This document shows positions 1 to 64,000 of a stretch of DNA of 64,000 nt, in pieces; the stretch's first letter is position 1, and each line of letters begins with the position of its first letter. This stretch comes from Gluconobacter japonicus (lineage in GTDB: Bacteria > Pseudomonadota > Alphaproteobacteria > Acetobacterales > Acetobacteraceae). The stretch spans positions 62,001-126,000 of the forward strand of contig NZ_BEWO01000006.1 of the NCBI RefSeq assembly GCF_002723975.1. Direction: 5' to 3'. The notes beneath the pieces were generated by a model. That model worked only from the letters and a program-made list of their open reading frames with translations. It was not told the DNA's origin and made no database searches. Position numbers and translations under genes: made by a program.

Positions 1-826
1 GCGCCCGGTCCTGCAAAGCAATCAGATCGTCCAAAGCCGCATGAACCTGACGCTCCGCACGGTCACGGAGTTCGTCTTCCGCCCATTCAGGAAGGTCCAG
101 ATCCTCATCCTTCAGAACACGGTCAATCGGCGTGACAACGCGTCTGAGTTCCGTCGCCCGACGGCGTACCTTACCGACAATACCACCCAGATGCCCCAGA
201 TCAGACCGATGCTCGATCAACAGAAGAACATCCTCCGCCCGATCCAGATCATCATCAAGCTGGCCAAGCTGCCGACGCACGGTTCCCGTAAATTCCCGTA
301 ATGCCCGATCCACAATCCCCGCAGGGGTCGGCGGAATATGGTCAGGCCTGAGGGACCGATAGGCCGCCCCAAGAACAGGAATGGGATTGCGTCGTGTTGT
401 AATCAGAAGGTCAGGCCGCATGGCAAAACGCCAGGCGCAGATTTCCCGGTCGTCTTCCGCCAATGCATCATCAAATGCGGGAAGCGCCCCCCAGATCAGA
501 TCATCAACGGCCTCAAGCGCAATACCGTACTCTGTTTCCGCCAGCATGGCGCGCACGTCTTCCGGTAGCCCTGGCAGATGAGCGACAAAGGACCGGGCAG
601 AACTGTGAACAGTATCAAAATGAAGCCAGAACCACCCCTCGGACGATGGCACACGCCCCGGAACCAACAGATCTTCAACTTCTCCCGCCCCCAGAGACCG
701 CAATTCCTGTCCCGGAATCGCATGCACAGCCCAGACAAGACCATTGGCGAAGGCAGGTTTTCCAGTTTCCTGGAACGCCGGATCAAGCACCGTGAAAGGA
801 AAGTTGTAAGTGGGGTTCTCTGACAC
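1..826 (-). CDS. CorA/ZntB-family divalent metal transporter, 3' part outside window
   Basis: The minus-strand frame is open from a GTG at 826 to the window edge, about 275 residues. The start is supported by AGGAGG five bases upstream. The N-terminal domain reads like the ZntB branch of CorA: residues near 25 contain GLVWAVHAIPG, followed by WFWLHFD and a stretch LPEDVRAMLAETE. A long charged helical segment follows. The two membrane helices and the GxN signature that would confirm the family lie beyond the window. The likely role is inner-membrane transport of zinc, magnesium or a similar cation; the substrate cannot be told from this part. Confidence 0.75.
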   Translation of the reverse strand, partial: MSENPTYNFPFTVLDPAFQETGKPAFANGLVWAVHAIPGQELRSLGAGEVEDLLVPGRVPSSEGWFWLHFDTVHSSARSFVAHLPGLPEDVRAMLAETEYGIALEAVDDLIWGALPAFDDALAEDDREICAWRFAMRPDLLITTRRNPIPVLGAAYRSLRPDHIPPTPAGIVDRALREFTGTVRRQLGQLDDDLDRAEDVLLLIEHRSDLGHLGGIVGKVRRRATELRRVVTPIDRVLKDEDLDLPEWAEDELRDRAERQVHAALDDLIALQDRA

Positions 827-1025
827 GGCAGCCTCCTGTTCTTCAGGGGGTATTCTGGACCTGCGCCGGTTTCGAACAACACGACAGAAGGTGATCTGCC
901 GTTCTCTGACATGCCCGGGCAACTGACGCAATATGCTGCATCGGGGCAACTGTCACGCTGTCCGGGAGTTATCAGATTATTCCCGGAGGAGCCAGCTCTT
1001 CCCTTTGCAGAGGAAAATTCAAGAC

Positions 1026-1379
1026 ATGTCCATTCGCCTGAAAGCCTCCCTGCTTGCCGCAGCCGTTATCATGGCCTCTCCTGCCGTTTCATCAGCAGCT
1101 TTCGCGCAGGCCGTCAGCAGCCCGAGCAACGATCAACCCCAGACGTCCAGTTCTGCGACGCAGAAAGCGCAGAATTCCACGATTGACCAGCCTGCCAATC
1201 ACCTGCCGACGAACCCCCGTACCATCACAGAACAGCCGGACCAGCCCGCCCCTCAGGCGCCTCACGCCATGACGGACACAACAAAGCAGGGCAAAACCGA
1301 ATACAAGCACCATCTGAAGCGCACACATCAGACACCGCGGACGGTCAAAACCAAGACCGACACCGCACAGCCGAACTGA
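1026..1379 (+). CDS. Small secreted Thr/Pro/Gln-rich protein of unknown function
   Basis: This 117-residue protein begins MSIRLKASLL, with a signal peptide ending around SSAAFAQ near residue 28. An upstream in-frame start at 933 would place the signal peptide internally, so 1026 is preferred; GAGGA lies about ten bases upstream. The mature part is rich in Thr, Ser, Gln, Pro and, towards the end, Lys and His, with no recognisable domain. It looks like a disordered periplasmic or surface protein. It is divergent from the CorA-like gene and precedes ahcY by 90 bp. Confidence 0.6.
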   Translation: MSIRLKASLLAAAVIMASPAVSSAAFAQAVSSPSNDQPQTSSSATQKAQNSTIDQPANHLPTNPRTITEQPDQPAPQAPHAMTDTTKQGKTEYKHHLKRTHQTPRTVKTKTDTAQPN

Positions 1380-1395
1380 CACAGACCAGATGCGA

Positions 1396-1420
1396 CGGAG
1401 CCACACTTTGCGTGGCTCCG
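1396..1420 (+). terminator. Hairpin between the secreted-protein gene and ahcY
   Basis: A perfect 9-bp stem (CGGAGCCAC / GTGGCTCCG) with a 7-nt loop lies 16 bp after the stop of the small secreted gene. There is no U tract, so it may be a weak terminator or part of the ahcY leader. A second small stem, CTGCC / GGCAG (1438-1457), lies just before the ahcY ribosome binding site. I could not fit either to a known SAM or SAH riboswitch. Confidence 0.35.
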
Positions 1421-1469
1421 CCAAGCCTCTATACCTGCTGCCATCCAAGACGGGCAGTAAGGGCCAATC

Positions 1470-2765
1470 ATGACCACGCAGGACTACAAGGTACACGACA
1501 TTTCCCTCGCAGACTGGGGCCGCAAGGAAATCTCCATCGCTGAAGGCGAAATGCCCGGCCTGATGGCACTCCGCGAAGAATACAAGGACACCCAGCCGCT
1601 CAAGGGTGCGCGTATCGCTGGCTGCCTCCATATGACCATCCAGACCGCCGTGCTGATCGAGACGCTGACGGCTCTCGGCGCAACGGTCCGCTGGTCGTCC
1701 TGCAACATCTTCTCCACGCAGGATCACGCAGCAGCAGCCATCGCTGCAGCCGGTATTCCCGTCTTTGCCTGGAAGGGCCTGACGGAAGAAGAATTCAACT
1801 GGTGCATTGAGCAGACCATCACGGGTCCGGACGGCTGGACGCCGAACATGATCCTCGATGACGGCGGCGACCTCACGGTCATGATGCACGATCAGTTCCC
1901 GGAACTCCTGAAGGACGTCCGCGGCCTGTCCGAAGAGACGACGACGGGTGTGCATCGTCTCTGGCAGATGGCCAAGGCTGGCACGCTGAAGGTTCCGGCC
2001 ATCAACGTGAACGACAGCGTCACAAAATCCAAGTTCGACAACCTGTATGGCTGCCGTGAGAGCCTGGTGGACGCCATCCGCCGCGGCACAGACGTCATGA
2101 TGGCCGGCAAGGTTGCCGTCGTTGCCGGTTACGGCGACGTGGGCAAGGGGTCCGCTGCCTCCCTGCGCAATGCAGGCTGCCGCGTTCTCGTGACCGAAGT
2201 TGACCCGATCTGCGCCCTTCAGGCCGCCATGGAAGGCTATGAAGTCGTCACCATGGAAAACGCAGCTCCGCGCGGCGACATTTTCGTCACCTGCACGGGT
2301 AATGTGGACATCATCACGATCGACCACATGCGCGAAATGAAGGACCGTGCGATCGTCTGCAACATCGGTCACTTCGATAGCGAAATCCAGGTCGAAGCCC
2401 TGCGCAACTATCGCTGGAACAACATCAAGCCGCAGGTTGACGAAATCGAGCTGGCCGTAGGCCGCCGCATCATCCTGCTCTCTGAAGGCCGTCTCGTGAA
2501 CCTTGGCAACGCCACGGGTCACCCGTCCTTCGTGATGTCCGCTTCCTTCACCAACCAGACGCTGGCCCAGATCGAACTCTGGACCGCCAAGCCGGGCCAG
2601 TACGAAGTGAAGGTTTACACCCTGCCAAAGGCTCTGGACGAAAAGGTCGCTGCCCTCCACCTCGCAAAGGTCGGCGCCGAACTCTCCAAGATGTCCACGA
2701 AGCAGGCTGACTACATTGGCGTTCCGGTTGCCGGTCCGTTCAAGCACGAAGAATATCGTTACTGA
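1470..2765 (+). CDS. ahcY: Adenosylhomocysteinase (S-adenosylhomocysteine hydrolase)
   Basis: This 431-residue protein hydrolyses S-adenosylhomocysteine to adenosine and homocysteine, clearing the product inhibitor of methyltransferases and feeding the methionine cycle. The NAD-binding motif [10 protein letters not shown] is near residue 215. The substrate-domain segment [13 protein letters not shown] is near residue 80, and the protein ends in the family-typical EEYRY. Length and both domains are complete. The start at 1470 has a GGG-rich ribosome binding site. A weak hairpin follows the gene. Confidence 0.97.
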
Positions 2766-2780
2766 GCGGAACAGGTAACA

Positions 2781-2801
2781 GGGGTAGGCGTTGTCTACCC
2801 C
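2781..2801 (+). terminator. Short hairpin after ahcY
   Basis: A 7-bp stem (GGGGTAG / CTACCCC) with a 7-nt loop is followed within six bases by a run of six T residues. It could end or attenuate ahcY transcription before the DUF3597 gene, which starts 35 bp further on. Confidence 0.4.
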
Positions 2802-2835
2802 GACACCTTTTTTCAAACCGTCAGGAGTGTTTCCT

Positions 2836-3225
2836 ATGGGTCTTTTCAGCACGATCATGTCCAAGATTTTCGGACATGCAGAAGCAGCTACGCCAACGTC
2901 CGGCACGGCTGATGCACAGGCTTCCGCTGGCGCTCCGGCTGCTGCGGCACCTGCCACCCCAGCCGCACCAGTGGACGTGGATGCTGTTCTTTCCGATCTG
3001 GCATCCAAGGCTGGCCAGCCGCTGAACTACAAGACCTCGATCGTGGATCTTCTGAAGCTGCTCGGTCTCGACAGCTCGCTGGAAGCGCGCAAGCAGCTTG
3101 CAGCCGAACTGCACTACACGGGCAGCACGGACGACTCAGCAACGATGAACGTCTGGCTCATCAAGCAGGTCTATGCCGAGTTGGCCAAGAACGGTGGCAA
3201 GGTTCCTGAAGGCTGGGCTCACTAA
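2836..3225 (+). CDS. DUF3597 domain protein
   Basis: This 129-residue protein begins MGLFSTIMSKIFGHA, typical of DUF3597 proteins. A 40-residue Ala/Pro-rich linker and a conserved C-terminal domain of about 75 residues follow (LASKAGQPLNYKTSIVDLLKLLGLD, then TMNVWLIKQVYAELAKNGG). The domain has a LysM-like reputation in related proteins, but its role is not established. The start at 2836 has AGGAG nine bases upstream; an in-frame start at 2791 lacks one. The gene is closed by a strong terminator. Confidence 0.85.
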   Translation: MGLFSTIMSKIFGHAEAATPTSGTADAQASAGAPAAAAPATPAAPVDVDAVLSDLASKAGQPLNYKTSIVDLLKLLGLDSSLEARKQLAAELHYTGSTDDSATMNVWLIKQVYAELAKNGGKVPEGWAH

Positions 3226-3247
3226 GCCTTCCTTTAGATCCGTTACG

Positions 3248-3281
3248 AAAAAGCCCGGATGAAAACATCCGGGCTTTTTTT
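3248..3281 (+). terminator. Rho-independent terminator, probably bidirectional
   Basis: A perfect 9-bp GC-rich stem (GCCCGGATG / CATCCGGGC) with an AAAA loop is followed by seven T and preceded by five A. It ends the DUF3597 gene on the plus strand and, by its symmetry, the phosphatase gene whose stop lies 16 bp away on the minus strand. Confidence 0.9.
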
Positions 3282-3296
3282 GTCTTGGAAAGGCGT

Positions 3297-4484
3297 TCAG
3301 GGCTGACGAGCCAGAACAGGCCACGAGGGGGAAAGCGTTATGGCTGAAGCCTCGATATCAGGCGCTCTTCCCTCACGTAACTCAATCAGGGACTGATGAA
3401 AAATCCTTACCCTGATATCGCGCGTGCCATCAGAATGGCGCCAACGCTCAAACGCCAGAACGGTATTGGGCGCGGTCGAATCAGGTTGATCCGGGAAAGA
3501 CCAGTCCAATCCGAATAGCGCCATCATGGCTGCCAGGTTCGTGTCATGCCCCGCCAGAACCAGCACCTTCGTTGAAGGCAAAACGCTCGGAATAGACGGT
3601 ACAGACCGGTCAGACAGAAACGCGCGGATACTCTCGGCCATTATACTATTCCGGGCTCGAGCATATTCAGGCAAACGGCGCAGCAGGTGATTTTCTGCTT
3701 CATGCGCTGGCATGATGGCGTCGATAAATGCCGGTGCGTCTCTCTCGGTAATGCCAAAGTCTGTTAACGACAGCCCTTCGGAATAGGCCAGCAACAGGCT
3801 TTCCGCTGCCATTCCTCCTGTTACAAAACCTCCCTGAAGGCGAGGAGTACCCTTTTTCCACTCAATCTTCGTCGGCCCAGCAAGGCATTGAGGCGATGCT
3901 GGATCTGACAAACAGCCTTTCGGAGCGAGAAGAGCCTGAAGTTTTTTCAGCGCATTGGTGGACGCTGGCTCGGGTAAGGTTCTCTCCGCAGCTTCAAAGT
4001 CCCGCCTTAATGCCAGAGAATCAACACGGCCGGATTGAGTACCAAGTGCATTGAAAACAGGATCAGCCGCAGTAGGCGCCCATTGAGCCTTTACAGCACA
4101 TTCAGGCGCAATTCCTTTTGCCCAGATCTCACCTGTCTGTCGTGTTCTATGATCGGCCGTATCCGCCCAGACAACGCTCTCTTGTTCCATTGTCTGACAG
4201 TCTCCTGACGCAGGAAGCACGCCAGTCTTCTGGTAAGTCTCCTGAACAGCCTGCACCATCGCAGCAAGAGTTTTAGCACCGTGATCCGTCATTTCCCCCG
4301 GTGCCACAGACCAGACAGGCCAGGCGTGACCCGTACGGCGTTCCATATCCTGCGGCGACTGTGTGGGGCTGCGAATTCCATGTCGACTGAGAAGAACAAC
4401 TTTTTCAAGTACGTCTCCCTGCGTCTGAGGTGCACAAGCCCCCAGAGCAAGCAGGCAAACAAGCGAAGAAAACCGTCGCATCAT
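3297..4484 (-). CDS. Histidine acid phosphatase (phytase / glucose-1-phosphatase type), probable lipoprotein
   Basis: This 395-residue protein has an N-terminal signal with a lipobox (LLALGAC), so it is probably a periplasmic lipoprotein. The catalytic motif RHGIRSP is at about residue 35 and the proton-donor motif HD appears as AGHDTNLA near residue 315. Both are diagnostic of the histidine acid phosphatase family, which includes AppA phytase and Agp glucose-1-phosphatase. The ATG overlaps the stop of the upstream TonB receptor by four bases, implying translational coupling and a shared substrate. The exact organophosphate cannot be told from sequence. Confidence 0.9.
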   Translation of the reverse strand: MMRRFSSLVCLLALGACAPQTQGDVLEKVVLLSRHGIRSPTQSPQDMERRTGHAWPVWSVAPGEMTDHGAKTLAAMVQAVQETYQKTGVLPASGDCQTMEQESVVWADTADHRTRQTGEIWAKGIAPECAVKAQWAPTAADPVFNALGTQSGRVDSLALRRDFEAAERTLPEPASTNALKKLQALLAPKGCLSDPASPQCLAGPTKIEWKKGTPRLQGGFVTGGMAAESLLLAYSEGLSLTDFGITERDAPAFIDAIMPAHEAENHLLRRLPEYARARNSIMAESIRAFLSDRSVPSIPSVLPSTKVLVLAGHDTNLAAMMALFGLDWSFPDQPDSTAPNTVLAFERWRHSDGTRDIRVRIFHQSLIELREGRAPDIEASAITLSPSWPVLARQP

Positions 4485-6727
4485 GGCATCGTTGCGGTCA
4501 TGTTGAAGAAGACGCTCCGGCCGGCAATACGCCAGAACAATGGGGCATCTCCATAAGACTGGTTGCCCGCAAAATCGCTGATCGCACGGTTATTGAAGAG
4601 GTTGGCAATCTTGATGCTTGGCGTAACATCTCTGAAAAACGAGCCAATATGATGAATTCGCCACCCCATGGCGAGATCCGCAGTCACCGTGCTTCCAATT
4701 TTATACTGATTTTTGAAAGCCGTGTTTCCGTCATCATCCGTGGTACTGTCCAACCCCCAATGCGTTCCAGCATATTTTCCCATAAGGGAGAAATATGGGC
4801 CATGCTCACTCTCGTAAAGCACACCAAAGGAGGCAAGTGCATTAGGTGTCTGAGCAACCCGGACATGACTATGTTTGTATTTTGCATCATTCACACTGTA
4901 ATTCCCATAAAGAGAAAAACCGTAGCCAATGACATACTGTCCTTCGATCTCAATTCCTCGATAGATTGCGCCACCGCTGTTTACATATGTTGATGTTGTA
5001 CCGATGTTTGGAACTTTAATCTGAGCAGCAGCAATATAATTCGAGAAATTAATATAGTACCCATCCAGAGACAGCATCCAGTTCCGACCATGATATACGG
5101 AACCAACCTGATAATTCATGGTTGTTTCGGGCTTTACGTCTCCAACCGAATTCGCTTGGAAGACAGACATTGGCGGCGCGAGAAAGCCTCGCGCAACCTG
5201 TGCGTAGGCACTCCAGTTTTTGATAATACGTTGATTTATCGCAATAGATGGCTGCCAGGAATTATAGCTTTGTGTATCTTTCAATGGTACCTTTGTGCTC
5301 TTATTGATACCCGCGTCATAATCTCTTTTGAAAATGGAATATTTTATACCCGGTTTAATTGTTGCTCCTTTCCATGGATGAACATTCAACTCAAGATAAG
5401 GCTGGATCGTGGTGTTTAAATCTGAAATATCATAGCTATACGGAGAACCGCTTTTCCCCATCACAGGGATGGAGCCCTGACTGATATCAATTGCATATGT
5501 ATACCGTCGATCCTTCTGGACGTCTGCCCATACGCCCGTAAGAATATCACCGTAGGTTGTATGCGCCTTCAAGCGGAGGGTATCTCCGTAGGTTCGATAT
5601 GCTGCATCGGCATATTTGCCAGGAATATCATTTTTATACGTCGCTACTTTTTTGCCTGCAGCATTGTAGAACGTTACACCATTTGCCGCAGCGCTACTCT
5701 GACTGGCATCCGTGCTTTCGGAATAATCATGCTCGAAACCACTCGTATAAATCTGATTTTCCAACGTCAGCCATGACAGAAGACGTGTTTTAAGAGAGAT
5801 ATAGTCAAAATCAGATGTGTAGGTGCTGGGCTGGTATCCGTAATAACATTGCTTTTTCGGATCATTACAAAGCCCGTAATTTTTACCGTATTTTCTATAG
5901 TCTTCCAGCGTGGCACCCTGCGTCGTGTACTGCCATTCCTTGTTATAGGTCGTTTCAATTGTCAGCGTCGTTTCTGGTGCAAGGTCAACAACATCCTTAA
6001 ACATCAGATTGCTACGGCGTTCGGACGAGTTAGCCAGATAACCATTCGTCTCTTCGTGCTGCATATCGATGAAAGCACGGCCAAATCTGGTTTTTCCTGT
6101 ATTGAACTCAATACCGCCCGCACGGGTATTAAAGCTTCCATACGTTCCATACAGGGTTGTGCCCATCCGGGCAGCAGGATTTTTAGACGTAAATCCCATT
6201 GTGCCACCGAAAGTGGCATTCCCAATTGTTGACGCAGTTCCAGGACCACGATCAATTTGGGCTTCCCCAAGAAAATGGGAAATGAACAGCGATGAGGTTG
6301 TATGCCCAAGGTCCGTGGCATTCCCGAACGGAATACCATCAAACGTCATATTATACTGACCGTCCTGAAACCCACGCAGACTCATTGTCTCCGCTTTTCC
6401 CATTCCCGGGCCATTAGGGTTTTGCGAAAAAACGCTAGGCTGAAACTGAATAATATCATCAACACTTGCCAGTGGAATAATATTATTCGCCAAAAACCCT
6501 GACTGGATTTTTGATGTCGGTTGCGTAATGTCCAAAGGTACCGTTGCGGGAGCGATACGAGATGCATGACCTAGAACAGTCAGTTTTTCAACTGCCTGTG
6601 TTTCTTTGTTTGCATCCTTTTTGTCGTCCGCATGCTTGCTTTCCGCAGCATAGGCAACAGAACCAAAAAGAATCGCCCCTGTCACAATATGGCTGGACAG
6701 GACGAAACTTTTTCGAACATTTTTCAT
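4481..6727 (-). CDS. TonB-dependent outer-membrane receptor
   Basis: This 748-residue protein has a signal peptide (about residues 1-27) followed by a plug domain. Typical plug features are VDDIIQFQPSVF, the segment MSLRGFQDGQYNMTFDGIPFG and IDRGPGTAS. A long beta-barrel region fills the rest. Family members import siderophores, cobalamin, sugars or other scarce solutes using TonB energy. The last residues are RSVFFNMTATMP: the usual terminal aromatic residue is not the last one, because the frame runs into the start codon of the phosphatase. The coupling to a histidine acid phosphatase suggests uptake linked to an organic phosphate such as phytate, which is an inference. Confidence 0.92.
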   Translation of the reverse strand: MKNVRKSFVLSSHIVTGAILFGSVAYAAESKHADDKKDANKETQAVEKLTVLGHASRIAPATVPLDITQPTSKIQSGFLANNIIPLASVDDIIQFQPSVFSQNPNGPGMGKAETMSLRGFQDGQYNMTFDGIPFGNATDLGHTTSSLFISHFLGEAQIDRGPGTASTIGNATFGGTMGFTSKNPAARMGTTLYGTYGSFNTRAGGIEFNTGKTRFGRAFIDMQHEETNGYLANSSERRSNLMFKDVVDLAPETTLTIETTYNKEWQYTTQGATLEDYRKYGKNYGLCNDPKKQCYYGYQPSTYTSDFDYISLKTRLLSWLTLENQIYTSGFEHDYSESTDASQSSAAANGVTFYNAAGKKVATYKNDIPGKYADAAYRTYGDTLRLKAHTTYGDILTGVWADVQKDRRYTYAIDISQGSIPVMGKSGSPYSYDISDLNTTIQPYLELNVHPWKGATIKPGIKYSIFKRDYDAGINKSTKVPLKDTQSYNSWQPSIAINQRIIKNWSAYAQVARGFLAPPMSVFQANSVGDVKPETTMNYQVGSVYHGRNWMLSLDGYYINFSNYIAAAQIKVPNIGTTSTYVNSGGAIYRGIEIEGQYVIGYGFSLYGNYSVNDAKYKHSHVRVAQTPNALASFGVLYESEHGPYFSLMGKYAGTHWGLDSTTDDDGNTAFKNQYKIGSTVTADLAMGWRIHHIGSFFRDVTPSIKIANLFNNRAISDFAGNQSYGDAPLFWRIAGRSVFFNMTATMP

Positions 6728-6874
6728 GGAAATCGCGTGCTCCCGTGGAAGAGAAGACGCTCATTACTCATGCTTCTGGGTACTGAAAACCTGTATTACC
6801 CCTTCGCAACAGAAGTTTCATACGGTTTACCTAAAAATGTCATACTTATTATGTAATATTTCTTATTCCAAACA
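6728..6874. promoter_or_regulatory. AT-rich leader between the TonB receptor and the L,D-transpeptidase gene
   Basis: These 147 bp lie upstream of the TonB receptor operon and downstream of the L,D-transpeptidase stop. They are clearly AT-rich compared with the flanks and must contain the receptor promoter. I looked for Fur-type and Pho-type boxes and saw no convincing match. Confidence 0.3.
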
Positions 6875-7873
6875 TCAGGGAAGTGGTCTTTTATCTGCAA
6901 TCGGATCAATTTTTGGCTCGGTTAACGGTCCGGAATCCACAACAATTACCAGATCTCCAGCAATAGGTGTCTGCTCCCGATCTTTTGGCAACAGAGCCGA
7001 AAACCGCGGATCATAACCGGCTGCCTGCTCATACAACGCATCGATCAGACCGTAGTGATCCATGAAGTGATTCATGGTCGCCGGAATACGGATACATCCT
7101 TCCGAGGCTGGATGTCCGAGACGCCACTCCAGAAACTGCGGATCTGTCGCATGAATTTCCAGCCTGATCTGGCCGGTTTCATGTTTTGGTAACCAGCCCT
7201 TCAATGCGGTCTGCCATCCCATATCCCAGACACGGGATCCCTTGGCGCCAATACCGCGAATACCATATTTGTTTTTGGTTCCTTCCGCGCGATAGCCCAG
7301 CCTGTCTGCCGTATTCTGAAAAACACCCGTTGGGGTAATGTAATAATATTTACGCCCTGTCGTTCCCGTGGAAACCGGAGTTCCTCCAATCGAAACCCAA
7401 GGCTCATCCGGAAACGCCAAAACAAAATCCAGATGCTGTATTTTTTCATTTCGATCCACAACCATAACGAGCTGTGGGCGTGAAATTGGCAAACCGGATT
7501 TCGTCAGTTCTTCCTGAGCCAGAGCAATAAACTTTTCCCGACGTTCAGGTTTGTAAGTCGAAAATCCCTTGATGGTTTTCACCATCATTTTTTCCAGTCG
7601 CGCGGCTTCTTTATGTGCCTCAGCATTACTCACGGCAGGAAGAGGCGGAATTTCTACAGGAGGAATGACAGGCGCGGCATCAGTGGGTGGATTTATTGCA
7701 GGAGGCGGAACCGACGCATCTCCGATTGCACTTGTCACGGCAGCAGGCCGCGGCGCTTCTCCTCCCACCGGGTCAGTCTGCGCACACGCCATCAATGGTA
7801 GTACACCTCCTCCCAGGACCGTTGTCATGGCAAGAAGCCGGATGGAATAAGACAGTGTGAAAGCAGATGACAT
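6875..7873 (-). CDS. L,D-transpeptidase (YkuD domain), probable lipoprotein
   Basis: The 332-residue protein starts at MSSAFTLSYS; the longer frame to 7954 would bury the signal sequence. A hydrophobic segment ends in LMAC, a possible lipobox. A Pro-rich linker leads to a YkuD catalytic domain with HATDP and the active-site motif GHPASEGCIRIP near residue 255, containing the nucleophilic Cys. Such enzymes make 3-3 cross-links in peptidoglycan or attach proteins to it in the periplasm. The C-terminus carries about 50 extra residues without a recognised domain. Confidence 0.88.
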   Translation of the reverse strand: MSSAFTLSYSIRLLAMTTVLGGGVLPLMACAQTDPVGGEAPRPAAVTSAIGDASVPPPAINPPTDAAPVIPPVEIPPLPAVSNAEAHKEAARLEKMMVKTIKGFSTYKPERREKFIALAQEELTKSGLPISRPQLVMVVDRNEKIQHLDFVLAFPDEPWVSIGGTPVSTGTTGRKYYYITPTGVFQNTADRLGYRAEGTKNKYGIRGIGAKGSRVWDMGWQTALKGWLPKHETGQIRLEIHATDPQFLEWRLGHPASEGCIRIPATMNHFMDHYGLIDALYEQAAGYDPRFSALLPKDREQTPIAGDLVIVVDSGPLTEPKIDPIADKRPLP

Positions 7874-7982
7874 GGCTAGAATGACCCTCGGTTCAAAATG
7901 GTTCAATGAACGCGGGGGAACGATACTCGTCCGGCGTTCAGCAAAAGATGCCACGTCTTAACGTTGCGTCTTCCGAAAAAGA

Positions 7983-9080
7983 TCAGAGATCGAGAAGCAG
8001 CCGCCTCGGATCTTCAACAAGTTGCTTGACGCGGACAAGGAAGCTGACAGCTTCGCGCCCATCTACGAGACGGTGATCATAAGACAATGCAACATACATC
8101 ATGGGACGAACAACGACCTGACCGTCACGCACGACAGGACGATCCTGAATGGCATGCATACCTAAAATACCCGACTGCGGCGTATTCAGAATTGGCGTCG
8201 AAAGCAGTGATCCGAAAATACCACCGTTCGTGATTGAAAACGTCCCGTGTGACAGCTCGTCCAGTTTGAGCGACCCTATTCGCGCGCGTTTGCCGTAATC
8301 CGCAATACGGCGCTCCAGTTCTGCGAAACTCATCTGGTCAGCGTCATGAAGAACGGGGACAACCAGACCGCGCTCTGTTCCAACCGCGATTCCGAGATTG
8401 ACGAAATCACGATAAACGATCTCATCCCCTTCAATCTGGGCATTCAGGGCTGGATAATCACGAAGTGCCCCGACTACGGCTCTGGCAAAGAAAGACATGA
8501 AGCCCAGTCGGGCACCATCATGTTTCTTTTCAAATTCATCCTTGTATTCGGCCCGAAGTGCCTTAGCCGCAGACATGTCAATTTCATTGAATGTCGTCAG
8601 GATTGCAGCCGTATTCTGTGCTGCTTTCAGATTTCGTGCAATCGTCTGCCGCAGTCGCGACATCGGAACGCGACGTTCCCGGGAGATATTATCTCCAGAA
8701 TTACCGACAACGGGAGGCTCCGTGACTGCCGGTCTAGGAGCCGGTTTTGGCGCAGGTGAAGGCTCAACAACCGGCGGCGCGACAGGCTCAGAAGATACTG
8801 CCTCGACAGGCAGAACTTCAGATGCGGTCACCGCTGGTGCTTCAGCCGTTTCATCAACCTGGCCTAAAAGACCACCAATCTCCACTTCCGTCCCCAACGG
8901 AATACAGTTCTCAAGGCGCCCGGCAGAAGGTGCCGTCACCTCAACGCTCACCTTGTCCGTCTCAAGTTCGACAACTGTTTCGTCATGCTGAACGTAATCA
9001 CCCGCCTGCTTCAGCCAGCGCGCGACAGTCGCGGTCGTCAGGCTTTCTCCCAGCGCCGGCACCCGGATCTCGACCGCCAT
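7983..9080 (-). CDS. sucB: Dihydrolipoamide succinyltransferase (2-oxoglutarate dehydrogenase E2) lacking a visible E3-binding domain
   Basis: This 365-residue protein has one lipoyl domain (about 1-77; lipoylation site in ETDKVSVEV). An Ala/Pro/Val-rich linker (about 78-133) follows, and then the E2 catalytic domain, which starts at [13 protein letters not shown] and contains the active-site motif YDHRLVDG. It should transfer succinyl groups from E1 to CoA. The peripheral-subunit-binding domain that usually sits between lipoyl and catalytic domains is not visible; the linker runs straight into the catalytic domain, matching a length about 40 residues under the usual 400. Neither E1 nor E3 is adjacent. 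Dihydrolipoamide acetyltransferase is less likely given the SucB-like catalytic signature. Confidence 0.9.
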
Positions 9081-9253
9081 CGTCTCTCCTCACTTGCACA
9101 AACACCCCGATCAGGGGATGGATCTCTTCTAACTCTCATTCCGCCGGATGCCCGACAGGATAACTGAAGCAGGATAGTGCATCTTGATCCTGAGCGGGAG
9201 ACAGGAACTATCCCTATGCCGGGACTTTGAAAAATGAAGCAAAGGACGCCGAC

Positions 9254-9883
9254 ATGACAAACTCGTCTGATTTTCCTCCCTTTCTGGCCTCAGATCATCT
9301 TTCCCGTCGCACTCATGACATTCTGAAGGAACGCCTCGAAGAAGATTCATCAGGCACACCACGAACGCTTTCTTCGACCGCTTTTTCGGTTTTGGACCGT
9401 ATTGTGACTGTTCTCTTGCCGCAGGAAGAGATTTTGGGCCAACAGACGCTCAATCTTGCTTTGCGAGTTGATCGGGCTTTAAGCGGACCGCGGGACGGTT
9501 GGCGCTTTGCAGAACTTCCTTCCGACAGTCAGGCGTGGGAGCAAGCCCTCCTGACTCTGAATGATCTTTCCACTTCACAATTTGAGCGCCCTTTTTCTTT
9601 GCTCGAAGACAGCGCTGTCGCGGCATTTCTGGATGCCATGGGAGAGGGGAAAGTTGGTTTGGACACGCCTAACCGTCTGAACCCGTCACAGATGCAGAAA
9701 TGGGCTCTCGATCTGCGGGCAGACGTGATCGAATGTTTTCTGGCTGATCCCCGCGTTCAGGACAGACTTGGAATGTCTGCCAACCTGAACGGTGGTGACG
9801 AAAGATTTCAGGGTTTTGAAACCGTTCAAGCCAATGAACGGAAAGACTTCGAACCTGCCACAAAAATCTCCTCCGCAGCATAA
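9254..9883 (+). CDS. Small subunit of a GMC flavin dehydrogenase (gluconate 2-dehydrogenase subunit 3-like)
   Basis: This 209-residue protein lies 14 bp upstream of a GMC oxidoreductase. The segment LSSTAFSVLDRIVTVLLPQEE and the following helix-rich region resemble the small, chaperone-like subunit 3 family that accompanies gluconate and FAD-glucose dehydrogenases. There is no twin-arginine or other signal peptide, whereas characterised subunit 3 proteins usually export the pair. The start at 9254 has AAAGGA seven bases upstream; an alternative at 9227 adds nine residues. The assignment rests more on gene context than on sequence. Confidence 0.6.
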   Translation: MTNSSDFPPFLASDHLSRRTHDILKERLEEDSSGTPRTLSSTAFSVLDRIVTVLLPQEEILGQQTLNLALRVDRALSGPRDGWRFAELPSDSQAWEQALLTLNDLSTSQFERPFSLLEDSAVAAFLDAMGEGKVGLDTPNRLNPSQMQKWALDLRADVIECFLADPRVQDRLGMSANLNGGDERFQGFETVQANERKDFEPATKISSAA

Positions 9884-9897
9884 GGCGCACTTGAAAA

Positions 9898-11427
9898 ATG
9901 AAGACTTATGCTGAAACCGATACTCTGGACGTCATTATTGTTGGAAGCGGCGCCGGCGGAGCCCCTCTCGCCGCACGCCTGGCGCAGGCGGGCAAAAGCG
10001 TTCTTGTGCTGGAAGCAGGACCGAAATTCACACCTGCACAGTATACATCTGACGAAATCGAAGCCCGCGAAATCTACTGGCTTAACGAACGTCTTTCCGG
10101 GGGGCGTAATCCTCAGCCTTTCGGAGGCAACAATAGTGGGACGGGCGTAGGTGGATCCATGCTGCACTATGGAGCCTTTCTTCCTCGCCCGGACGCCCGG
10201 GACTTCCAGCTTCATACGGAAACGGGACGCAGCGTGGACTGGCCTTTCCGTTACGAGGAACTGCTTCCTTACATTGAGGAAGTAGAATCCTTCATTGGTG
10301 TCTCTGGCCCGGCCCAATATCCATGGGATCCCTCCCGACAATATGCCTACTCGCCCCCGCCAGCAAATCCGGCAGCCCTGAAAATGCGCGACGCCTGCGA
10401 CGCTTTAGGCCTTCGTCATGCTGATGGTCCAACAGCGCTGATCACACGACCTTTCAATCAACCGTATTTTGGTGAACGGCAAGGCTGTGTCAGTTGTGGA
10501 GCCTGTCATCAGGGATGCCGGAATGGTGCAAAATCAGGCACTGACAACACATGGCTTCCGCTGGCTGTTACGTATGGCGCCGAAATACGACCGGGTTGTT
10601 TCGTTCATACCATTGAAACAGACCAAGCCGGTCGCGTGACAGGTGTTGTCTATAAGCAGAATGGCCAGGATATCCGACAGCGCTGCGAGAAACTGGTTCT
10701 GTCTGCCGGTGCTGTCGAAACTGCCCGTCTGCTTCTGCATAACGGGCTGGCTAACAGTTCAGGGCAGGTTGGGGAAAATTACATGACTCATATCTCTACC
10801 CAGATTTGGGGCGAGATTGACCAGGAGGTTCGCCCCAATCGCGGTTATCCTTCCCTGACAATTACTGAAGACATGATGCGCCCGAAAGACGCAGATTTCG
10901 CTGGGGGATATCTGATTCAATCTCTTGGCATGATGCCCATCACCTGGGCTTCCAACATCGCACGCGGGTCTACCCGTCGTGGGGCGGATCTTGTCCGTAC
11001 GCTCGCAGGATATAATCGTAGCATCGGCATGGGGATTCACGGCGACTGCATGCCCAGCCCCGAAAACCGCGTTGTGCTCTCAGACGAGAAAGACCACTTC
11101 GGTATCCCGAAACCTCTCATCACGCACAGCTATGGCCCTAACGAACTGGCCATGCATGCGCATGCCTCCCGCCTGCTGACCCGTATGTGGGACGCCATTG
11201 GCGCGAAGGATCTTCGTATTCTTGATCGGGCGGCGCACATGATGGGCACGGCGCGTATGGGGAAAGATTCCGGCTCTGCTGTTGTGACGCCTTACGGGCA
11301 GAGCTTTGATATCGACAACCTGTGGATCAGCGATCACTCTACCTTCCCAAGCGCCACCGCTGCCAACCCCGCCCTTACCATCATGGCTCTGGCCCTTCGC
11401 ACGGCAGATGCCATGCTGACCCATTGA
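9898..11427 (+). CDS. GMC-family FAD oxidoreductase with a Cys-rich cluster motif
   Basis: This 509-residue flavoprotein has an N-terminal Rossmann motif IIVGSGAGGAPLAARLA. A C-X2-C-X2-C-X3-C motif (Cys 197, 200, 203, 207) is followed by RNGAKSGT. The C-terminal GMC signature has HMMGTARMG and ATAANPALTIMALALRTAD. The family oxidises alcohols and sugars. The Cys motif recalls the cluster region of gluconate and FAD-glucose dehydrogenase large subunits, but also the GC..GAK..T segment of long-chain alcohol oxidases. No cytochrome subunit follows, so the electron acceptor is unclear. It probably forms a complex with the protein encoded just upstream. Confidence 0.85.
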   Translation: MKTYAETDTLDVIIVGSGAGGAPLAARLAQAGKSVLVLEAGPKFTPAQYTSDEIEAREIYWLNERLSGGRNPQPFGGNNSGTGVGGSMLHYGAFLPRPDARDFQLHTETGRSVDWPFRYEELLPYIEEVESFIGVSGPAQYPWDPSRQYAYSPPPANPAALKMRDACDALGLRHADGPTALITRPFNQPYFGERQGCVSCGACHQGCRNGAKSGTDNTWLPLAVTYGAEIRPGCFVHTIETDQAGRVTGVVYKQNGQDIRQRCEKLVLSAGAVETARLLLHNGLANSSGQVGENYMTHISTQIWGEIDQEVRPNRGYPSLTITEDMMRPKDADFAGGYLIQSLGMMPITWASNIARGSTRRGADLVRTLAGYNRSIGMGIHGDCMPSPENRVVLSDEKDHFGIPKPLITHSYGPNELAMHAHASRLLTRMWDAIGAKDLRILDRAAHMMGTARMGKDSGSAVVTPYGQSFDIDNLWISDHSTFPSATAANPALTIMALALRTADAMLTH

Positions 11428-11678
11428 TTCATATCAAAGTCATGTCACCGAGCGCGTCAGGCTTGACACTCCTTCGCGCGCTCCGGTAATCCAACGGGGA
11501 CTTCCTGGTGGTTATCTAGCCACCCGGTCTCCTTTCCTAACCGGATGACGTTTGCTTCCGATGCCACGCACTGAAAAGGTGCCTGACGTCCGTAGCCTCT
11601 GTTCTGATCATTCAGCATCAGGCAGGCCCATCCTTCCCCCATAAGGTTTGCCCCAAGGGCACATAAGGCGCGTTTTTC

Positions 11679-12980
11679 ATGCATCTCGCCGAACTCAAGA
11701 AAAAATCTCCGGCCGATCTACTGGCTTATGCAGAGGAACTGGAGATCGAGAACGTCTCGTCCATGCGCAAGCAGGACATCATGTTTGCTATCCTCAAGAC
11801 CCTCGCCGAACGCGATCAGGCGATCTACGGCGAGGGAACACTGGAAATCCTGCCGGATGGTTTTGGTTTCCTGCGGAGCCCGGAAGCAAATTATCTTCCC
11901 GGCCCAGACGATATCTATATTTCCCCGACGCAGGTCCGCCGTTTCGGTCTGCGCCCCGGTGATACGGTTGAAGGCCAGATCCGCGCCCCGCGTGATGGCG
12001 AGCGTTACTTCGCGCTCCTCAAGGTTAACACCATCAACTTCGAAGACCCGGACGTCGTCCGGACGCGTATCAACTTCGATAACCTGACGCCACTCTACCC
12101 TGAGCGTCGCCTGAAGATGGAAGTTGAACAGTCCGAGCCAGCCGTTTCCGAAACATCGCCCCGCAGCAAGGGCAAGAAAGACCAGCGCGATTACACGCCA
12201 CGCGTCATCGACCTTGTCACGCCGATCGGTATGGGCCAGCGCGCCCTGATCGTCGCTCCACCGCGGACGGGTAAGACCGTAATGCTCCAGAGCATTGCGG
12301 CCTCGATCTCAGCAAACCATCCGGAAGTCTTCCTGATCGTTCTTCTGATCGACGAACGTCCAGAAGAAGTGACGGACATGGCCCGCTCTGTGCGCGGTGA
12401 GGTTGTTTCCTCTACCTTCGATGAACCGGCAACACGCCATGTTCAGGTGACGGAAATGGTTCTCGAAAAGGCTAAACGTCTCGTTGAGCACAAGCGAGAC
12501 GTGGTGATCCTCCTGGATTCCATTACCCGTCTGGCCCGCGCCTACAACACCGTTGTGCCATCATCCGGCAAGGTACTGACCGGCGGTGTGGACGCCAACG
12601 CTCTGCAGCGCCCGAAACGCTTCTTCGGTGCAGCCCGTAATATCGAAGAAGGTGGCTCGCTCACCATCATCGCTACGGCGCTGATCGATACCGGCTCGCG
12701 CATGGATGAAGTGATTTTTGAAGAGTTCAAGGGTACGGGTAACGCCGAACTCATTCTGGATCGCAAACTGGCTGACAAGCGCACCTTCCCTGCCATCGAC
12801 ATCACCAAGTCGGGCACACGTAAGGAAGAACTGCTGGTTGACCGTGCTGAACTGTCCAAGATGTGGGTCCTGCGCCGTATCCTCGCACCAATGGGGACGA
12901 TGGATGCCATGGACTTCCTGCTGGACAAGCTGAAATACAGCAAATCTAACCACGACTTCTTTGAAGCCATGAACAACTAA
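11679..12980 (+). CDS. rho: Transcription termination factor Rho
   Basis: This 433-residue RNA-dependent hexameric ATPase has the N-terminal helical domain ([19 protein letters not shown]) and the cold-shock-like RNA-binding domain ([18 protein letters not shown]). Its ATPase core has Walker A PPRTGKT near residue 195, Walker [10 protein letters not shown] and the GGVDANAL Q-loop region. Length and domains are complete. The 250-bp upstream region contains TTGACA with GGTAAT 17 bp later, a possible promoter. A UUCG-loop terminator follows the gene. In many alphaproteobacteria rho sits next to mnmE; here ogt and adhAB intervene. Confidence 0.97.
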
Positions 12981-12997
12981 TCCGTTTTCTGTTCATG

Positions 12998-13029
12998 CAA
13001 AAAGGGGGAGCTTCGGCTCCCCTTTTTTA
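12998..13029 (+). terminator. Rho-independent terminator after rho
   Basis: GGGGAGC pairs with GCTCCCC around a stable TTCG tetraloop. The stem is flanked by A residues on the left and six T on the right, so it can also serve the convergent ogt gene. Confidence 0.9.
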
Positions 13030-13038
13030 TTGGTGTTT

Positions 13039-13485
13039 TCAGTCGCCTTTTTCGAGATTAAGAAGAATTTTCTTGTCTTCAATACCATTCAATCCGGAAT
13101 ATCCCCCTAGCCCGGTTGCCCCTACAACGCGGTGACAGGGGATGAGAACCGGAATTGGGTTGGCTCCCATAGCCCCACCAATAGAGCGCGCTGACCCTCC
13201 AGCCTGTGCGGCAATTTCAGCGTAAGTCCGCGTTTCTCCGTATGGGATTTTTAGAATGGCTTTCCAGATTTTCTGGCGATAAGGCGTTCCATAGGGAGAA
13301 AATGGAAGGTCGCTGAAATCGACCTTCTCCCCATCGAAATATTTTTCAAGAAGATCGCGGACTCTCACCAGAAGTGGCGTCTCTTCCTGATCGCGGCCCC
13401 AACCCCAATCAAGAGCAACAATACGCCCTTCATCTTCGCTGATGGTCAGGGCTCCAAGTGGGGAATGACAGGAAAGCTGTGGCAT
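13039..13485 (-). CDS. ogt: Methylated-DNA-[protein]-cysteine S-methyltransferase
   Basis: The protein transfers alkyl groups from O6-alkylguanine to its own cysteine. The active-site motif PCHRV is followed by GLGGYSG, and the helix-turn-helix part contains IPYGETRTYAEIAAQAG. The chosen start gives 148 residues beginning MPQLSCHSPLG, which matches how such proteins usually begin. In-frame starts at 13506 and 13524 are possible, the latter with AGGGA close upstream. It is convergent with rho. Confidence 0.93.
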   Translation of the reverse strand: MPQLSCHSPLGALTISEDEGRIVALDWGWGRDQEETPLLVRVRDLLEKYFDGEKVDFSDLPFSPYGTPYRQKIWKAILKIPYGETRTYAEIAAQAGGSARSIGGAMGANPIPVLIPCHRVVGATGLGGYSGLNGIEDKKILLNLEKGD

Positions 13486-13524
13486 GCAGATACGCTGCCT
13501 CATCCCCAGGAAAGCGTCAATCAT

Positions 13525-13952
13525 GCTTCCCTAAAAGAGTCCCTATAAAAAAAACACATGCGTGTCACGCATATGCCGGGAAGCCGGTATTCTCAAATAA
13601 CATATGGGATCATTTTTGTATGATTTTACGAAATATTACTCACCTTGTTGAGAAACTGCCATTTTTTGTGTCAAACCTGCGACAGGTACCAAAGATGTTT
13701 GCTTGTTTCTTATTAAGAATAATTCTCATCTAATCAAGAAGACTATTTCTCAAACATACCGCTCACGGAAACGTCAGAAGCCCAGTTTTCTACAAACAAT
13801 AAAATAAGGAGTAGTAAGTTCTCGTGATGCTGGTTTTCCAGACAACTTGAGAAACTGATGGCACCTTTATCGCGTGAAAGGAGCCTATCAGGACTTAAGG
13901 AGTCCGAAATACCAGTAACAGGAACAGTCTTTGCAAAGAGGACAGTCGGATC
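13525..13952. promoter_or_regulatory. 428-bp intergenic region upstream of adhA
   Basis: No gene is visible in this stretch. It separates ogt from adhA, is AT-rich around 13600-13830 and must hold the adhAB promoter and leader. A Fur-type palindrome lies at 13714-13728. A possible adhA ribosome binding site, GAGGA, lies about ten bases before the ATG. A plus-strand open frame of 91 codons across 13458-13733 begins inside ogt and has no protein-like features. Confidence 0.6.
13714..13728. promoter_or_regulatory. Fur-type 7-1-7 palindrome upstream of adhA
   Basis: The 15-mer TAAGAATAATTCTCA is a 7-1-7 inverted repeat whose arms match each other at six of seven positions. Read on the minus strand it agrees with the classical Fur unit TGATAATnATTATCA at 11-12 of 14 positions. 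It lies about 225 bp upstream of the adhA ATG. Function is inferred only from similarity. Confidence 0.45.
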
Positions 13953-16217
13953 ATGGTTTCTGGTCTACTGACGCCGATCAACGTTACGAAGAAGCGCCTT
14001 CTGGGCTGCGCTGCCGCTTTGGCATTCTGCGCCGCCTCTCCTGTCGCCCTAGCTGAGGACACAGGGACAGCCATTACAAACGCCGACCAGCATCCGGGAG
14101 ACTGGATGAGCTATGGCCGGACCTATTCCGAGCAGCGATACAGCCCGCTGGACCAGATCACCAAGGACAATGCGAGCAACCTGAAGCTCGCATGGCACTA
14201 CGATCTGGATACCAATCGTGGTCAGGAAGGTACGCCGCTGATCGTTGATGGCGTCATGTACGCCACCACCAACTGGAGCAAAATGAAGGCTCTGGATGCA
14301 GCAACCGGCAAGCTGCTGTGGTCCTACGATCCTAAAGTTCCAGGCAACATCGCTGACCGCGGCTGCTGCGATACGGTCAACCGTGGTGCAGCCTACTGGA
14401 ACGGCAAGGTCTATTTCGGCACGTTTGACGGCCGTCTGATCGCACTGGATGCCAAGACCGGCAAGCTGGTCTGGAGCGTCTATACGGTTCCCAAGGAAGC
14501 CCAGCTGGGTCATCAGCGCTCTTACACGCTTGATGGCGCTCCGCGTATTGCCAAGGGCAAGGTCATCGTCGGTAACGGTGGTGCAGAATTCGGTGCCCGT
14601 GGTTTCGTCACAGCCTATGACGCCGAAACCGGCAAAATGGACTGGCGTTTCTTCACGGTTCCGAACCCTGACAACAAGCCGGATGGCGCTGCGTCCGATG
14701 ATGTTTTGATGTCCAAGGCTTACCCGACATGGGGTAAGGGCGGCGCATGGAAGCAGCAGGGCGGCGGCGGTACCGTCTGGGACTCCCTGATCTATGACCC
14801 GGTAACGGATCTCGTTTATCTGGGCGTGGGTAACGGTTCGCCATGGAACTACAAGTTCCGTTCTGAAGGAAAGGGTAACAACCTCTTCCTCGGCAGCATC
14901 GTGGCCATCAATCCTGACACCGGCAAATACGTCTGGCATTTCCAGGAAACGCCGATGGACCAGTGGGATTACACCTCGGTTCAGCAGATCATGGCGCTCG
15001 ACATGCCGATCAATGGCGAGATGCGCCATGTGCTCGTGCACGCTCCAAAGAACGGCTTCTTCTACATCATCGACGCCAAGACCGGTAAGTTCATCTCTGG
15101 CAAGCCTTACACTTATGAGAACTGGGCCAATGGTCTGGATCCTGTAACAGGCCGCCCGAACTATAATCCAGAAGCTCTTTGGACGCTGAACGGCAAGCCT
15201 TGGTACGGTATCCCAGGCGATCTGGGTGGCCATAACTTCGCTGCCATGGCTTACAGCCCACAGACGAAGCTGGTTTATATCCCGGCCCAGCAGGTTCCGT
15301 TCGTTTACGATCCGCAGAAGGGTGGCTTCAAGGCTCACCACGACAGCTGGAACCTTGGCCTCGACATGAACAAGATCGGTCTGCTGGATGACAACGATCC
15401 ACAGCATAAGGCTGACAAGGCCCAGTTCCTGAAGGATCTGAAGGGCTGGATCGTTGCGTGGGATCCCGCAAAGCAGCAGGCTGTCTTTACTGTTGACCAC
15501 AAGGGTCCATGGAATGGTGGCCTTCTGGCTACGGCTGGCGGCGTTCTGTTCCAGGGTCTCGCCAATGGCGAGTTCCATGCCTACGACGCGACAACGGGCA
15601 AGGACCTCTTCACCTTCCCAGCCCAGAGCGCCATCATCGCTCCGCCTGTGACCTACACGGCACACGGCAAGCAGTATGTCGCTGTGGAAGTGGGCTGGGG
15701 CGGTATCTATCCGTTCTTCCTCGGCGGCGTTGCCCGCACGTCGGGCTGGACGGTCAACCATTCCAGAATCATTGCATTTGCTCTCGACGGCAGTGACAAG
15801 CTTCCGACCAAGAACGAACTCGGGTTTGTTCCGGTGAAGCCACCTGAAAAGTGGGACGAAGCCAAGATCAAGGATGGCTACTTCCAGTTCCAGACCTATT
15901 GCGCAGCCTGCCATGGCGATAACGGCATTTCCGGTGGCGTTCTGCCAGACCTGCGCTGGTCCGGTGCAATCCGCGGACAGGAAAAGTTCTACAAGCTCGT
16001 CGGCAAGGGTGCTCTGACGGCCTATGGTATGGACCGTTTCGATACGTCCATGTCTCCGGCTGAAATCGAAGACATCCGCAACTTCCTTGTGAAGCGTGCC
16101 AACGAGTCCTACGCAGACGAAGTCAAGGCCCGAGAGAATGAGGCAGGCGTCCCCAACGCTGAATTCCTCAACGTCCCTCAGGGTTCGGTTGCGCCTGCAA
16201 CGCCGGACCATCCGTGA
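13953..16217 (+). CDS. adhA: PQQ-dependent alcohol dehydrogenase, quinohaemoprotein subunit I
   Basis: This 754-residue periplasmic subunit oxidises ethanol to acetaldehyde for acetic acid formation and passes electrons to the cytochrome subunit. A signal peptide ends near SPVALAE (about residue 35). The eight-bladed PQQ propeller follows, with the adjacent cysteines Cys138-Cys139 in RGCCDTVNRG that form the redox-linked disulfide ring at PQQ. A C-terminal cytochrome domain carries one haem c site, CAACH (650-654). The sequence agrees closely with what I know of Gluconobacter AdhA. adhB follows after 34 bp; the third subunit is not in the window. Confidence 0.97.
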   Translation: MVSGLLTPINVTKKRLLGCAAALAFCAASPVALAEDTGTAITNADQHPGDWMSYGRTYSEQRYSPLDQITKDNASNLKLAWHYDLDTNRGQEGTPLIVDGVMYATTNWSKMKALDAATGKLLWSYDPKVPGNIADRGCCDTVNRGAAYWNGKVYFGTFDGRLIALDAKTGKLVWSVYTVPKEAQLGHQRSYTLDGAPRIAKGKVIVGNGGAEFGARGFVTAYDAETGKMDWRFFTVPNPDNKPDGAASDDVLMSKAYPTWGKGGAWKQQGGGGTVWDSLIYDPVTDLVYLGVGNGSPWNYKFRSEGKGNNLFLGSIVAINPDTGKYVWHFQETPMDQWDYTSVQQIMALDMPINGEMRHVLVHAPKNGFFYIIDAKTGKFISGKPYTYENWANGLDPVTGRPNYNPEALWTLNGKPWYGIPGDLGGHNFAAMAYSPQTKLVYIPAQQVPFVYDPQKGGFKAHHDSWNLGLDMNKIGLLDDNDPQHKADKAQFLKDLKGWIVAWDPAKQQAVFTVDHKGPWNGGLLATAGGVLFQGLANGEFHAYDATTGKDLFTFPAQSAIIAPPVTYTAHGKQYVAVEVGWGGIYPFFLGGVARTSGWTVNHSRIIAFALDGSDKLPTKNELGFVPVKPPEKWDEAKIKDGYFQFQTYCAACHGDNGISGGVLPDLRWSGAIRGQEKFYKLVGKGALTAYGMDRFDTSMSPAEIEDIRNFLVKRANESYADEVKARENEAGVPNAEFLNVPQGSVAPATPDHP

Positions 16218-16232
16218 CGGGAAACCGTCACG
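16213..16232 (+). other. Intercistronic hairpin between adhA and adhB
   Basis: A perfect 8-bp stem CGTGACGG / CCGTCACG closed by a GAAA tetraloop overlaps the adhA stop codon. It ends 19 bp before the adhB start. Without a U tract it is more likely an mRNA stability or processing element than a terminator. Confidence 0.55.
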
Positions 16233-16251
16233 CTGAAAGGAATGACGTGAC

Positions 16252-17688
16252 ATGCTCAAGGCATTAACTCGGGACAGACTGGTATCTGAGATGAAACAGG
16301 GATGGAAATACGCGGCCGCAGTCGGCCTTATGGCAGTGTCTTTCGGCGCTGCCCAAGCCCAGGACGCTGATGACGCCCTGATTCAGCGCGGCGCTTATGT
16401 GGCTCGCCTGTCTGACTGCGTCGCCTGTCACACGGCGCTGCACGGCCAGCCTTATGCTGGTGGTCTGGAGATCAAGAGCCCGATCGGCACGATCTACTCC
16501 ACCAACATTACGCCGGACCCGAAATACGGTATCGGCAGCTACACGCTGGAAGACTTCACGAAGGCCATCCGCAAGGGTATCCGCAAGGATGGTGCAACGG
16601 TCTATCCGGCCATGCCATATCCTGAATTCGCCCGCCTGTCTGATGACGACATCAAGGCCATGTATGCTTTCTTCATGCATGGCGTGAAGCCGGTAGCCCG
16701 TCAGAACAAGGAACCAGACATTTCCTGGCCGATGAACATGCGCTGGCCGCTGGCCATCTGGCGCGCAATGTTTGTTCCGACAGTGACACCCGGCCTCGAC
16801 AAGAGCATTTCCGATCCGGAAATTGCCCGTGGCGAATATCTTGTGAATGGCCCGGGCCATTGCGGCGAGTGCCATACACCTCGTGGCATGGCCATGCAGG
16901 TCAAGGGTTATACGACGAAGGACGGCAACGCTTACCTCTCCGGTGGCGCACCGATCGACAACTGGATCGCTCCGAGCTTGCGCAGCAACAGCGATACGGG
17001 TCTGGGTCGCTGGTCTGAAGAAGACATTGCCGAGTTCCTGAAGAGCGGCCGTATCGACCATTCTGCCGTCTTCGGTGGCATGGCCGACGTGGTGGCTTAC
17101 AGCACCCAGCACTGGACGGATGACGATCTGCACGCAACCGCCAAGTACCTGAAGAGCATGCCGGCCGTGCCAGAAGGCAAGAACCTCGGTCAGGATGACG
17201 GCAAGGCTACGGCCCTGCTCGAAGCCGGTGGCAAGGGGGACGCAGGCGCAGAGGTTTATCTGCATAACTGCTCCATCTGCCATATGAACGACGGTACGGG
17301 CGTCAACCGCATGTTCCCGCCTCTGGCTGGCAACCCGGTTGTCATTACGGATGATGCAACATCCATGGCGAACATCGTGACTTTTGGTGGCATCCTGCCT
17401 CCGACGAACACGGCGCCGTCCGCTGTTGCGATGCCGGGCTTCCGCGATCATCTGTCTGACCAGCAGATCGCCGATGCCGTCAACTTCATGCGTAAGAGCT
17501 GGGGCAACCAGGCTCCAGGAACGCTGTCCGCTTCGGATATCCGCAAGCTCCGCACAACGGGTGCTCCGGTGTCCACGGCTGGATGGAATGTTTCTTCCAA
17601 GGGTTGGATGGCCTACATGCCGCAGCCTTATGGCGAAGGCTGGACCTTCTCCCCTCAGACGCACACAGGTGTGGATCAGGCTCAGTAA
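16252..17688 (+). CDS. adhB: Alcohol dehydrogenase triheme cytochrome c subunit II
   Basis: This 478-residue membrane-anchored cytochrome takes electrons from AdhA and reduces ubiquinone. A signal peptide ends near GAAQAQ (about residue 36). Three haem c motifs are present: CVACH (56-60), CGECH (204-208) and CSICH (340-344). The ATG at 16252 follows AAAGGA with good spacing. Although also related to gluconate and sorbitol dehydrogenase cytochromes, its position after adhA fixes the assignment. Confidence 0.96.
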   Translation: MLKALTRDRLVSEMKQGWKYAAAVGLMAVSFGAAQAQDADDALIQRGAYVARLSDCVACHTALHGQPYAGGLEIKSPIGTIYSTNITPDPKYGIGSYTLEDFTKAIRKGIRKDGATVYPAMPYPEFARLSDDDIKAMYAFFMHGVKPVARQNKEPDISWPMNMRWPLAIWRAMFVPTVTPGLDKSISDPEIARGEYLVNGPGHCGECHTPRGMAMQVKGYTTKDGNAYLSGGAPIDNWIAPSLRSNSDTGLGRWSEEDIAEFLKSGRIDHSAVFGGMADVVAYSTQHWTDDDLHATAKYLKSMPAVPEGKNLGQDDGKATALLEAGGKGDAGAEVYLHNCSICHMNDGTGVNRMFPPLAGNPVVITDDATSMANIVTFGGILPPTNTAPSAVAMPGFRDHLSDQQIADAVNFMRKSWGNQAPGTLSASDIRKLRTTGAPVSTAGWNVSSKGWMAYMPQPYGEGWTFSPQTHTGVDQAQ

Positions 17689-17717
17689 GCCTCTCCCAAC
17701 TTTGTTAGCCTGACATG

Positions 17718-17750
17718 AAAAGGTGGTTCGGAAGCGAACCACCTTTTTTT
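17718..17750 (+). terminator. Rho-independent terminator of the adhAB operon
   Basis: AGGTGGTTCG pairs with CGAACCACCT around a GAAG loop and is followed by seven T. It lies 30 bp after the adhB stop. Confidence 0.92.
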
Positions 17751-17803
17751 CTTTTGCCATCAATCCGTTTTCACAGAACCACATCCTGCATTACATAAGG
17801 AGC

Positions 17804-19099
17804 ATGACCCCCATCTCCTTTTCGACCTCGCAGGTTATTTTTGCTCTGGCAACCGGTGCGGGCCGTGCGGCCATTGCCATCATGCGCGCTAGCGGACCAG
17901 GAAGTGCGGAACTTCTCAAGAATCTCTGCGGCTCCCTCCCTGAACCTCGACGCGCCAGCCTTCGCAGCCTTCGTCATCAGGGCGAAGTTCTGGATCATGC
18001 CGTAGTTCTCTGGCTTCCGGGACCGAAATCCTACACCGGCGAAGACGGGTTTGAACTCCACCTTCACGCCGGACCAGCCGTTATTGCCCGCGTTGCGGAT
18101 GCTCTGACTGATCTGGGGGCGAGGCCTGCTGAACCAGGAGAATTCACCAAACGTGCGGTGCAAAAAGGTCGGCTGGATCTTCTTCAAGCCGAAGCCATTG
18201 CCGATCTGGTCGATTCCGAGACGGAAAGCCAGCGCAAGCAGGCACTTCAACAAGCAGATGGGGCTCTCAGTCGGTTATACGATGGCTGGGCGCAGCGACT
18301 ACGCCTTGTTTTAGCGCATCAGGAAGCTCTGATTGACTTCCCGGACGAAGACCTTCCTCCAGAAGTCGAGGAAACTCTTCTGGCTGAAATGTCAGCGCTC
18401 CATCACGAAATGTCCGCTCACTTGCAAGACAATCGCGGCGAACTGATGCGACAGGGGTTAACAGTCGTCATTGCAGGCTCTCCGAATGTTGGAAAATCCA
18501 GCCTTCTCAATGCCTTATCTGGTTATGATGCAGCAATCGTCACGCATCGCGCAGGAACAACACGAGACGCCATTGCCGTTGACTGGATTTTAAATGGTGT
18601 CCGCCTCCGACTGATCGACACAGCGGGACTTCGTGAGACGGAAGATGAGATCGAAGCAGAAGGTATCCGGCGCGCTTTGTTTCACGTGAAACAGGCGGAC
18701 GTCATTCTGCATTTAATTGGGCCAGACGAAACTACGGACGCTCTGTCTGACAATGAAATTGCGGTTCGTACAAAAATCGACATCGCATCTGCCCCGCCGA
18801 ACATGCTAGGCATCAGCACCCAGACAGGTGATGGATTGTCAGCACTTCGGTCCGTACTGACGGAACGGGTCTCAGCACTGACTGCTAGCGCCGGTGCACC
18901 GCCCCTGACCCGGGCACGTCATCGTGCAGGTATTCAGGAAGCCGTCACCCATCTGGAGCGCGCCCGGACTGCCACCTGGCCTGAATTGCGGGGCGAAGAG
19001 CTTCGCCTTTCCATGCAGGCTCTGGGGCGTCTGACGGGACGTGTTGATGTTGAATCCCTGCTCGATGCAATTTTCGGGCAGTTCTGTATCGGGAAGTAG
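17804..19099 (+). CDS. mnmE: tRNA modification GTPase MnmE (TrmE)
   Basis: The 431-residue protein works with MnmG to install carboxymethylaminomethyl groups at wobble uridine 34. It has the N-terminal folate-binding domain ([18 protein letters not shown]), helical domain and inserted G domain. The G domain has P-loop [10 protein letters not shown] near residue 225, HRAGTTRD and DTAGLRE. The C-terminal motif is CIGK. The ATG at 17804 has AAGGAG only one base upstream, unusually close, and the frame extends upstream to 17723 through the adhB terminator, so 17804 remains the best start. A parS site lies inside the gene. Confidence 0.95.
18678..18693 (+). other. parS centromere site 1, inside mnmE
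   Basis: The 16-mer TGTTTCACGTGAAACA is a perfect palindrome and an exact match to the universal parS consensus. It is read in frame by mnmE as part of LFHVKQ. It is the expected ParB loading site, 3.6 kb upstream of parB. Confidence 0.93.
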
Positions 19100-19102
19100 G
19101 TT

Positions 19103-20959
19103 TTGAGCGATTTCGATGTCATCGTGATCGGCGGCGGTCACGCCGGGTGCGAAGCAGCCGCAGCATCTGCGCGCTTTGGAGCCAGAACACTCCTGCTGAC
19201 CCACAAGCTCGAAACCATCGGAGCTATGTCCTGCAATCCTGCTATTGGCGGAATTGGCAAAGGCCATCTCGTGCGTGAAATCGACGCGCTGGATGGCTTG
19301 ATGGGCAAAGCTGCCGATCGCGCGGGTATCCATTTCAAACTGCTCAACCGTTCCAAAGGGCCAGCCGTTCACGGCCCCCGTGCACAGGCTGACCGTTCCC
19401 TTTACCGGACGGCCATTCAAACCCTTCTGGCAGAAACGCCCAACCTGACGATCATGGCTGGAGCTGTTGGGGATCTGATTGAAGAAAACGGACAGATCTG
19501 CGGTGTCATCTGCGAGGATGGCAGATCTTTTCATTGCGGTGCTGTTGTCCTGACAACGGGCACTTTTCTACGCGGTGTGATCCATGTCGGCCATGAGCAG
19601 CAACTTGCCGGGCGCATCGGTGAAGCCCCTGCCACGAAATTGGGGGAACGTCTGGAAGCCCTGAACCTCCGTATGGGCCGCCTTAAGACCGGCACACCAC
19701 CACGCATTGCCCGGGACAGCATCGACTGGGACAATCTGCCCGAAGATCGTGGTGACGACATCCCGGAACCTTTCAGTCCCCTGACGGATCGCATCACGAA
19801 CGACCAGGTCTCGTGCCGCATCAGCCAGACGACGTCAGAAACACACCGAATCATCAACGAGAACCTACATCGTTCTGCTATGTATGGTGGTGCGATTGCC
19901 GGGCGTGGTCCACGCTATTGCCCGTCAATTGAGGACAAGGTGGTCCGCTTCGCAGAGCGATCTTCCCATCAGGTTTTTCTGGAGCCCGAAGCACTTCCTG
20001 GCAATCCGGGCGGCGACCTCGTCTATCCGAACGGAATTAGCACCAGCCTTCCGGCGGACGTTCAGGCGCTCATGATCGCCTCCATGCCGGGTCTGGAAAA
20101 AGCCCGGATCGTGACTGCCGGATATGCCGTGGAATACGACTACGTCGATCCACGCGAACTTCTGCCATCGCTTCAGTTGCGTAGTCTGCCGGGTCTGTAT
20201 CTGGCGGGGCAGATCAACGGAACGACAGGCTATGAGGAAGCGGGGGCTCAAGGCCTTCTCGCCGGGCTGAACGCCGCCCGCGCGACAGCCGGAAACGATT
20301 CCCTCATTCTGGATCGGAGCGATGCGTATCTGGGCGTCATGATCGATGATCTGACGCTGCACGGCATCAGCGAGCCTTATCGCATGTTCACCTCCCGTGC
20401 CGAATACCGTCTGATCCTGCGCGCTGATAACGCCGACCTGCGCCTGACCCCGAAAGGTATGGATGCAGGCTGCGTTCTGGCAGAACGAGCCAACGCTTTT
20501 ACAGATATGAAGACCCAGATTGATGCGGCTATGGCTCAGGCCGCTTCGACAACATTCCTGCCCCAGACACTCAGAGAAGTCGGGTTTGAAGTCTCACTGG
20601 ATGGACGGCGTCGGAGCGTTCTCGATGTTCTGGCCAGTAATGGTGATCATTCCAGAGTTCTCGATCTAGCGCCTTGGTTCGCAGAATTGCCGCTTCGCAT
20701 CCGCCGTCATGTGGAAACAGAAGCCCGCTATGGTGGCTATCTGCACAGGCAGGACCGTGAGATCAAACAGCTTGCATCGGAAAGTGCCATCGTACTGCCA
20801 GACGATCTGGATTACACAGCCATTGGCGGCCTGAGTAACGAAATGCGCGAGCGTTTCACTCAGGCCCGACCGACCAGCTTTGCAGCCGCACAACGCGTTC
20901 GAGGCGTAACGCCTGCCGCGCTTGTTGCTCTGCTGGCTCATGTAAGGACCCTGTCATGA
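19103..20959 (+). CDS. mnmG: tRNA uridine 5-carboxymethylaminomethyl modification enzyme MnmG (GidA)
   Basis: This 618-residue FAD protein is the partner of MnmE. The FAD-binding motif [10 protein letters not shown] is at the N-terminus, with [24 protein letters not shown] near residue 45, the second signature [16 protein letters not shown] near 370, and the C-terminal helical domain. It starts with TTG at 19103, three bases after the mnmE stop, with a weak AAGTAGG ribosome binding site. The operon continues directly into rsmG. Confidence 0.96.
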
Positions 20960-21537
20960 CCACCGTTTCACGTGAAACGCAGGACAGACTGGAGCGCTTC
21001 GCTGATCTGCTCGTGCAGTGGAATGCGAAGATTAATCTGGTCAGTCCGAAAGATTTAGGCCAACTCTGGCCCCGCCATATTCAGGACAGCCTGCAACTCG
21101 CAGACCAGATCCCCCAAGGCGCCACCATTACAGATCTCGGCTCTGGTGGCGGCTTTCCGGGTGTCATTCTGGCCATCGCGACGGGTAATCCGGTTACGCT
21201 GATTGAATCCGATCAGAGGAAATGCGCGTTCCTTCGGGAGGCTGGCCGTATCTGCGAAGCCAATGTCACTGTTCTTCCCAAAAGAATTGAAGCGGCCAAT
21301 CCTCCAGAAGCAGATATCATCACAGCTCGCGCACTGGCTCCATTGGTCAAACTGCTCGGCTGGGCGCGGCCTCTGCTGAAAGAAAACGGATTTTGTCTGT
21401 TTCTCAAGGGTATAAAGGCACAGGATGAGTTGACCGAGGCAAGCCGTGACTGGCACATGACATCTACCATTCTTCCCAGCCGCACCGACCCCGGCGGAGC
21501 CATCATCAAGGTCAGTGATTTCAAGCGTGTCGTCTAA
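20956..21537 (+). CDS. rsmG: 16S rRNA (guanine-N7) methyltransferase RsmG (GidB)
   Basis: This 193-residue SAM-dependent enzyme methylates G527 of 16S rRNA. The SAM motif [11 protein letters not shown] is near residue 57, and the N-terminal region has [15 protein letters not shown]. Its ATG overlaps the mnmG stop by four bases. The first codons (VSRET) carry a parS site, so the N-terminus is shaped by a DNA-level constraint. Confidence 0.95.
20964..20979 (+). other. parS centromere site 2, at the start of rsmG
   Basis: CGTTTCACGTGAAACG is a perfect 16-bp palindrome with the invariant GTTTCACGTGAAAC core of parS. It lies nine bases into rsmG, 2.3 kb from the first site. Confidence 0.92.
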
Positions 21538-22327
21538 TTCCGTATCCCCCACCACTCGTATCATTGCCGTCACCAACCAGAAAGGTGGTGTTGGCAAAAC
21601 CACGACCACAATCAATCTGGCCGCTGCGCTGGCACGGAAACAGCGCGTCCTGCTCGTTGATCTGGACCCACAGGGCAATGCCTCGACCGGATTAGGCATC
21701 GAGTATGATCAGCGGAATGTCGGCACATATGCTGCTCTGATGCAGGAAGCAGAGCCACATGCCCTTGCTCAGCCGACCGAGTTCGAGAATCTTTCGATCA
21801 TCACAGCCAATAACGAACTGGCTGGTGCCGAACTGGAGATGATTGCAGATGAGCGGCGGGAATATCGTCTCCGCGATGCGCTCCGCGCCCTTGAAGGCGA
21901 TTACGACACCATCCTGATCGATTGCCCTCCCAGCCTTGGCCTCCTGACGCTGAACGCTCTGGTTGCAGCCGACAGTGTGCTAGTTCCCCTTCAGTGTGAG
22001 TTCTTTGCGCTCGAAGGAATCAGTCAACTTGTCCGCACCATTGACCGTGTGCGGCGTGCTTTCAATGCAGATCTGCATCTCGAAGGCATTGTTCTGACAA
22101 TGTATGATCGACGAAATAACCTTTCAGAACTCGTCGCACAGGATGCACGAGGGTTCTTCGGAGACCAGGTTCTCGAAACGCTGATCCCGAGAAATATCCG
22201 TATTTCCGAAGCTCAGAGCCACGGCAGTCCGGTGCTGAATTATGATGCACGCTCCACAGGCGCAGTCGCCTATGTGGCACTTGCAGACGAACTTCTGAAG
22301 CGAACCGAGAACAGGACAAAGGCGTAA
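21515..22327 (+). CDS. parA: Chromosome partitioning ATPase ParA (Soj)
   Basis: This 270-residue protein is a deviant Walker ATPase that drives segregation of ParB-parS complexes on the nucleoid. The Walker A motif NQKGGVGKTTT is near residue 22, followed by LLVDLDPQGNAS and the Walker B region ILIDCPPSLG. The start is a GTG at 21515 or 21527, both inside the end of rsmG; the upstream one has AAGG close by. Chromosomal rather than plasmid type is indicated by the mnmE-mnmG-rsmG context. Confidence 0.95.
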   Translation: MISSVSSNSVSPTTRIIAVTNQKGGVGKTTTTINLAAALARKQRVLLVDLDPQGNASTGLGIEYDQRNVGTYAALMQEAEPHALAQPTEFENLSIITANNELAGAELEMIADERREYRLRDALRALEGDYDTILIDCPPSLGLLTLNALVAADSVLVPLQCEFFALEGISQLVRTIDRVRRAFNADLHLEGIVLTMYDRRNNLSELVAQDARGFFGDQVLETLIPRNIRISEAQSHGSPVLNYDARSTGAVAYVALADELLKRTENRTKA

Positions 22328-22333
22328 GCTGCG

Positions 22334-23212
22334 ATGGCCAAAAAGGACACTTCCCCGCGCCTCGGTCGTGGACTTGCAGCCCTGCTGGGGGACCAAGCCC
22401 CTCAACTTGCCCGCACAACACGCGCCAATACTCCAGTGCAGCAGCATACCTCCCTACCCGTCGATGTGCTGGAACCAAGTCCCTTTCAGCCACGTCAGGA
22501 CATGAACCCCGAGCGCCTGGAAGAACTGGCCAATTCCATTCGCTCTAGAGGCATTCTTCAGCCTCTTCTGGTTCGACCAGACCCTATCAATCCGGAACGC
22601 TATCAGATCATCGCCGGTGAGCGTCGCTGGCGTGCGTCGCAGCTTGCGGGACTGCACAGTGTGCCGGTCCATGTGCGTCAGTTGGATGATACGGATGCCA
22701 TGGCTGCGGCACTGGTCGAGAACCTTCAGCGCGCAGACCTGAACCCGATCGAAGAAGCTGAAGGGCTCCAGCGTCTCCTTAATGATTATACGCTAACGCA
22801 GGAAGAGCTGGCCGGCGCTGTTGGCAAATCCCGCCCACACATCACCAACACGATGCGCCTGCTTAACCTTCCTTCCGAAGTGCGCGCCTATGTGCGTCAA
22901 GGCGCGTTAACTGCCGGTCACGCTCGTGCCCTGCTGGGTCACCCTGACCCAGTGGCTGCCGCCAAGATCGTTCTGGAAAAAGGCCTGAACGTCCGACAGA
23001 CTGAAGCACTTGCAGCCGAGAAATCGGACAAGAAGCTTGCCCCCAAAAGCCGCCGGAATGCTGAAATTGTTCAGATCGAAGAAGACCTCGCTCTTCGTCT
23101 TGGCCTGAAAGTTCATATTTCCTACGATGGTAAAAAAGGCGGCTCACTCAAGATCGATTATCGGTCTCTCGAACAATTCGAGAGCCTCATGCGACTTTTG
23201 AATCGGTCTTAA
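22334..23212 (+). CDS. parB: Chromosome partitioning protein ParB (Spo0J)
   Basis: This 292-residue protein binds parS and spreads as a CTP-dependent clamp. The CTPase region shows SPFQPRQ and the motifs GERRWRA and ENLQRADLNPIEEA. The helix-turn-helix follows (TQEELAGAVGKSRPHITNTMRLLNLP). A Lys-rich linker and a C-terminal dimerisation segment complete it. It lies six bases after parA and is closed by a long stem-loop. Confidence 0.95.
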   Translation: MAKKDTSPRLGRGLAALLGDQAPQLARTTRANTPVQQHTSLPVDVLEPSPFQPRQDMNPERLEELANSIRSRGILQPLLVRPDPINPERYQIIAGERRWRASQLAGLHSVPVHVRQLDDTDAMAAALVENLQRADLNPIEEAEGLQRLLNDYTLTQEELAGAVGKSRPHITNTMRLLNLPSEVRAYVRQGALTAGHARALLGHPDPVAAAKIVLEKGLNVRQTEALAAEKSDKKLAPKSRRNAEIVQIEEDLALRLGLKVHISYDGKKGGSLKIDYRSLEQFESLMRLLNRS

Positions 23213-23225
23213 GCTACTGTTTTGT

Positions 23226-23266
23226 GAGGGATTTTCAGATTTATTTGTTTTTCCTGAAAATCCCTC
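23226..23266 (+). terminator. Stem-loop after parB
   Basis: A perfect 13-bp inverted repeat (GAGGGATTTTCAG / CTGAAAATCCCTC) encloses a 15-nt T-rich loop just after parB. It is the probable end of the mnmE-parB transcription unit. Confidence 0.65.
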
Positions 23267-23296
23267 TTGCACAACCCACGGAGTTCGCTCTATAAC
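23267..23296 (+). promoter_or_regulatory. Sigma-70-type promoter of tRNA-Lys
   Basis: A -35 box TTGCAC (23267-23272) and a -10 box TATAAC (23291-23296) are separated by 18 bp. Transcription would begin near 23303, at the left arm of the inverted repeat that brackets the tRNA. Confidence 0.8.
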
Positions 23297-23303
23297 GCGC
23301 CTC

Positions 23304-23424
<121 letters not shown>

Positions 23425-23499
23425 ATCTGCGCTTTTTAGATGATCTCAGCGGTGCCTAAACCGTCTTCCAGATCAGGGTCTATATCCACCCTAAAGATC

Positions 23500-23528
23500 T
23501 TCCGGACTCAATCCGGACTCATCTGAAA
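23500..23528 (+). repeat. 29-bp direct repeat, left copy, containing two TCCGGACTCA units
   Basis: The block contains CGGACTCAATCCGGACTC. It recurs with one mismatch at 37644-37672 inside the right end. A related copy lies just outside the element at 37921-37938. Confidence 0.7.
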
Positions 23529-23783
23529 AATATTGGCCGCTTTCGCTGTCATGCTGTGAGCAGCAACAACAACAACACAAACCCGATTCCTGATTTATGC
23601 AGAAAGTGCCTCTTACCAGGGTGCGAACTACCCCCGGACGGCAAACCCTCCAGGAGGGACCCAACATTTTCCGGATTACCGCCTGATCCTGCTGGCCCTG
23701 CCCCTCCCTTTTTTCAGATCCATGCACAAAACGCATACCTCTGAGGTCTCTGCTTCTGCCTTTCTTACCCTTGCCCTGAAAAC

Positions 23784-23939
23784 GGTGTTAAAGGTGTTAG
23801 GGTGTTATTCGACCGATAAACATCTGTTTTATAACAGTTTTCCAATAACACCTTTCATAGTTCAGGCGTAACACCTTCTAAAAGGTGTTATTGGCTCTTA
23901 AGGCTATTCCGCAGAAAACTGGGGTTTTTCTTTAACACC
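23784..23939. repeat. Left cluster of seven GGTGTTA / TAACACC words (candidate integrase arm sites)
   Basis: GGTGTTA occurs at 23784, 23793, 23801 and 23884. Its complement TAACACC occurs at 23846, 23869 and 23933. Spacing of the first two is 9 bp. The same word clusters at the right end, next to the integrase gene. The rest of 23425-24073 contains no convincing gene. Confidence 0.7.
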
Positions 23940-24073
23940 TCCCAAACGCGCCCATCCGCATATGCCAGCCTCAAAAGGTAGCGATATGCGCTTAATGCAT
24001 AGGGAGGCAAAAAACGCGGGAAGGAAACTTCCTGCGCTGCCCGCGCAGACCAGACACCCGGACCGCAGCAGGC

Positions 24074-24622
24074 TCAGAGATCAGCAGATAGAATGCGATA
24101 GACACTGGCCCTACCAATGCCGAGACGCTTGGCTATCTCAGCAGGCCCGATTCCCTCATCTCTCAGCTTCCTCACCACGTCAGCATCAATCGAGGACTTG
24201 CGGCCGGTATAGACGCCACGTTCTTTAGCGGCCTTGATCCCTTCTAGCTGACGCTCACGCCGCAGGTTCGTCTCGAACTCTGCGAACACACCCAACATGT
24301 CCAGGAACGCCTTGCCCGCTGCTGTGGTCGTATCCACTGGCTGCTCCGTACAGCGCAAAGCCGCGCCCTTGTCTTTGAGCGTGTGCATGATGGTTTGCAA
24401 ATCCGCAATGGATCGAGCGAGGCGATCAATCCGTGTCACCACCAGCACGTCCCCTGCCTGTAAGAAAGCGAGCAGGGTTTGCAGCTCTCGACGCCCGGCG
24501 GTCGAAGTTCCTGACACCTTCTCGGAACGAATAACCTGACACCCAGCCGCTTTGAGAGCCTGCTCCTGAATTGTCAGATCCTGATCGGTGGTGCTGACGC
24601 GGGCGTAACCTAGATAGCTCAT
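24074..24622 (-). CDS. Serine recombinase (resolvase/invertase)
   Basis: This 182-residue protein has the full small serine-recombinase layout: catalytic Ser in YARVSTTDQ near residue 10, and the conserved RIDRLARS and GVFAEFETNLRRERQ segments. A C-terminal helix-turn-helix follows (GPAEIAKRLGIGRASVYRIL). It is intact and could resolve dimers of the excised element or invert DNA. The 180 bp upstream hold a repeat array that may be its res site. Confidence 0.93.
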   Translation of the reverse strand: MSYLGYARVSTTDQDLTIQEQALKAAGCQVIRSEKVSGTSTAGRRELQTLLAFLQAGDVLVVTRIDRLARSIADLQTIMHTLKDKGAALRCTEQPVDTTTAAGKAFLDMLGVFAEFETNLRRERQLEGIKAAKERGVYTGRKSSIDADVVRKLRDEGIGPAEIAKRLGIGRASVYRILSADL

Positions 24623-24637
24623 ATGGCGGTTCCAAGT

Positions 24638-24764
24638 GTCTCGTTTGGGTCTAGATCTTTCTCATAGAATGTCTCATATGAAAAAATCAACCCAAATGAG
24701 ACAAGGAAATCCGCCAATCCCGTGTCTCACAAAAACGTCTCGTATCGGTATACTCAAAAGAGAC
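24638..24764. promoter_or_regulatory. res-like repeat region upstream of the resolvase gene
   Basis: Six copies of GTCTC/GAGAC occur in 127 bp, starting at 24638, 24671, 24698, 24724, 24737 and 24760. Two of them form a 13-bp inverted repeat with one mismatch (24638-24650 with 24690-24702). Position directly before a resolvase gene is typical of res sites. No gene lies in 24623-24807. Confidence 0.5.
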
Positions 24765-24807
24765 ACCCTGAACTCATGCGTCCAGCGCATGGCGAAAGGA
24801 GACCGCC

Positions 24808-26721
24808 TCAGCGGTCCCCCTCTTCCGTTCCCAGAATAGAAGCCTTCACCTCATACGCCCGGATATTGCGATGGCCCGGCGGAGAAATGACAGTCGAGTT
24901 CTTGTTCTTGCCAGGCATGAGATAGCCCGTCTCAATCAACGTCTGTGTAGCATTGCGTCGGTTCAACCCTGATAGAGCTTCGGACATTCCCTCTGCTGTC
25001 AGGAAGTAACGCCACTCATGCTTCCCTTCCTCACCTATCATCCATCGCTTCCAGCCTGCCCGGTTCTGCGTCCGGAACCGTTCGCCCGGCGGCTGGCTCT
25101 CTTCTGACTGCGCCGCATCTGCTTGGACAGGATCGACCCAGCGTTCAAACCGGGCTTCACCATTCTTGGCAATGAAGTCTCGCACCTGGGCAACAGCCTG
25201 TTCATCCTCACGCCGTCCAACTGTTCCGCGCTCTGCCAGCCATGCAGTGAAACAGATCTCCGCCATCACGCCGGGCGTGTCATTGTCCCAGCCTGTCAGA
25301 CCGTATTCCGTCGCAAGTTCTCCGCCTGCTGCTACCATCGCAAACCGTGCAGCCACACTGCGCACTTGTCCCGATGCCTCAGGATAGGACTGCAACCACT
25401 GAGCCGTCAGATCCGCCATACGACCGCGCAACCGATCCTGTATGGCGTCATTCCCTTTCATCCGCAGTTCATCCGTAAGCTTCGCCAAGAAGGCTCGTAG
25501 CGGCGCGCCATAATACTGCCCTGTGACAACTCGCAGATGACGGGCGAAAGCGTCTGGCGTGTCATGGTCATGCACGTCTTCAAACAATCCACGGCCATGC
25601 CCGGCGTCTGCTGGCAGATCGGCAAACCGCACCTCTTGTCCAGCCTTTGTCGCCTTTCCGGCTTCACGGTTGAGATCCGCAAGCCCCAGCTCGCCGGTGG
25701 ACAGGAACAGAATGCGAAACCGAGCCACGGTCCGCGCTCCACCCGTCCGAGAAGCACGCGCCTTGCCCTGCCCGTTACTTAGCAGATAGGCAATCTCACC
25801 AGCCTCACGCGGGTCCAACTGCCCAATCTCGTCCAATGGCAGCAACACATCACAGGACGCCAAGGCCGTGCTCTCGATACCGTTGGACGTAGAACGCCAG
25901 GAGCGAATGTAACCCCCTGCCCCGCTCTGAGGTGTGCCTCCACACACAGAGGCCGCCACGCGCAAGGCCGTAGACTTACCCAGACGACTAGAACCCTTGA
26001 AGGAGATGCCGCCGCCCTCTTCACCCAACAGCCCCAGAAGAGGCGCAGCAAAGGCACACGAGGCCGCGAAGATTAGACGGCTGTTTTTCATGCACAGCGC
26101 ACCAATCTGGAGTTTCCAATCTTCTACGCTGCCTGAAACCCCAAACAGAGACGCTTCACGATCCAGCGTCTGCAACACCACGCGCTCAGAAGTTTCACCC
26201 AGCGTTTCATCAGGCAGAACAAACACATCCCCACCCCCGAAACGATGCCAGCCGATCTTCGTCACACTTCTCGCACGTTGCGAACTCTGCAAACTCGCCA
26301 GCCACTCCAGGAACGCGGCCTTGGCTTTCGGCCCGGCGCCAAGTGTCAGACCACCATCAGCCAAACGGCTTCGGATCTCATTGCCATCACCAGCAAACAA
26401 TGCACGCGCAAAAGCTTCCTCATGCCGGTGACCATCACGATCATGCCAAGCCAGGAGAAGCCCCCAGTTCTGTCCAGCTTCATCGCGTGATTCTCCCAAC
26501 ACCTCGACAGGTCCGCAGATGAAGTATGGAGCGCCATCCCCGGCCCGGCGCCAGATCCCACTATCCAGATAAAGAAACCGCCGGTCCTCACTAACCTCCT
26601 GCTGTTTTGCGTCGTTTCGTCCCATTACCGGAAGTTGGAACACCGTGGCGTTCTCAATTCCCTTGCGAATATCAGACCGGCCGCTCTGACTTCCCGTCTG
26701 TGTCTTTTCCCCGGAGGACAT
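24808..26721 (-). CDS. DUF927 domain protein, replication helicase-like ATPase
   Basis: The 637-residue protein contains the DUF927 ATPase: Walker A GSSRLGKST near residue 245, then a Walker B-like LLPLDEIGQLD, with SNGQGKARASRTGG downstream. DUF927 proteins accompany Toprim primases in phages, satellites and plasmids and are thought to unwind DNA at replication start. MSSGEK at 26721 is chosen because GGAG lies nine bases upstream; it overlaps the primase end by 50 bp. A start at 26736 is possible, and the frame extends to 26838. Confidence 0.85.
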   Translation of the reverse strand: MSSGEKTQTGSQSGRSDIRKGIENATVFQLPVMGRNDAKQQEVSEDRRFLYLDSGIWRRAGDGAPYFICGPVEVLGESRDEAGQNWGLLLAWHDRDGHRHEEAFARALFAGDGNEIRSRLADGGLTLGAGPKAKAAFLEWLASLQSSQRARSVTKIGWHRFGGGDVFVLPDETLGETSERVVLQTLDREASLFGVSGSVEDWKLQIGALCMKNSRLIFAASCAFAAPLLGLLGEEGGGISFKGSSRLGKSTALRVAASVCGGTPQSGAGGYIRSWRSTSNGIESTALASCDVLLPLDEIGQLDPREAGEIAYLLSNGQGKARASRTGGARTVARFRILFLSTGELGLADLNREAGKATKAGQEVRFADLPADAGHGRGLFEDVHDHDTPDAFARHLRVVTGQYYGAPLRAFLAKLTDELRMKGNDAIQDRLRGRMADLTAQWLQSYPEASGQVRSVAARFAMVAAGGELATEYGLTGWDNDTPGVMAEICFTAWLAERGTVGRREDEQAVAQVRDFIAKNGEARFERWVDPVQADAAQSEESQPPGERFRTQNRAGWKRWMIGEEGKHEWRYFLTAEGMSEALSGLNRRNATQTLIETGYLMPGKNKNSTVISPPGHRNIRAYEVKASILGTEEGDR

Positions 26722-27745
26722 CGTTCCAGTCTCCATGTACGATTTCAGGCATGGCGAGCCGAACAGTGCGGCCCTGCGATGCGAATTTCTTGAGAGCGGC
26801 TTCCAGAGCGCGGCGGGCTTTTTCATTCCCGCTGTCATTGTCGGCCGCGATGATGATATTTTTGAGCGCGTCCGGCAGAGTGACGGCAGCCATGTTGCTC
26901 AGCGAGACCGCAGACAACACACGGAACTCAGGACAGGCCACAGCCACGGACAGCGCTGTTTCAATGCCTTCCGCGATAACCGTCACGTCATCGTCTGGAG
27001 CTACACCCAACGCCTTGCCAGAGGCTCCACGCCACAAGCGCACGCATCCGCCCGCGAACGATCCCAGCACCTTCTTGGCGTTCTGAAGATCAGCCTTGGC
27101 CCATTGGCCGCCGGGCATCTGACCCAGCCACGTCCGATGAACGGCCACCAGCTTTCCGGATGGGCCACAGATGGCCGCAATCATGGCTGGAAGCGGTCTC
27201 TGCACTTCCCCACACCAGACAGACGGATTGAAACGTAGCGCACCAGGAGCACGCCCAAGCTCACGCAGAACAATCCCGCGCCCGGCGAGATAAGCCTCTA
27301 CTGGCGTTCCTGCGATACCAGGTGCCGTGTCATGCCATAGCCGACGCGCAGAAGCCCGCTTCCGCTGGGCCTCCTGATCCAGTTCATCGTTCCGCCTATC
27401 TGGAACAGGCTGCCTCCGTTCAGGAGCACGGAAAGTCGGTGCAGAACCATCACCCAGCCCCAGCCAACTGACAGCCCATTTCATGGCTTCTTTCCGCTCA
27501 CCACTGAACAGGACAGCCGCTACCAGATCCAACGCATCCCCGCGCTCGCCTGAACTGAAGTCACACCAGATGCCTGCACGAGAACCATTCAGATGAACGG
27601 CAAGGCTTTGGCCTTTCTCACCAGCCAGAGACCCACAACGCCATTCCGCTCCGTCCTTCCGGCCGTTCGGCAGCAACTCACGCACCAGAATGCCAATACG
27701 TTCCGCCAGCATCCGTGAGAGTGTGCCCGCGTCATGCTGCCTCAT
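26672..27745 (-). CDS. Toprim-domain primase-like protein
   Basis: This 357-residue protein has an N-terminal region resembling the zinc-free phage primase module (LAVHLNGSRAGIWCDFSSGERGDALDLVAAVL). A Toprim domain near residue 250 shows VTVIAEGIETALSVAVACPE and IIAADNDSGN, the acidic metal-binding residues. It probably primes replication of the excised element together with the DUF927 protein. Its start overlaps the stop of the next upstream gene by four bases. Confidence 0.85.
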   Translation of the reverse strand: MRQHDAGTLSRMLAERIGILVRELLPNGRKDGAEWRCGSLAGEKGQSLAVHLNGSRAGIWCDFSSGERGDALDLVAAVLFSGERKEAMKWAVSWLGLGDGSAPTFRAPERRQPVPDRRNDELDQEAQRKRASARRLWHDTAPGIAGTPVEAYLAGRGIVLRELGRAPGALRFNPSVWCGEVQRPLPAMIAAICGPSGKLVAVHRTWLGQMPGGQWAKADLQNAKKVLGSFAGGCVRLWRGASGKALGVAPDDDVTVIAEGIETALSVAVACPEFRVLSAVSLSNMAAVTLPDALKNIIIAADNDSGNEKARRALEAALKKFASQGRTVRLAMPEIVHGDWNDVLRGKDTDGKSERPV

Positions 27746-28305
27746 ACGGGTTCAGGCTCCAGAACGGGCCAAGCCATAAGAACAGGGCAGCGGCCTTGCA
27801 GCGTGTCAGAGAGCCGTTCGCAGACATCCCTCAGATCGGGCACATCATTGACGAAGCCCCCTTCATGCTCACGCAAAACATCCAGACGGGCTTTGGCGTG
27901 CCGAATGAGATCAGATGCCGCCCTGATCGCCGGATCTGCATAGGTAAAGCGCCGCCGTTCCAGCTCCACCAGGAGCCATTCCGTCCCCCAGAGCAATGGC
28001 AATGTCAGATCATGAACCTGCCTGATACAGTCGCCGTCTGGCCCTGTCTTTACCCAGGTAAAAGGCCACCAGCCCGAAGCCCGCGCATTGGCTTCCCATT
28101 GCGCTTCAGCCAACGCGTCCTGACCATCGCCGGGCGGAACGAACAGATCACCACCTTTGCGCGCCACCAGATCAGCGGCCCGGCGAAAGATCGCCCTGTC
28201 CTCCACAGACCATACAGGCAGATCCTCGCATTCCGCCGGAAAAAGCAGCCCCAGAATTGCCAGCTCTGCAATTCCAAAACGGAAACCTGCAAAACCACCA
28301 GTCAT
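27742..28305 (-). CDS. Unrecognised protein, 187 aa, element replication operon
   Basis: I do not recognise a domain. The protein is rich in Trp and acidic residues and has segments such as ECEDLPVWSVEDRAIFRRAADLVAR and SGWWPFTWVKTGPDG. It overlaps both neighbours by four bases, so it is almost certainly a real translated gene coupled to the primase. It may be a replication accessory, but nothing in the sequence proves this. Confidence 0.7.
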   Translation of the reverse strand: MTGGFAGFRFGIAELAILGLLFPAECEDLPVWSVEDRAIFRRAADLVARKGGDLFVPPGDGQDALAEAQWEANARASGWWPFTWVKTGPDGDCIRQVHDLTLPLLWGTEWLLVELERRRFTYADPAIRAASDLIRHAKARLDVLREHEGGFVNDVPDLRDVCERLSDTLQGRCPVLMAWPVLEPEPV

Positions 28306-29039
28306 ACTACTTCCCCCAGAGCAGGGAGGATCTGGGCAATGCGAGCCAGCCCTTTGAGGGTCAGCACTACCTGAGGGCGGCTCACCAAATGCCCTTCCGG
28401 ATGCGTCTGCTCAAAATGCTTGTAAGAGAGATAGCCAGCCCGTTCCTTGTCCGCATAACCAATCCAGCGGCTCTTGTTTCCGGCCCGATAGATCCAGCGC
28501 ATCTCGTGAAGACGAGCCATGAACCGACGCGGCGGCCACCCACATTCCTTGGCCGCTTCCGTGAGGGTTAGCAGTCCGTCCATCCCGGCGATGCGATCAT
28601 AGGCCAAGGCTTTCGGAGCCAGCGCCACCAGTTCGGCATCCTTCCGCTGGAGAGCTTCCTGAGCTGCCAGAACAGCACGCGCCATCAGCGTCTCAGACGT
28701 GTCTTCAGCAGAAGAGGCGACATACGCACCGGTGCGGCGGATTGACGGAATGACTTCACCTGTCACCCACTTCTTGAACCGCTTTGCAGCAGGCTTCCGA
28801 CTTGTGAGGACCAAAGACCAGAGACCAGATTCATTGATGATGGTCATTTCCTGAGGACCACCAAGGGTGTCGATAATAGCGACCCCCTTTTCATCATTAT
28901 CCAATCGGTCAGCAGCATCACGGGAGTTGCGGATTTCCAAAACACCGCACACATCCGTCAGCACCCACCAAGCAACACCTTCACGGTTCAGCACCCGGAC
29001 ATTCTGGCCTTCGAACTGAAGAGGCATCATCTCGGTCAT
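28302..29039 (-). CDS. BRO-family phage antirepressor with C-terminal ANT-like domain
   Basis: The 245-residue protein begins with a BRO-N domain. It shows VRVLNREGVAWWVLTDVCGVLEI, the segment NDEKGVAIIDTLGGPQEMTIINESGL and the ending KPAAKRFKKWVTGEVIPSIRRTG. The C-terminal half resembles the antirepressor (KilAC-like) domain, with LTLTEAAKECGWPPRRFMARLHEM. Such proteins interfere with prophage repressors, so it could control induction of the element. It overlaps neighbours by four bases on both sides. Confidence 0.88.
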   Translation of the reverse strand: MTEMMPLQFEGQNVRVLNREGVAWWVLTDVCGVLEIRNSRDAADRLDNDEKGVAIIDTLGGPQEMTIINESGLWSLVLTSRKPAAKRFKKWVTGEVIPSIRRTGAYVASSAEDTSETLMARAVLAAQEALQRKDAELVALAPKALAYDRIAGMDGLLTLTEAAKECGWPPRRFMARLHEMRWIYRAGNKSRWIGYADKERAGYLSYKHFEQTHPEGHLVSRPQVVLTLKGLARIAQILPALGEVV

Positions 29040-29602
29040 ACCGCGCCCTCCCGCCGGGCCGCAGGTAGAGCCACGATGTCACCTTCCGGCCCGACAATGG
29101 CGGTTCCAGCAATCAACCGTTCGGCTGCCTGATCCCGCTTTTCTGCCAGAGTGAGAATATCCTGCCAGCCGAGAGCATCCAGCCAGTTCCTCGCCTCGAC
29201 CGTGCGAACATCCCGGTCCAGTCCAATGCGGAACCACACCAGGGCGGCCTTCAGAGACTGGAACTGGTCAGGCGCGTCTTCCGGCATGTCTTGATGGACC
29301 AGGGCAAGAAAGGCGTCGTCAGCCAGTAGAACCTTCCGCAGTTCTGCCCACGCTGCCAGAAGGCCAATTACAGCAGCCTGAGACGGCACAGGACGGAACT
29401 CATCACGGCCATGCAGACGCAGGGTCTCACTCATGTCACGACGCCAGGGACTGTTCTGCACGTAGTCGTCACAGCCACGGAAGAACGTCATAAGGCGCGT
29501 AAGCAGATCCGGCTTGCTGTCCTCCAGAGACGGCCAAAGCAGATCACCGGCCCGGCGCGATGCGGGTGCACTCTGAGAAACACTGTAGGAGGCTGTCAGC
29601 AT
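29036..29602 (-). CDS. Unrecognised protein, 188 aa, between AlpA-like and BRO genes
   Basis: No known domain is visible. The sequence looks helical, with LLTRLMTFFRGCDDYVQN and VIGLLAAWAELRKVLLADDAFLALV. It overlaps the BRO gene by four bases and the AlpA-like gene by seven. The coupling supports a real gene in the early operon of the element. Confidence 0.68.
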   Translation of the reverse strand: MLTASYSVSQSAPASRRAGDLLWPSLEDSKPDLLTRLMTFFRGCDDYVQNSPWRRDMSETLRLHGRDEFRPVPSQAAVIGLLAAWAELRKVLLADDAFLALVHQDMPEDAPDQFQSLKAALVWFRIGLDRDVRTVEARNWLDALGWQDILTLAEKRDQAAERLIAGTAIVGPEGDIVALPAARREGAV

Positions 29603-29877
29603 GGTGCGGCCTCCCGCTGGGCTCGCACCGTTGCTTCTGCCGTTGAACGGACAGTTCTACTTGCCAGCCAACGTTCCAACTCAGAAACAGCATAACCCAC
29701 CCGCCGTTCTGTCAGCTTGATAAAAGCTGGCCCCGTGCCATCCATTCGCATTGATTGAAGCGTTCGTACTGATAACGACAGCTCGTCAGCAGTTTCCACT
29801 TCTGACAACACTAATCGGCGACGATTAAGCCGTTCTTTTCCATGAATTGGTTGCTCACCAATAACCGGAACATTCAT
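29596..29877 (-). CDS. AlpA/excisionase-type small HTH protein
   Basis: This 93-residue protein has a winged-helix segment: VETADELSLSVRTLQSMRMDGTGPAFIKLTERRVGYAVSELERWL. The pattern is that of the AlpA and MerR-like excisionase group, which activate integrase or promote excision in P4-like elements. CGGAG lies about eight bases upstream of the ATG. It opens the replication operon and follows a palindrome that may be its operator. Confidence 0.82.
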   Translation of the reverse strand: MNVPVIGEQPIHGKERLNRRRLVLSEVETADELSLSVRTLQSMRMDGTGPAFIKLTERRVGYAVSELERWLASRTVRSTAEATVRAQREAAPC

Positions 29878-29900
29878 TCGTGATACTCCGCAGTTTTCCT

Positions 29901-29917
29901 GTTCGCCAATTGCGAAC
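29901..29917. promoter_or_regulatory. Palindrome upstream of the AlpA-like gene
   Basis: GTTCGC and GCGAAC form a perfect 6-bp inverted repeat around CAATT, 24 bp upstream of the AlpA-like start codon. It is a candidate operator; no promoter is clear-cut in the 92-bp gap. Confidence 0.4.
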
Positions 29918-29969
29918 CGGCGCGGCTATTCATTGATGTCATAGCAAAAAAAATTGCCACTACATTAAA

Positions 29970-30917
29970 TCAGCTCTTTTTCGGACCACCGTTAAAAGCC
30001 TTGGCTTCTTCTTCAACGTAGCCACTCACAGCTTCATATATGCGACGAGCTTGAGTAACTGGCATGTGGTCTAAAAGAGGAGAAAACGCATCGTAGAAAT
30101 TCCCTTCCCGCTCCTCCATCTTCAATAAAGTAATTCTCTTTTTTTCAGAATTATTAATTTTTTCCTTATTTAAATATCGTGATATATTTATATTGTCTGG
30201 TATTTTAGAAAAATTACCTCCCATAAACCTAATAAATTTCAATAAAGAATTATTAACGTCCATAACGTTACCATTTCGAGCAACTTTTCTTTTCTCTTCA
30301 AAAATTTTATTTTCTACTTTTGTGAAGAGATCCGGATTTTCAAAACGCTTTAGGCGCTCCCCAACCGTCTCATTTTTTAAATTTGAATTAAATTTCTTGA
30401 TGGATTGAGTTAGCTCATCCCGTAACGCTCGAATACGGCCATCTTTTATTCGAGGATCAATAGATTGATCAGCCTCTATTACTTCTTTAGCAATTTTTTC
30501 AAAAGACGCGTCTGGAGACAATAGCCAGAGACGATACCCTTCTGACAGCCAAGCATCATCCCATTTTTCTTTCGATCTCCCGCGCTTTGCCTGCCCTCTC
30601 GCCGCCGCAGTTGCAATACGGCGAAACGCGGCTTCACCACTCAGCCTGATAAGTCTGGATGCAATAGATTGGTCCACAGGCGACAACAGCGAAAACCATT
30701 CTGGATCAGAAGAATTACGATTATCCATAGCCGCCCCACGCCAGCCGTCCCCACGCGTGAACTGGAGCGGCGCGGCGGGCCAGACGTGGGGTTCCGGCGT
30801 TCGGCGGCCAGACCTAGCCGCGCCATCCGTCACCATGCGCCCGGCACCAAAAGGAAACAAGCCGTGAACATACCTAGCGCGGACCAGCCCAGACGAGGCT
30901 AAAGAAAGACCGGTCAT
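29970..30917 (-). CDS. Unrecognised 315-aa protein with a sharp composition change
   Basis: The ATG overlaps the upstream stop by four bases, supporting this start. An internal start at 30728 (MDNRNSSDPEW) is also possible. The first 63 residues are encoded by GC-rich DNA. From about residue 145 the protein becomes Lys/Asn/Glu-rich (such as KKFNSNLKNETVGERLKRFE), with much lower GC than the rest of the window. No catalytic motif is visible. The composition suggests a recently acquired or chimeric gene. Confidence 0.65.
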   Translation of the reverse strand: MTGLSLASSGLVRARYVHGLFPFGAGRMVTDGAARSGRRTPEPHVWPAAPLQFTRGDGWRGAAMDNRNSSDPEWFSLLSPVDQSIASRLIRLSGEAAFRRIATAAARGQAKRGRSKEKWDDAWLSEGYRLWLLSPDASFEKIAKEVIEADQSIDPRIKDGRIRALRDELTQSIKKFNSNLKNETVGERLKRFENPDLFTKVENKIFEEKRKVARNGNVMDVNNSLLKFIRFMGGNFSKIPDNINISRYLNKEKINNSEKKRITLLKMEEREGNFYDAFSPLLDHMPVTQARRIYEAVSGYVEEEAKAFNGGPKKS

Positions 30918-31768
30918 GCCATCACCTCAGAGCCTTGCCAGAGTGTCTTGAAAAGCCCGTGCTCAGCTTCTGGCAGGCTCAGCGCCGCAGGGTCCAGAAC
31001 GTCCGTCAGGTCCTGCCCACAGGCTGCCATAAGGACGGGCAATGCTGAGGACAGACACCGCATAATCCGCGTGACATTCTCGGACCGATACAGGGGAGCA
31101 CTTCCCCCCACCGGCTCCAGATCCACTGCCTGGAGCGTTTCCAGTGCCGCAAACACCTGAACCGTAGCGTCCACCAGGGAGGCAGACGGCAGAAGCGGCA
31201 TCAGATCATGCAACAGCAGTTCGACACTTTCGGCCGCTTGCGCATCAAGGGCAGACCAGCGCCGTTTCCTTATCTCCTGCCCGTCTTCCAAACTTTCAAG
31301 GTAATCAGTCCTCTGATCCTTGAGCTTCTGAGCCCGGCGCATACGAACAGCAGCCTCATAGGGTGACACCGGCCCCACAGAAGCGGAAACAACTGGCTCC
31401 GCCGGGCGAACCTGCATGACCTGTGCCTGATCACGTATGATGGCCGCAGCGACCTGCCCAAACCAGTCTGGAGCCTCACGGATCATCTGCTCATAATCAA
31501 GCACCGGCCGTCCTAATGCCTTTAGAGCTTCCATCTGGGCTTTCTGGCCTTCCGGCGTTGTCGCACGCTGCACCAGAAAATCATCCAGCAACTCACGTGC
31601 CCGATCAGAAACAGCCTGAGCCTCAGGACTGGCTGGAGCCGTCTCCATAAGCGCATCCTTGGCCCGCACAGTCTGCACGAACTCACCGCACAGACGGATC
31701 AGCACGGCATCTGGCGACACATCAGCCGCATTCTCTCCGCCCGCATTAACCTTGAACGTCTGCATCAC
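30914..31768 (-). CDS. Unrecognised helical protein, 284 aa
   Basis: No known domain was recognised. Predicted features are mostly helical, with charged segments such as EAAVRMRRAQKLKDQRTDYL and a C-terminal region LSSALPVLMAACGQDLTDVLDP. There is no signal peptide. It overlaps both neighbours by four bases and so belongs to a coupled block of four unknown element genes. Confidence 0.65.
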   Translation of the reverse strand: MMQTFKVNAGGENAADVSPDAVLIRLCGEFVQTVRAKDALMETAPASPEAQAVSDRARELLDDFLVQRATTPEGQKAQMEALKALGRPVLDYEQMIREAPDWFGQVAAAIIRDQAQVMQVRPAEPVVSASVGPVSPYEAAVRMRRAQKLKDQRTDYLESLEDGQEIRKRRWSALDAQAAESVELLLHDLMPLLPSASLVDATVQVFAALETLQAVDLEPVGGSAPLYRSENVTRIMRCLSSALPVLMAACGQDLTDVLDPAALSLPEAEHGLFKTLWQGSEVMA

Positions 31769-32181
31769 AGGAGCCCTCCCTGCATGTCTTCCAGCAGGGA
31801 GCGCATCAGGGCCTCCCGCATGTTACGCGGGACCACCGCATCCCCAAGCACAAGCCGCGTGGCTCTACTCTTGGCCTTAAGACCGTCCAGACTGCCTGCC
31901 TTCGTCTCACAGACCGCAGCAATCAACGTCTGACGCCGGGCCAGCAGTCCCCCCAGGCGAGACGCCGGAAGACTGTGTGCCTGGTCAAGCTGACGTTGCC
32001 GCTCTCTTTCCGTGGCAGCCAGATCCGCGCAGAGACCAACCAGGTGTGAATCCACAGGAGGCGGACAGAATGAAAGAGAGTCCGCCGTAATGGCGTCTGT
32101 CCCTGTCATGGCTGCCAGCCCGGCGAGACGGCCCAAACCCGCTACAGTCGCCATTCTGGCCTTGGACTGATCATTCATCAT
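31765..32181 (-). CDS. Unrecognised protein, 138 aa
   Basis: This short protein has no recognised domain. It begins with a Gly/Ala/Met-rich segment (ATVAGLGRLAGLAAMTGTD), followed by a helical charged region (LAATERERQRQLDQAHSLP). It overlaps neighbours by four bases on both sides. Confidence 0.6.
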   Translation of the reverse strand: MMNDQSKARMATVAGLGRLAGLAAMTGTDAITADSLSFCPPPVDSHLVGLCADLAATERERQRQLDQAHSLPASRLGGLLARRQTLIAAVCETKAGSLDGLKAKSRATRLVLGDAVVPRNMREALMRSLLEDMQGGLL

Positions 32182-32405
32182 GAACGCCCCCTTTCCGCTT
32201 TTGCAGACGCCAGCAGGAGGGAGGAATGGGTATGGTGATGACCAGCCTGCGCCGGGCCGTGCAGATGTTCCGGCTGGGCCAGTGTCACGATAGACAGCAG
32301 GAACAGACCAGCCCCCAGAACAGCAGGTGCGGCCTCAGAAACAAGGTGCGCAGAAGCAATCACTGCCCGGCGCAAGCCGGACGTGGTAAAGGCATGAATA
32401 GCCAT
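32178..32405 (-). CDS. Small protein with one membrane segment, first gene of the element operon
   Basis: The 75-residue protein starts MAIHAFTTSGL. GAGGG lies about nine bases upstream, while the longer frame to 32462 lacks a site. A hydrophobic segment (AAPAVLGAGLFLLSIVTLA) could be a transmembrane helix, followed by a His-rich stretch HLHGPAQAGHHHTH. It overlaps the next gene by four bases. Function unknown. Confidence 0.55.
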   Translation of the reverse strand: MAIHAFTTSGLRRAVIASAHLVSEAAPAVLGAGLFLLSIVTLAQPEHLHGPAQAGHHHTHSSLLLASAKAERGRS

Positions 32406-32441
32406 TGCCGAGGTCCCTCTCGGTATGTGGTTAGGCTGGGC

Positions 32442-32460
32442 GAGGTGTTGGTAGCACCTC
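32442..32460. promoter_or_regulatory. Palindrome in the divergent control region of the element
   Basis: GAGGTG and CACCTC form a 6-bp inverted repeat with a 7-bp centre, between the leftward operon (start 32405) and the rightward HTH gene (start 32545). Its position suits an operator for the HTH protein. Confidence 0.35.
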
Positions 32461-32544
32461 ATCCAGCCGTAAAACGGTTTGTTCCTTGCAGAACGATACG
32501 GAGAGTGTCACTCTCTCACATCAGAAGCAAGCGGAAATGATATT

Positions 32545-32790
32545 GTGGATACCATTTCAGCGGCGCAGGTGAGAGCAGCAAGAGGATTGCTCAACTGGAG
32601 CCGCGATGAATTAGTGACCGTCAGCGGCGTTCCAAAAAGCACTCTTGTCCGCTTTGAAGATGGCGCAACAGCCCCGCGTGCCAGCACGATCACAGCCATC
32701 CGCAAAGCCCTGGAAGCCGCAGGCGTAGAGTTCATCCCCCAAAACGGAGGCGGCCCTGGCGTGCGCCTAGCCTCCGCTCATCAGGAGTAG
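32545..32790 (+). CDS. XRE-type HTH regulator, divergent from the element operon
   Basis: Starting at the GTG at 32545 gives 81 residues with a compact Cro/C1-type helix-turn-helix: ISAAQVRAARGLLNWSRDELVTVSGVPKSTLVRFEDG. A longer frame from a TTG at 32479 is less likely because it has no ribosome binding site. The divergent position suggests it represses the leftward early operon, as immunity regulators of satellites do. Confidence 0.78.
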   Translation: MDTISAAQVRAARGLLNWSRDELVTVSGVPKSTLVRFEDGATAPRASTITAIRKALEAAGVEFIPQNGGGPGVRLASAHQE

Positions 32791-32795
32791 AGCAA

Positions 32796-32978
32796 ATGGA
32801 CAGCCGCACAATCGACGTTATCGAAAACGGTGAACGCATTGGATGGTACCGGGTCGAAAAAGGCATCATCACTGTCACCAATGCCAAGACCCATCAGTCC
32901 AAAAGTGCCCGGGAATCCAATGGTGGCGCCAATGAAGGGTTGGCACGGATTATCCTGAGCGAACTGGGAGCCTGGTAA
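32796..32978 (+). CDS. Small unknown protein, 60 aa
   Basis: The ATG follows AGGAG with 8-bp spacing, five bases after the HTH gene stop. The protein begins MDSRTIDVIENGERIGWYRVEKG and has no recognised domain. It is likely cotranscribed with the regulator. The strong ribosome binding site is the main support. Confidence 0.6.
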   Translation: MDSRTIDVIENGERIGWYRVEKGIITVTNAKTHQSKSARESNGGANEGLARIILSELGAW

Positions 32979-33052
32979 GGCTCCGTCAGGCTTAGAACCA
33001 ATAAAGAACATCAGATCCCGCCGGGCTGGCGACCGTTACACGGATTTCCTTG

Positions 33053-33102
33053 ACCGTGTTAATTTTCTTCTCCACATTTGAGGGCACAAAAATTAACACG
33101 GT
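33053..33102. promoter_or_regulatory. Perfect 14-bp inverted repeat upstream of the XRE-ImmA module
   Basis: ACCGTGTTAATTTT (33053-33066) is the exact reverse complement of 33089-33102, with a 22-bp centre. TTGACC at 33050 overlaps the left arm and could be a -35 box. The right arm ends seven bases before the first ATG of the module. Two half-operators of a dimeric autoregulator, or an RNA hairpin that controls translation, would both fit. Confidence 0.65.
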
Positions 33103-33108
33103 GTGGTC

Positions 33109-33756
33109 ATGGGTCTCCCTGCAAAACGTATCATCAGAACTGACGAAGAAGACGTTATCGCCCGCCTCGCTGGACATTTTGGCGTCACACGAGACGAATT
33201 AATCCATGTCGTCAAAATGGCTGTAGGAGCCCGACGAGATTCTACAGCTGATGATCCAGCTACAGCACCAGGCACCCTCTCTTACATTTTTGGTACCCGA
33301 GCAACGCGGATCATTTTCCGGGCCAAACAGTGGGAGCGTCTTCGCGAGAACGGCATTGAGTCTGTTTTCAACAAGACATCCAATATCCGCATCATCTTCC
33401 AAAACGTAGATCTCGCAGCAGACCTTCAATACACCCCCAAAGCCATCTCGAAGAAACGCACGGCCTCCAAGGAACTGATCAATGGAGCTCAGGGCGATCT
33501 GTTTGTACCGCCATCTGTAGAGCCGTTTCCATCAAAGGAAGATCCCGGCGAAGTCTGGTATCTCTGTGTCAGCTGTGATGAATTGGCCGGTATCCGCGCT
33601 GAGCTATCTCGCCCCGCCCCGCTGGAAAATGAACAGTTTGTAGATTTCCACGAGCGCATTTTTATCGTGAAGAAGGGTGACCTTGAAGACGTTCAACTGG
33701 ACAAGGATCTCGATATGCCGCAGCAGGACTACGATATTCAGATTTCGAGAAAATAA
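33109..33756 (+). CDS. Unrecognised partner protein of the XRE-ImmA gene
   Basis: The 215-residue protein begins MGLPAKRIIRTDEEDV (a GTG at 33103 is possible). The N-terminal segment VIARLAGHFGVTRDELIHVVKMAV resembles a small helical DNA-binding or regulatory domain. The central part has GTRATRIIFRAKQWERLRENG and NIRIIFQNVD. The C-terminal third is acidic. I know of no described function, but I recall proteins of this layout lying beside XRE-ImmA genes. It ends nine bases before that gene, so the two probably form one transcript and one functional unit. Confidence 0.75.
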   Translation: MGLPAKRIIRTDEEDVIARLAGHFGVTRDELIHVVKMAVGARRDSTADDPATAPGTLSYIFGTRATRIIFRAKQWERLRENGIESVFNKTSNIRIIFQNVDLAADLQYTPKAISKKRTASKELINGAQGDLFVPPSVEPFPSKEDPGEVWYLCVSCDELAGIRAELSRPAPLENEQFVDFHERIFIVKKGDLEDVQLDKDLDMPQQDYDIQISRK

Positions 33757-33765
33757 GACGGTACC

Positions 33766-34857
33766 ATGTTCAACCCATCGCGTTTGACACTTGCCCGCCA
33801 GAGGCGCGGCTTATCCAGTCGAGCGCTTGCAGAGATGGCCGGTATCACGCCGGTCACACTCTCTCGCATCGAAAACGGCAAAAACACGCCTGAACCGGAA
33901 ACAGTCCGCAAACTCGCCAGCACGCTCGAATTCCCCGAAGCGTTTTTTTCGTGTGGAGATATCGAAAAGCCAGCATCCAACATCATCAGCTTTCGTAGCA
34001 TGAGCACCATGACCGCTCGTGAACGGGACATGGCAGAATCAGCAGCACCGTTTGCCTACTGGATTCAGGGATGGGTTGAGGAGCGCTTCAACCTTCCAGA
34101 ACCAGATCTGATTAATTTCTCTGCTGAGAGAGACCCAGCGGCGGCAGCTAGAGCCCTGCGCGAACGCTGGACGTTAGGTGAGCAGCCGATCAGCCATATG
34201 ATCAAGCTGATGGAAGCCAAAGGTCTGCGCGTATTTTCTCTAGCTGAGGAGACGCTGAGAATAGACGGCTATTCCTGCTGGGACGGGGAGACGCCCTACA
34301 TTTTTCTTAATACGTTCAAGTCAGCTGAACGCAGCCGTTTTGACTGCGCTCACGAGCTTGGACATCTCGTGCTCCACCGTCATGGAGGTCCAAAGCAAGG
34401 AAAGCAGGCTGAAGCAGAAGCCAATCTCTTTGCGTCTTCGTTCCTGATGCCGGAAGCGGATATCAGAGCCCATCTTCCTTTCGTGTCATCTCTTAGTCAG
34501 ATCGTACGCGCGAAAAAGCGTTGGGGCGTTTCTGTTTCGGCACTTGCTTACAGACTGCACAAACTGAAAATTCTCAGCGACTGGCAGTATCGCACGATGA
34601 TCATTGAAATGGGGAAACGCGGATACCGAACAACCGAGCCGCACCCTATGCCTCGTGAGGAATCAACGGTCTGGAAAATGGTGTTGGAAGAACTCTGGAA
34701 AGAGCGCCTTACCAAACACGAAATAGCGAAGGATCTGAGCCTTCCCCCTGTAGAAGTTGAAAAGCTACTGTTCGGTCTCTTGCAAACGCCCAGCGCCGGG
34801 CCAACAGAGCGGGTAAGCAAGGGTCCACAGCTTCGGGTCATTAACGGCCAAGCCTAA
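33766..34857 (+). CDS. XRE-family regulator fused to ImmA/IrrE metallopeptidase
   Basis: The 363-residue protein has an N-terminal helix-turn-helix (RLTLARQRRGLSSRALAEMAGITPVTLSRIENG). The ImmA/IrrE zinc peptidase domain shows HELGH near residue 204, followed by EAEANLFASSFLMP with the probable third ligand. About 110 further residues lack a known fold. Such fusions cleave or displace repressors in mobile elements and act as the antitoxin-like half of two-gene modules. The gene directly upstream is the likely partner; both sit behind a perfect inverted repeat. Confidence 0.9.
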   Translation: MFNPSRLTLARQRRGLSSRALAEMAGITPVTLSRIENGKNTPEPETVRKLASTLEFPEAFFSCGDIEKPASNIISFRSMSTMTARERDMAESAAPFAYWIQGWVEERFNLPEPDLINFSAERDPAAAARALRERWTLGEQPISHMIKLMEAKGLRVFSLAEETLRIDGYSCWDGETPYIFLNTFKSAERSRFDCAHELGHLVLHRHGGPKQGKQAEAEANLFASSFLMPEADIRAHLPFVSSLSQIVRAKKRWGVSVSALAYRLHKLKILSDWQYRTMIIEMGKRGYRTTEPHPMPREESTVWKMVLEELWKERLTKHEIAKDLSLPPVEVEKLLFGLLQTPSAGPTERVSKGPQLRVINGQA

Positions 34858-34869
34858 GCTTACCGCTCC

Positions 34870-34894
34870 AACCTGTAAGGATTTCTTACAGGTT
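34870..34894. terminator. Symmetric hairpin between convergent cargo modules
   Basis: AACCTGTAAG pairs with CTTACAGGTT around a 5-nt loop, between the stops of the XRE-ImmA gene and the DUF5615 gene. There is no T tract, but the position suits a shared terminator. Confidence 0.5.
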
Positions 34895-34899
34895 GCCTC

Positions 34900-35319
34900 T
34901 CATGGCTTCCAGCGTGCCAGCTTTCCAACTGTCCTGCTTTTCCAAGGCAACTCCAGAAACGTTCCCGGAAATGCGCTTTCCGAGCAGCTCACGATCTGAC
35001 GCCACCAGTGCAGAAACATAGCTCCCCGCCGAAAAATATCTCCCTCCTGATTCCAGCCTTTTGCGCAGACCACTACGATCAGACCCGCCTTCTGGATAGC
35101 CGCAGCCTCATGTTTGCGTTTCTTCATAGCTGCGTCAGCAGTAATGAGGACGTTTTGGCATTCCTCTTCCTTCGTAAGGATATCGAAAAGATCTATATCT
35201 TTCGTGCCGCGAAGGCCCAGCGAGACGACAGAGGCAATGTCATAGGGCTCAGCTTTGGCTATTTCTGCGAGCATCCGTGCCAAAGGTGGCGGATGGTTTT
35301 CGTCGAAAACGAACCTCAA
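34900..35319 (-). CDS. DUF5615 PIN-like protein (putative VapC45-type toxin)
   Basis: This 139-residue protein begins MRFVFDENHPPPLA, the acidic N-terminal motif of PIN-like DUF5615 and Mut7-C nucleases. Further conserved acidic sites lie in GTKDIDLFDIL and VLITADAAMKK. It overlaps the stop of a DUF433 protein by four bases. DUF433-DUF5615 pairs are toxin-antitoxin modules in which the PIN-like protein is a ribonuclease. Activity here is inferred from the family and pairing. Confidence 0.82.
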   Translation of the reverse strand: MRFVFDENHPPPLARMLAEIAKAEPYDIASVVSLGLRGTKDIDLFDILTKEEECQNVLITADAAMKKRKHEAAAIQKAGLIVVVCAKGWNQEGDIFRRGAMFLHWWRQIVSCSESAFPGTFLELPWKSRTVGKLARWKP

Positions 35320-35999
35320 GCCGCAAGCCGCTGATTGATTTTGAACTCAAATTCAGCAGCCTGCGTCACAGCCTCTTCCGGAACCTCCCACCAGGACGCC
35401 ACTTTCCGTGCATTCCCTTTTTCAGCTCTCAAAGCTTGTGCAAGCGCCTGTGTCGGAACACCTGAGCAATCGATAGGCCGCCCGAATTGGCGGTGAGCAT
35501 CCACCACAATTCGATTCAGTTCCGCATAGGGTTGCCATGTCTCTGCGAGGCCATCTGTGTCACTGAAACTTAAAGAACGCCGGAAGCTTGTTTCCAGCAC
35601 ATCCAGCATAGCTCCATTCCCATCTGTCAGATCGATAAGGCTCTTTTCCGGAGCCTCTTCAGCCGCCTGGAAGAACACAGCCTTGCCGTCCGTATGGAAT
35701 TGCCCGGAGGCAAAGGGATGATCCGTTCCAAACATGCGCCGGGCGTTCTCCACCATGCGCCGAATAGCTTGAAGTGACACGCCAGATGCCCGCAGTTCCT
35801 GGACGAAACGTATCTCCACGAGATTAAGGAAAGTCAGTCCCTCATGCCCATCTTCTGGTTGCAGTTCAGGGCTTAGGACAGCATCAGCACCATGCCCAAA
35901 CAGCCAGGCACGAATACGCGGCGCAGGAACACGCGCAAGCAATGCCGCTTCCGAGACGGTATAGACGCCTTTCCCGATGATGTTCTGTTTATCCGGCAT
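35316..35999 (-). CDS. DUF433 antitoxin-like protein with N-terminal MerR-type HTH
   Basis: The 227-residue protein starts MPDKQN, with GGAGG six bases upstream; a longer frame to 36053 lacks support. Its N-terminus has YTVSEAALLARVPAPRIRAWL, a MerR-like helix-turn-helix. The C-terminus carries a DUF433 domain (NRIVVDAHRQFGRPIDCSGV, then KVASWWEVPEEAVTQAAEFE). It is likely the antitoxin and autorepressor for the overlapping DUF5615 gene. It is larger than minimal DUF433 antitoxins because of the added DNA-binding half. Confidence 0.82.
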   Translation of the reverse strand: MPDKQNIIGKGVYTVSEAALLARVPAPRIRAWLFGHGADAVLSPELQPEDGHEGLTFLNLVEIRFVQELRASGVSLQAIRRMVENARRMFGTDHPFASGQFHTDGKAVFFQAAEEAPEKSLIDLTDGNGAMLDVLETSFRRSLSFSDTDGLAETWQPYAELNRIVVDAHRQFGRPIDCSGVPTQALAQALRAEKGNARKVASWWEVPEEAVTQAAEFEFKINQRLAA

Positions 36000-36005
36000 G
36001 TGCAC

Positions 36006-36020
36006 CCTCCACGATGGAGG
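36006..36020. promoter_or_regulatory. Palindrome overlapping the ribosome binding site of the DUF433 gene
   Basis: CCTCCA and TGGAGG form a perfect 6-3-6 palindrome that includes the Shine-Dalgarno of the DUF433 gene. It could be the operator of the toxin-antitoxin pair or a weak translational hairpin. Confidence 0.4.
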
Positions 36021-36136
36021 CCATAAAACCCCGCAAAGCCACGCCTGCGACACGGCAGAACTCGGCTATCTCTCGCCTATAGATCATGCTGCCTATTAGT
36101 TTTGCAAGTAACCCGTATCGCCGGGCGTCATATGCC

Positions 36137-37453
36137 TCAAGACCGCCGCAACGCAATCACTCTGCTTCCAGCCGTATTAAGTTCGGAGCTCTCAGCCACC
36201 TGAAGGACGTGAATGGCCCAGTTATCCAGGGCAATTTGCCGTTCCTTCAGGAACTCATGCCGCTGGTAAACGGCCGCCACTCCCTTAATCGTCCCCTGGA
36301 CATGGTTCAGTACCCGATCAGCCACATGAGGCCCAACCCCTAGGCGGGCCATAACCGTCACGCCCGTTCGTCGCAGATCATGCAATCGCCAGCCCGGCGC
36401 GGGCATGGCGCAGACTTCTTTTCCCGGCGATTTTTCAACTCTCTCAACCTCAATCAGTCTCTCCAGCCGTTCTTTGGCTCCCGAGAAATCAGAGATTGGC
36501 GTCCTGCCTGTATTCGTGAAGACGTAAGGGGAGATGGCCCCTGTCTTCGGATCTGTCTGCCTATGCAGCGCAGCCAGGACATGCCGTGCAGGTTCCGACA
36601 AATGGACGATATGCACTCTGCTGTTCTTTGTCCGCTCAGCAGGAATAGTCCAGGTTGTCAGATCAGGTGAGATTTCCTCCCAGCGCATTTCTGCAACCTC
36701 TGACCGCCGCTGCAGGGTGAGCAACAGCAATCGAAAGAACGGCCCGAAGGGATAGGCCATCTGTCCAGCCACCCGCCATATCTCCCCGATTTCGTCGTCT
36801 GTCAGAACGCGGTCCCGTGAGACTTCACGCCCTTCGACGATCACCCGGGCGAAAGGGTTATCCTCAACCAGCTGACGTTTCACAGCCCAGGCATACATGG
36901 CGCGGGCATACGCTTGCAGACGCCGGGCTGTGGTGGGGTGCTGTTCTGCAATCTCATCAAGCCGGGCCTGTAACTCAGAGACTGTTAAGGATTGCGCCGG
37001 GCGGTTCAGGAACAGCTGGAAGTTATACCGGATGCGTTGCGGGCCCTCCCGCCTATAGGTCTCGCTATGCTCCCTGAGTGCCATGGCAGCCCAGCGGTCA
37101 ATCAGCACATCCAACGTCAGGGCATCTATCGCCGCTTGTGCGGCCTGTTCCTGTAGTGAGGCTTGATAGGAGACTACTTCCGCCCGGCGTTCACCCACGG
37201 GATCGCCGCCAGCAAGAACGCGCCCACGGGCTTCCTCAGCCATCTTCCGGGCTTGGGCAATGGTCAGCGCCCCATACTCTCCCAACTTGAGGCGACGGAC
37301 CCTCCCTGCGTAGCGATACTGAAACAAGAACAGCTTTGTCCCAGTGTCAGTGACACGAACGAGAAAGCCTTTGGTCTCCGTATCCGAGAACACAGCGTCC
37401 CGTTTCCCCGGCGGACAGGTGAGAGCGTCTATTTCCCGCTTCGAAAACCTCAT
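36137..37453 (-). CDS. P4-type tyrosine integrase
   Basis: This 438-residue recombinase starts with the DUF4102 arm-binding domain (FSDTETKGFLVRVTDTGTKLFLFQYR). It has a core-binding domain and a catalytic domain with Arg in LTLQRRSEVAEMRWEEI, the HDLRRTGVT box, and NHVQG followed by YQRHEFLKERQIALDNWA with the nucleophilic Tyr. It should integrate the element at the tRNA-Lys 3' end. The gene lies 341 bp inside attR and is transcribed away from it, with repeat words at its promoter. Confidence 0.95.
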   Translation of the reverse strand: MRFSKREIDALTCPPGKRDAVFSDTETKGFLVRVTDTGTKLFLFQYRYAGRVRRLKLGEYGALTIAQARKMAEEARGRVLAGGDPVGERRAEVVSYQASLQEQAAQAAIDALTLDVLIDRWAAMALREHSETYRREGPQRIRYNFQLFLNRPAQSLTVSELQARLDEIAEQHPTTARRLQAYARAMYAWAVKRQLVEDNPFARVIVEGREVSRDRVLTDDEIGEIWRVAGQMAYPFGPFFRLLLLTLQRRSEVAEMRWEEISPDLTTWTIPAERTKNSRVHIVHLSEPARHVLAALHRQTDPKTGAISPYVFTNTGRTPISDFSGAKERLERLIEVERVEKSPGKEVCAMPAPGWRLHDLRRTGVTVMARLGVGPHVADRVLNHVQGTIKGVAAVYQRHEFLKERQIALDNWAIHVLQVAESSELNTAGSRVIALRRS

Positions 37454-37466
37454 GCCCAGCCCTCAA

Positions 37467-37578
37467 TAACACCTTTAACACCTACGAAATCGAAAGGTGT
37501 TAGTGAGAAAACCGGATAAAAACACAGTAAAATCAATATATTATATATGTGAGTAACACCTATAACACCTATAACACC
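37467..37578. repeat. Right cluster of six GGTGTTA / TAACACC words (candidate integrase arm sites)
   Basis: TAACACC occurs at 37467, 37476, 37554, 37563 and 37572, and GGTGTTA at 37496. The copies are spaced by exactly 9 bp within each group. They occupy the integrase promoter region, so the integrase could also control its own gene. The remainder of 37579-37992 holds the direct repeat, attR and no gene. Confidence 0.72.
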
Positions 37579-37643
37579 GTAATTGTGTAGCTCCCTGAAT
37601 TTCATTTTGCCCAATTCCCCTCTCTGAACCCGCTGACGAGTTT

Positions 37644-37672
37644 TTCCGGACTCAATCCGGACTCATTTGAAA
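37644..37672 (+). repeat. 29-bp direct repeat, right copy
   Basis: It matches 23500-23528 at 28 of 29 positions and contains two TCCGGACTCA units. A related sequence (37921-37938) lies 53 bp beyond attR, in the chromosome. Confidence 0.7.
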
Positions 37673-37793
37673 TAGCAATAGGAGCGTTTCGGTGCGTCTC
37701 TTTGCACAAACCGTCTCAGACGCCCTTTTATAAGGCGTTGTTATTGCGCGGTTTTGCGCTTTACTGCGTCTTAACTGTATTTCGCCGGGCGTA

Positions 37794-37867
37794 ACTCTTA
37801 ATCAGCGGGTCCAAGGTTCGAGCCCTTGTGTGCCCACCAAGCTCCGTTTCCGGTCTTACCCTTGAAA
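37794..37867 (+). repeat. attR: 74-bp direct repeat, right copy
   Basis: It is an exact copy of 23351-23424. It contains the last 46 nt of tRNA-Lys including CCA, plus 28 bp of flank. Without the 5' half it cannot form a tRNA. Confidence 0.93.
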
Positions 37868-37992
37868 TTGTATTTTGTGTAAAGTCAGAACATCAGTTCT
37901 CATTGCTGCATTGGCAGTCGCGGACTCATTCCGGACTCTTCCGCAGGAAAAAGTCCGGTCTACGCTAGAAAACTTTTTCTTTCGGGGATTTT

Positions 37993-38682
37993 TCAGCCCC
38001 GAAAATCTGGAAGCTCGTTCACAGCCACAACACGCCATAGACCATTGATGCGCTCAATGATTGAGATGGACAGATTCTGAATCGTAAACCGGAGCGCAAT
38101 ATCTGGATGAATGGCAAGTGCATGGGACAGGGCAGCCCGAATGGCGCCTCCGTGACTGACTACCACCATGTCCTGACCAGAATGCGTATTGGCAAGATCC
38201 TCTAGACCATGAGATACGCGCGCGCAGACGTCCAGCATGCTTTCTCCGCCCGGCGGAAGTTCGCTTGCTGACAAAGACCAAAACGGGTTTGGCGGTAGAC
38301 GCAGAAGTGACAGGAACTGCTCATGAGGTGTTCCATGCCAGTCACCGATCGACTGTTCGACAAACCGTGTGTCCAGCATCACATCAGGACACTGAAAATC
38401 TCCAGCACAGCGAATCTGGATCGCCGTATCCCTCGCTCTTTGAAGCGGCGAACTATACCAGACAGCATCTGTAGGCAGACGACGTGCAAGTGCCGCATAA
38501 CCACCCTGCTGACTGGCCATGGCGTCTTTGCAAAGAGGCACATCCATGGCGCCATACATTGTCTTGCGTGCGGCGGCCTCCACGACAGCATGTCGCACAA
38601 GCCAGAAACGCGTGATACCCCGAGGAAGCTCAGGGCTATCTAGAAAATGTCCGTGTGGAACGACGTGATCTGTCTGGGTCAT
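37993..38682 (-). CDS. Histidine phosphatase family protein
   Basis: The 229-residue protein starts MTQTDHV at 38682, an ATG overlapping the upstream stop by four bases; the longer frame to 38733 is not needed. It has the phosphohistidine motif LVRHAVVE near residue 28 (RHG is more common than RHA), a SSPLQRARDTA segment and the second histidine in VVSHGGAIRA. Related enzymes include phosphoglycerate mutases and CobC-like alpha-ribazole phosphatases. The coupled PLP-type protein does not reveal the substrate. Confidence 0.85.
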   Translation of the reverse strand: MTQTDHVVPHGHFLDSPELPRGITRFWLVRHAVVEAAARKTMYGAMDVPLCKDAMASQQGGYAALARRLPTDAVWYSSPLQRARDTAIQIRCAGDFQCPDVMLDTRFVEQSIGDWHGTPHEQFLSLLRLPPNPFWSLSASELPPGGESMLDVCARVSHGLEDLANTHSGQDMVVVSHGGAIRAALSHALAIHPDIALRFTIQNLSISIIERINGLWRVVAVNELPDFRG

Positions 38683-40727
38683 GAAAAAGGCGCGTAACGG
38701 GGAACGGGGTTGGCGTCCAGCAGAACATTCCAATGTTTCAGGATCAATTCCAGTTTAGCGATCACTCTGCGGGCATCCCCACATTCCCGCTGCAATCTTT
38801 GCGATTCATCCAGTCCTGCGTGAGAGGGCTCTCCTGACACCAGTCTCGCGCCAGCACACAGGCGTAATGCACCCGCTGGGCCATCCAGAAGTGGATGAGG
38901 AACTGGAACAGGCTGTCCCAGAACACAGAGCAAAGCTGGCTCCCCTTCCCTCACCCAGGGTGATAGATCTGCGTTTAGCCAGCGATGCAGCTTTCGTGCA
39001 TCTTCCAGAGCAAGCGGCCGCTCAGGCACCAGAGGATCATCCACTAAAAAGGACAGAATCGTGGGAACCGCATCCCAACGCCCGTCATCAACGGGCTGCC
39101 CCATGGGAAGCATTGTCAGTGACGGACACCGATTCACTATGTCGACGGCCTGCGCCATGAAAGACTCTAATCGATAGCGGATTGTGTCATCAGGTAGAGT
39201 AAAAAGTGCGTCCATCTCAGCGAGAGCGGCATGCCATCGCAGAGCGAGACCAATATTGTGGCCTGTGCTCAACGCGTTTTCATCCGATCCTTCCGGCCAT
39301 TCATCACGATGGGCATAGTCTTTAAGACCGACCGGAAGGGATAACGACCGAAGACGATTGCGCAATTTTTCCGGCAGAAGAATGGCGCCACAAAATGGCG
39401 GTCCGGTAAAAAATTTTGAGCCCGTCACCACGACCATCAGACCACTCTCTACCCATTCAAAAACACGCGAAGGGCTGAGGCGCGCCTGACAGGCATCCAC
39501 TACAACACTGAAATGTTCCCCAAGCTCGCGTCTCAGGATTTCGATGGTGTTCATATCGGGAGCAGCCAGACCGGTTTTAGACTGATCCAAGCGGTGCATC
39601 AGAACATGGCGTCCAGCTTTTACCTCTTGTCGCGCGAGTTCAAGACATTCGGCATTGATTTCTTCTATGGCTCGTGAGGTTCCATCCGAATGTCTGATTG
39701 TAACACCGATAAGACGGGTATCGGCAGGGAATCCCTCAATCAGTTCCCCTTTCCCGACCAGCGTGGCACATGCACTGTCTGCAGCAAAATGGCGTCCACA
39801 CGCCGCTAGAGGTACACCACTTCCAGTCTCGTCTGGAGCAAGCAGGATGGAGCTGACAGGTCGCGTGGTTCCCGCAGCAACAAGAGCCAGAACTGCCAGT
39901 TCACAATCCGTCCCTGATGCCGAAAGCAATACGGCATCCTCTGGCAGGCCATAATGTCCTCCAATGCCAGCTCGCGCATTTTTGACCATTGCTTCCTGAA
40001 CAAGGTCAGGGTCCTGCTTTGAAAGAAGTGCGTTCATCATCGCACATCGGGCTGCTTCTGCCCCTCCGAACCCTCGCTCTGACAAAGAAGATGCGGTTGA
40101 CGACCCAAAACTGACAGCCCACGGACGTGGGCGATGCGAACAGGAATAACGGTTCAGCCCTGTTTCGGGATCAACTGCCAGTCTGGAGTCCCCTCCACTA
40201 CTCATCAATGTTTCTGCCGGCGCCATAACGGGCCACAAACGCACGAGAATGGGTTGCAACCTGTTGGCATCCTGCAAAGTAAACTCTGGCGCCTCTGGCA
40301 ACAGCAGTTTCAGGCTATTCCAGATATCAAGCAATATCTCGCTTCTCGGCACATCCCCCGCGCATATGGCCAGTTCAGTCGGAAGCGGACAGGATGCATT
40401 TGTATCGAGACCATGAAACAGCGCGGCAACACGCGCCGCAGCAAAACTGGCAAGACGTGCGTCTGCACCAGCATGGAGCAACCGGAAAAGTTCAACCGCC
40501 TGCCGTAGAAATGTTGGTGCCAGCGCCGGATTACGAAGACAGGGTTCCCCCAGCTTAAGACAGGCCCGCCCGGCAGGAGATTCCTGACCTGCCGTCAGAT
40601 TTTCTCCCAACTGGAAAGGCTGCTGTAAGGAAATATCGAGCTCTGGCATGAGGCCTGCCGCAACGACCCTGAGATCCGGGCGTTCCAGCACATCAACGAG
40701 CGAGCGGGTTAATGTATCAGCCAGCAT
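38679..40727 (-). CDS. Large PLP-dependent aminotransferase-fold protein of unknown function
   Basis: The 682-residue protein has an unrecognised N-terminal region of about 215 residues, then a fold-type I PLP enzyme core. Visible core parts are LLSASGTDCELAVLALVAAGTTRP near residue 285, the acidic pocket SVVVDACQARLSPSR near 435 and the probable Schiff-base lysine in VVTGSKFFTGPPFCGA near 455. These resemble class V aminotransferases and cysteine desulfurases, but the length and N-terminal addition are unusual. It overlaps a histidine phosphatase gene by four bases, suggesting a shared pathway that I cannot name. Confidence 0.7.
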   Translation of the reverse strand: MLADTLTRSLVDVLERPDLRVVAAGLMPELDISLQQPFQLGENLTAGQESPAGRACLKLGEPCLRNPALAPTFLRQAVELFRLLHAGADARLASFAAARVAALFHGLDTNASCPLPTELAICAGDVPRSEILLDIWNSLKLLLPEAPEFTLQDANRLQPILVRLWPVMAPAETLMSSGGDSRLAVDPETGLNRYSCSHRPRPWAVSFGSSTASSLSERGFGGAEAARCAMMNALLSKQDPDLVQEAMVKNARAGIGGHYGLPEDAVLLSASGTDCELAVLALVAAGTTRPVSSILLAPDETGSGVPLAACGRHFAADSACATLVGKGELIEGFPADTRLIGVTIRHSDGTSRAIEEINAECLELARQEVKAGRHVLMHRLDQSKTGLAAPDMNTIEILRRELGEHFSVVVDACQARLSPSRVFEWVESGLMVVVTGSKFFTGPPFCGAILLPEKLRNRLRSLSLPVGLKDYAHRDEWPEGSDENALSTGHNIGLALRWHAALAEMDALFTLPDDTIRYRLESFMAQAVDIVNRCPSLTMLPMGQPVDDGRWDAVPTILSFLVDDPLVPERPLALEDARKLHRWLNADLSPWVREGEPALLCVLGQPVPVPHPLLDGPAGALRLCAGARLVSGEPSHAGLDESQRLQRECGDARRVIAKLELILKHWNVLLDANPVPRYAPFS

Positions 40728-40917
40728 ACCTTTGTTCTCCTGCGTGCCTCACAGGAGTGTCTGGGTAGCTCATTCAGCGATGAGGGGCGAGACCTTATGG
40801 TTGTAGAAATAGTTTCATTAGTATTACCGACAGCTCTGTTTGCGCCTCTTGTACAACACTGTAAGGTACTTTCCTGTGGCGGGGCTGATGCTCCTACCGT
40901 GATGTTAAGGAGTTGAA

Positions 40918-41973
40918 ATGCGGATATTGTTGACAGGCGGTTGCGGCTTCATTGGTTCGGCCGTGGTGCGTCATATCATCAAGAACACCGAACACAGCGT
41001 GCTGAACGTTGACTGCATGACTTATGCAGCCTCTGAAGATACAGTTGCCGAAGTCTCTTCCGATCCGCGTTACTCTCACGCTCGCGCCAACATTGTAAAC
41101 GGCGTTGAAATGCAGCGTCTGTTCGAGGAGTATCGCCCGGATGCCGTGATGCATCTGGCAGCTGAAAGCCATGTGGATCGTTCAATCGATGGCCCTGGCG
41201 TCTTCATCCAGACCAATGTTGTCGGCACCTATTCCCTACTGGAAGCTGCCCGCAAATATTGGAACGGTCTTGGAAACGAAGAAAAGGCCGCGTTCCGCTT
41301 TCATCATATCTCCACGGACGAAGTCTTTGGCCATCTTGAGCCAAACGATCCGCCATTTACAGAGACAACACCTTACGATCCGCGCAGCCCGTATTCAGCC
41401 TCCAAGGCCTCGTCCGACCATCTGGTCCGCGCCTGGTATCATACTTACGGTCTGCCAACCTTCGTAACGAACACCACAAACAATTATGGTGTCTGGCACT
41501 TCCCGGAAAAGCTGATTCCGCTCGTGACCATCAACGCCATCGAAGGGCGTGAACTCCCGGTTTACGGCAAGGGCGAGAACATCCGTGACTGGCTGTTCGT
41601 GGAAGACCATGCTGAAGCTCTGGTCCGCGCTGTTGAAATTGGCAAGCCAGGCGAAACCTACGCTATTGGCGCCCGCCAGCCGCGCACGAACCTGGAAGTC
41701 GTCAAGAAGATCTGTGCTGTTCTGGATGAACTCCTGCCAGATCCGGAAGGCCCGCGTGAGCGTCTGATCCGCTATGTCACGGACCGCCCCGGCCACGACT
41801 TCCGTTATGAGATCGACCCGTCCCATGCGGAAAAAGAGCTGGACTGGAAAGCCAAGCACGACTTCGAAACTGGTATCCGCAAGACGGTTCAGTGGTATCT
41901 CGACAACCGTGACTGGTGGGAGGGCATCCGCTCCAAGCGATACACGGGACAGCGACTGGGAACACGCGCATGA
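40918..41973 (+). CDS. rmlB: dTDP-glucose 4,6-dehydratase
   Basis: This 351-residue SDR enzyme makes dTDP-4-keto-6-deoxyglucose, step two of dTDP-L-rhamnose synthesis. The NAD motif [15 protein letters not shown] is at the N-terminus. Catalytic residues appear in HISTDEVFG and [15 protein letters not shown], and the active site Asn pair in [14 protein letters not shown] lies six bases before the ATG. Its stop overlaps rmlA by four bases. The 190 bp upstream hold no gene and presumably the promoter. Confidence 0.96.
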
Positions 41974-42866
41974 GCACGATCGACACGAAGCCCATGAAGG
42001 GCATTATCCTGGCTGGCGGTTCGGGCACGCGCCTGTATCCCATGACGCTCGCTTCCTCCAAGCAGCTTCTGCCGGTTTATGACAAACCGATGATCTACTA
42101 CCCTCTTTCCACGCTGATGCTGGCGGGAATCCGGGACATCATGATCATCACGACCCCGCATGACATGCCTCAGTTCCAGCGTCTTCTGGGCGATGGTTCC
42201 CAGTTCGGCGTGACGTTTGAATATCGAATCCAGCCCTCCCCCGACGGTCTGGCCCAAGCCTTCCTGATTGCCGAAGACTGGCTTGACGAATCCCCCTGCG
42301 CTCTGGCGCTCGGCGACAACTTGATCTTCGCCGATCATCTAGGTGTGCTACTACGTGCAGCCGCAAACCGTCCTGAAGGTGCGACGGTCTTCGCGTATCA
42401 GGTTCGTGACCCCGAGCGTTACGGCGTGGTTTCATTCGATGAGAGTGGCAAAGCACTCGAAGTCGTTGAGAAGCCGGAAAACCCTGAATCAAACTGGGCC
42501 ATCACAGGTCTTTATTTCTATGACCACCGTGTCGTGGATTTTGCCAAAAAGGTGAAGCCGAGCCCGCGTGGCGAACTGGAAATCACCGATCTCAACCGCA
42601 TGTATCTTGAAGAAGGCACGTTGCAGGTTGATCGCCTCAGCCGCGGCTGCGCTTGGCTCGATGCTGGCATGCCCGATAGCCTGATGCAGGCTGGCAGCTT
42701 CGTACAAACCATTCAGTCCCGTCAGGGCATGCTGGTTGGTTCGCCTGCTGAGGTTGCTTTCCGCAACAAGTTCATTACCGCTGACCAGCTTCGCGATCAT
42801 GCAAAGCGAATGGGTAAAACTGAACTAGGCCGCCTGTTGCTTGAACTGGCAGACCACGGCGTCTGA
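41970..42866 (+). CDS. rmlA: Glucose-1-phosphate thymidylyltransferase
   Basis: This 298-residue enzyme forms dTDP-glucose from dTTP and glucose-1-phosphate. The nucleotide-binding motif [16 protein letters not shown] is at the N-terminus, followed by [18 protein letters not shown] and LGDNLIF. The ATG at 41970 overlaps the rmlB stop; the open frame begins earlier at 41916 but inside rmlB. A strong terminator follows, separating it from rmlC. Confidence 0.96.
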
Positions 42867-42874
42867 ACTATCCG

Positions 42875-42906
42875 CGCTGCCTGACCCGGTCAGGCAGCGT
42901 TTTTTC
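42875..42906 (+). terminator. Rho-independent terminator between rmlA and rmlC
   Basis: A perfect 10-bp stem CGCTGCCTGA / TCAGGCAGCG with a CCCGG loop is followed by seven T. It splits the rhamnose genes into two transcription units or attenuates the second. Confidence 0.93.
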
Positions 42907-42960
42907 TATTGAGGCATAATCTGTCTTTATTTCCAGATCTAATTTTTGAAGGAAACCGTC

Positions 42961-43524
42961 ATGAAGGTTGAACGGCTCGCCATTCCAGACGTCATTCTCG
43001 TTACGCCTCCTCGCTTCAGCGATAATCGCGGCTTCTTTTCCGAAACCTATAATTTTGACCGTATGACAGAGGCTGGCATCAACCTGCCTTTCGTTCAGGA
43101 CAATCAGAGCCTTTCTGTTGAAAAAGGCGTTGTCCGTGGTCTGCATTGCCAGTTAGCCCCTTACGAACAAGGTAAGCTTGTTCGCGTGACGCGCGGCGCC
43201 ATCTGGGATGTGGCAGTCGACGCCCGTACGGGCTCTCCAACCTATGGCAAATGGGTTGCAGCTGAGTTGTCTGCTGAAAACTGGTCCCAGCTCTGGGTTC
43301 CGCCCGGCTTCCTGCATGGTTTCGTGACGCTCGAAGAGAACACCGAAGTGCAATACAAGTGCACGTCTCTTTACAGCAAGGTTTCCGAGCGCGCGGTGAT
43401 CTGGAACTCTCCGGAACTGAACATTGACTGGCCTGTTTCCGAAGAAGAAGCGGTTCTGTCTGACAAGGACAAGATCGCACCGCACTTCTCCGAAGCCAAG
43501 GGCTGGTTCCAGTACGAAAAGTGA
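42961..43524 (+). CDS. rmlC: dTDP-4-dehydrorhamnose 3,5-epimerase
   Basis: This 187-residue cupin enzyme performs the double epimerisation in dTDP-rhamnose synthesis. It begins MKVERLAIPDVILVTPPRF. It contains DNRGFFSETYN, FVQDNQSLS, the catalytic-histidine region VVRGLHCQ, and VPPGFLHGFVTLEE. The start at 42961 has AAGGA seven bases upstream and is preferred over 42946. Its stop overlaps the rmlD start. Confidence 0.95.
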   Translation: MKVERLAIPDVILVTPPRFSDNRGFFSETYNFDRMTEAGINLPFVQDNQSLSVEKGVVRGLHCQLAPYEQGKLVRVTRGAIWDVAVDARTGSPTYGKWVAAELSAENWSQLWVPPGFLHGFVTLEENTEVQYKCTSLYSKVSERAVIWNSPELNIDWPVSEEEAVLSDKDKIAPHFSEAKGWFQYEK

Positions 43525-44423
43525 GTAACGTCATGTCCAGCACAGGTTCCATCCTCGTCACGGGCGGCAATGGCCAGCTTGCGACATCTCTCGCCACTTT
43601 GGGCGGTGACCGCATCATTCGTGTCGGCCGCCCTGAGTTCGATTTCGACAAGCCGGAAACAATCGCCGCTGCGATTGAGAAGTATCATCCGGCTGCTGTC
43701 GTGAATGCGGCAGCCTGGACGGCTGTCGATTTGGCCGAAACAGAAAAAGACGGTGCAGAACGCGCCAACTGTTCTGGCCCAAAGGCGCTTGCTGAAGCCT
43801 GTGCCAAGGCTGGCATCCCTTTTGTGCATGTCTCTACGGACTATGTCTTTTCTGGTGACAAGGGTGCGCCTTACACTGAAGAAGATCCGACCAATCCTGA
43901 GACGGTCTATGGCAGCACCAAGGCTGACGGAGAACAGGCTGTTCTGGCAGCCAATCCGAAGAGCATCGTTCTTAGAACGTCTTGGGTCTATTCAGCCCAT
44001 GGCAAGAATTTCATCAAGACCATGATCAATGCAGGAGCCAAAAATCCGGCACTGAAGGTCGTGGGAGATCAGAGCGGCAATCCAACCAGTTCCGACGATC
44101 TGGCTGAAGCCATTCTGGCCATTCTGGCTCTGGTGGAAAAAGACGGCTGGAAACCGGAATATGCTGGCATCTATCACGCCAGCGGAACCGGAGAGACGAC
44201 CTGGCATGGTTTGGCAGTCGCCGCGCTGGAAGAAGCCGAGAAGCATGGTCAGGCCATGCCAACGGTTACAGCCATCCGAACAGAAGACTGGCCCACTCCG
44301 GCCAAGCGTCCGCAGGATTCTCGTCTGGATTGTTCAAAACTTCACCGCATTTTTGGCGTTAAAATGCCTGAATGGCGTGAGAGTGTAGCCCGTACGGTGC
44401 ATCGTCTCTTTACGGCTTCGTAA
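43521..44423 (+). CDS. rmlD: dTDP-4-dehydrorhamnose reductase
   Basis: This 300-residue reductase completes dTDP-L-rhamnose. The NADP-binding motif LVTGGNGQLATSL is near residue 12, with the catalytic segment YGSTKADGEQAV and HVSTDYVFSGDKGAPYTEEDPTNP. The frame starts at a GTG (43521) overlapping rmlC; an ATG at 43533 is an alternative. A hairpin with a short T tract follows. Confidence 0.95.
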   Translation: MSNVMSSTGSILVTGGNGQLATSLATLGGDRIIRVGRPEFDFDKPETIAAAIEKYHPAAVVNAAAWTAVDLAETEKDGAERANCSGPKALAEACAKAGIPFVHVSTDYVFSGDKGAPYTEEDPTNPETVYGSTKADGEQAVLAANPKSIVLRTSWVYSAHGKNFIKTMINAGAKNPALKVVGDQSGNPTSSDDLAEAILAILALVEKDGWKPEYAGIYHASGTGETTWHGLAVAALEEAEKHGQAMPTVTAIRTEDWPTPAKRPQDSRLDCSKLHRIFGVKMPEWRESVARTVHRLFTAS

Positions 44424-44431
44424 GTTTTATG

Positions 44432-44459
44432 GGCCATTCCTGACAGAATGGCCTATTTT
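44432..44459 (+). terminator. Weak terminator after rmlD
   Basis: GGCCATTC pairs with GAATGGCC around CTGACA, followed by TATTTT. It lies nine bases after the rmlD stop and 29 bp before the glycosyltransferase start. Confidence 0.6.
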
Positions 44460-44487
44460 GCAGTTTTACCGTTCTCATAAGGATGTC

Positions 44488-45489
44488 ATGTCTTCTCCTC
44501 AATCCGGCCTCCCCCGCTGGAACCCGCAGATGATCCGGGGAGGAGCAAGCTTAGGTGCCGATAGAACGACGCGCGTCGCCATTTTACTGTCCCTTTACAA
44601 CGGCGAATCTTACCTCAACGCACAACTCGATAGCATTCTGGCCCAGTCTCATACGGACTGGGTTTTATACTGGCGAGATGACGGATCGACGGATGCGTCG
44701 CGAGTCATCATGCTTTCTTTCGCGGCACATCGGGGCCACGGACGGTGTGTTGAGGTTACGTCTATTCCTGACGTCAAAGGTGTTGGCGCCTCATATCTCC
44801 ATCTGCTGAACTCTATTCCTGAAACGCCATTTATTGCGTTTGCTGATCAGGACGATGTCTGGCACCCCAAAAAGCTGGAATGGGCCGTAAACTGGCTTAA
44901 AACGCAGCCTTCAGATGTCCCGGCAATCTATTGTGCCCGCCAATATTTGACGGACAGCAACCTGAATGTCTTCAGCAAATCCGAACGGTTACATCGACAA
45001 CCCAGTTTCGCCGCGGCTCTAACCCAGAATATCGCTACCGGCCATACAGCTGTCATTAACGCCGCTGCCTGTCATCTCCTGCATGGCACGACTCCGCCTT
45101 CTCATACCCTGCATGACTGGTGGGCCTATCTTCTGACTATGGCAGCAGGCGGCGAGATTTTTTTTGATAATCGCTGTGTGAGTTATTACCGCCAGCATTC
45201 CCGTAACACGGTCGGCGCAAAACATTCCAAGTTCAAACGCGGCCTCTGTGCCATCAAACGCGGGCCAGGCGCTTTCATGACTGCGTTTGAATCGAATGTA
45301 CAGCGCCTTCTCAGCTATCCGGACATGCTGACGTCGGAGTCCAAGGATCTTCTCGAAGATCTGTCTCAGGCCAGGACGCTCAAAGCACGTTTCAAACTCA
45401 TTTGGAAACGGCCAGAGCTTCAGCGCCAGACCTTCTGTGAAACGGCTGTGTTTCGCCTCTGGTATCTTCTGGCAACGCGCTGTCACTAA
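44488..45489 (+). CDS. Family 2 glycosyltransferase, probable rhamnosyltransferase
   Basis: This 333-residue GT-A enzyme shows VAILLSLYNGESYLNAQLDSILAQS, WRDDGSTDASR and the metal-binding FADQDDVWHPKKLEW. This layout is typical of RfbF/RgpF-like rhamnosyltransferases. Its position directly after rmlBACD supports dTDP-rhamnose as donor for a lipopolysaccharide or exopolysaccharide. The start at 44488 has AAGGA close upstream. Its stop overlaps the convergent HIT gene by four bases. Confidence 0.88.
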   Translation: MSSPQSGLPRWNPQMIRGGASLGADRTTRVAILLSLYNGESYLNAQLDSILAQSHTDWVLYWRDDGSTDASRVIMLSFAAHRGHGRCVEVTSIPDVKGVGASYLHLLNSIPETPFIAFADQDDVWHPKKLEWAVNWLKTQPSDVPAIYCARQYLTDSNLNVFSKSERLHRQPSFAAALTQNIATGHTAVINAAACHLLHGTTPPSHTLHDWWAYLLTMAAGGEIFFDNRCVSYYRQHSRNTVGAKHSKFKRGLCAIKRGPGAFMTAFESNVQRLLSYPDMLTSESKDLLEDLSQARTLKARFKLIWKRPELQRQTFCETAVFRLWYLLATRCH

Positions 45490-45926
45490 GCCTTCAAGCC
45501 AAGTTCCTGCCTCATGGCGGCCATGAAGGCTTTATCCTGCTCCAGGCTGAAGGGTCTGGCTGCAGCGTAATCATAGGCAATACTGGCAGCTTTGATCCGC
45601 TTGTCTTCCTCCTCACTTACATAGCGAGGCACGATATGCGTATGAAGCGACGGCGCAAGATTGCACCATGTTTCGTAATTGATCCGGGACGCACCTGTTA
45701 CAGCAAGCAGGGCATCTCCGGCAGCAGCCATGTCCAAAAGATATTGCGCCCTCGCCTCTCCCTGTAAATCGTTCAGGGATGAAACAATGGGATCTGCCAG
45801 TAACTGGCAATACCCTGGAAGCGGTTGCGTTTCACCAAGGACCAGCCAACCGGATTTCATACGCCCAATAACAAACGGGTTATTGCCACTTCGCGCAGCA
45901 ATAACCCGTTTTGCGATAACGTCCAT
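45486..45926 (-). CDS. HIT-superfamily protein
   Basis: The 146-residue protein starts MDVIAKRVIAARSG. It shows GWLVLGETQPLPGYCQLLADP and the HIT motif in LHTHIVPRY near residue 105, where the family uses a His-x-His-x-x-P/H pattern for nucleotide phosphate hydrolysis or transfer. It resembles diadenosine tetraphosphate hydrolases and related proteins. AGGAGG precedes the ATG by about seven bases but lies in the 3' arm of a strong hairpin. Confidence 0.85.
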   Translation of the reverse strand: MDVIAKRVIAARSGNNPFVIGRMKSGWLVLGETQPLPGYCQLLADPIVSSLNDLQGEARAQYLLDMAAAGDALLAVTGASRINYETWCNLAPSLHTHIVPRYVSEEEDKRIKAASIAYDYAAARPFSLEQDKAFMAAMRQELGLKA

Positions 45927-45929
45927 ATT

Positions 45930-45955
45930 GGTTCCTCCTGAAGAAAGGAGGAACC
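45930..45955 (-). promoter_or_regulatory. Hairpin sequestering the Shine-Dalgarno of the HIT gene
   Basis: On the minus strand GGTTCCTCCT pairs perfectly with AGGAGGAACC around a 6-nt loop. The 3' arm contains the whole AGGAGG ribosome binding site and the ATG follows four bases later. It fills the gap between the MFS transporter stop and the HIT start. It could switch translation off unless opened, for example by heat, a ribosome or a protein. Confidence 0.65.
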
Positions 45956-45958
45956 GTA

Positions 45959-47446
45959 TCATGCTGCGGACCGAGCGTCCTCTTCATCTTCTTCAGGCAC
46001 AATACGCTTGTTTTCCCGTGTCGGACGGAAACGGTTTTCCAGTAGGGCATCTTCGATGTCTTCAAGGGATGCACCAGAAGTTTCTGGCACAAAGAAGAAC
46101 ACAAAGATCACAGAGGCCAAGTTGACCAAGGCGTAGAACCACATCGTCCATGTCAGGCCAATTCCTTCGGCCATTGTCAGTGCCGTACTGGTCACAAGCA
46201 GATCTGCCCCCCACAGCGTCGCTGCGTGCAGGGATGTTGCCTGCCCACGCATGGAAAGCGGGAACATTTCCGCACCAAGAAGCCAACCGCAAACCTGAAT
46301 GCCACCAGAGTTGAACATCATGAACAGCAGAAGGAAAGCAACGATCAGATAAGATCCAACGCTCCCCGGAGCCGGATGGCTCATGAACATGATGCCCAGA
46401 CCAACCAGCGACAGGGCAGCCCCTGGGCCCATGATCAGCATGAGACGACGACGCCCAATCCGGTCCACAAACAGACAGCCCAGGAAAGTCATGATGCAGT
46501 AGACAATTGCCACGCCAAGGGACGCCCATAGGGCGGAGGACGCACCAAACCCAGCATCGTTCAGGAAGGTTGGAGCATAGTAGATCATCATCTCCAGGCC
46601 ACCACACTGGGTAAAGAAAGCGACGCCAAGAGCAGCAACCAGCGCCGGGCGCACCCAAGGCTGGAAGAGGCCACGCCAGCCGCGGTTCTTAGGATCAATG
46701 TCCGTTGCGTTCTCGCGGATTGCTTCCACTTCTTTGCGCACTGCGCGCTTGGTCGTCCGAATACGACTGAGATGGAGAATGGCGTTCTTCATGCCCTCAT
46801 TCTCGGCCGACCAGCGAGGACTTTTTGGCATAAAGAACATGGAGACGAAGACGATGGCGGCAGGAATGGCGGCAATACCCACCATTGGGCGCCATCCCCA
46901 GTTTGTCCGCTGGGTCAGACCAATGATGTTGGCAAGCAGAATGCCTAAACCGATGGCAACATTGAACATCGTTACCAGACTACCGCGCCGTTCCTGAGGT
47001 GCGAGTTCCGAAATATACATCGGAACCACCTGTGTAGAGCCACCAACAGCAAGGCCAAGCACGAAACGGGCCGCAATCAGGCTCCAGACATCAGGAGAGA
47101 ATGCGCAGGCTGTCGCACCAAGAACAAACACCCCACTGACAATGCAGGTTGTTGTCCGACGGCCAAGTTTCTCGGAAAGAGAACCGGCTCCAAAAGCACC
47201 AAAAACCGCTCCCAGAAGAATAGCAGAGGCTACGCTTTCCTTCATGGTGGAATTCAGATGGAAGTCTTCACCGATAAGAGGAAGAGTGCCAGAAATGATT
47301 CCCGTATCGTAGCCGTAAAGACCACCGCAAATTGCGGCGACCATAGCGGCCAGCATCAGGATCAGTTTCGCATTCGGTGAGACCTCGATTTTGGAGAGGT
47401 CTATCTGTTCACGAACAGGTCGAGATGTTTTCGTATCATTTGACAT
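45959..47446 (-). CDS. MFS sugar transporter (GalP-like proton symporter)
   Basis: This 495-residue protein has twelve predicted membrane segments. Sugar-porter signatures are GGLYGYDTGIISGTLPLI, the loop motif EKLGRRTT, VPMYISELAPQERRGSLV and FVPETSGASLEDIE. It probably imports hexoses or pentoses with protons across the inner membrane. The ATG at 47446 (MSNDTK) is preferred to a TTG at 47467. The HIT gene follows 33 bp downstream. Confidence 0.93.
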   Translation of the reverse strand: MSNDTKTSRPVREQIDLSKIEVSPNAKLILMLAAMVAAICGGLYGYDTGIISGTLPLIGEDFHLNSTMKESVASAILLGAVFGAFGAGSLSEKLGRRTTTCIVSGVFVLGATACAFSPDVWSLIAARFVLGLAVGGSTQVVPMYISELAPQERRGSLVTMFNVAIGLGILLANIIGLTQRTNWGWRPMVGIAAIPAAIVFVSMFFMPKSPRWSAENEGMKNAILHLSRIRTTKRAVRKEVEAIRENATDIDPKNRGWRGLFQPWVRPALVAALGVAFFTQCGGLEMMIYYAPTFLNDAGFGASSALWASLGVAIVYCIMTFLGCLFVDRIGRRRLMLIMGPGAALSLVGLGIMFMSHPAPGSVGSYLIVAFLLLFMMFNSGGIQVCGWLLGAEMFPLSMRGQATSLHAATLWGADLLVTSTALTMAEGIGLTWTMWFYALVNLASVIFVFFFVPETSGASLEDIEDALLENRFRPTRENKRIVPEEDEEDARSAA

Positions 47447-47572
47447 AGCGATACTAACATAGGGCAATCTGTCAGGTTTTTCGCGCCTACGCTGTTTTTT
47501 CGTAAAAAACTATATTTTCCGTATAGTGTGGCCTTAAAGTGGCTATAAGCAGAAAACGTGTGGAGGTTTATA

Positions 47573-47707
47573 ATGCCGTCTCAGAATCCGGATACAACGC
47601 GTGATGCGCCCGTCATTACGCTAAAGGCGCTCATTATTCTTCATATTTGCCTGATTGCCTTTATCGGGTTGATTCATTTTCGTCTTGTGACAATGACAGC
47701 CCATTAA
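47573..47707 (+). CDS. 44-aa single-span membrane protein
   Basis: An ATG at 47573, preceded by GGAGG with 7-bp spacing, opens a 44-residue frame. It starts MPSQNPDTTRDAPVITLKA, continues with a hydrophobic helix LIILHICLIAFIGLIHF, and ends RLVTMTAH. The upstream DNA is AT-rich and promoter-like and diverges from the MFS gene. Its TAA overlaps the convergent znuB stop. The clear ribosome binding site and membrane helix argue for a real microprotein; function unknown. Confidence 0.6.
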   Translation: MPSQNPDTTRDAPVITLKALIILHICLIAFIGLIHFRLVTMTAH

Positions 47708-48495
47708 CGTCTGACCAGACAGGCCATTCCATAACAGGCGGCGGCACCAAGACCGATCCAGAACGGAACGGGTATGTCTGTCATCCATGACAGAGCGAGC
47801 CCTCCCCAAGAGAGAAACAAAGCCAAAGCCACGGCGCTTACCAAGCCTGCAATAGGTCCAAGACCTAGCCTCAGCGCTGTTGCCGCCGGGCCAACCATCA
47901 GGCTGAAAGCCAAAAGCGCGCCAGAAACCTCTGCGCAGGCAGAACACGCCAAAGCCGCGATTGCCATAAAACCGAGGGATGTAAGGCGAACAGGAACTCC
48001 ACGGGCCTGAGCAACATCCGGCATCAGGCTTGCAAACAGAAGCGGCCGGCCAAGAAAAACCAGTCCCGACAAACACAATACCGCAACGCCCGTTAGAGCC
48101 AGCAACGTGGGCATATCAATGCCAAGAACATCTCCAAATAGAAGCGTTGTTGCCATGCTGGAAGCACCGTTCGCTTCGTGCAGAAACCATGTGCCCAGAC
48201 CAAGACTGGCAGCAAGAACGAGGCCAATCATGCTGTCCCGGTGGGGCGATAGAACAACGCCTTTTGCTTCACTCCCCATCGCAAGACCGGCGAGCAGACT
48301 GAAAGCAATCATGCCATAAAGAGGCGAAACGCCCAGCCAGACCGCCCCGGCCGCTCCACTGAAGCCAATATGAGACAAAGCGTGGGCTGCAAAAGCCTGA
48401 CGCCGCAGAATCAGAAACCATCCCACTGTTCCGGCCAGCACAGAAACAATCGTGCATCCCAGAAATGCATGTTGCATGAATTCGAACTCAAACAT
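47704..48495 (-). CDS. znuB: Zinc ABC transporter permease
   Basis: The 263-residue ABC-3 family permease begins MFEFEFMQHAFLGC. It has several hydrophobic segments and the conserved HALSHIGFSGAAGAV and SGALLAFSLMVGPAATAL. It forms the membrane channel with the ATPase encoded just upstream; the ATG overlaps the ATPase stop by eight bases. Manganese or iron transport is possible for the family, but the Zur-type box upstream of the operon supports zinc. Confidence 0.9.
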   Translation of the reverse strand: MFEFEFMQHAFLGCTIVSVLAGTVGWFLILRRQAFAAHALSHIGFSGAAGAVWLGVSPLYGMIAFSLLAGLAMGSEAKGVVLSPHRDSMIGLVLAASLGLGTWFLHEANGASSMATTLLFGDVLGIDMPTLLALTGVAVLCLSGLVFLGRPLLFASLMPDVAQARGVPVRLTSLGFMAIAALACSACAEVSGALLAFSLMVGPAATALRLGLGPIAGLVSAVALALFLSWGGLALSWMTDIPVPFWIGLGAAACYGMACLVRR

Positions 48496-49147
48496 GCAGA
48501 CTGCCATTTTCCAGCTTCAGAATACGCGACACTTTCCCATCCAGAGCTTCCGTCTCATGAGACGTCATGAGAATGGAAATTCCGAGCTCCCGTGTCAGGG
48601 TATCCAACAAAGATACAATCTGATGCTGCGCCTCGTGATCCAGCGCTGCCAAAGGTTCATCCAAAAGCAACGTCTTCGGGTTGTCTGTCAGGGCTTGGGC
48701 AAGACAGACCCTTTGGCGCTCGCCCCCCGACAGCAGACCAAGAGGCCGCCGGGCAAAAGACAGCGCACCCGTCAGAGCCAGCAAGCGTTCAGCATTCTCC
48801 CGCCGGTTGCGAGACGGGAGAGAAACCCCCCATTGTGCACCGTTCATCGCGGCCATGACATGACTGATTGCCGGGATCATCAGAGCAGCATCATTCAGGC
48901 CCTGAGGCATGTAGCCAATCTGTTTACAGGCCGTTTCAGGCGGCTGCCCTTTGACAAGAAGGACCCCATTTTGCAGGCGAACAAGACCAAGACAGGCTTT
49001 TAGAAAAGTCGATTTTCCGGAACCGTTTCGACCTGCAAGAAGTGTCATTCCCGTTATGGGAACTGTCAGCGTGACATGGTCCAGAATGGTTTTGTGCCCT
49101 GCACAGAGCGTAACCCCGTCAAGGAAAAGGTTATCTGGATGCGCCAT
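48488..49147 (-). CDS. znuC: Zinc ABC transporter ATP-binding protein
   Basis: This 219-residue ABC ATPase has Walker A LLAGRNGSGKST, Q-loop GYMPQGLND, signature LLSGGERQRVCLAQAL, Walker B TLLLDEPLAALD and the switch histidine in MTSHETEAL. The ATG at 49147 overlaps the end of znuA by 17 bases. The longer frame to 49225 would lie inside znuA. Confidence 0.9.
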   Translation of the reverse strand: MAHPDNLFLDGVTLCAGHKTILDHVTLTVPITGMTLLAGRNGSGKSTFLKACLGLVRLQNGVLLVKGQPPETACKQIGYMPQGLNDAALMIPAISHVMAAMNGAQWGVSLPSRNRRENAERLLALTGALSFARRPLGLLSGGERQRVCLAQALTDNPKTLLLDEPLAALDHEAQHQIVSLLDTLTRELGISILMTSHETEALDGKVSRILKLENGSLHV

Positions 49148-49985
49148 CAAGGGCCTTCTGAACAGACTCAATAATTGAAGACACCCAGTCCTGCCATGAC
49201 AATCCCGGAGGCAATGTTTCCCCAATCACAGCGATGGGCATACCACGCTCTTTGGCCTTCTCCACCATTCGGTCAATTTGCGGCGACCTTACAGCAGGGT
49301 TTACAATCAGCAGCTTGACGGTCTTCTTATCCAGCGCAGTTTCAAGCGCTGCTACATCTTGGGGAGTAGGCTCTGCATGATGCATGGCAGCCAGAGCAAA
49401 ACCTGTATCCACAATATGTAACCCCATATTCTGGATAAGATCAGCCCCGACTGGCTCCATCGCAGCGATGGCTGTTCCCTCGTAATTTTGACGCAGTTTT
49501 TCACTACGTGTTTCCAGATCATCAATCTGTTTTAGGAAAATATCCAAGCGCTGTTGAACCGCTTCTTGATTCAGCCCCTGCTTGATCAAAGCACGTGCTG
49601 TAGCCAGAGCAACCTTACGAACGGCCATTGGATTGAGAAACAGATGCGGATTGTCACCCACTTTCCACCCAGCTTCCTGCGCAGCAATAATGCGAGATGC
49701 AGAAGACGAAACGAATGGAAGCGCCCAGTCATCATAAGTTGCGCCGTTGAGCACAACGAGTGCCGCATGCGCCGTCTGACGTGCCATTGAGGGAGTCGGC
49801 GTCAGTTCATGAGGATCAATACCGGGCGTTGAGATCAAAGCCTGCGTCGTAATTTCAGATCCGCCAATCTGAGCAACAATATTACACCAGACAGATTCAA
49901 CGCAGACCACAGGCATGGTTGCGGCAGAAGCAACAGGTGCAGTCAGCAGCGAACCGACCAGACACAGGGTTCGGAAACGATGCAT
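49131..49985 (-). CDS. znuA: Zinc ABC transporter substrate-binding protein
   Basis: This 284-residue periplasmic protein has a signal peptide ending near APVASAA. Metal-ligand regions of the ZnuA/TroA family are visible: GIDPHELTPTPS, NPHLFLNP and HHAEPTPQDVAALE, with a long connecting helix. It lacks the His-rich loop found in many zinc-specific ZnuA proteins. It is the first gene of znuACB and is preceded by a Zur-type box 32 bp upstream. Confidence 0.88.
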   Translation of the reverse strand: MHRFRTLCLVGSLLTAPVASAATMPVVCVESVWCNIVAQIGGSEITTQALISTPGIDPHELTPTPSMARQTAHAALVVLNGATYDDWALPFVSSSASRIIAAQEAGWKVGDNPHLFLNPMAVRKVALATARALIKQGLNQEAVQQRLDIFLKQIDDLETRSEKLRQNYEGTAIAAMEPVGADLIQNMGLHIVDTGFALAAMHHAEPTPQDVAALETALDKKTVKLLIVNPAVRSPQIDRMVEKAKERGMPIAVIGETLPPGLSWQDWVSSIIESVQKALDGASR

Positions 49986-50016
49986 GAGTTTCCCCGACGG
50001 AGCCAGAAGGACGGAC

Positions 50017-50029
50017 GTTATAAGATAAC
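50017..50029. promoter_or_regulatory. Zur-type operator upstream of znuA
   Basis: GTTATAAGATAAC has 5-bp palindromic arms (GTTAT / ATAAC) and resembles the GTTATAnnATAAC-type Zur site of alphaproteobacteria. It lies 32 bp upstream of the znuA start, between znuA and the transglycosylase stop. Repression under zinc sufficiency is the expected outcome. Confidence 0.7.
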
Positions 50030-50042
50030 ATCTTCCGTCTGG

Positions 50043-50459
50043 CTATCCTCGGGAAGGCTGTCTGACGTAAAGTTCGGTGGCGGCAGCAATAACCTTGCGC
50101 TGATACGCCATGTTCAGAGGAAGGGTTCGGGAGTGATAATCCCCGATTGCGCGCAGCAGATTACCATGCTCGTTATCCAGAGCTGTTCTCAAAATCATTG
50201 CCGCCGCCGCGACATTGAAACACGGTTCCAGAGCCAGTCTGGCCGCAACCTGTGATGGTGTCTGATGCGTCATGGAAGCAATGGGCAGGATCCATCGTGA
50301 ATTGATCTGCATGAGGCCAATATCGACAGATCCATCTGTATTCTGGCTGACTTTCCCCATCACACCGCCTTCAACCCGCTGGATAGCGGGTAGAACACGA
50401 GGTGGAAGCCGGTAATGCATGGCAGATGCCAGCATGCAGGCCAGAATAGCAGCAGCCAT
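50043..50459 (-). CDS. Lytic transglycosylase (SLT domain)
   Basis: This 138-residue protein has a hydrophobic N-terminus (AAAILACMLASAM) that may be a signal. A compact SLT domain follows, with catalytic Glu in PAIQRVEGG, the motif DIGLMQINSRW and a closing region AIGDYHSRTLPLN..YQRKV. It cleaves peptidoglycan glycan strands. The small size resembles VirB1-like enzymes, but no secretion genes are nearby. It ends 58 bp upstream of the znuA start and runs in the same direction. Confidence 0.87.
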   Translation of the reverse strand: MAAAILACMLASAMHYRLPPRVLPAIQRVEGGVMGKVSQNTDGSVDIGLMQINSRWILPIASMTHQTPSQVAARLALEPCFNVAAAAMILRTALDNEHGNLLRAIGDYHSRTLPLNMAYQRKVIAAATELYVRQPSRG

Positions 50460-50556
50460 AACATCCTGTTCTTTCTTTTGAAGAGATCACGACCCTAGCA
50501 TCCCCTCACCCGAGGTGTCATCCTTCAGGAAAATGTCAAAGAATGAGACTTTCTAA

Positions 50557-51042
50557 ATGAGCGAACAGGACACATCAGCCACATTAACTCTGGATGCTCT
50601 GGGGATCGCTTACCAACGCCGCATCTACGATTACGACCCGTCTGCCGGAAAGCTGGGGGTGGCTGCTGCCACTGCGCTAGGCCTGGCACCTGATCATGTG
50701 CTGAAAACCCTGATGGTGCAGATCGACGGACGTCCCGCCTGCGTTGTTCTTCCCGCAGATCGTGAACTGGATTTTGTGCGCGTAGCGACAGCTTTTGGTG
50801 GAAGAAAAGCCAAGATGCTTTCGCGTCAGGATGCCGAGCAGAGAACAGGTTACAGGATCGGAGGTGTCAGTCCGTTCGGTCAACGCAGCGTCGTACCAAC
50901 AGCTTTCGAACAAAGCGCCATGGACGGACCACCCGTTGTTATAAACGGTGGAGACCGTGGCCTCCTCCTGGAGCTGGCTCCTCAGGATGCGTTACTGGCA
51001 ACAGGGGGCATGATTGCTGATCTGGTCAAGCCACCTGGCTGA
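50557..51042 (+). CDS. ybaK: YbaK/EbsC-type aminoacyl-tRNA deacylase
   Basis: This 161-residue editing-domain protein hydrolyses mischarged tRNA, typically Cys-tRNA(Pro). It shows VLKTLMVQIDGRPACVVLPADRELD, a conserved GYRIGGVSPFGQR and VVINGGDRGLLLELAPQD. Length and layout match the family. Other editing homologues such as ProX/PrdX are alternatives, but GYRIGGVSPFG favours YbaK. Confidence 0.9.
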   Translation: MSEQDTSATLTLDALGIAYQRRIYDYDPSAGKLGVAAATALGLAPDHVLKTLMVQIDGRPACVVLPADRELDFVRVATAFGGRKAKMLSRQDAEQRTGYRIGGVSPFGQRSVVPTAFEQSAMDGPPVVINGGDRGLLLELAPQDALLATGGMIADLVKPPG

Positions 51043-51107
51043 CCTATGCCAAACCATAATCATACTATGGCTACACTATATATTCTTATGGAAAATTTTA
51101 GGGAAAC

Positions 51108-51183
<76 letters not shown>

Positions 51184-51227
51184 ACTGTTTCATCTGCGAC
51201 CTCATTGGGGTGAGGTCGGATGTGGGC

Positions 51228-51256
51228 GGTATATAAGGATGTTTTTCCGCTGACAA
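51228..51256 (-). promoter_or_regulatory. Sigma-70-type promoter of tRNA-Ala
   Basis: On the minus strand TTGTCA (51251-51256) and TATACC (51228-51233) are separated by 17 bp, about 45 bp upstream of the tRNA. A small hairpin lies in the leader. Confidence 0.7.
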
Positions 51257-51273
51257 GCCAAAAAAAGCACTTT

Positions 51274-51885
51274 TTAAGTCAGAATTATTTTCTGGGCTCT
51301 CAGGGCCTGCAAAAGAGGAAGACGCTGCAAACCGAGAACAGCATCGTGATCTCCAACAATTCGGGAAAACAACTGAACGCCAAGCCCTTCAAGCCTATAA
51401 GCCCCAACGCAGCCCAAAAGAGCCTCCCCTTCCTGTTCGAGATAGGTCTCCAGAAAAACCTCCGAGAACTCTCGCATGGTCAGTTCCGGAACAGCCAGGT
51501 TCGCCCAGATTTTTTGCATGCCTCGATAAAGCACTACCGCCGTTTGAAGGCGATGTGTCCGGCCTCTTAAGGCTCTTAGATGATGCTTTGCCTCTTCCAA
51601 TGTCTTTGGTTTGGCAAATGCTATTCCGTCGAGGTCAAGAATCTGGTCTGCCGCGATGATGAAATCTGTCTCCAATCCTGCGTCCGCTGCTTTCAATGCC
51701 TTTGCGTCTGCCAGGATTATTGCCGTCTGACCAAGAGACTTGCCTTCTGCTTCACAGGTCTTTCGCAAATCCTCTTCATTTACGTCCACGGGTCGCAGAT
51801 GGAGTGTCAGACCGCTTTCTTCCAGAAGTACTCGTCGTGCCAAAGATCCGCTCGCGAGAATTAAGGAAGTACTCAGTGTGGTCAT
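51274..51885 (-). CDS. maf: Maf-family nucleoside triphosphate pyrophosphatase
   Basis: This 203-residue protein starts MTTLSTSLILASGSLARRVLLEESG, the typical Maf nucleotide-binding N-terminus. It then shows IIAADQILDLDG (catalytic Asp; most Maf proteins have a T or S rather than I here), KPKTLEEAKHHLRALRGRTH and GCVGAYRLEGLGVQLF. It removes non-canonical or methylated nucleotides from the pool. It diverges from hemE across the candidate origin region, as maf does in several alphaproteobacteria. Confidence 0.9.
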   Translation of the reverse strand: MTTLSTSLILASGSLARRVLLEESGLTLHLRPVDVNEEDLRKTCEAEGKSLGQTAIILADAKALKAADAGLETDFIIAADQILDLDGIAFAKPKTLEEAKHHLRALRGRTHRLQTAVVLYRGMQKIWANLAVPELTMREFSEVFLETYLEQEGEALLGCVGAYRLEGLGVQLFSRIVGDHDAVLGLQRLPLLQALRAQKIILT

Positions 51886-51900
51886 AAGATGCGACTCCAA

Positions 51901-52239
51901 ACTATCGACGGCACGTGTCTGTGCGAGTACTGCGTATGACCCGGTGAAAAGATTGTGTCAGTACTGGGGTACATGGGGACAGTACTCGGAGTCCCCGGAT
52001 GAGGTACCGAGTACCGTGGATTGTTGGGTACACCCTCTGAAACTGGGGGTTGTACACAGGGGGTCTGTGAGTAAAACGGGATAGAATCCTGGGCCCCTTG
52101 CATCGCTGCGGTTTTCGGAGTTGTACACAGTGTGAGTAAGACGGGGTACATTTTTAGAAAGCCGGGTACCCCAGTTTCCACAGGGATCATCCTATCCTCC
52201 AGGATTTCTTTCTTTTTTCTTTCATGGTTAGTGAGCGGC
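51901..52239. other. Candidate chromosomal replication origin between maf and hemE
   Basis: This 340-bp gene-free region is densely repetitive. Two copies of a composite unit are present: TTGTACACA (52050, 52121) followed by TGTGAGTAA (52066, 52131) and then ACGGG. Each 9-mer differs from the DnaA box TTATnCACA, or its complement, at one position. About ten GTAC-centred words, three GANTC sites (51893, 51989, 52084) and a T-rich tract just before hemE add to the picture. In Caulobacter and relatives the origin adjoins hemE. Function is inferred. Confidence 0.5.
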
Positions 52240-53289
52240 ATGAATTCGGAAAACGCACCCCTCTCCCCCTCTTCCAAACCGCTTCTCAGAGCGCTCAAGG
52301 GTGAAGCCGTATGGCCACCGCCAATCTGGCTCATGCGTCAGGCTGGTCGTTACCTTCCGGAATTCCGTGCCATGCGGGATAAGGCTGACTTTCTGACACG
52401 TTGCATGACACCAGACATGGCGGAAGAACTGACGCTTCAACCCATTCGTCGCTATGGCATGGATGGAGCTATCCTGTTTTCAGATATTCTGATTCTGCCC
52501 TGGGCCATGGGGCAGTCGCTCGAATTTATTGAAGGTCGTGGGCCAGTTCTGGGGGCAATTCGATCTGCGGCAGATCTGCAAAGACTGGATCCGAAACGCG
52601 TTCTGGAGGCGACGGCCCCTGTAAGGGAAACCCTTTCTCGTCTGAGCAAGTCCCTCCCTGAGGTCACGACTTTGCTAGGATTTGCCGGAAGTCCTTTCAC
52701 TGTGGCGTGCTACATGGTTGAAGGCGGCGGATCGCGCGATTTTGCAGCGACACGGCAGATGATGCAGACCGAGCCGATGCTTTTTGATCGACTGATTGAA
52801 ACTCTCACAGTCAGTACTGCAGAGATGCTTTGTGGTCAGATCGAAGCAGGCGCAGAAGCTGTCATGCTCTTCGATTCCTGGGCAGGGATTCTGCCGCCGA
52901 CAGCATTCCGACGCTATGTTATTGAACCAACCCGCCAGATTGTGCGTCATATCCGGGAGAAGCATCCAGGGACGCCGATCATCGGTTTCCCGCGTCTGGG
53001 AGGAATCATGGTGCGGGAGTACGCAGAACAGACCGGCGTAAATACGCTAGCTCTGGATACCGTAGCGGACCCGGCCCAGATTGCAGAACTGGTACCCGAG
53101 ATCACCCTTCAGGGTAATCTGGATCCCATGGCTCTTTTCTCGGGCGGAGAAGCCATGATACGCGAAGCAAAGGCTATTCGGGATGCATTGAAAGGCCGAC
53201 CTCATGTGTTCAATCTGGGTCACGGCGTCATGCAGCATACGCCACCTGAGAATGTTGGGGCTCTTGTTGATGCGGTGAGGGCTGTATGA
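52240..53289 (+). CDS. hemE: Uroporphyrinogen decarboxylase
   Basis: This 349-residue enzyme converts uroporphyrinogen III to coproporphyrinogen III in haem synthesis. Signatures are PPIWLMRQAGRYLPEFR, ILFSDILILPWAMGQ and GFAGSPFTVACYMVEG, followed by LFDSWAG and HGVMQHTPPENV. The ATG at 52240 is chosen; a GTG-started extension to 52132 runs through origin-like repeats. Its stop overlaps the next gene by four bases. hemJ in the same operon fits haem supply for the many cytochromes of this lifestyle. Confidence 0.95.
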   Translation: MNSENAPLSPSSKPLLRALKGEAVWPPPIWLMRQAGRYLPEFRAMRDKADFLTRCMTPDMAEELTLQPIRRYGMDGAILFSDILILPWAMGQSLEFIEGRGPVLGAIRSAADLQRLDPKRVLEATAPVRETLSRLSKSLPEVTTLLGFAGSPFTVACYMVEGGGSRDFAATRQMMQTEPMLFDRLIETLTVSTAEMLCGQIEAGAEAVMLFDSWAGILPPTAFRRYVIEPTRQIVRHIREKHPGTPIIGFPRLGGIMVREYAEQTGVNTLALDTVADPAQIAELVPEITLQGNLDPMALFSGGEAMIREAKAIRDALKGRPHVFNLGHGVMQHTPPENVGALVDAVRAV

Positions 53290-53990
53290 CGACAGCTCTT
53301 GACGTAGAAGGCCAGTTAAAACTGGTGATTTTTGATTGCGATGGCGTGCTCGTGGACAGTGAGCGGGCTTCCTGTCAGGCAACAGCAGAATTTGCCCGTT
53401 CCCTTGGTTTGGCTATTTCGGATGAAGCTGCTCACGATCGTTTTGCGGGGAAAGCCTTGCCGCAGATTGTAGAAGAACTGGAGACTGAACTGGGACATGC
53501 TCTCCCAGAAAATACGGCATTCAAAATGCGGGATAATCTTGTACGCATTATGAAGAAAATGGCGGAACCTGTAGAGGGAGCGCCAGAAATGATGCAGAAA
53601 ATACGGTCTTTGGGAATGCCATTTCGTGTTGGTTCAAATTCTTCGATCACAGAGATGGAAGTCAAGTTTGAACGTGCGGGGATGGCAGATTTTTTCCCAG
53701 AAAACCGGGTTCATTCAGCGAATGACATGGATGAGCCAAAGCCGTCTCCGGAAGTGTACCTGTACGCAGCAAAGAGAGAAGGTGTTCTGCCAGAAAACTG
53801 TGTCGTGATCGAGGATAGCGATACAGGTGCGGAGGCTGCGCGTCGGGCTGGTATGAGTTGTATATTACTTCGCTCAGAAGATCTGCCGCTCCCCCCATTC
53901 TGGCCTTCGCCAGGTTTTGTGAGAATTACCCACCTGTCTCAGTTGGTACCACTGCTTAGTGACGTGGTTGAAAGCCAGAAGCAGGCATGA
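53286..53990 (+). CDS. HAD-superfamily hydrolase (beta-phosphoglucomutase/phosphatase-like)
   Basis: This 234-residue HAD-IA protein has motif I VIFDCDGVLVDSE near residue 15. Motif II is in FRVGSNSS, the lysine in DEPKPSPEVYLYAA and motif IV in CVVIEDSDTGAEAARRAG. It dephosphorylates a small phosphorylated substrate that sequence alone does not identify. It overlaps hemE and hemJ by four bases on each side. Confidence 0.88.
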   Translation: MTTALDVEGQLKLVIFDCDGVLVDSERASCQATAEFARSLGLAISDEAAHDRFAGKALPQIVEELETELGHALPENTAFKMRDNLVRIMKKMAEPVEGAPEMMQKIRSLGMPFRVGSNSSITEMEVKFERAGMADFFPENRVHSANDMDEPKPSPEVYLYAAKREGVLPENCVVIEDSDTGAEAARRAGMSCILLRSEDLPLPPFWPSPGFVRITHLSQLVPLLSDVVESQKQA

Positions 53991-54433
53991 CAGATTTTGT
54001 TGCCACGCATCTGAGTTGGTTTCTTTCCCTGCATATCATGGCGTTTACGGCATGGATGGCGGGAACATTCTATCTACCCCGGTTGTTTGTGTACCATACA
54101 CAGACAATCCCGGGTACCCCTGAAAGTGAGCGTTTCAAGATCATGGAACGCAAGCTTCTTCGGCAAATCATGACACCGGCAATGATCGTCACGGTTCTTG
54201 TTGGTGGTCTTATGGCATCTGTTCCAGGTCTGGTAGATTGGCACAGTGGCTGGTGGTGGACGAAACTGCTCTGCGTTGTTGCTCTGATGGGTTTTCATGG
54301 TGCATGCAGTCAATGGAGAAAATTATTTCTCAAGGATCAGAATACCCATTCAGAAAAATATTATAGAATAGCGAATGAAGTTCCAACTATTCTTATGGTT
54401 ATTATTGTTGTTATGATCATTGTTAGACCATAA
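53987..54433 (+). CDS. hemJ: Protoporphyrinogen oxidase HemJ
   Basis: This 148-residue membrane protein has four hydrophobic segments. The conserved His in SLHIMAFTAWMAGTFYLPRLFVYH is typical of HemJ (UPF0093), with KIMERKLLRQIMTPAMI and WWWTKLLCVV downstream. HemJ oxidises protoporphyrinogen IX near the end of haem synthesis. The operon hemE-HAD-hemJ is consistent. It is followed by a 155-bp AT-rich gap without a clear terminator. Confidence 0.9.
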   Translation: MTDFVATHLSWFLSLHIMAFTAWMAGTFYLPRLFVYHTQTIPGTPESERFKIMERKLLRQIMTPAMIVTVLVGGLMASVPGLVDWHSGWWWTKLLCVVALMGFHGACSQWRKLFLKDQNTHSEKYYRIANEVPTILMVIIVVMIIVRP

Positions 54434-54588
54434 TTTAAAAATATTATATTTCGTAAAAAAAATACAAACCGATTACGGTTTTAAGGCCGCATTTGGGTTA
54501 ATGAGACCTGAGTGATATGGTTTTTCCCACTTAGGTGTTAATGTAATCAGACTTACCGTGTTGGTCATTTTGAAGTGGATCTAGGCAG

Positions 54589-56109
54589 ATGACGGCTTTT
54601 CCAACCGTAGCAATAGCGCTTTTTGTCAAAAATGAGTTTTCTGACATTGCGGGATGGATTGCCTGGCACAGAGCTCTGGGCGTCAAAACTTTTTTCATTT
54701 TTGATGATCATTCTTCAGACGGAACTTGGGAAATTATCCAATCTGCCGCATCTGTCTGCGATATCAGAGCTATGCGGACAGATCCTATTGAGGAGCCTGA
54801 TTTCTATCAGAGGCAGCGGAAAAGCTTCATGGCCGCGGCTGAAATGGCCAAAGGTCAGTACGACTGGATAGGATTTCTTGATGGTGACGAGTATGTCTAT
54901 CTGAAGCGTCAGGACAGCTTGCCCGAGTTTTTTTCAAAATTCGACCATGCTGACGCAGTTGCTCTGTCCTGGCGTATTCAAGGAAGTTCTGGCCGGGTTG
55001 TAAGACCCAAAGTCACGACAGTTGAAGCGTTTGTTCAGCACTCAACACCTGAATTGGGCGATAATCGGCTGATCAAAAGCTTTGTGCGTCCTGAAAAGAT
55101 GGGGAGCCATTATCATAATCCTCATTGGTATGACATTCCCGTAGATCGTTACGTCAGACCTGACGGCCGTTTGGTCAATGGACAGGATGCAAACCAGGAC
55201 ATCGATTGGAATGATGCCTTTGTCATGCATTACATCTGCCGAAGCATGGAACATTATATCCAGCGGATTAAAAGACGGTTGAATGCTGACGTTGGCGATT
55301 CCACGGTGTACTGGGAACACTTTAATCGCAATGAACTGGCGGACTACGAGCCGTTGCGCTTCATCGGTCAAACTCACCGTATATTGCGAGATATTTACCG
55401 TGTAATGCTTGACCGTGCCATCTCGACGCTACGGGATACCTGGTACAAGGTCGAAGGCGGAAACATGTTCTCTCCTCGCGGAGATGGAGCAGCAACGGTT
55501 TTTCAGGTGAAGTCAGCTTTTGATACCAGTCTCTACCTTCTCCCTCATGAAAACCGTATCATGCACACAACGGCAGAGATTGCTGAACAAAGTCATCTGA
55601 TTCCGGTTTATGCGGCCGTCCACGACGATACGCCAAATGCTGTGACATTCTTTTACGAGGAAGATGGACAACCCGGAACTCATCGTCTTATTCGCATGCA
55701 GCGAGATGATCGTCTTGCAAGCGAACTCGTCTATAGTCTTCGGTCCTTTGGAGAAGGGCAATACGCTGCTTATAACCCTGTCACTAATCTACATCTTGTT
55801 TTCATTCCTAACCCGACTGAAAATCAACCGCAGGGTATTGAGCAGGTCGCGGCAGAACGTCGTGAAGTAGGCGGATGGGAGAAATTCACGCTGCTTCCTG
55901 TTGAGAATATTTTCTACGGTTCTAATCGTGCTCCGCTTTCTTTTGTTCCCGGGAAAGAGACAACTTCTCACGATATTCTCGTGTGGCTCGTAAGCGCTGC
56001 AGTTGCACCAACTGCAGAAGAGTTTCTGCGAGTTCTTGCTTCCGTTCCTCTTTCAGTTAGAGAGGAGATTTCATATCGTGTTCCAGGACTGCTTTGGACG
56101 TTTGTTTGA
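54589..56109 (+). CDS. Glycosyltransferase (GT92/GT2-like) with long C-terminal extension
   Basis: The 506-residue protein starts VAIALFVKNEFSDIAGWIAWHRALGVKTFF. It shows IFDDHSSDGTWEII, WIGFLDGDEYVYL (DxD-like) and later HNPHWY and MHYICRSMEHYIQRIKRR. This layout is typical of the Glyco_tranf_2_4 / GT92 group. The last 200 residues lack a recognised domain. Donor and acceptor are unknown; the nearby galE and rml genes suggest cell-surface polysaccharide synthesis. Confidence 0.82.
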   Translation: MTAFPTVAIALFVKNEFSDIAGWIAWHRALGVKTFFIFDDHSSDGTWEIIQSAASVCDIRAMRTDPIEEPDFYQRQRKSFMAAAEMAKGQYDWIGFLDGDEYVYLKRQDSLPEFFSKFDHADAVALSWRIQGSSGRVVRPKVTTVEAFVQHSTPELGDNRLIKSFVRPEKMGSHYHNPHWYDIPVDRYVRPDGRLVNGQDANQDIDWNDAFVMHYICRSMEHYIQRIKRRLNADVGDSTVYWEHFNRNELADYEPLRFIGQTHRILRDIYRVMLDRAISTLRDTWYKVEGGNMFSPRGDGAATVFQVKSAFDTSLYLLPHENRIMHTTAEIAEQSHLIPVYAAVHDDTPNAVTFFYEEDGQPGTHRLIRMQRDDRLASELVYSLRSFGEGQYAAYNPVTNLHLVFIPNPTENQPQGIEQVAAERREVGGWEKFTLLPVENIFYGSNRAPLSFVPGKETTSHDILVWLVSAAVAPTAEEFLRVLASVPLSVREEISYRVPGLLWTFV

Positions 56110-56631
56110 GTATCGATAGAGGGTCGAAAATTATGATTTTGCCCTATAAACGAAAGAAAAGCCTGTTTGTAAAAACAAGGGTGGGCTTCTTGCACATGAG
56201 ACTGACCCTCATGACAACGAGAAGTGTGGCCTATGACGCATCAACGTGCGATGCGTCATAGAGTATAAGTTGGCGTTAGTGGGGAACATACAGTCAGACC
56301 ATCCAGAATTACAGTGGTGGGTGATCTCGACGACGAAATCCAGATACAGCGCTTACGGATCTTGTCCAGGATCATGTGGATACTGGCATCTTTCGGACTA
56401 ATCTTTTGCTCAGGTAGTCACATCCAAAAAATAAACCACATTCCACAGATGTCCTAAAACAGGCCCTTAGGCTTGTGATAGAAATCGGAGAATGGCCGAA
56501 TACAGTTCACGAGACTGACTACAGGACAAAAAAACAGCTTTCCTACCCTGTAAATCCGTTCTCGAAGTCGAAAACAATTTGAGGCATATACGGCCTGAAA
56601 TTCAGGGGGCAGGAAGAGGTTGGCTTAGCTC
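56110..56631. other. 522-bp stretch without a recognisable gene
   Basis: All frames are interrupted or unconvincing. The stretch contains a perfect 12-bp stem-loop at 56231-56261 and several short open pieces that do not resemble known transposases or glycosyltransferases. It may be a decayed gene plus the galE promoter. Confidence 0.5.
56231..56261. repeat. Perfect 12-bp inverted repeat
   Basis: CTATGACGCATC and GATGCGTCATAG are exact complements around AACGTGC. It lies 120 bp after the glycosyltransferase stop and has no T tract. It could be a terminator, a protein binding site or the remnant of a mobile element. Confidence 0.6.
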
Positions 56632-57618
56632 ATGCGTTATCTTGTTACCGGTGGTGCGGGATTTGTTGGCAGTCATGTCGTTCTGGCACTTCTGGACGCT
56701 GGGCATGAGGTCGTTGTCCTTGATAATCTTAGCACAGGGCATCGGGAAGCCATTCCACAAAGTGTTCCGTTTCATCAGATTGATTTGATGGACTATGATG
56801 CGACCCGTTCCGTTGTTGCTCAGCATAAATGGGATGGCGTTCTGCATTTTGCAGCCCTGTCTCTGGTAGGAGAAAGCGTAAGAGCGCCGTTTCATTATTT
56901 GCGACAGAACTATTTGACCGGCCTGAATTTGATTCAGGCTTGTACGGAAGCAGGCGTCAAAAAACTTGTTTTTTCATCTACGTCAGCTTTGTTTGGTGGA
57001 CCTGAACGCTCTGAACCGATTCCCGAGGCTGCTCTCATTGAGCCTGGATCCCCCTATGGAGAGAGCAAGTTTCTGATTGAGCGTGTTCTGCATTGGGCAG
57101 ACTCTATTTATGGTTTGCGAAGTGCATGCCTTCGCTACTTCAATGCTGCCGGAGCAGATGCAGAGGGTCGAGCCGGTGAAGATCATCGGCCTGAGACGCA
57201 TCTCATTCCTTTGACAATTGATGCCGTTCTTGGGCGTCGCCCTCCCCTTAAGCTGTTTGGAACAGATTATCCCACTTCAGATGGGTCATGCGTGCGGGAT
57301 TATATTCATGTAACGGATCTGGCTGATGCTCATATCCTTGCGCTTGAGCAGATTGAGACACGGAGCGTTACCTACAATATTGGTGATGGTCGCGGGTATT
57401 CCAATTTTGAAGTCATTCAGAGCATTGAGCGGGTCAGTGGTCGGAAAGTTCCTTGGGAAGTTGCTCCACGCAGGCAGGGCGATCCGGCAGTATTGATTGC
57501 TGATTCCACCACACTTCAGAAAGAAACTGGGTGGAAGCCGAAATTCGGAACGCTGGACCAAATCGTTGAGACTGCCTTTCGATGGCGCAAGGCCCATCCG
57601 GATGGCTATGGGGATTGA
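56632..57618 (+). CDS. galE: UDP-glucose 4-epimerase
   Basis: This 328-residue SDR enzyme interconverts UDP-glucose and UDP-galactose. The NAD motif VTGGAGFVGSHVVLALL is at the N-terminus. Catalytic residues are in FSSTSALFG and YGESKFLIERVL, and the GalE-typical CLRYFNAAGAD and VRDYIHVTDLADAH are present. The ribosome binding site is weak. It ends in a palindrome shared with the convergent SDR gene. Confidence 0.95.
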   Translation: MRYLVTGGAGFVGSHVVLALLDAGHEVVVLDNLSTGHREAIPQSVPFHQIDLMDYDATRSVVAQHKWDGVLHFAALSLVGESVRAPFHYLRQNYLTGLNLIQACTEAGVKKLVFSSTSALFGGPERSEPIPEAALIEPGSPYGESKFLIERVLHWADSIYGLRSACLRYFNAAGADAEGRAGEDHRPETHLIPLTIDAVLGRRPPLKLFGTDYPTSDGSCVRDYIHVTDLADAHILALEQIETRSVTYNIGDGRGYSNFEVIQSIERVSGRKVPWEVAPRRQGDPAVLIADSTTLQKETGWKPKFGTLDQIVETAFRWRKAHPDGYGD

Positions 57619-57625
57619 AAGTCAG

Positions 57626-57651
57626 AATATGGTCTCACATGAGACCATATT
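57626..57651. terminator. Palindrome between convergent galE and SDR genes
   Basis: AATATGGTCTCA pairs perfectly with TGAGACCATATT around two bases, and it overlaps the SDR stop codon. It probably acts as a bidirectional transcription end, though the T tract is only two bases. Confidence 0.55.
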
Positions 57652-58606
57652 TGACGCCTGTCATCTCTTCAGACACTGACCAAAGCCGTGCGGCCAGTTG
57701 ATGATCCTGAGCCAGTTCTGGCCAGATTGCCTCTCCTGGTATGCCTGTGCGTTCGCCTTTTCCCTGTGGACCATAATATTCTCCATCCAGGGCTTCTGGC
57801 GATGCTAAAGCATAAAGAAGCGGCCAGGCTCCTTCCTCTACCGTTTGCCCCAGAGCGTGAAATACAGGTCCCGCAAAATTGCGGGCAATGCGACGTCCCC
57901 AACGGCTAAGTGGATTGCCTGCTGTATCCAGTGCACCATTATTGGCAACGATATTGCTGGCGGCCCAGCCCGGATGGGCTGCCCGTGAGTGAATAGGCCA
58001 TGGAGCCTTATGAGCCCGGCGGTTCAGCTCAGCAGCGAAGAGAAGGTTGGATAGTTTGCTTTGTCTGTAGCGCGCCATGGGGCTGTATTGGTGGCGTGCG
58101 TTCAGATCCCCAAACGGTAGTTCTCCCTTGAGGGCGGCGAGGGAGGCTACGGTCATGACAGTAGCATTGCCAGCAGCCAGCAGGGGCAATAACCGGCCTG
58201 TTAAAGCGAAATGACCAAGATGGTTTGTGCCAAATTGCAGTTCGAACCCGTCTTTTGTTGTCAGTCGGGATGCGGGGGCCATAATACCTGCATTGTTGGC
58301 CAGCAGATGGATCGGTTGACCCCTGTCTCGTAAAGCCGTTGCAAATTTGGCGACAGAAGCAAGGGAAGCAAGATCCAGAACTTCGAAGCGTCCCTGAACG
58401 CTGGGCACTCGCTCATACAGACGGTTCAGAGCAGCACGACCTTTCTCAAGGTTGCGCCCACTCAGAATAATGAAGGCCCCCCGTTGTGCCAGACCACAGG
58501 CCACTTCAAATCCAAGCCCCCCTGTTGAGCCGGTAATGAGAGCGGTCCGGCCATCCAGACGCTCCAGCGTGTCAAGAGACCAGGCAGCGTGAGGGGAGCG
58601 TGTCAT
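57635..58606 (-). CDS. Short-chain dehydrogenase/reductase
   Basis: This 323-residue protein has the SDR cofactor motif ALITGSTGGLGFEVACGLA (TGxxxGxG), NNAG in LLANNAGIMAPAS and the catalytic YRQSKLSN (Tyr-x-x-x-Lys). The later part matches the retinol-dehydrogenase/WW-oxidoreductase-like group (AAHPGWAASNI). Substrate unknown. The ATG overlaps the stop of the DedA gene by four bases. Confidence 0.9.
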   Translation of the reverse strand: MTRSPHAAWSLDTLERLDGRTALITGSTGGLGFEVACGLAQRGAFIILSGRNLEKGRAALNRLYERVPSVQGRFEVLDLASLASVAKFATALRDRGQPIHLLANNAGIMAPASRLTTKDGFELQFGTNHLGHFALTGRLLPLLAAGNATVMTVASLAALKGELPFGDLNARHQYSPMARYRQSKLSNLLFAAELNRRAHKAPWPIHSRAAHPGWAASNIVANNGALDTAGNPLSRWGRRIARNFAGPVFHALGQTVEEGAWPLLYALASPEALDGEYYGPQGKGERTGIPGEAIWPELAQDHQLAARLWSVSEEMTGVKYGLM

Positions 58607-59217
58607 TCGTGTTTTCCTTTGTCTTTCGCATTCGAATGTGAATGCTTTTCCTCTTCTTCAGCCTGCTTCATGGCTTCATCCGTTAGGCGTTTTTCGTTCT
58701 TCTTGAGAAAGAGAAATGCTCCAATCAAACAGCAGACTCCGATGGCCGCGAGCCCGATGCCAACCGGTCCGGTGATCTTTTCAATCTGCTTTCCCAACTC
58801 GTAAGTGATGAAGGCATAGCCGCCAGCCCAGAACAGTCCACCTAAGGCATTGAAAAAGAGAAACGAATGCCAGGGCATTCGGTTTGCTCCGGCCAGAAGG
58901 GCAACGAAAACCCGTAGGATGGCAACGAAGCGTCCAAGGAAAACAACAATGCCGCCATGTTTGCGGAAAAGATATCGTCCCAGCATGAGACGCTCTTCCG
59001 TCAAGCCGACTTTTTTGCCGTGCTTTTTCAGAATGCTGTAACCAAAATGATGGCCCAGCAGATATCCGAAATTATCCCCCATAATGGCACCGGTGACCGC
59101 AGCCAATGCGATCCACTCGATATGAAGGTGGTGCGTGCTGCCTGCATACAGGGAGGCTGCGATGATGATACTCTCTGCGGGAAGCGGCAAACCCATGCTT
59201 TCCAGCATGACCGTCAC
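58603..59217 (-). CDS. DedA-family membrane protein
   Basis: The protein has the DedA signatures ESMGLPLPAESIIIAASLYAG, GDNFGYLLGHHFG and GRFVAILRVFVALLAGANRMP, with hydrophobic segments and a charged Glu/Lys-rich tail. DedA proteins are inner-membrane undecaprenyl-phosphate or lipid flippase-like transporters. The GTG at 59217 is the first standard start. Conserved-looking sequence (QQYGYGVIGVTVML) continues upstream to about 59280 without ATG, GTG or TTG, so the true start may be unusual. Confidence 0.85.
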   Translation of the reverse strand: MTVMLESMGLPLPAESIIIAASLYAGSTHHLHIEWIALAAVTGAIMGDNFGYLLGHHFGYSILKKHGKKVGLTEERLMLGRYLFRKHGGIVVFLGRFVAILRVFVALLAGANRMPWHSFLFFNALGGLFWAGGYAFITYELGKQIEKITGPVGIGLAAIGVCCLIGAFLFLKKNEKRLTDEAMKQAEEEEKHSHSNAKDKGKHE

Positions 59218-59358
59218 GCCAATGACGCCATAACCATATTGCTGGAGCAGATGATCGAGAAATTGCGTGAGGTGAAACAGTGTCGTGATCCCGTAGAGAA
59301 GATGGCAGAAGACAAAGCCGCCGGTTACGATACTAGGACATCAGACACAGGATGAAAA

Positions 59359-61260
59359 ATGACTGAGCTTTGCCACTCCCCCGCTGCTGGAAACTGGCCT
59401 TCCTGGGTCGGCCCCGACCTTGTTGCCGGACGGACGCTGTCATTCGCTGAACTGAAAACTGCGGGGGACTGGATTTTCTGGCTGGAGACCCGGCCTGAAG
59501 AACAGGGACGATCGGTCATTGTGGGTCGCAGACCTGATGGCATTCTGGTGGACCTGACGCCTTCTGAGCGGAGTGTTGGCACCCGTGTTCATGAATATGG
59601 CGGTGGTGCGTGGGATGTTCGTCTGAACAACGGCAAACCAGAAGTGGTCTTTAGTGATCGGAAAACAGGTGGCCTTTGGGTCAGTAATGGAGCGGGCTGT
59701 TTGCGGGTGCTTTATGGGCAATGCGTGCCAGAACGGCGCTATGCCGATCTGACATGGGATCCGGGGGAAAACGGCGTTTTCTGTGTTCGGGAGACGCATG
59801 GCATCGGAATACCTGTCGCCGCGCTTGTCCATGTTGATCTGACGGGAACGGAGAGAGTGTTTGCAGAAGGAGCAGACTTCTATGCTGCACCGCGTCCCTC
59901 TCCTGACGGTGCTTTTCTGGCATGGTTTTCATGGCAGAATCCGGAAATGCCCTGGACGGTGACAACGCTGAATGTGGCGTCTCTGGATCGAAGCAGTTTG
60001 ACGCTAGGCCTGGCGACGGATCTGAGTGGAGACGAGAAATGCAGCATTATCGAACCAAGATGGGCGGAGGATGGAACACTTTATGCAACATCCGATGCCT
60101 GTGGACGCTGGTCGCCTCTCCGGTTCATTCGTGAGGGGGACAGTTGGACGGGCTGTTTTCTGCCTCCGGTAGATGCAGAAATCGGTCTTCCACATTGGGT
60201 CTTTGGCCAAAGAACGCTTTTGCCGCTCGCACATGGAGAACTCCTGGCGCTGGGGATTCGTCAGGGCCGGAATTGTGTTCTGTATTTCTCAGAAGGCCAG
60301 TGGCGCGATGTTTCGATGGGGGCTCCGGTTAATGTCCCGGAGCCACTGACGAATGGTGATTTCGCCTGGATCAATGCTGCGGAAGATGCCGCTCCTGCTC
60401 TTGCCGTTGGCGATATGAGGGGTGCTTGTGAATATTTTCGTTCAAGCATTTCTTTTCCCGACGGTGTTACGCAGGACGATCTGTCTAAACCTGAGCCACT
60501 TTCCTTCCCGACGGCAGACGGTAAGGAAGCTCATGCTCTTTTCTATCCACCGGCGAGTAGTTCGTTCAGTCTTGCGGAAGACGAAAAACCTCCGTTGGTC
60601 GTAATGGCCCATGGTGGTCCGACGGGACGAGCCAATCCGTCTTTTGCCTTCAAGATTCAATGGTGGACATCGCGCGGTTTTGCCGTTCTTGATGTGAATT
60701 ACCGAGGCTCAACAGGGTTCGGGCGTCAATACCGGCAGGCTCTGGATTTGCAGTGGGGCATTGCGGACGTGGAAGACTGTCTGGCTGGTGTGCGGGCGGT
60801 GATTGAGCGTAAGCTGGTGGATCCCGACAGATGTGTCATCCGGGGCAGTAGTGCTGGTGGCCTGACTGTTCTGGCTGCGCTGGCTCATTCAGACCTGTTC
60901 GCTGCCGGAGCGTCGCTTTACGGCGTGACGGATCTTCGGGCGCTGGCTGAAGAAACGCATAAGTTTGAAGCTCGGTATCTGGATGGTCTGATTGGGCGCT
61001 ATCCAGAAGACGAGGCTGTGTACCTCGAACGTTCTCCCATAACGCATGCTGCCAAAATCAATGTTCCGGTCCTGTTCCTGCATGGAGGGGCAGATAAGGT
61101 TGTGCCTCTATCACAGGCTGAGGCAATGAGCACAAAACTCGAACAGTCAGAATTGCATGTTTATCCAGAGGAAGGGCATGGATTTCGGGATCGCAATGCT
61201 GTTGAAGATGCTCTGGTAAGAGAGCTGAATTTTTACCAAAGGGTTTTCGAACAGAAATAG
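59359..61260 (+). CDS. S9-family prolyl oligopeptidase-like peptidase
   Basis: The 633-residue protein has an N-terminal beta-propeller and a C-terminal alpha/beta hydrolase domain. The nucleophile is in GSSAGGLTVL near residue 497, with the acid in HGGADKVVPLSQA and the histidine in PEEGHGFRD. HGGPTGRANPSF forms the oxyanion region. It has no signal peptide and probably degrades peptides in the cytoplasm as a dipeptidyl/acylaminoacyl-type peptidase. It is divergent from the DedA gene. Confidence 0.9.
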   Translation: MTELCHSPAAGNWPSWVGPDLVAGRTLSFAELKTAGDWIFWLETRPEEQGRSVIVGRRPDGILVDLTPSERSVGTRVHEYGGGAWDVRLNNGKPEVVFSDRKTGGLWVSNGAGCLRVLYGQCVPERRYADLTWDPGENGVFCVRETHGIGIPVAALVHVDLTGTERVFAEGADFYAAPRPSPDGAFLAWFSWQNPEMPWTVTTLNVASLDRSSLTLGLATDLSGDEKCSIIEPRWAEDGTLYATSDACGRWSPLRFIREGDSWTGCFLPPVDAEIGLPHWVFGQRTLLPLAHGELLALGIRQGRNCVLYFSEGQWRDVSMGAPVNVPEPLTNGDFAWINAAEDAAPALAVGDMRGACEYFRSSISFPDGVTQDDLSKPEPLSFPTADGKEAHALFYPPASSSFSLAEDEKPPLVVMAHGGPTGRANPSFAFKIQWWTSRGFAVLDVNYRGSTGFGRQYRQALDLQWGIADVEDCLAGVRAVIERKLVDPDRCVIRGSSAGGLTVLAALAHSDLFAAGASLYGVTDLRALAEETHKFEARYLDGLIGRYPEDEAVYLERSPITHAAKINVPVLFLHGGADKVVPLSQAEAMSTKLEQSELHVYPEEGHGFRDRNAVEDALVRELNFYQRVFEQK

Positions 61261-61378
61261 TACGATCAGATGACGAGCTCTTGTCACGGTAATCAAGAGT
61301 TTCTCAAGGATGAGTCACTGGTCTGGCTGTGCTAAACATCGCACTTCATCCTTCTGTATATTTTTATCAGGCTCCTAC

Positions 61379-62425
61379 ATGAAACAGCGTGAACTTGGAC
61401 GCACTGGCATTAAAGTCAGTGAAATCTGCCTTGGGACGATGACCTTTGGACAGCAAAACACTGAAGCTGAAGGTCATGCCCAACTCGATATGGCGCTTGA
61501 GAGCGGTATCAATTTTATCGATACCGCCGAACTGTATTCTATTCCGCCGCGCGCCGAGACCTATGGTGCGACGGAAACCATTGTCGGAAGTTGGCTGAAA
61601 GCTCGCGGGGGACGAGACAAGATAATTCTTGCCAGTAAGGTTGTCGGCCGCAGCTCTTCGCCTTGGTTCCGGCCTGGTGGGGAAGAAGCGCGGCTGACGC
61701 CTGCTCAGATCCGTTATGCCATTGAAGGCTCTTTGGGTCGGCTGGGAACAGACTATCTGGATCTTTACCAGCTTCACTGGCCTGACCGGAAAGTAGGCCT
61801 GTTCGGGGAAGGCGGGACGACATTTCGTGACCTTCCAGATGCTGATGAAGTGCCTGTTGATGAGACCCTTGGCGCTCTGGCAGATCTGGTTGCAGAGGGT
61901 AAAATCCGGCACGTTGGGCTGTCCAATGAGACGGCTTGGGGGGTGTCGCAGTTTTTGGCTGCCTCAAAAACCGGGCTCCCGCGCGTTGCTTCCATTCAGA
62001 ACGCCTACAATCTGATTAATCGGACCTTCGAGATCGGTCTTGCAGAAATGTGCCTGCGGGAAAATGTGGGACTTCTGGCTTACTCTCCACTGACTCAGGG
62101 GTATCTGACCGGAAAATACCTCAACGGGGCTCGGCCGGCTGGAGCGCGTACGACGCTGTTCAATCGTGGACAGCGTTATGAGAAGCCTGGGGTAGATGTT
62201 GCAATTGAGGCCTACCATGCACTGGCGCAGGCAGAAGGGCTGGATCCTGTCCAGTTAGCCATTGCTTTTGTAACATCGCGCCCGTTTGTAACGTCCAATA
62301 TTATTGGTGCGACAAGTACAGAGCAGTTGAAGACCATTCTTGGTTCTGTTGATCTTGAGATCACGCCGGAACTGGAAGCGAAGATCAACCAGATCCATCA
62401 GGTGCATTCCAATCCTGCACCCTGA
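61379..62425 (+). CDS. Aldo/keto reductase (Tas-like)
   Basis: This 348-residue NADPH-dependent reductase starts MKQRELGRTGIKVSEICLGTMTFG. It has catalytic FIDTAELYS (Asp, Tyr), the Lys in IILASKVVG and His in LYQLHWPDR, then SNETAWGV and NIIGATSTEQL for cofactor binding. It most resembles Tas/YajO-type proteins. The start at 61379 is preferred to an upstream start at 61310. A hairpin follows the stop. Confidence 0.92.
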   Translation: MKQRELGRTGIKVSEICLGTMTFGQQNTEAEGHAQLDMALESGINFIDTAELYSIPPRAETYGATETIVGSWLKARGGRDKIILASKVVGRSSSPWFRPGGEEARLTPAQIRYAIEGSLGRLGTDYLDLYQLHWPDRKVGLFGEGGTTFRDLPDADEVPVDETLGALADLVAEGKIRHVGLSNETAWGVSQFLAASKTGLPRVASIQNAYNLINRTFEIGLAEMCLRENVGLLAYSPLTQGYLTGKYLNGARPAGARTTLFNRGQRYEKPGVDVAIEAYHALAQAEGLDPVQLAIAFVTSRPFVTSNIIGATSTEQLKTILGSVDLEITPELEAKINQIHQVHSNPAP

Positions 62426-62435
62426 CAGTGTATGA

Positions 62436-62460
62436 ATACGGAGGCCGAGTGCCTCCGTAT
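62436..62460. terminator. Hairpin between convergent aldo/keto reductase and MATE genes
   Basis: ATACGGAGGC pairs perfectly with GCCTCCGTAT around CGAGT, one base from the MATE stop codon. A shared terminator is likely, although T tracts are short. Confidence 0.6.
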
Positions 62461-62461
62461 G

Positions 62462-63847
62462 TCAGTGTGTTGCAGGGTTATGCCCCAAACGGCCAATGAC
62501 GCGGAATGCGGTCAGAACAGCCAATGTTCCGAAAATTACGACACCAAGAGACTGTCCTACCAGAATGCCGATAGGGCCATAGCCTGACCCCAGCCACACG
62601 AAGGGGATGGTGCCAAGAGTTGCTCGTCCCCAGTTGAAGCCTGTCGAGTAAAAGGGATGGCCAAGGTTATTGAAGGCTGTATTCGCAACAAAGAGCAGCC
62701 CAACGAACATATAGCTGAGCACCAGCCAACAGCAGAATAACCGAACAATTTCTGCGCCAATGCCCTGCACGTTGAACATATGCAGGATGATATTGTGCCC
62801 GGCGGCAAGAACGAACCAGGTCGTTCCGACGCACAGGGCGGTGAGTTTAAGGGCTGCCATCAGGGCTTCGCGTACGCGGTCGAACTGTCTTGCGCCCAGA
62901 TTCTGCGCCATGATTGGCCCTACAGATCCGGTCAGAGCAAAAACAAGAGAAAAAGCGACAGGGACAATCCTGTCGATAGTCGCCTGGCCGGAGACAGCGT
63001 TTAACCCGAACTGCGCCATCGCATGGGTGACGAACAGTGCTCCTGTAGGGGTAGCCAGATTTGTCGCAATAGCAGGAACGGCAATGCCGCCGATTTTCTG
63101 CAGAGCCGGGGCAAAAGCGTCGCGCTTTGGCCACTCAAGCATGGCGTGCCCCCGAAGATTCAGGAAACCGCTGGCCGTAATGGCGCACCGGGACAGGATG
63201 GTGCTGATCGCTGCACCTTCCAGGCCAAGGTGCAGTACAAAGATCATCAGAGGGTCGAGAATGGCGGAAACCAGCGCGCCGGTGAGGGTAATGCGCATTG
63301 AACGCTTCGCATCGCCAACCGCGCGAAGAAGTGCGGAAAGTGCCATTCCCAGACAGACCAGAGGCAAAGCCGGGGAAACAACGTGAAGAAATGTGGCGGC
63401 GCTTTGAAGAGCAGTTCCCCGTGCGCCAAGAAGCTGAAGAAGCGGCGTTGCAAAAATCGCCGTCAGAAGACCGAGAACAGCTGCAATGGCGACCATGACG
63501 GCAATAAAGGCTGAAGCCAGTCGCCGGGCTTCAGCGTGCTGTCGGGCACCAATTAGACGCCCGATGCAGGCCCCTAGACCAATGGTCATGCCAATTGAGA
63601 CCGAGATTTGCACGTAACTCAGAGACGTCGCAAAGGCGATGGCTGCCGTCAGGGCAGGGTCGTGCAGATGGGAAATGTAGAAATAATTGAGAAGATCGAC
63701 CGCAAAAACAGCCATCAGACCGATAGCGCCTGTCCCAGCCATCGTGATGACGTGGCGCATGATGCTGCCCTGCACAAATCTTGCAGGTTTTACGGGAGAA
63801 TCGTCAGGGATTCTGGGCTTCGAGGAGTCATCGGATGGCACTGGCAT
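62462..63847 (-). CDS. MATE-family multidrug exporter
   Basis: The 461-residue protein starts MPVPSDDSSKP and has twelve hydrophobic segments in two related halves. Typical MATE segments are IGLMAVFAVDLLNYFYISHL, GLGACIGRLIGA and PIMAQNLGARQFDRVREAL, with AFNNLGHPFYSTG near the end. It exports drugs or metabolites with sodium or proton coupling. The TTG at 63877 is an alternative start. Confidence 0.9.
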   Translation of the reverse strand: MPVPSDDSSKPRIPDDSPVKPARFVQGSIMRHVITMAGTGAIGLMAVFAVDLLNYFYISHLHDPALTAAIAFATSLSYVQISVSIGMTIGLGACIGRLIGARQHAEARRLASAFIAVMVAIAAVLGLLTAIFATPLLQLLGARGTALQSAATFLHVVSPALPLVCLGMALSALLRAVGDAKRSMRITLTGALVSAILDPLMIFVLHLGLEGAAISTILSRCAITASGFLNLRGHAMLEWPKRDAFAPALQKIGGIAVPAIATNLATPTGALFVTHAMAQFGLNAVSGQATIDRIVPVAFSLVFALTGSVGPIMAQNLGARQFDRVREALMAALKLTALCVGTTWFVLAAGHNIILHMFNVQGIGAEIVRLFCCWLVLSYMFVGLLFVANTAFNNLGHPFYSTGFNWGRATLGTIPFVWLGSGYGPIGILVGQSLGVVIFGTLAVLTAFRVIGRLGHNPATH

Positions 63848-63981
63848 GTCTTCATATATTGCCTTGTTCCAGCCCAAAGAGCCAGTAGGTCATCATGCTT
63901 TGTTTGGTGGAGCTCTCGAAGAGTATCAGCAAGGGAAAGGGCCAAGCCTTCTGGGAAAAAGCCAGCATGTAAGGGTTTCAT
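63790..63981 (-). CDS. Possible small protein upstream of the MATE gene
   Basis: An ATG at 63981 with AGGAAG five bases upstream opens 63 codons beginning MKPLHAGFFPEGLALSLADTL. The frame overlaps the MATE start by about 58 bp in another frame. There is no recognised domain. The ribosome binding site is good, but coding status is uncertain; it may be a small regulator or a leader peptide. Confidence 0.4.
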   Translation of the reverse strand: MKPLHAGFFPEGLALSLADTLRELHQTKHDDLLALWAGTRQYMKTCQCHPMTPRSPESLTILP

Positions 63982-64000
63982 TAACGCTTCCTGTGGAACT

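Follow-up and report, generated by a model that had tools for sequence, protein, structure and literature searches.

The origin of Caulobacter, Cori, adjoins hemE, and origins of the Caulobacter type carry CtrA sites, with TTAA as the half site, and enriched GANTC. In E. coli, oriC is marked by GATC sites, with Dam and SeqA as partners, and GATC gates re-initiation. In the available part of PMC2275245, hemE serves as an indicator gene in Ori-Finder. Clusters of orphan-methyltransferase motifs at putative origins were described by Blow et al. 2016 (PMC4752239) for GATC, for TTAA in Arthrobacter, for CTCGAG in Nocardia and, in Haloarchaea, for CATG in the text (CTAG in the legend); neither GTAC nor Acetobacter occurs in its main text. 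M.RsaI of Rhodobacter blasticus makes m4C in GTAC, according to an excerpt of PMC6256690. No description of a GTAC origin array in Acetobacteraceae was found among the matches listed in the open-licence PMC literature, subscription papers lying outside that scope. Both kinds of system, the hemE-type origin and the origin motif cluster with an orphan enzyme, are known; the locus described here is a GTAC variant of these that we did not find described.

We analysed a 64-kb stretch of Gluconobacter DNA (the window). The spacer between its maf-like gene and hemE is very probably the chromosomal replication origin, a reading to which we assign a probability of about 93%. The features of the window are as follows.

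51274..51900, minus strand: putative maf-like gene, neighbour of the spacer; name taken from the initial annotation
51901-52239: spacer between the maf-like gene and hemE, 339 bp
52240..53289, plus strand: hemE, the other neighbour, with its ATG at 52240; relatives were compared
51956..52222, plus strand: conserved origin element, very probably oriC; model R1 match G000:C6:113956-114222, E 2.4e-53 (window coordinate = C6 minus 62000)
51927..52169, no strand: array of 11 GTAC sites, starting at 51927, 51961, 51969, 51982, 52004, 52011, 52028, 52052, 52123, 52146 and 52166
52050..52058, plus strand: predicted DnaA-box-like TTGTACACA, copy 1, with GTAC inside; present in 30/30 aligned rows, which were chosen by TTGTACACA itself
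52066..52074, minus strand: predicted DnaA-box-like TTACTCACA
52121..52129, plus strand: predicted DnaA-box-like TTGTACACA, copy 2; TTGTACACA or CTGTACAC- in most aligned relatives
52131..52139, minus strand: predicted DnaA-box-like TTACTCACA, opposed to copy 2 of TTGTACACA
52174..52182, plus strand: box GTTTCCACA adjoining the T-rich tract; ATCCACA in many relatives, TTATCCACA in the basal genomes G246, G291 and G067
52201..52230, plus strand: T-rich tract, candidate DNA unwinding element; a similar tract lies at the same place in relatives
18678..18693, plus strand: parS, perfect
20964..20979, plus strand: parS-like site, 2 mismatches

The region had been described as gene-free, and this was confirmed for the 339-bp spacer; the open reading frames listed over it resemble chance frames. 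A tRNA-Ala (GGC) gene lies at 51108-51183, near the maf-like gene at the origin. The two composite units reported earlier, TTGTACACA followed by TGTGAGTAA with a gap of at most 12, were recovered at 52050-52074 and at 52121-52139; the rest of the genome contained no further copy. The DnaA-box consensus is TTWTNCACA, and the claim that the 9-mers of these units lie one mismatch from a DnaA box held against that consensus but not against TTATCCACA, from which they differ at two positions; no site within one mismatch of TTATCCACA was found in the spacer (51901-52239). When up to one mismatch to TTWTNCACA was allowed, the spacer contained six sites, one of them overlapping another, compared with a shuffle mean of 0.46, and none of 500 shuffles reached six. 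The T-rich tract was present as claimed and is the lowest-GC 30-mer of the spacer. From left to right the element reads GAGTACTGGGGTACATGGGGAYNGTAC, about 18 variable bases, GTACCGAGTACCGTGGA, TTGTACACAG and, in Gluconobacter, the TCTGTGNG box; then come a GGGATA word, TTGTACACAGTGTG, GGGGTACRTTTT, GGGTACCCC, a CCACAG box and the T-rich tract.

The abundance of GTAC words noted in the initial annotation was far beyond that of shuffled sequences: the 11 sites in the 339-bp spacer compare with a shuffle mean of 2.18 and a maximum of 8, and 0 of 2000 shuffles reached 11. The other 63.7 kb of the window held 71 sites (1.1 per kb), so that the spacer is about 29 times denser, and the richest 339-bp stretch outside the origin (window, with 51500-52300 left out) held 4. 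The value of 1.1 per kb outside the origin is itself lower than a rough base-composition estimate for the window of about 3.8 per kb. Matches to GTAC triplets numbered 18 in the whole genome, 6 of them in the spacer and the other 12 at scattered single places; GTAC clusters as a genome-wide regulon were rejected, as only scattered triplets occur in this genome beyond the origin. The GANTC sites pointed out earlier do exist, two in number, but without enrichment, since 725 of 2000 shuffles reach that count; GANTC with CcrM was rejected as an origin mark in Gluconobacter on this chance-level count. TTAA was absent from 51901-52239.

In 69 of the 81 loci compared (80 from HemE relatives plus the window), the region upstream of hemE contained an element of some 268 bp whose words come in nearly fixed order, when called by TTGTACACA within 420 bp plus alignment; the conservation of the 9-mers in sister genera, proposed as a check, was thereby borne out. 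Of the 12 loci from which it was absent there, eleven belong to the Bombella/Saccharibacter group, and the twelfth, the MAG locus L034, was judged on the region upstream of hemE alone. No test that we ran speaks against the origin reading. In G132, contig C1 (2799488 bp) begins inside the origin spacer: the element occupies 54-316, and hemE, at 2798421-2799467, lies at the opposite end.

GC skew in the 64-kb window was negative in all 26 of the 2-kb windows from 1 to 52000 and positive in all six beyond, placing a local skew minimum at the spacer as had been anticipated. The nearly complete chromosome G014, from the same genus group, was sampled in 19 stretches and in 20 kb across hemE: 10/10 stretches below hemE were negative and 9/9 above it positive. 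At fine scale the switch fell at 968-970 kb, coinciding with hemE and the element, with one later 2-kb window at -0.011. Skew also flipped upstream of hemE in G156 and, weakly, in G028. The two parS sites said to lie 29-33 kb away were found at 31-33 kb; one is perfect and the other has two mismatches.

The spacer lies directly upstream of both hemE and the maf-like gene and is conserved, as would be expected if it were a regulatory region of either gene and no origin. The loci lacking the element upstream of hemE provided the strongest test of the origin reading. A GTAC pattern search located the element in two Bombella-group genomes, at a distance from hemE of 21 kb in G116 and 25 kb in G060, and model R1 placed a moved element about 20 kb from hemE in G128, also of the Bombella/Saccharibacter group (C12:42152-42414). 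In G116 the element is at C1:55889-56135 and hemE at 77 kb; skew was -0.055 in 52-56 kb and +0.095 in 56-60 kb, and was unchanged at hemE. The picture in G060 (element at C28:887148-887405) was similar, with the switch at the element and not at hemE. Since the element moved and the skew switch moved along with it, the element is separable from hemE and tied to the replication switch point. A hemE promoter region was rejected on this ground, and we give the regulatory explanation almost no credence. Placement of the origin beside dnaA deserves equally little: the available passages of PMC3751514 (using Ori-Finder) and PMC13209655 each put oriC near dnaA in an Acetobacter strain, but in G014 (2.16 Mb), with dnaA at 1.1 kb, skew was -0.171 at 20 kb, and at 2.0 Mb it was +0.128. 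Skew around dnaA therefore runs from positive to negative, which sets dnaA on the terminus side, and an origin at dnaA was rejected on the G014 skew. Further, dnaA and hemE were separated by 28-49% of the contig in the nine genomes with both genes on one chromosome-sized contig (G014, G021, G055, G058, G063, G092, G102, G132 and G170, strains other than those of the two papers). This separation agrees with the statement, in the portion of PMC8116508 at hand, that a position of dnaA near ori is not conserved in Rhodospirillales.

We therefore assign the origin to the maf-hemE spacer because of the local skew reversal, the conservation with near-fixed word order and the moved element that still marks the skew switch; the oriC proposed in the initial annotation is thereby supported. 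The features by which an oriC is recognised, a DnaA-box cluster, an AT-rich tract and a skew reversal, were all found at the spacer. The family is used in industry, and the assignment gives its origin a position other than the one beside dnaA to which two genome papers assign oriC.

An orphan methyltransferase is encoded outside the window, at G000:C7:109778-110464. When 28 Acetobacteraceae genomes were searched with PF01555, a CcrM-like protein was the top match in 28/28 (five sequences read), and 20/28 also had a member of a second conserved family, about 275 aa long and with a TSPPYN motif. The CcrM-like protein of our genome scored 633 bits against the CcrM model, whose cut-off of 830 it does not reach, and the second methyltransferase 72 bits, showing that the second enzyme belongs to another family than CcrM. 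A profile match at E 1e-60 was obtained for it in 154 of 299 Acetobacteraceae genomes, leaving 145 non-carriers. In a sample of the class, 237 of 240 genomes were without it (20 of the 237 were named, all of other families) and the three carriers were all Acetobacteraceae. The gene stood beside tim44 in 20/20, secB in 18/20 and mltA in 17/20 of the loci examined, and in our genome it overlaps mltA by 4 bases. No restriction gene was present among its four neighbours at this one locus (secB, tim44, mltA and a cytochrome peroxidase). In the basal carrier G192 the methyltransferase gene is about 8 kb from the hemE/origin region (C1:700070-700876 and 708683-709720). The best plasmid homologue, on Paracoccus alcaliphilus plasmid p305818 (L382:4878-5756, 51% identity), adjoins an IS4 transposase and small unknown genes, and no restriction gene was recognised among its three scanned neighbours; it was tried as a known GTAC restriction-modification relative and dropped, its neighbours being uninformative.

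To follow the element among the 299 genomes, the pattern GTACCGAGTACYNNGGA, found in 94 of them and one letter off in many Acetobacter-type elements, was replaced by model R1. Of the 30 training elements, 27 have 8-12 GTAC in the part that was aligned, two from MAGs have 6-7, and L127 has 11 in its region; built almost wholly from GTAC-rich elements, R1 therefore tests for GTAC-rich elements only. It matched 173/299 genomes at E 1e-3, 137 of them strongly at E <=1e-27, a cut-off placed at a gap in the match list. All 137 genomes with a strong element carried the second methyltransferase, and none of the 145 non-carriers had a strong match. Seventeen of the 154 carriers, in 11 other genera, were without a strong element, and the eight of these that were counted had 1-6 GTAC. 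Per 320 bp, 43 carriers from 25 genera had per-genus means of 1-14 GTAC; 18 non-carriers from 13 genera had 0-2, except G282 with 4, although seven of the 18 had been picked as weak R1 matches, which favours GTAC. The regions counted are putative origins, and the g24 genomes G227, G229, G082 and G078, which have no origin-like sequence upstream of hemE, were left out. The low-GTAC carriers G165, G184, G192 and G288, the four placed on a HemE tree, branch outside the GTAC-rich clade. Both components of a Dam-like system, a dense short palindrome at the origin and a conserved orphan methyltransferase, were thus found in the same genomes, a link absent from the initial annotation.

On the HemE tree of 36 genomes, the GTAC-rich clade includes G028 and G156, which branch beside G063 (support 97/94) and are perhaps sisters (85/79); both have long branches, and G156 is of odd composition. 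Neither carried the methyltransferase in the profile search. The 320 bp upstream of hemE contained 0 GTAC in G028 (L245), where 14 exact TTATCCACA occurred on both strands, compared with almost none in clade relatives, and 1 GTAC in G156, where the skew switch was clear. A recognisable mltA was missing in G028, G156 and the non-carrier G291; in the first two, the methyltransferase gene may therefore have gone with its operon. Low GTAC in G028 and G156 is consistent with an array that decayed once the enzyme had been lost, in one or two events. A pair test of enzyme against array on the tree gave two independent pairs, one concordant and one without difference, a number at which no significance is attainable. 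At the origin position of the basal genomes G246, G256 and G259, 9, 12 and 11 GANTC were counted per 320 bp and no GTAC, and in the MAG loci L065 and L072 GAGTC replaced AGTAC at two aligned positions. These replacements are suggestive of one methylation word having been exchanged for another; other basal genomes hold few GANTC or GTAC, and such an exchange would therefore not be general.

We tentatively propose, at slightly less than an even chance, that the orphan methyltransferase acts on the origin GTAC array in the manner of Dam on GATC. To judge from the anatomy of the element, DnaA would bind TTGTACACA, the opposed TTACNCACA boxes and the box adjoining the T-rich tract, and would open that tract. 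The conserved methyltransferase would target the GTAC array, and replication would leave the sites half-methylated; since two of the GTACs fall within DnaA boxes, the mark could control re-initiation, the part played by GATC in E. coli oriC. Put more broadly and held just as tentatively, acetic acid bacteria may have a second, non-CcrM origin code, in which the enzyme encoded in the secB-tim44-mltA slot puts a mark, possibly m4C, on GTAC and methylation gates initiation. The origin, earlier GANTC-rich or of canonical TTATCCACA form, would have become a GTAC array whose DnaA boxes themselves contain GTAC. If true, the class, in which CcrM counts as the cell-cycle methyltransferase, would have a second system of origin methylation, and the natural losses would make cause and effect testable.

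The element might also be the origin while its GTAC words are parts of protein binding sites, either DnaA subsites or those of an origin regulator, without methylation; we consider this quite possible, though doubtful. Nine of the 11 sites (all but 51927 and 52028) fall in alignment columns where 23-27 of the 27 rows read GTAC, mostly as parts of longer conserved words (GGGGTACATGGGG, TTGTACACA and GGGTACCCC among them), leaving room for binding sites longer than GTAC. Mean information was 1.92 bits within GTAC, 1.57 in the two flanking bases on each side and 1.12 over all columns, and spacing is nearly fixed among elements, as binding sites would predict. However, column 29 held GTAC in 27/27 rows with both neighbouring bases variable (in column 51 the left neighbour alone varied), strong elements are accompanied by the methyltransferase in 137/137 genomes, and GAGTC in place of AGTAC in the two MAG loci resembles an exchange of methylation words. 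A DnaA with altered sequence preference, as the initial annotation worded it, would explain why near-canonical TTATCCACA is missing from the spacer and box-like 9-mers are nonetheless far beyond chance. Among 16 DnaA proteins compared (12 from methyltransferase carriers and four from non-carriers), three domain IV changes near the recognition helix were each seen in 11/12 carriers and 0/4 non-carriers: N to A before VARPR, R to K in GR[RK]FG and Y to W in EH[YW]N. These differences between the groups would allow a modest change of DnaA preference. The RDHTTV recognition core was identical in 16/16, however, and 9/11 GTACs fall outside the two TTGTACACA boxes, so a changed DnaA behind the odd boxes is unlikely and not favoured here.

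Compared with described systems, the locus resembles hemE-linked alphaproteobacterial origins in its position beside hemE, its box cluster, its AT-rich tract and a parS at tens of kb. It differs from the Caulobacter-type origin in a spacer without TTAA, with GANTC at chance level and without a canonical DnaA box, the GTAC array standing in their place; adjacency to hemE holds in the window, whereas the element has moved in the Bombella group and G128. A CcrM-like protein is present here as well, and the second methyltransferase, at 72 bits, is of another family. As in E. coli oriC, a palindromic 4-mer recurs about a dozen times within some 250 bp, in part inside boxes, with a companion orphan methyltransferase; unlike in Dam/GATC, the word is GTAC and the candidate enzyme has a TSPPY motif (PF01555). 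The correlation of an origin motif cluster with a conserved orphan methyltransferase is shared with the cases of PMC4752239, from which the present one differs in that GTAC is a predicted motif of the enzyme. An alphaproteobacterial precedent for a GTAC methyltransferase is M.RsaI (PMC6256690), and the best plasmid homologue of the orphan enzyme, from Paracoccus, is likewise alphaproteobacterial.
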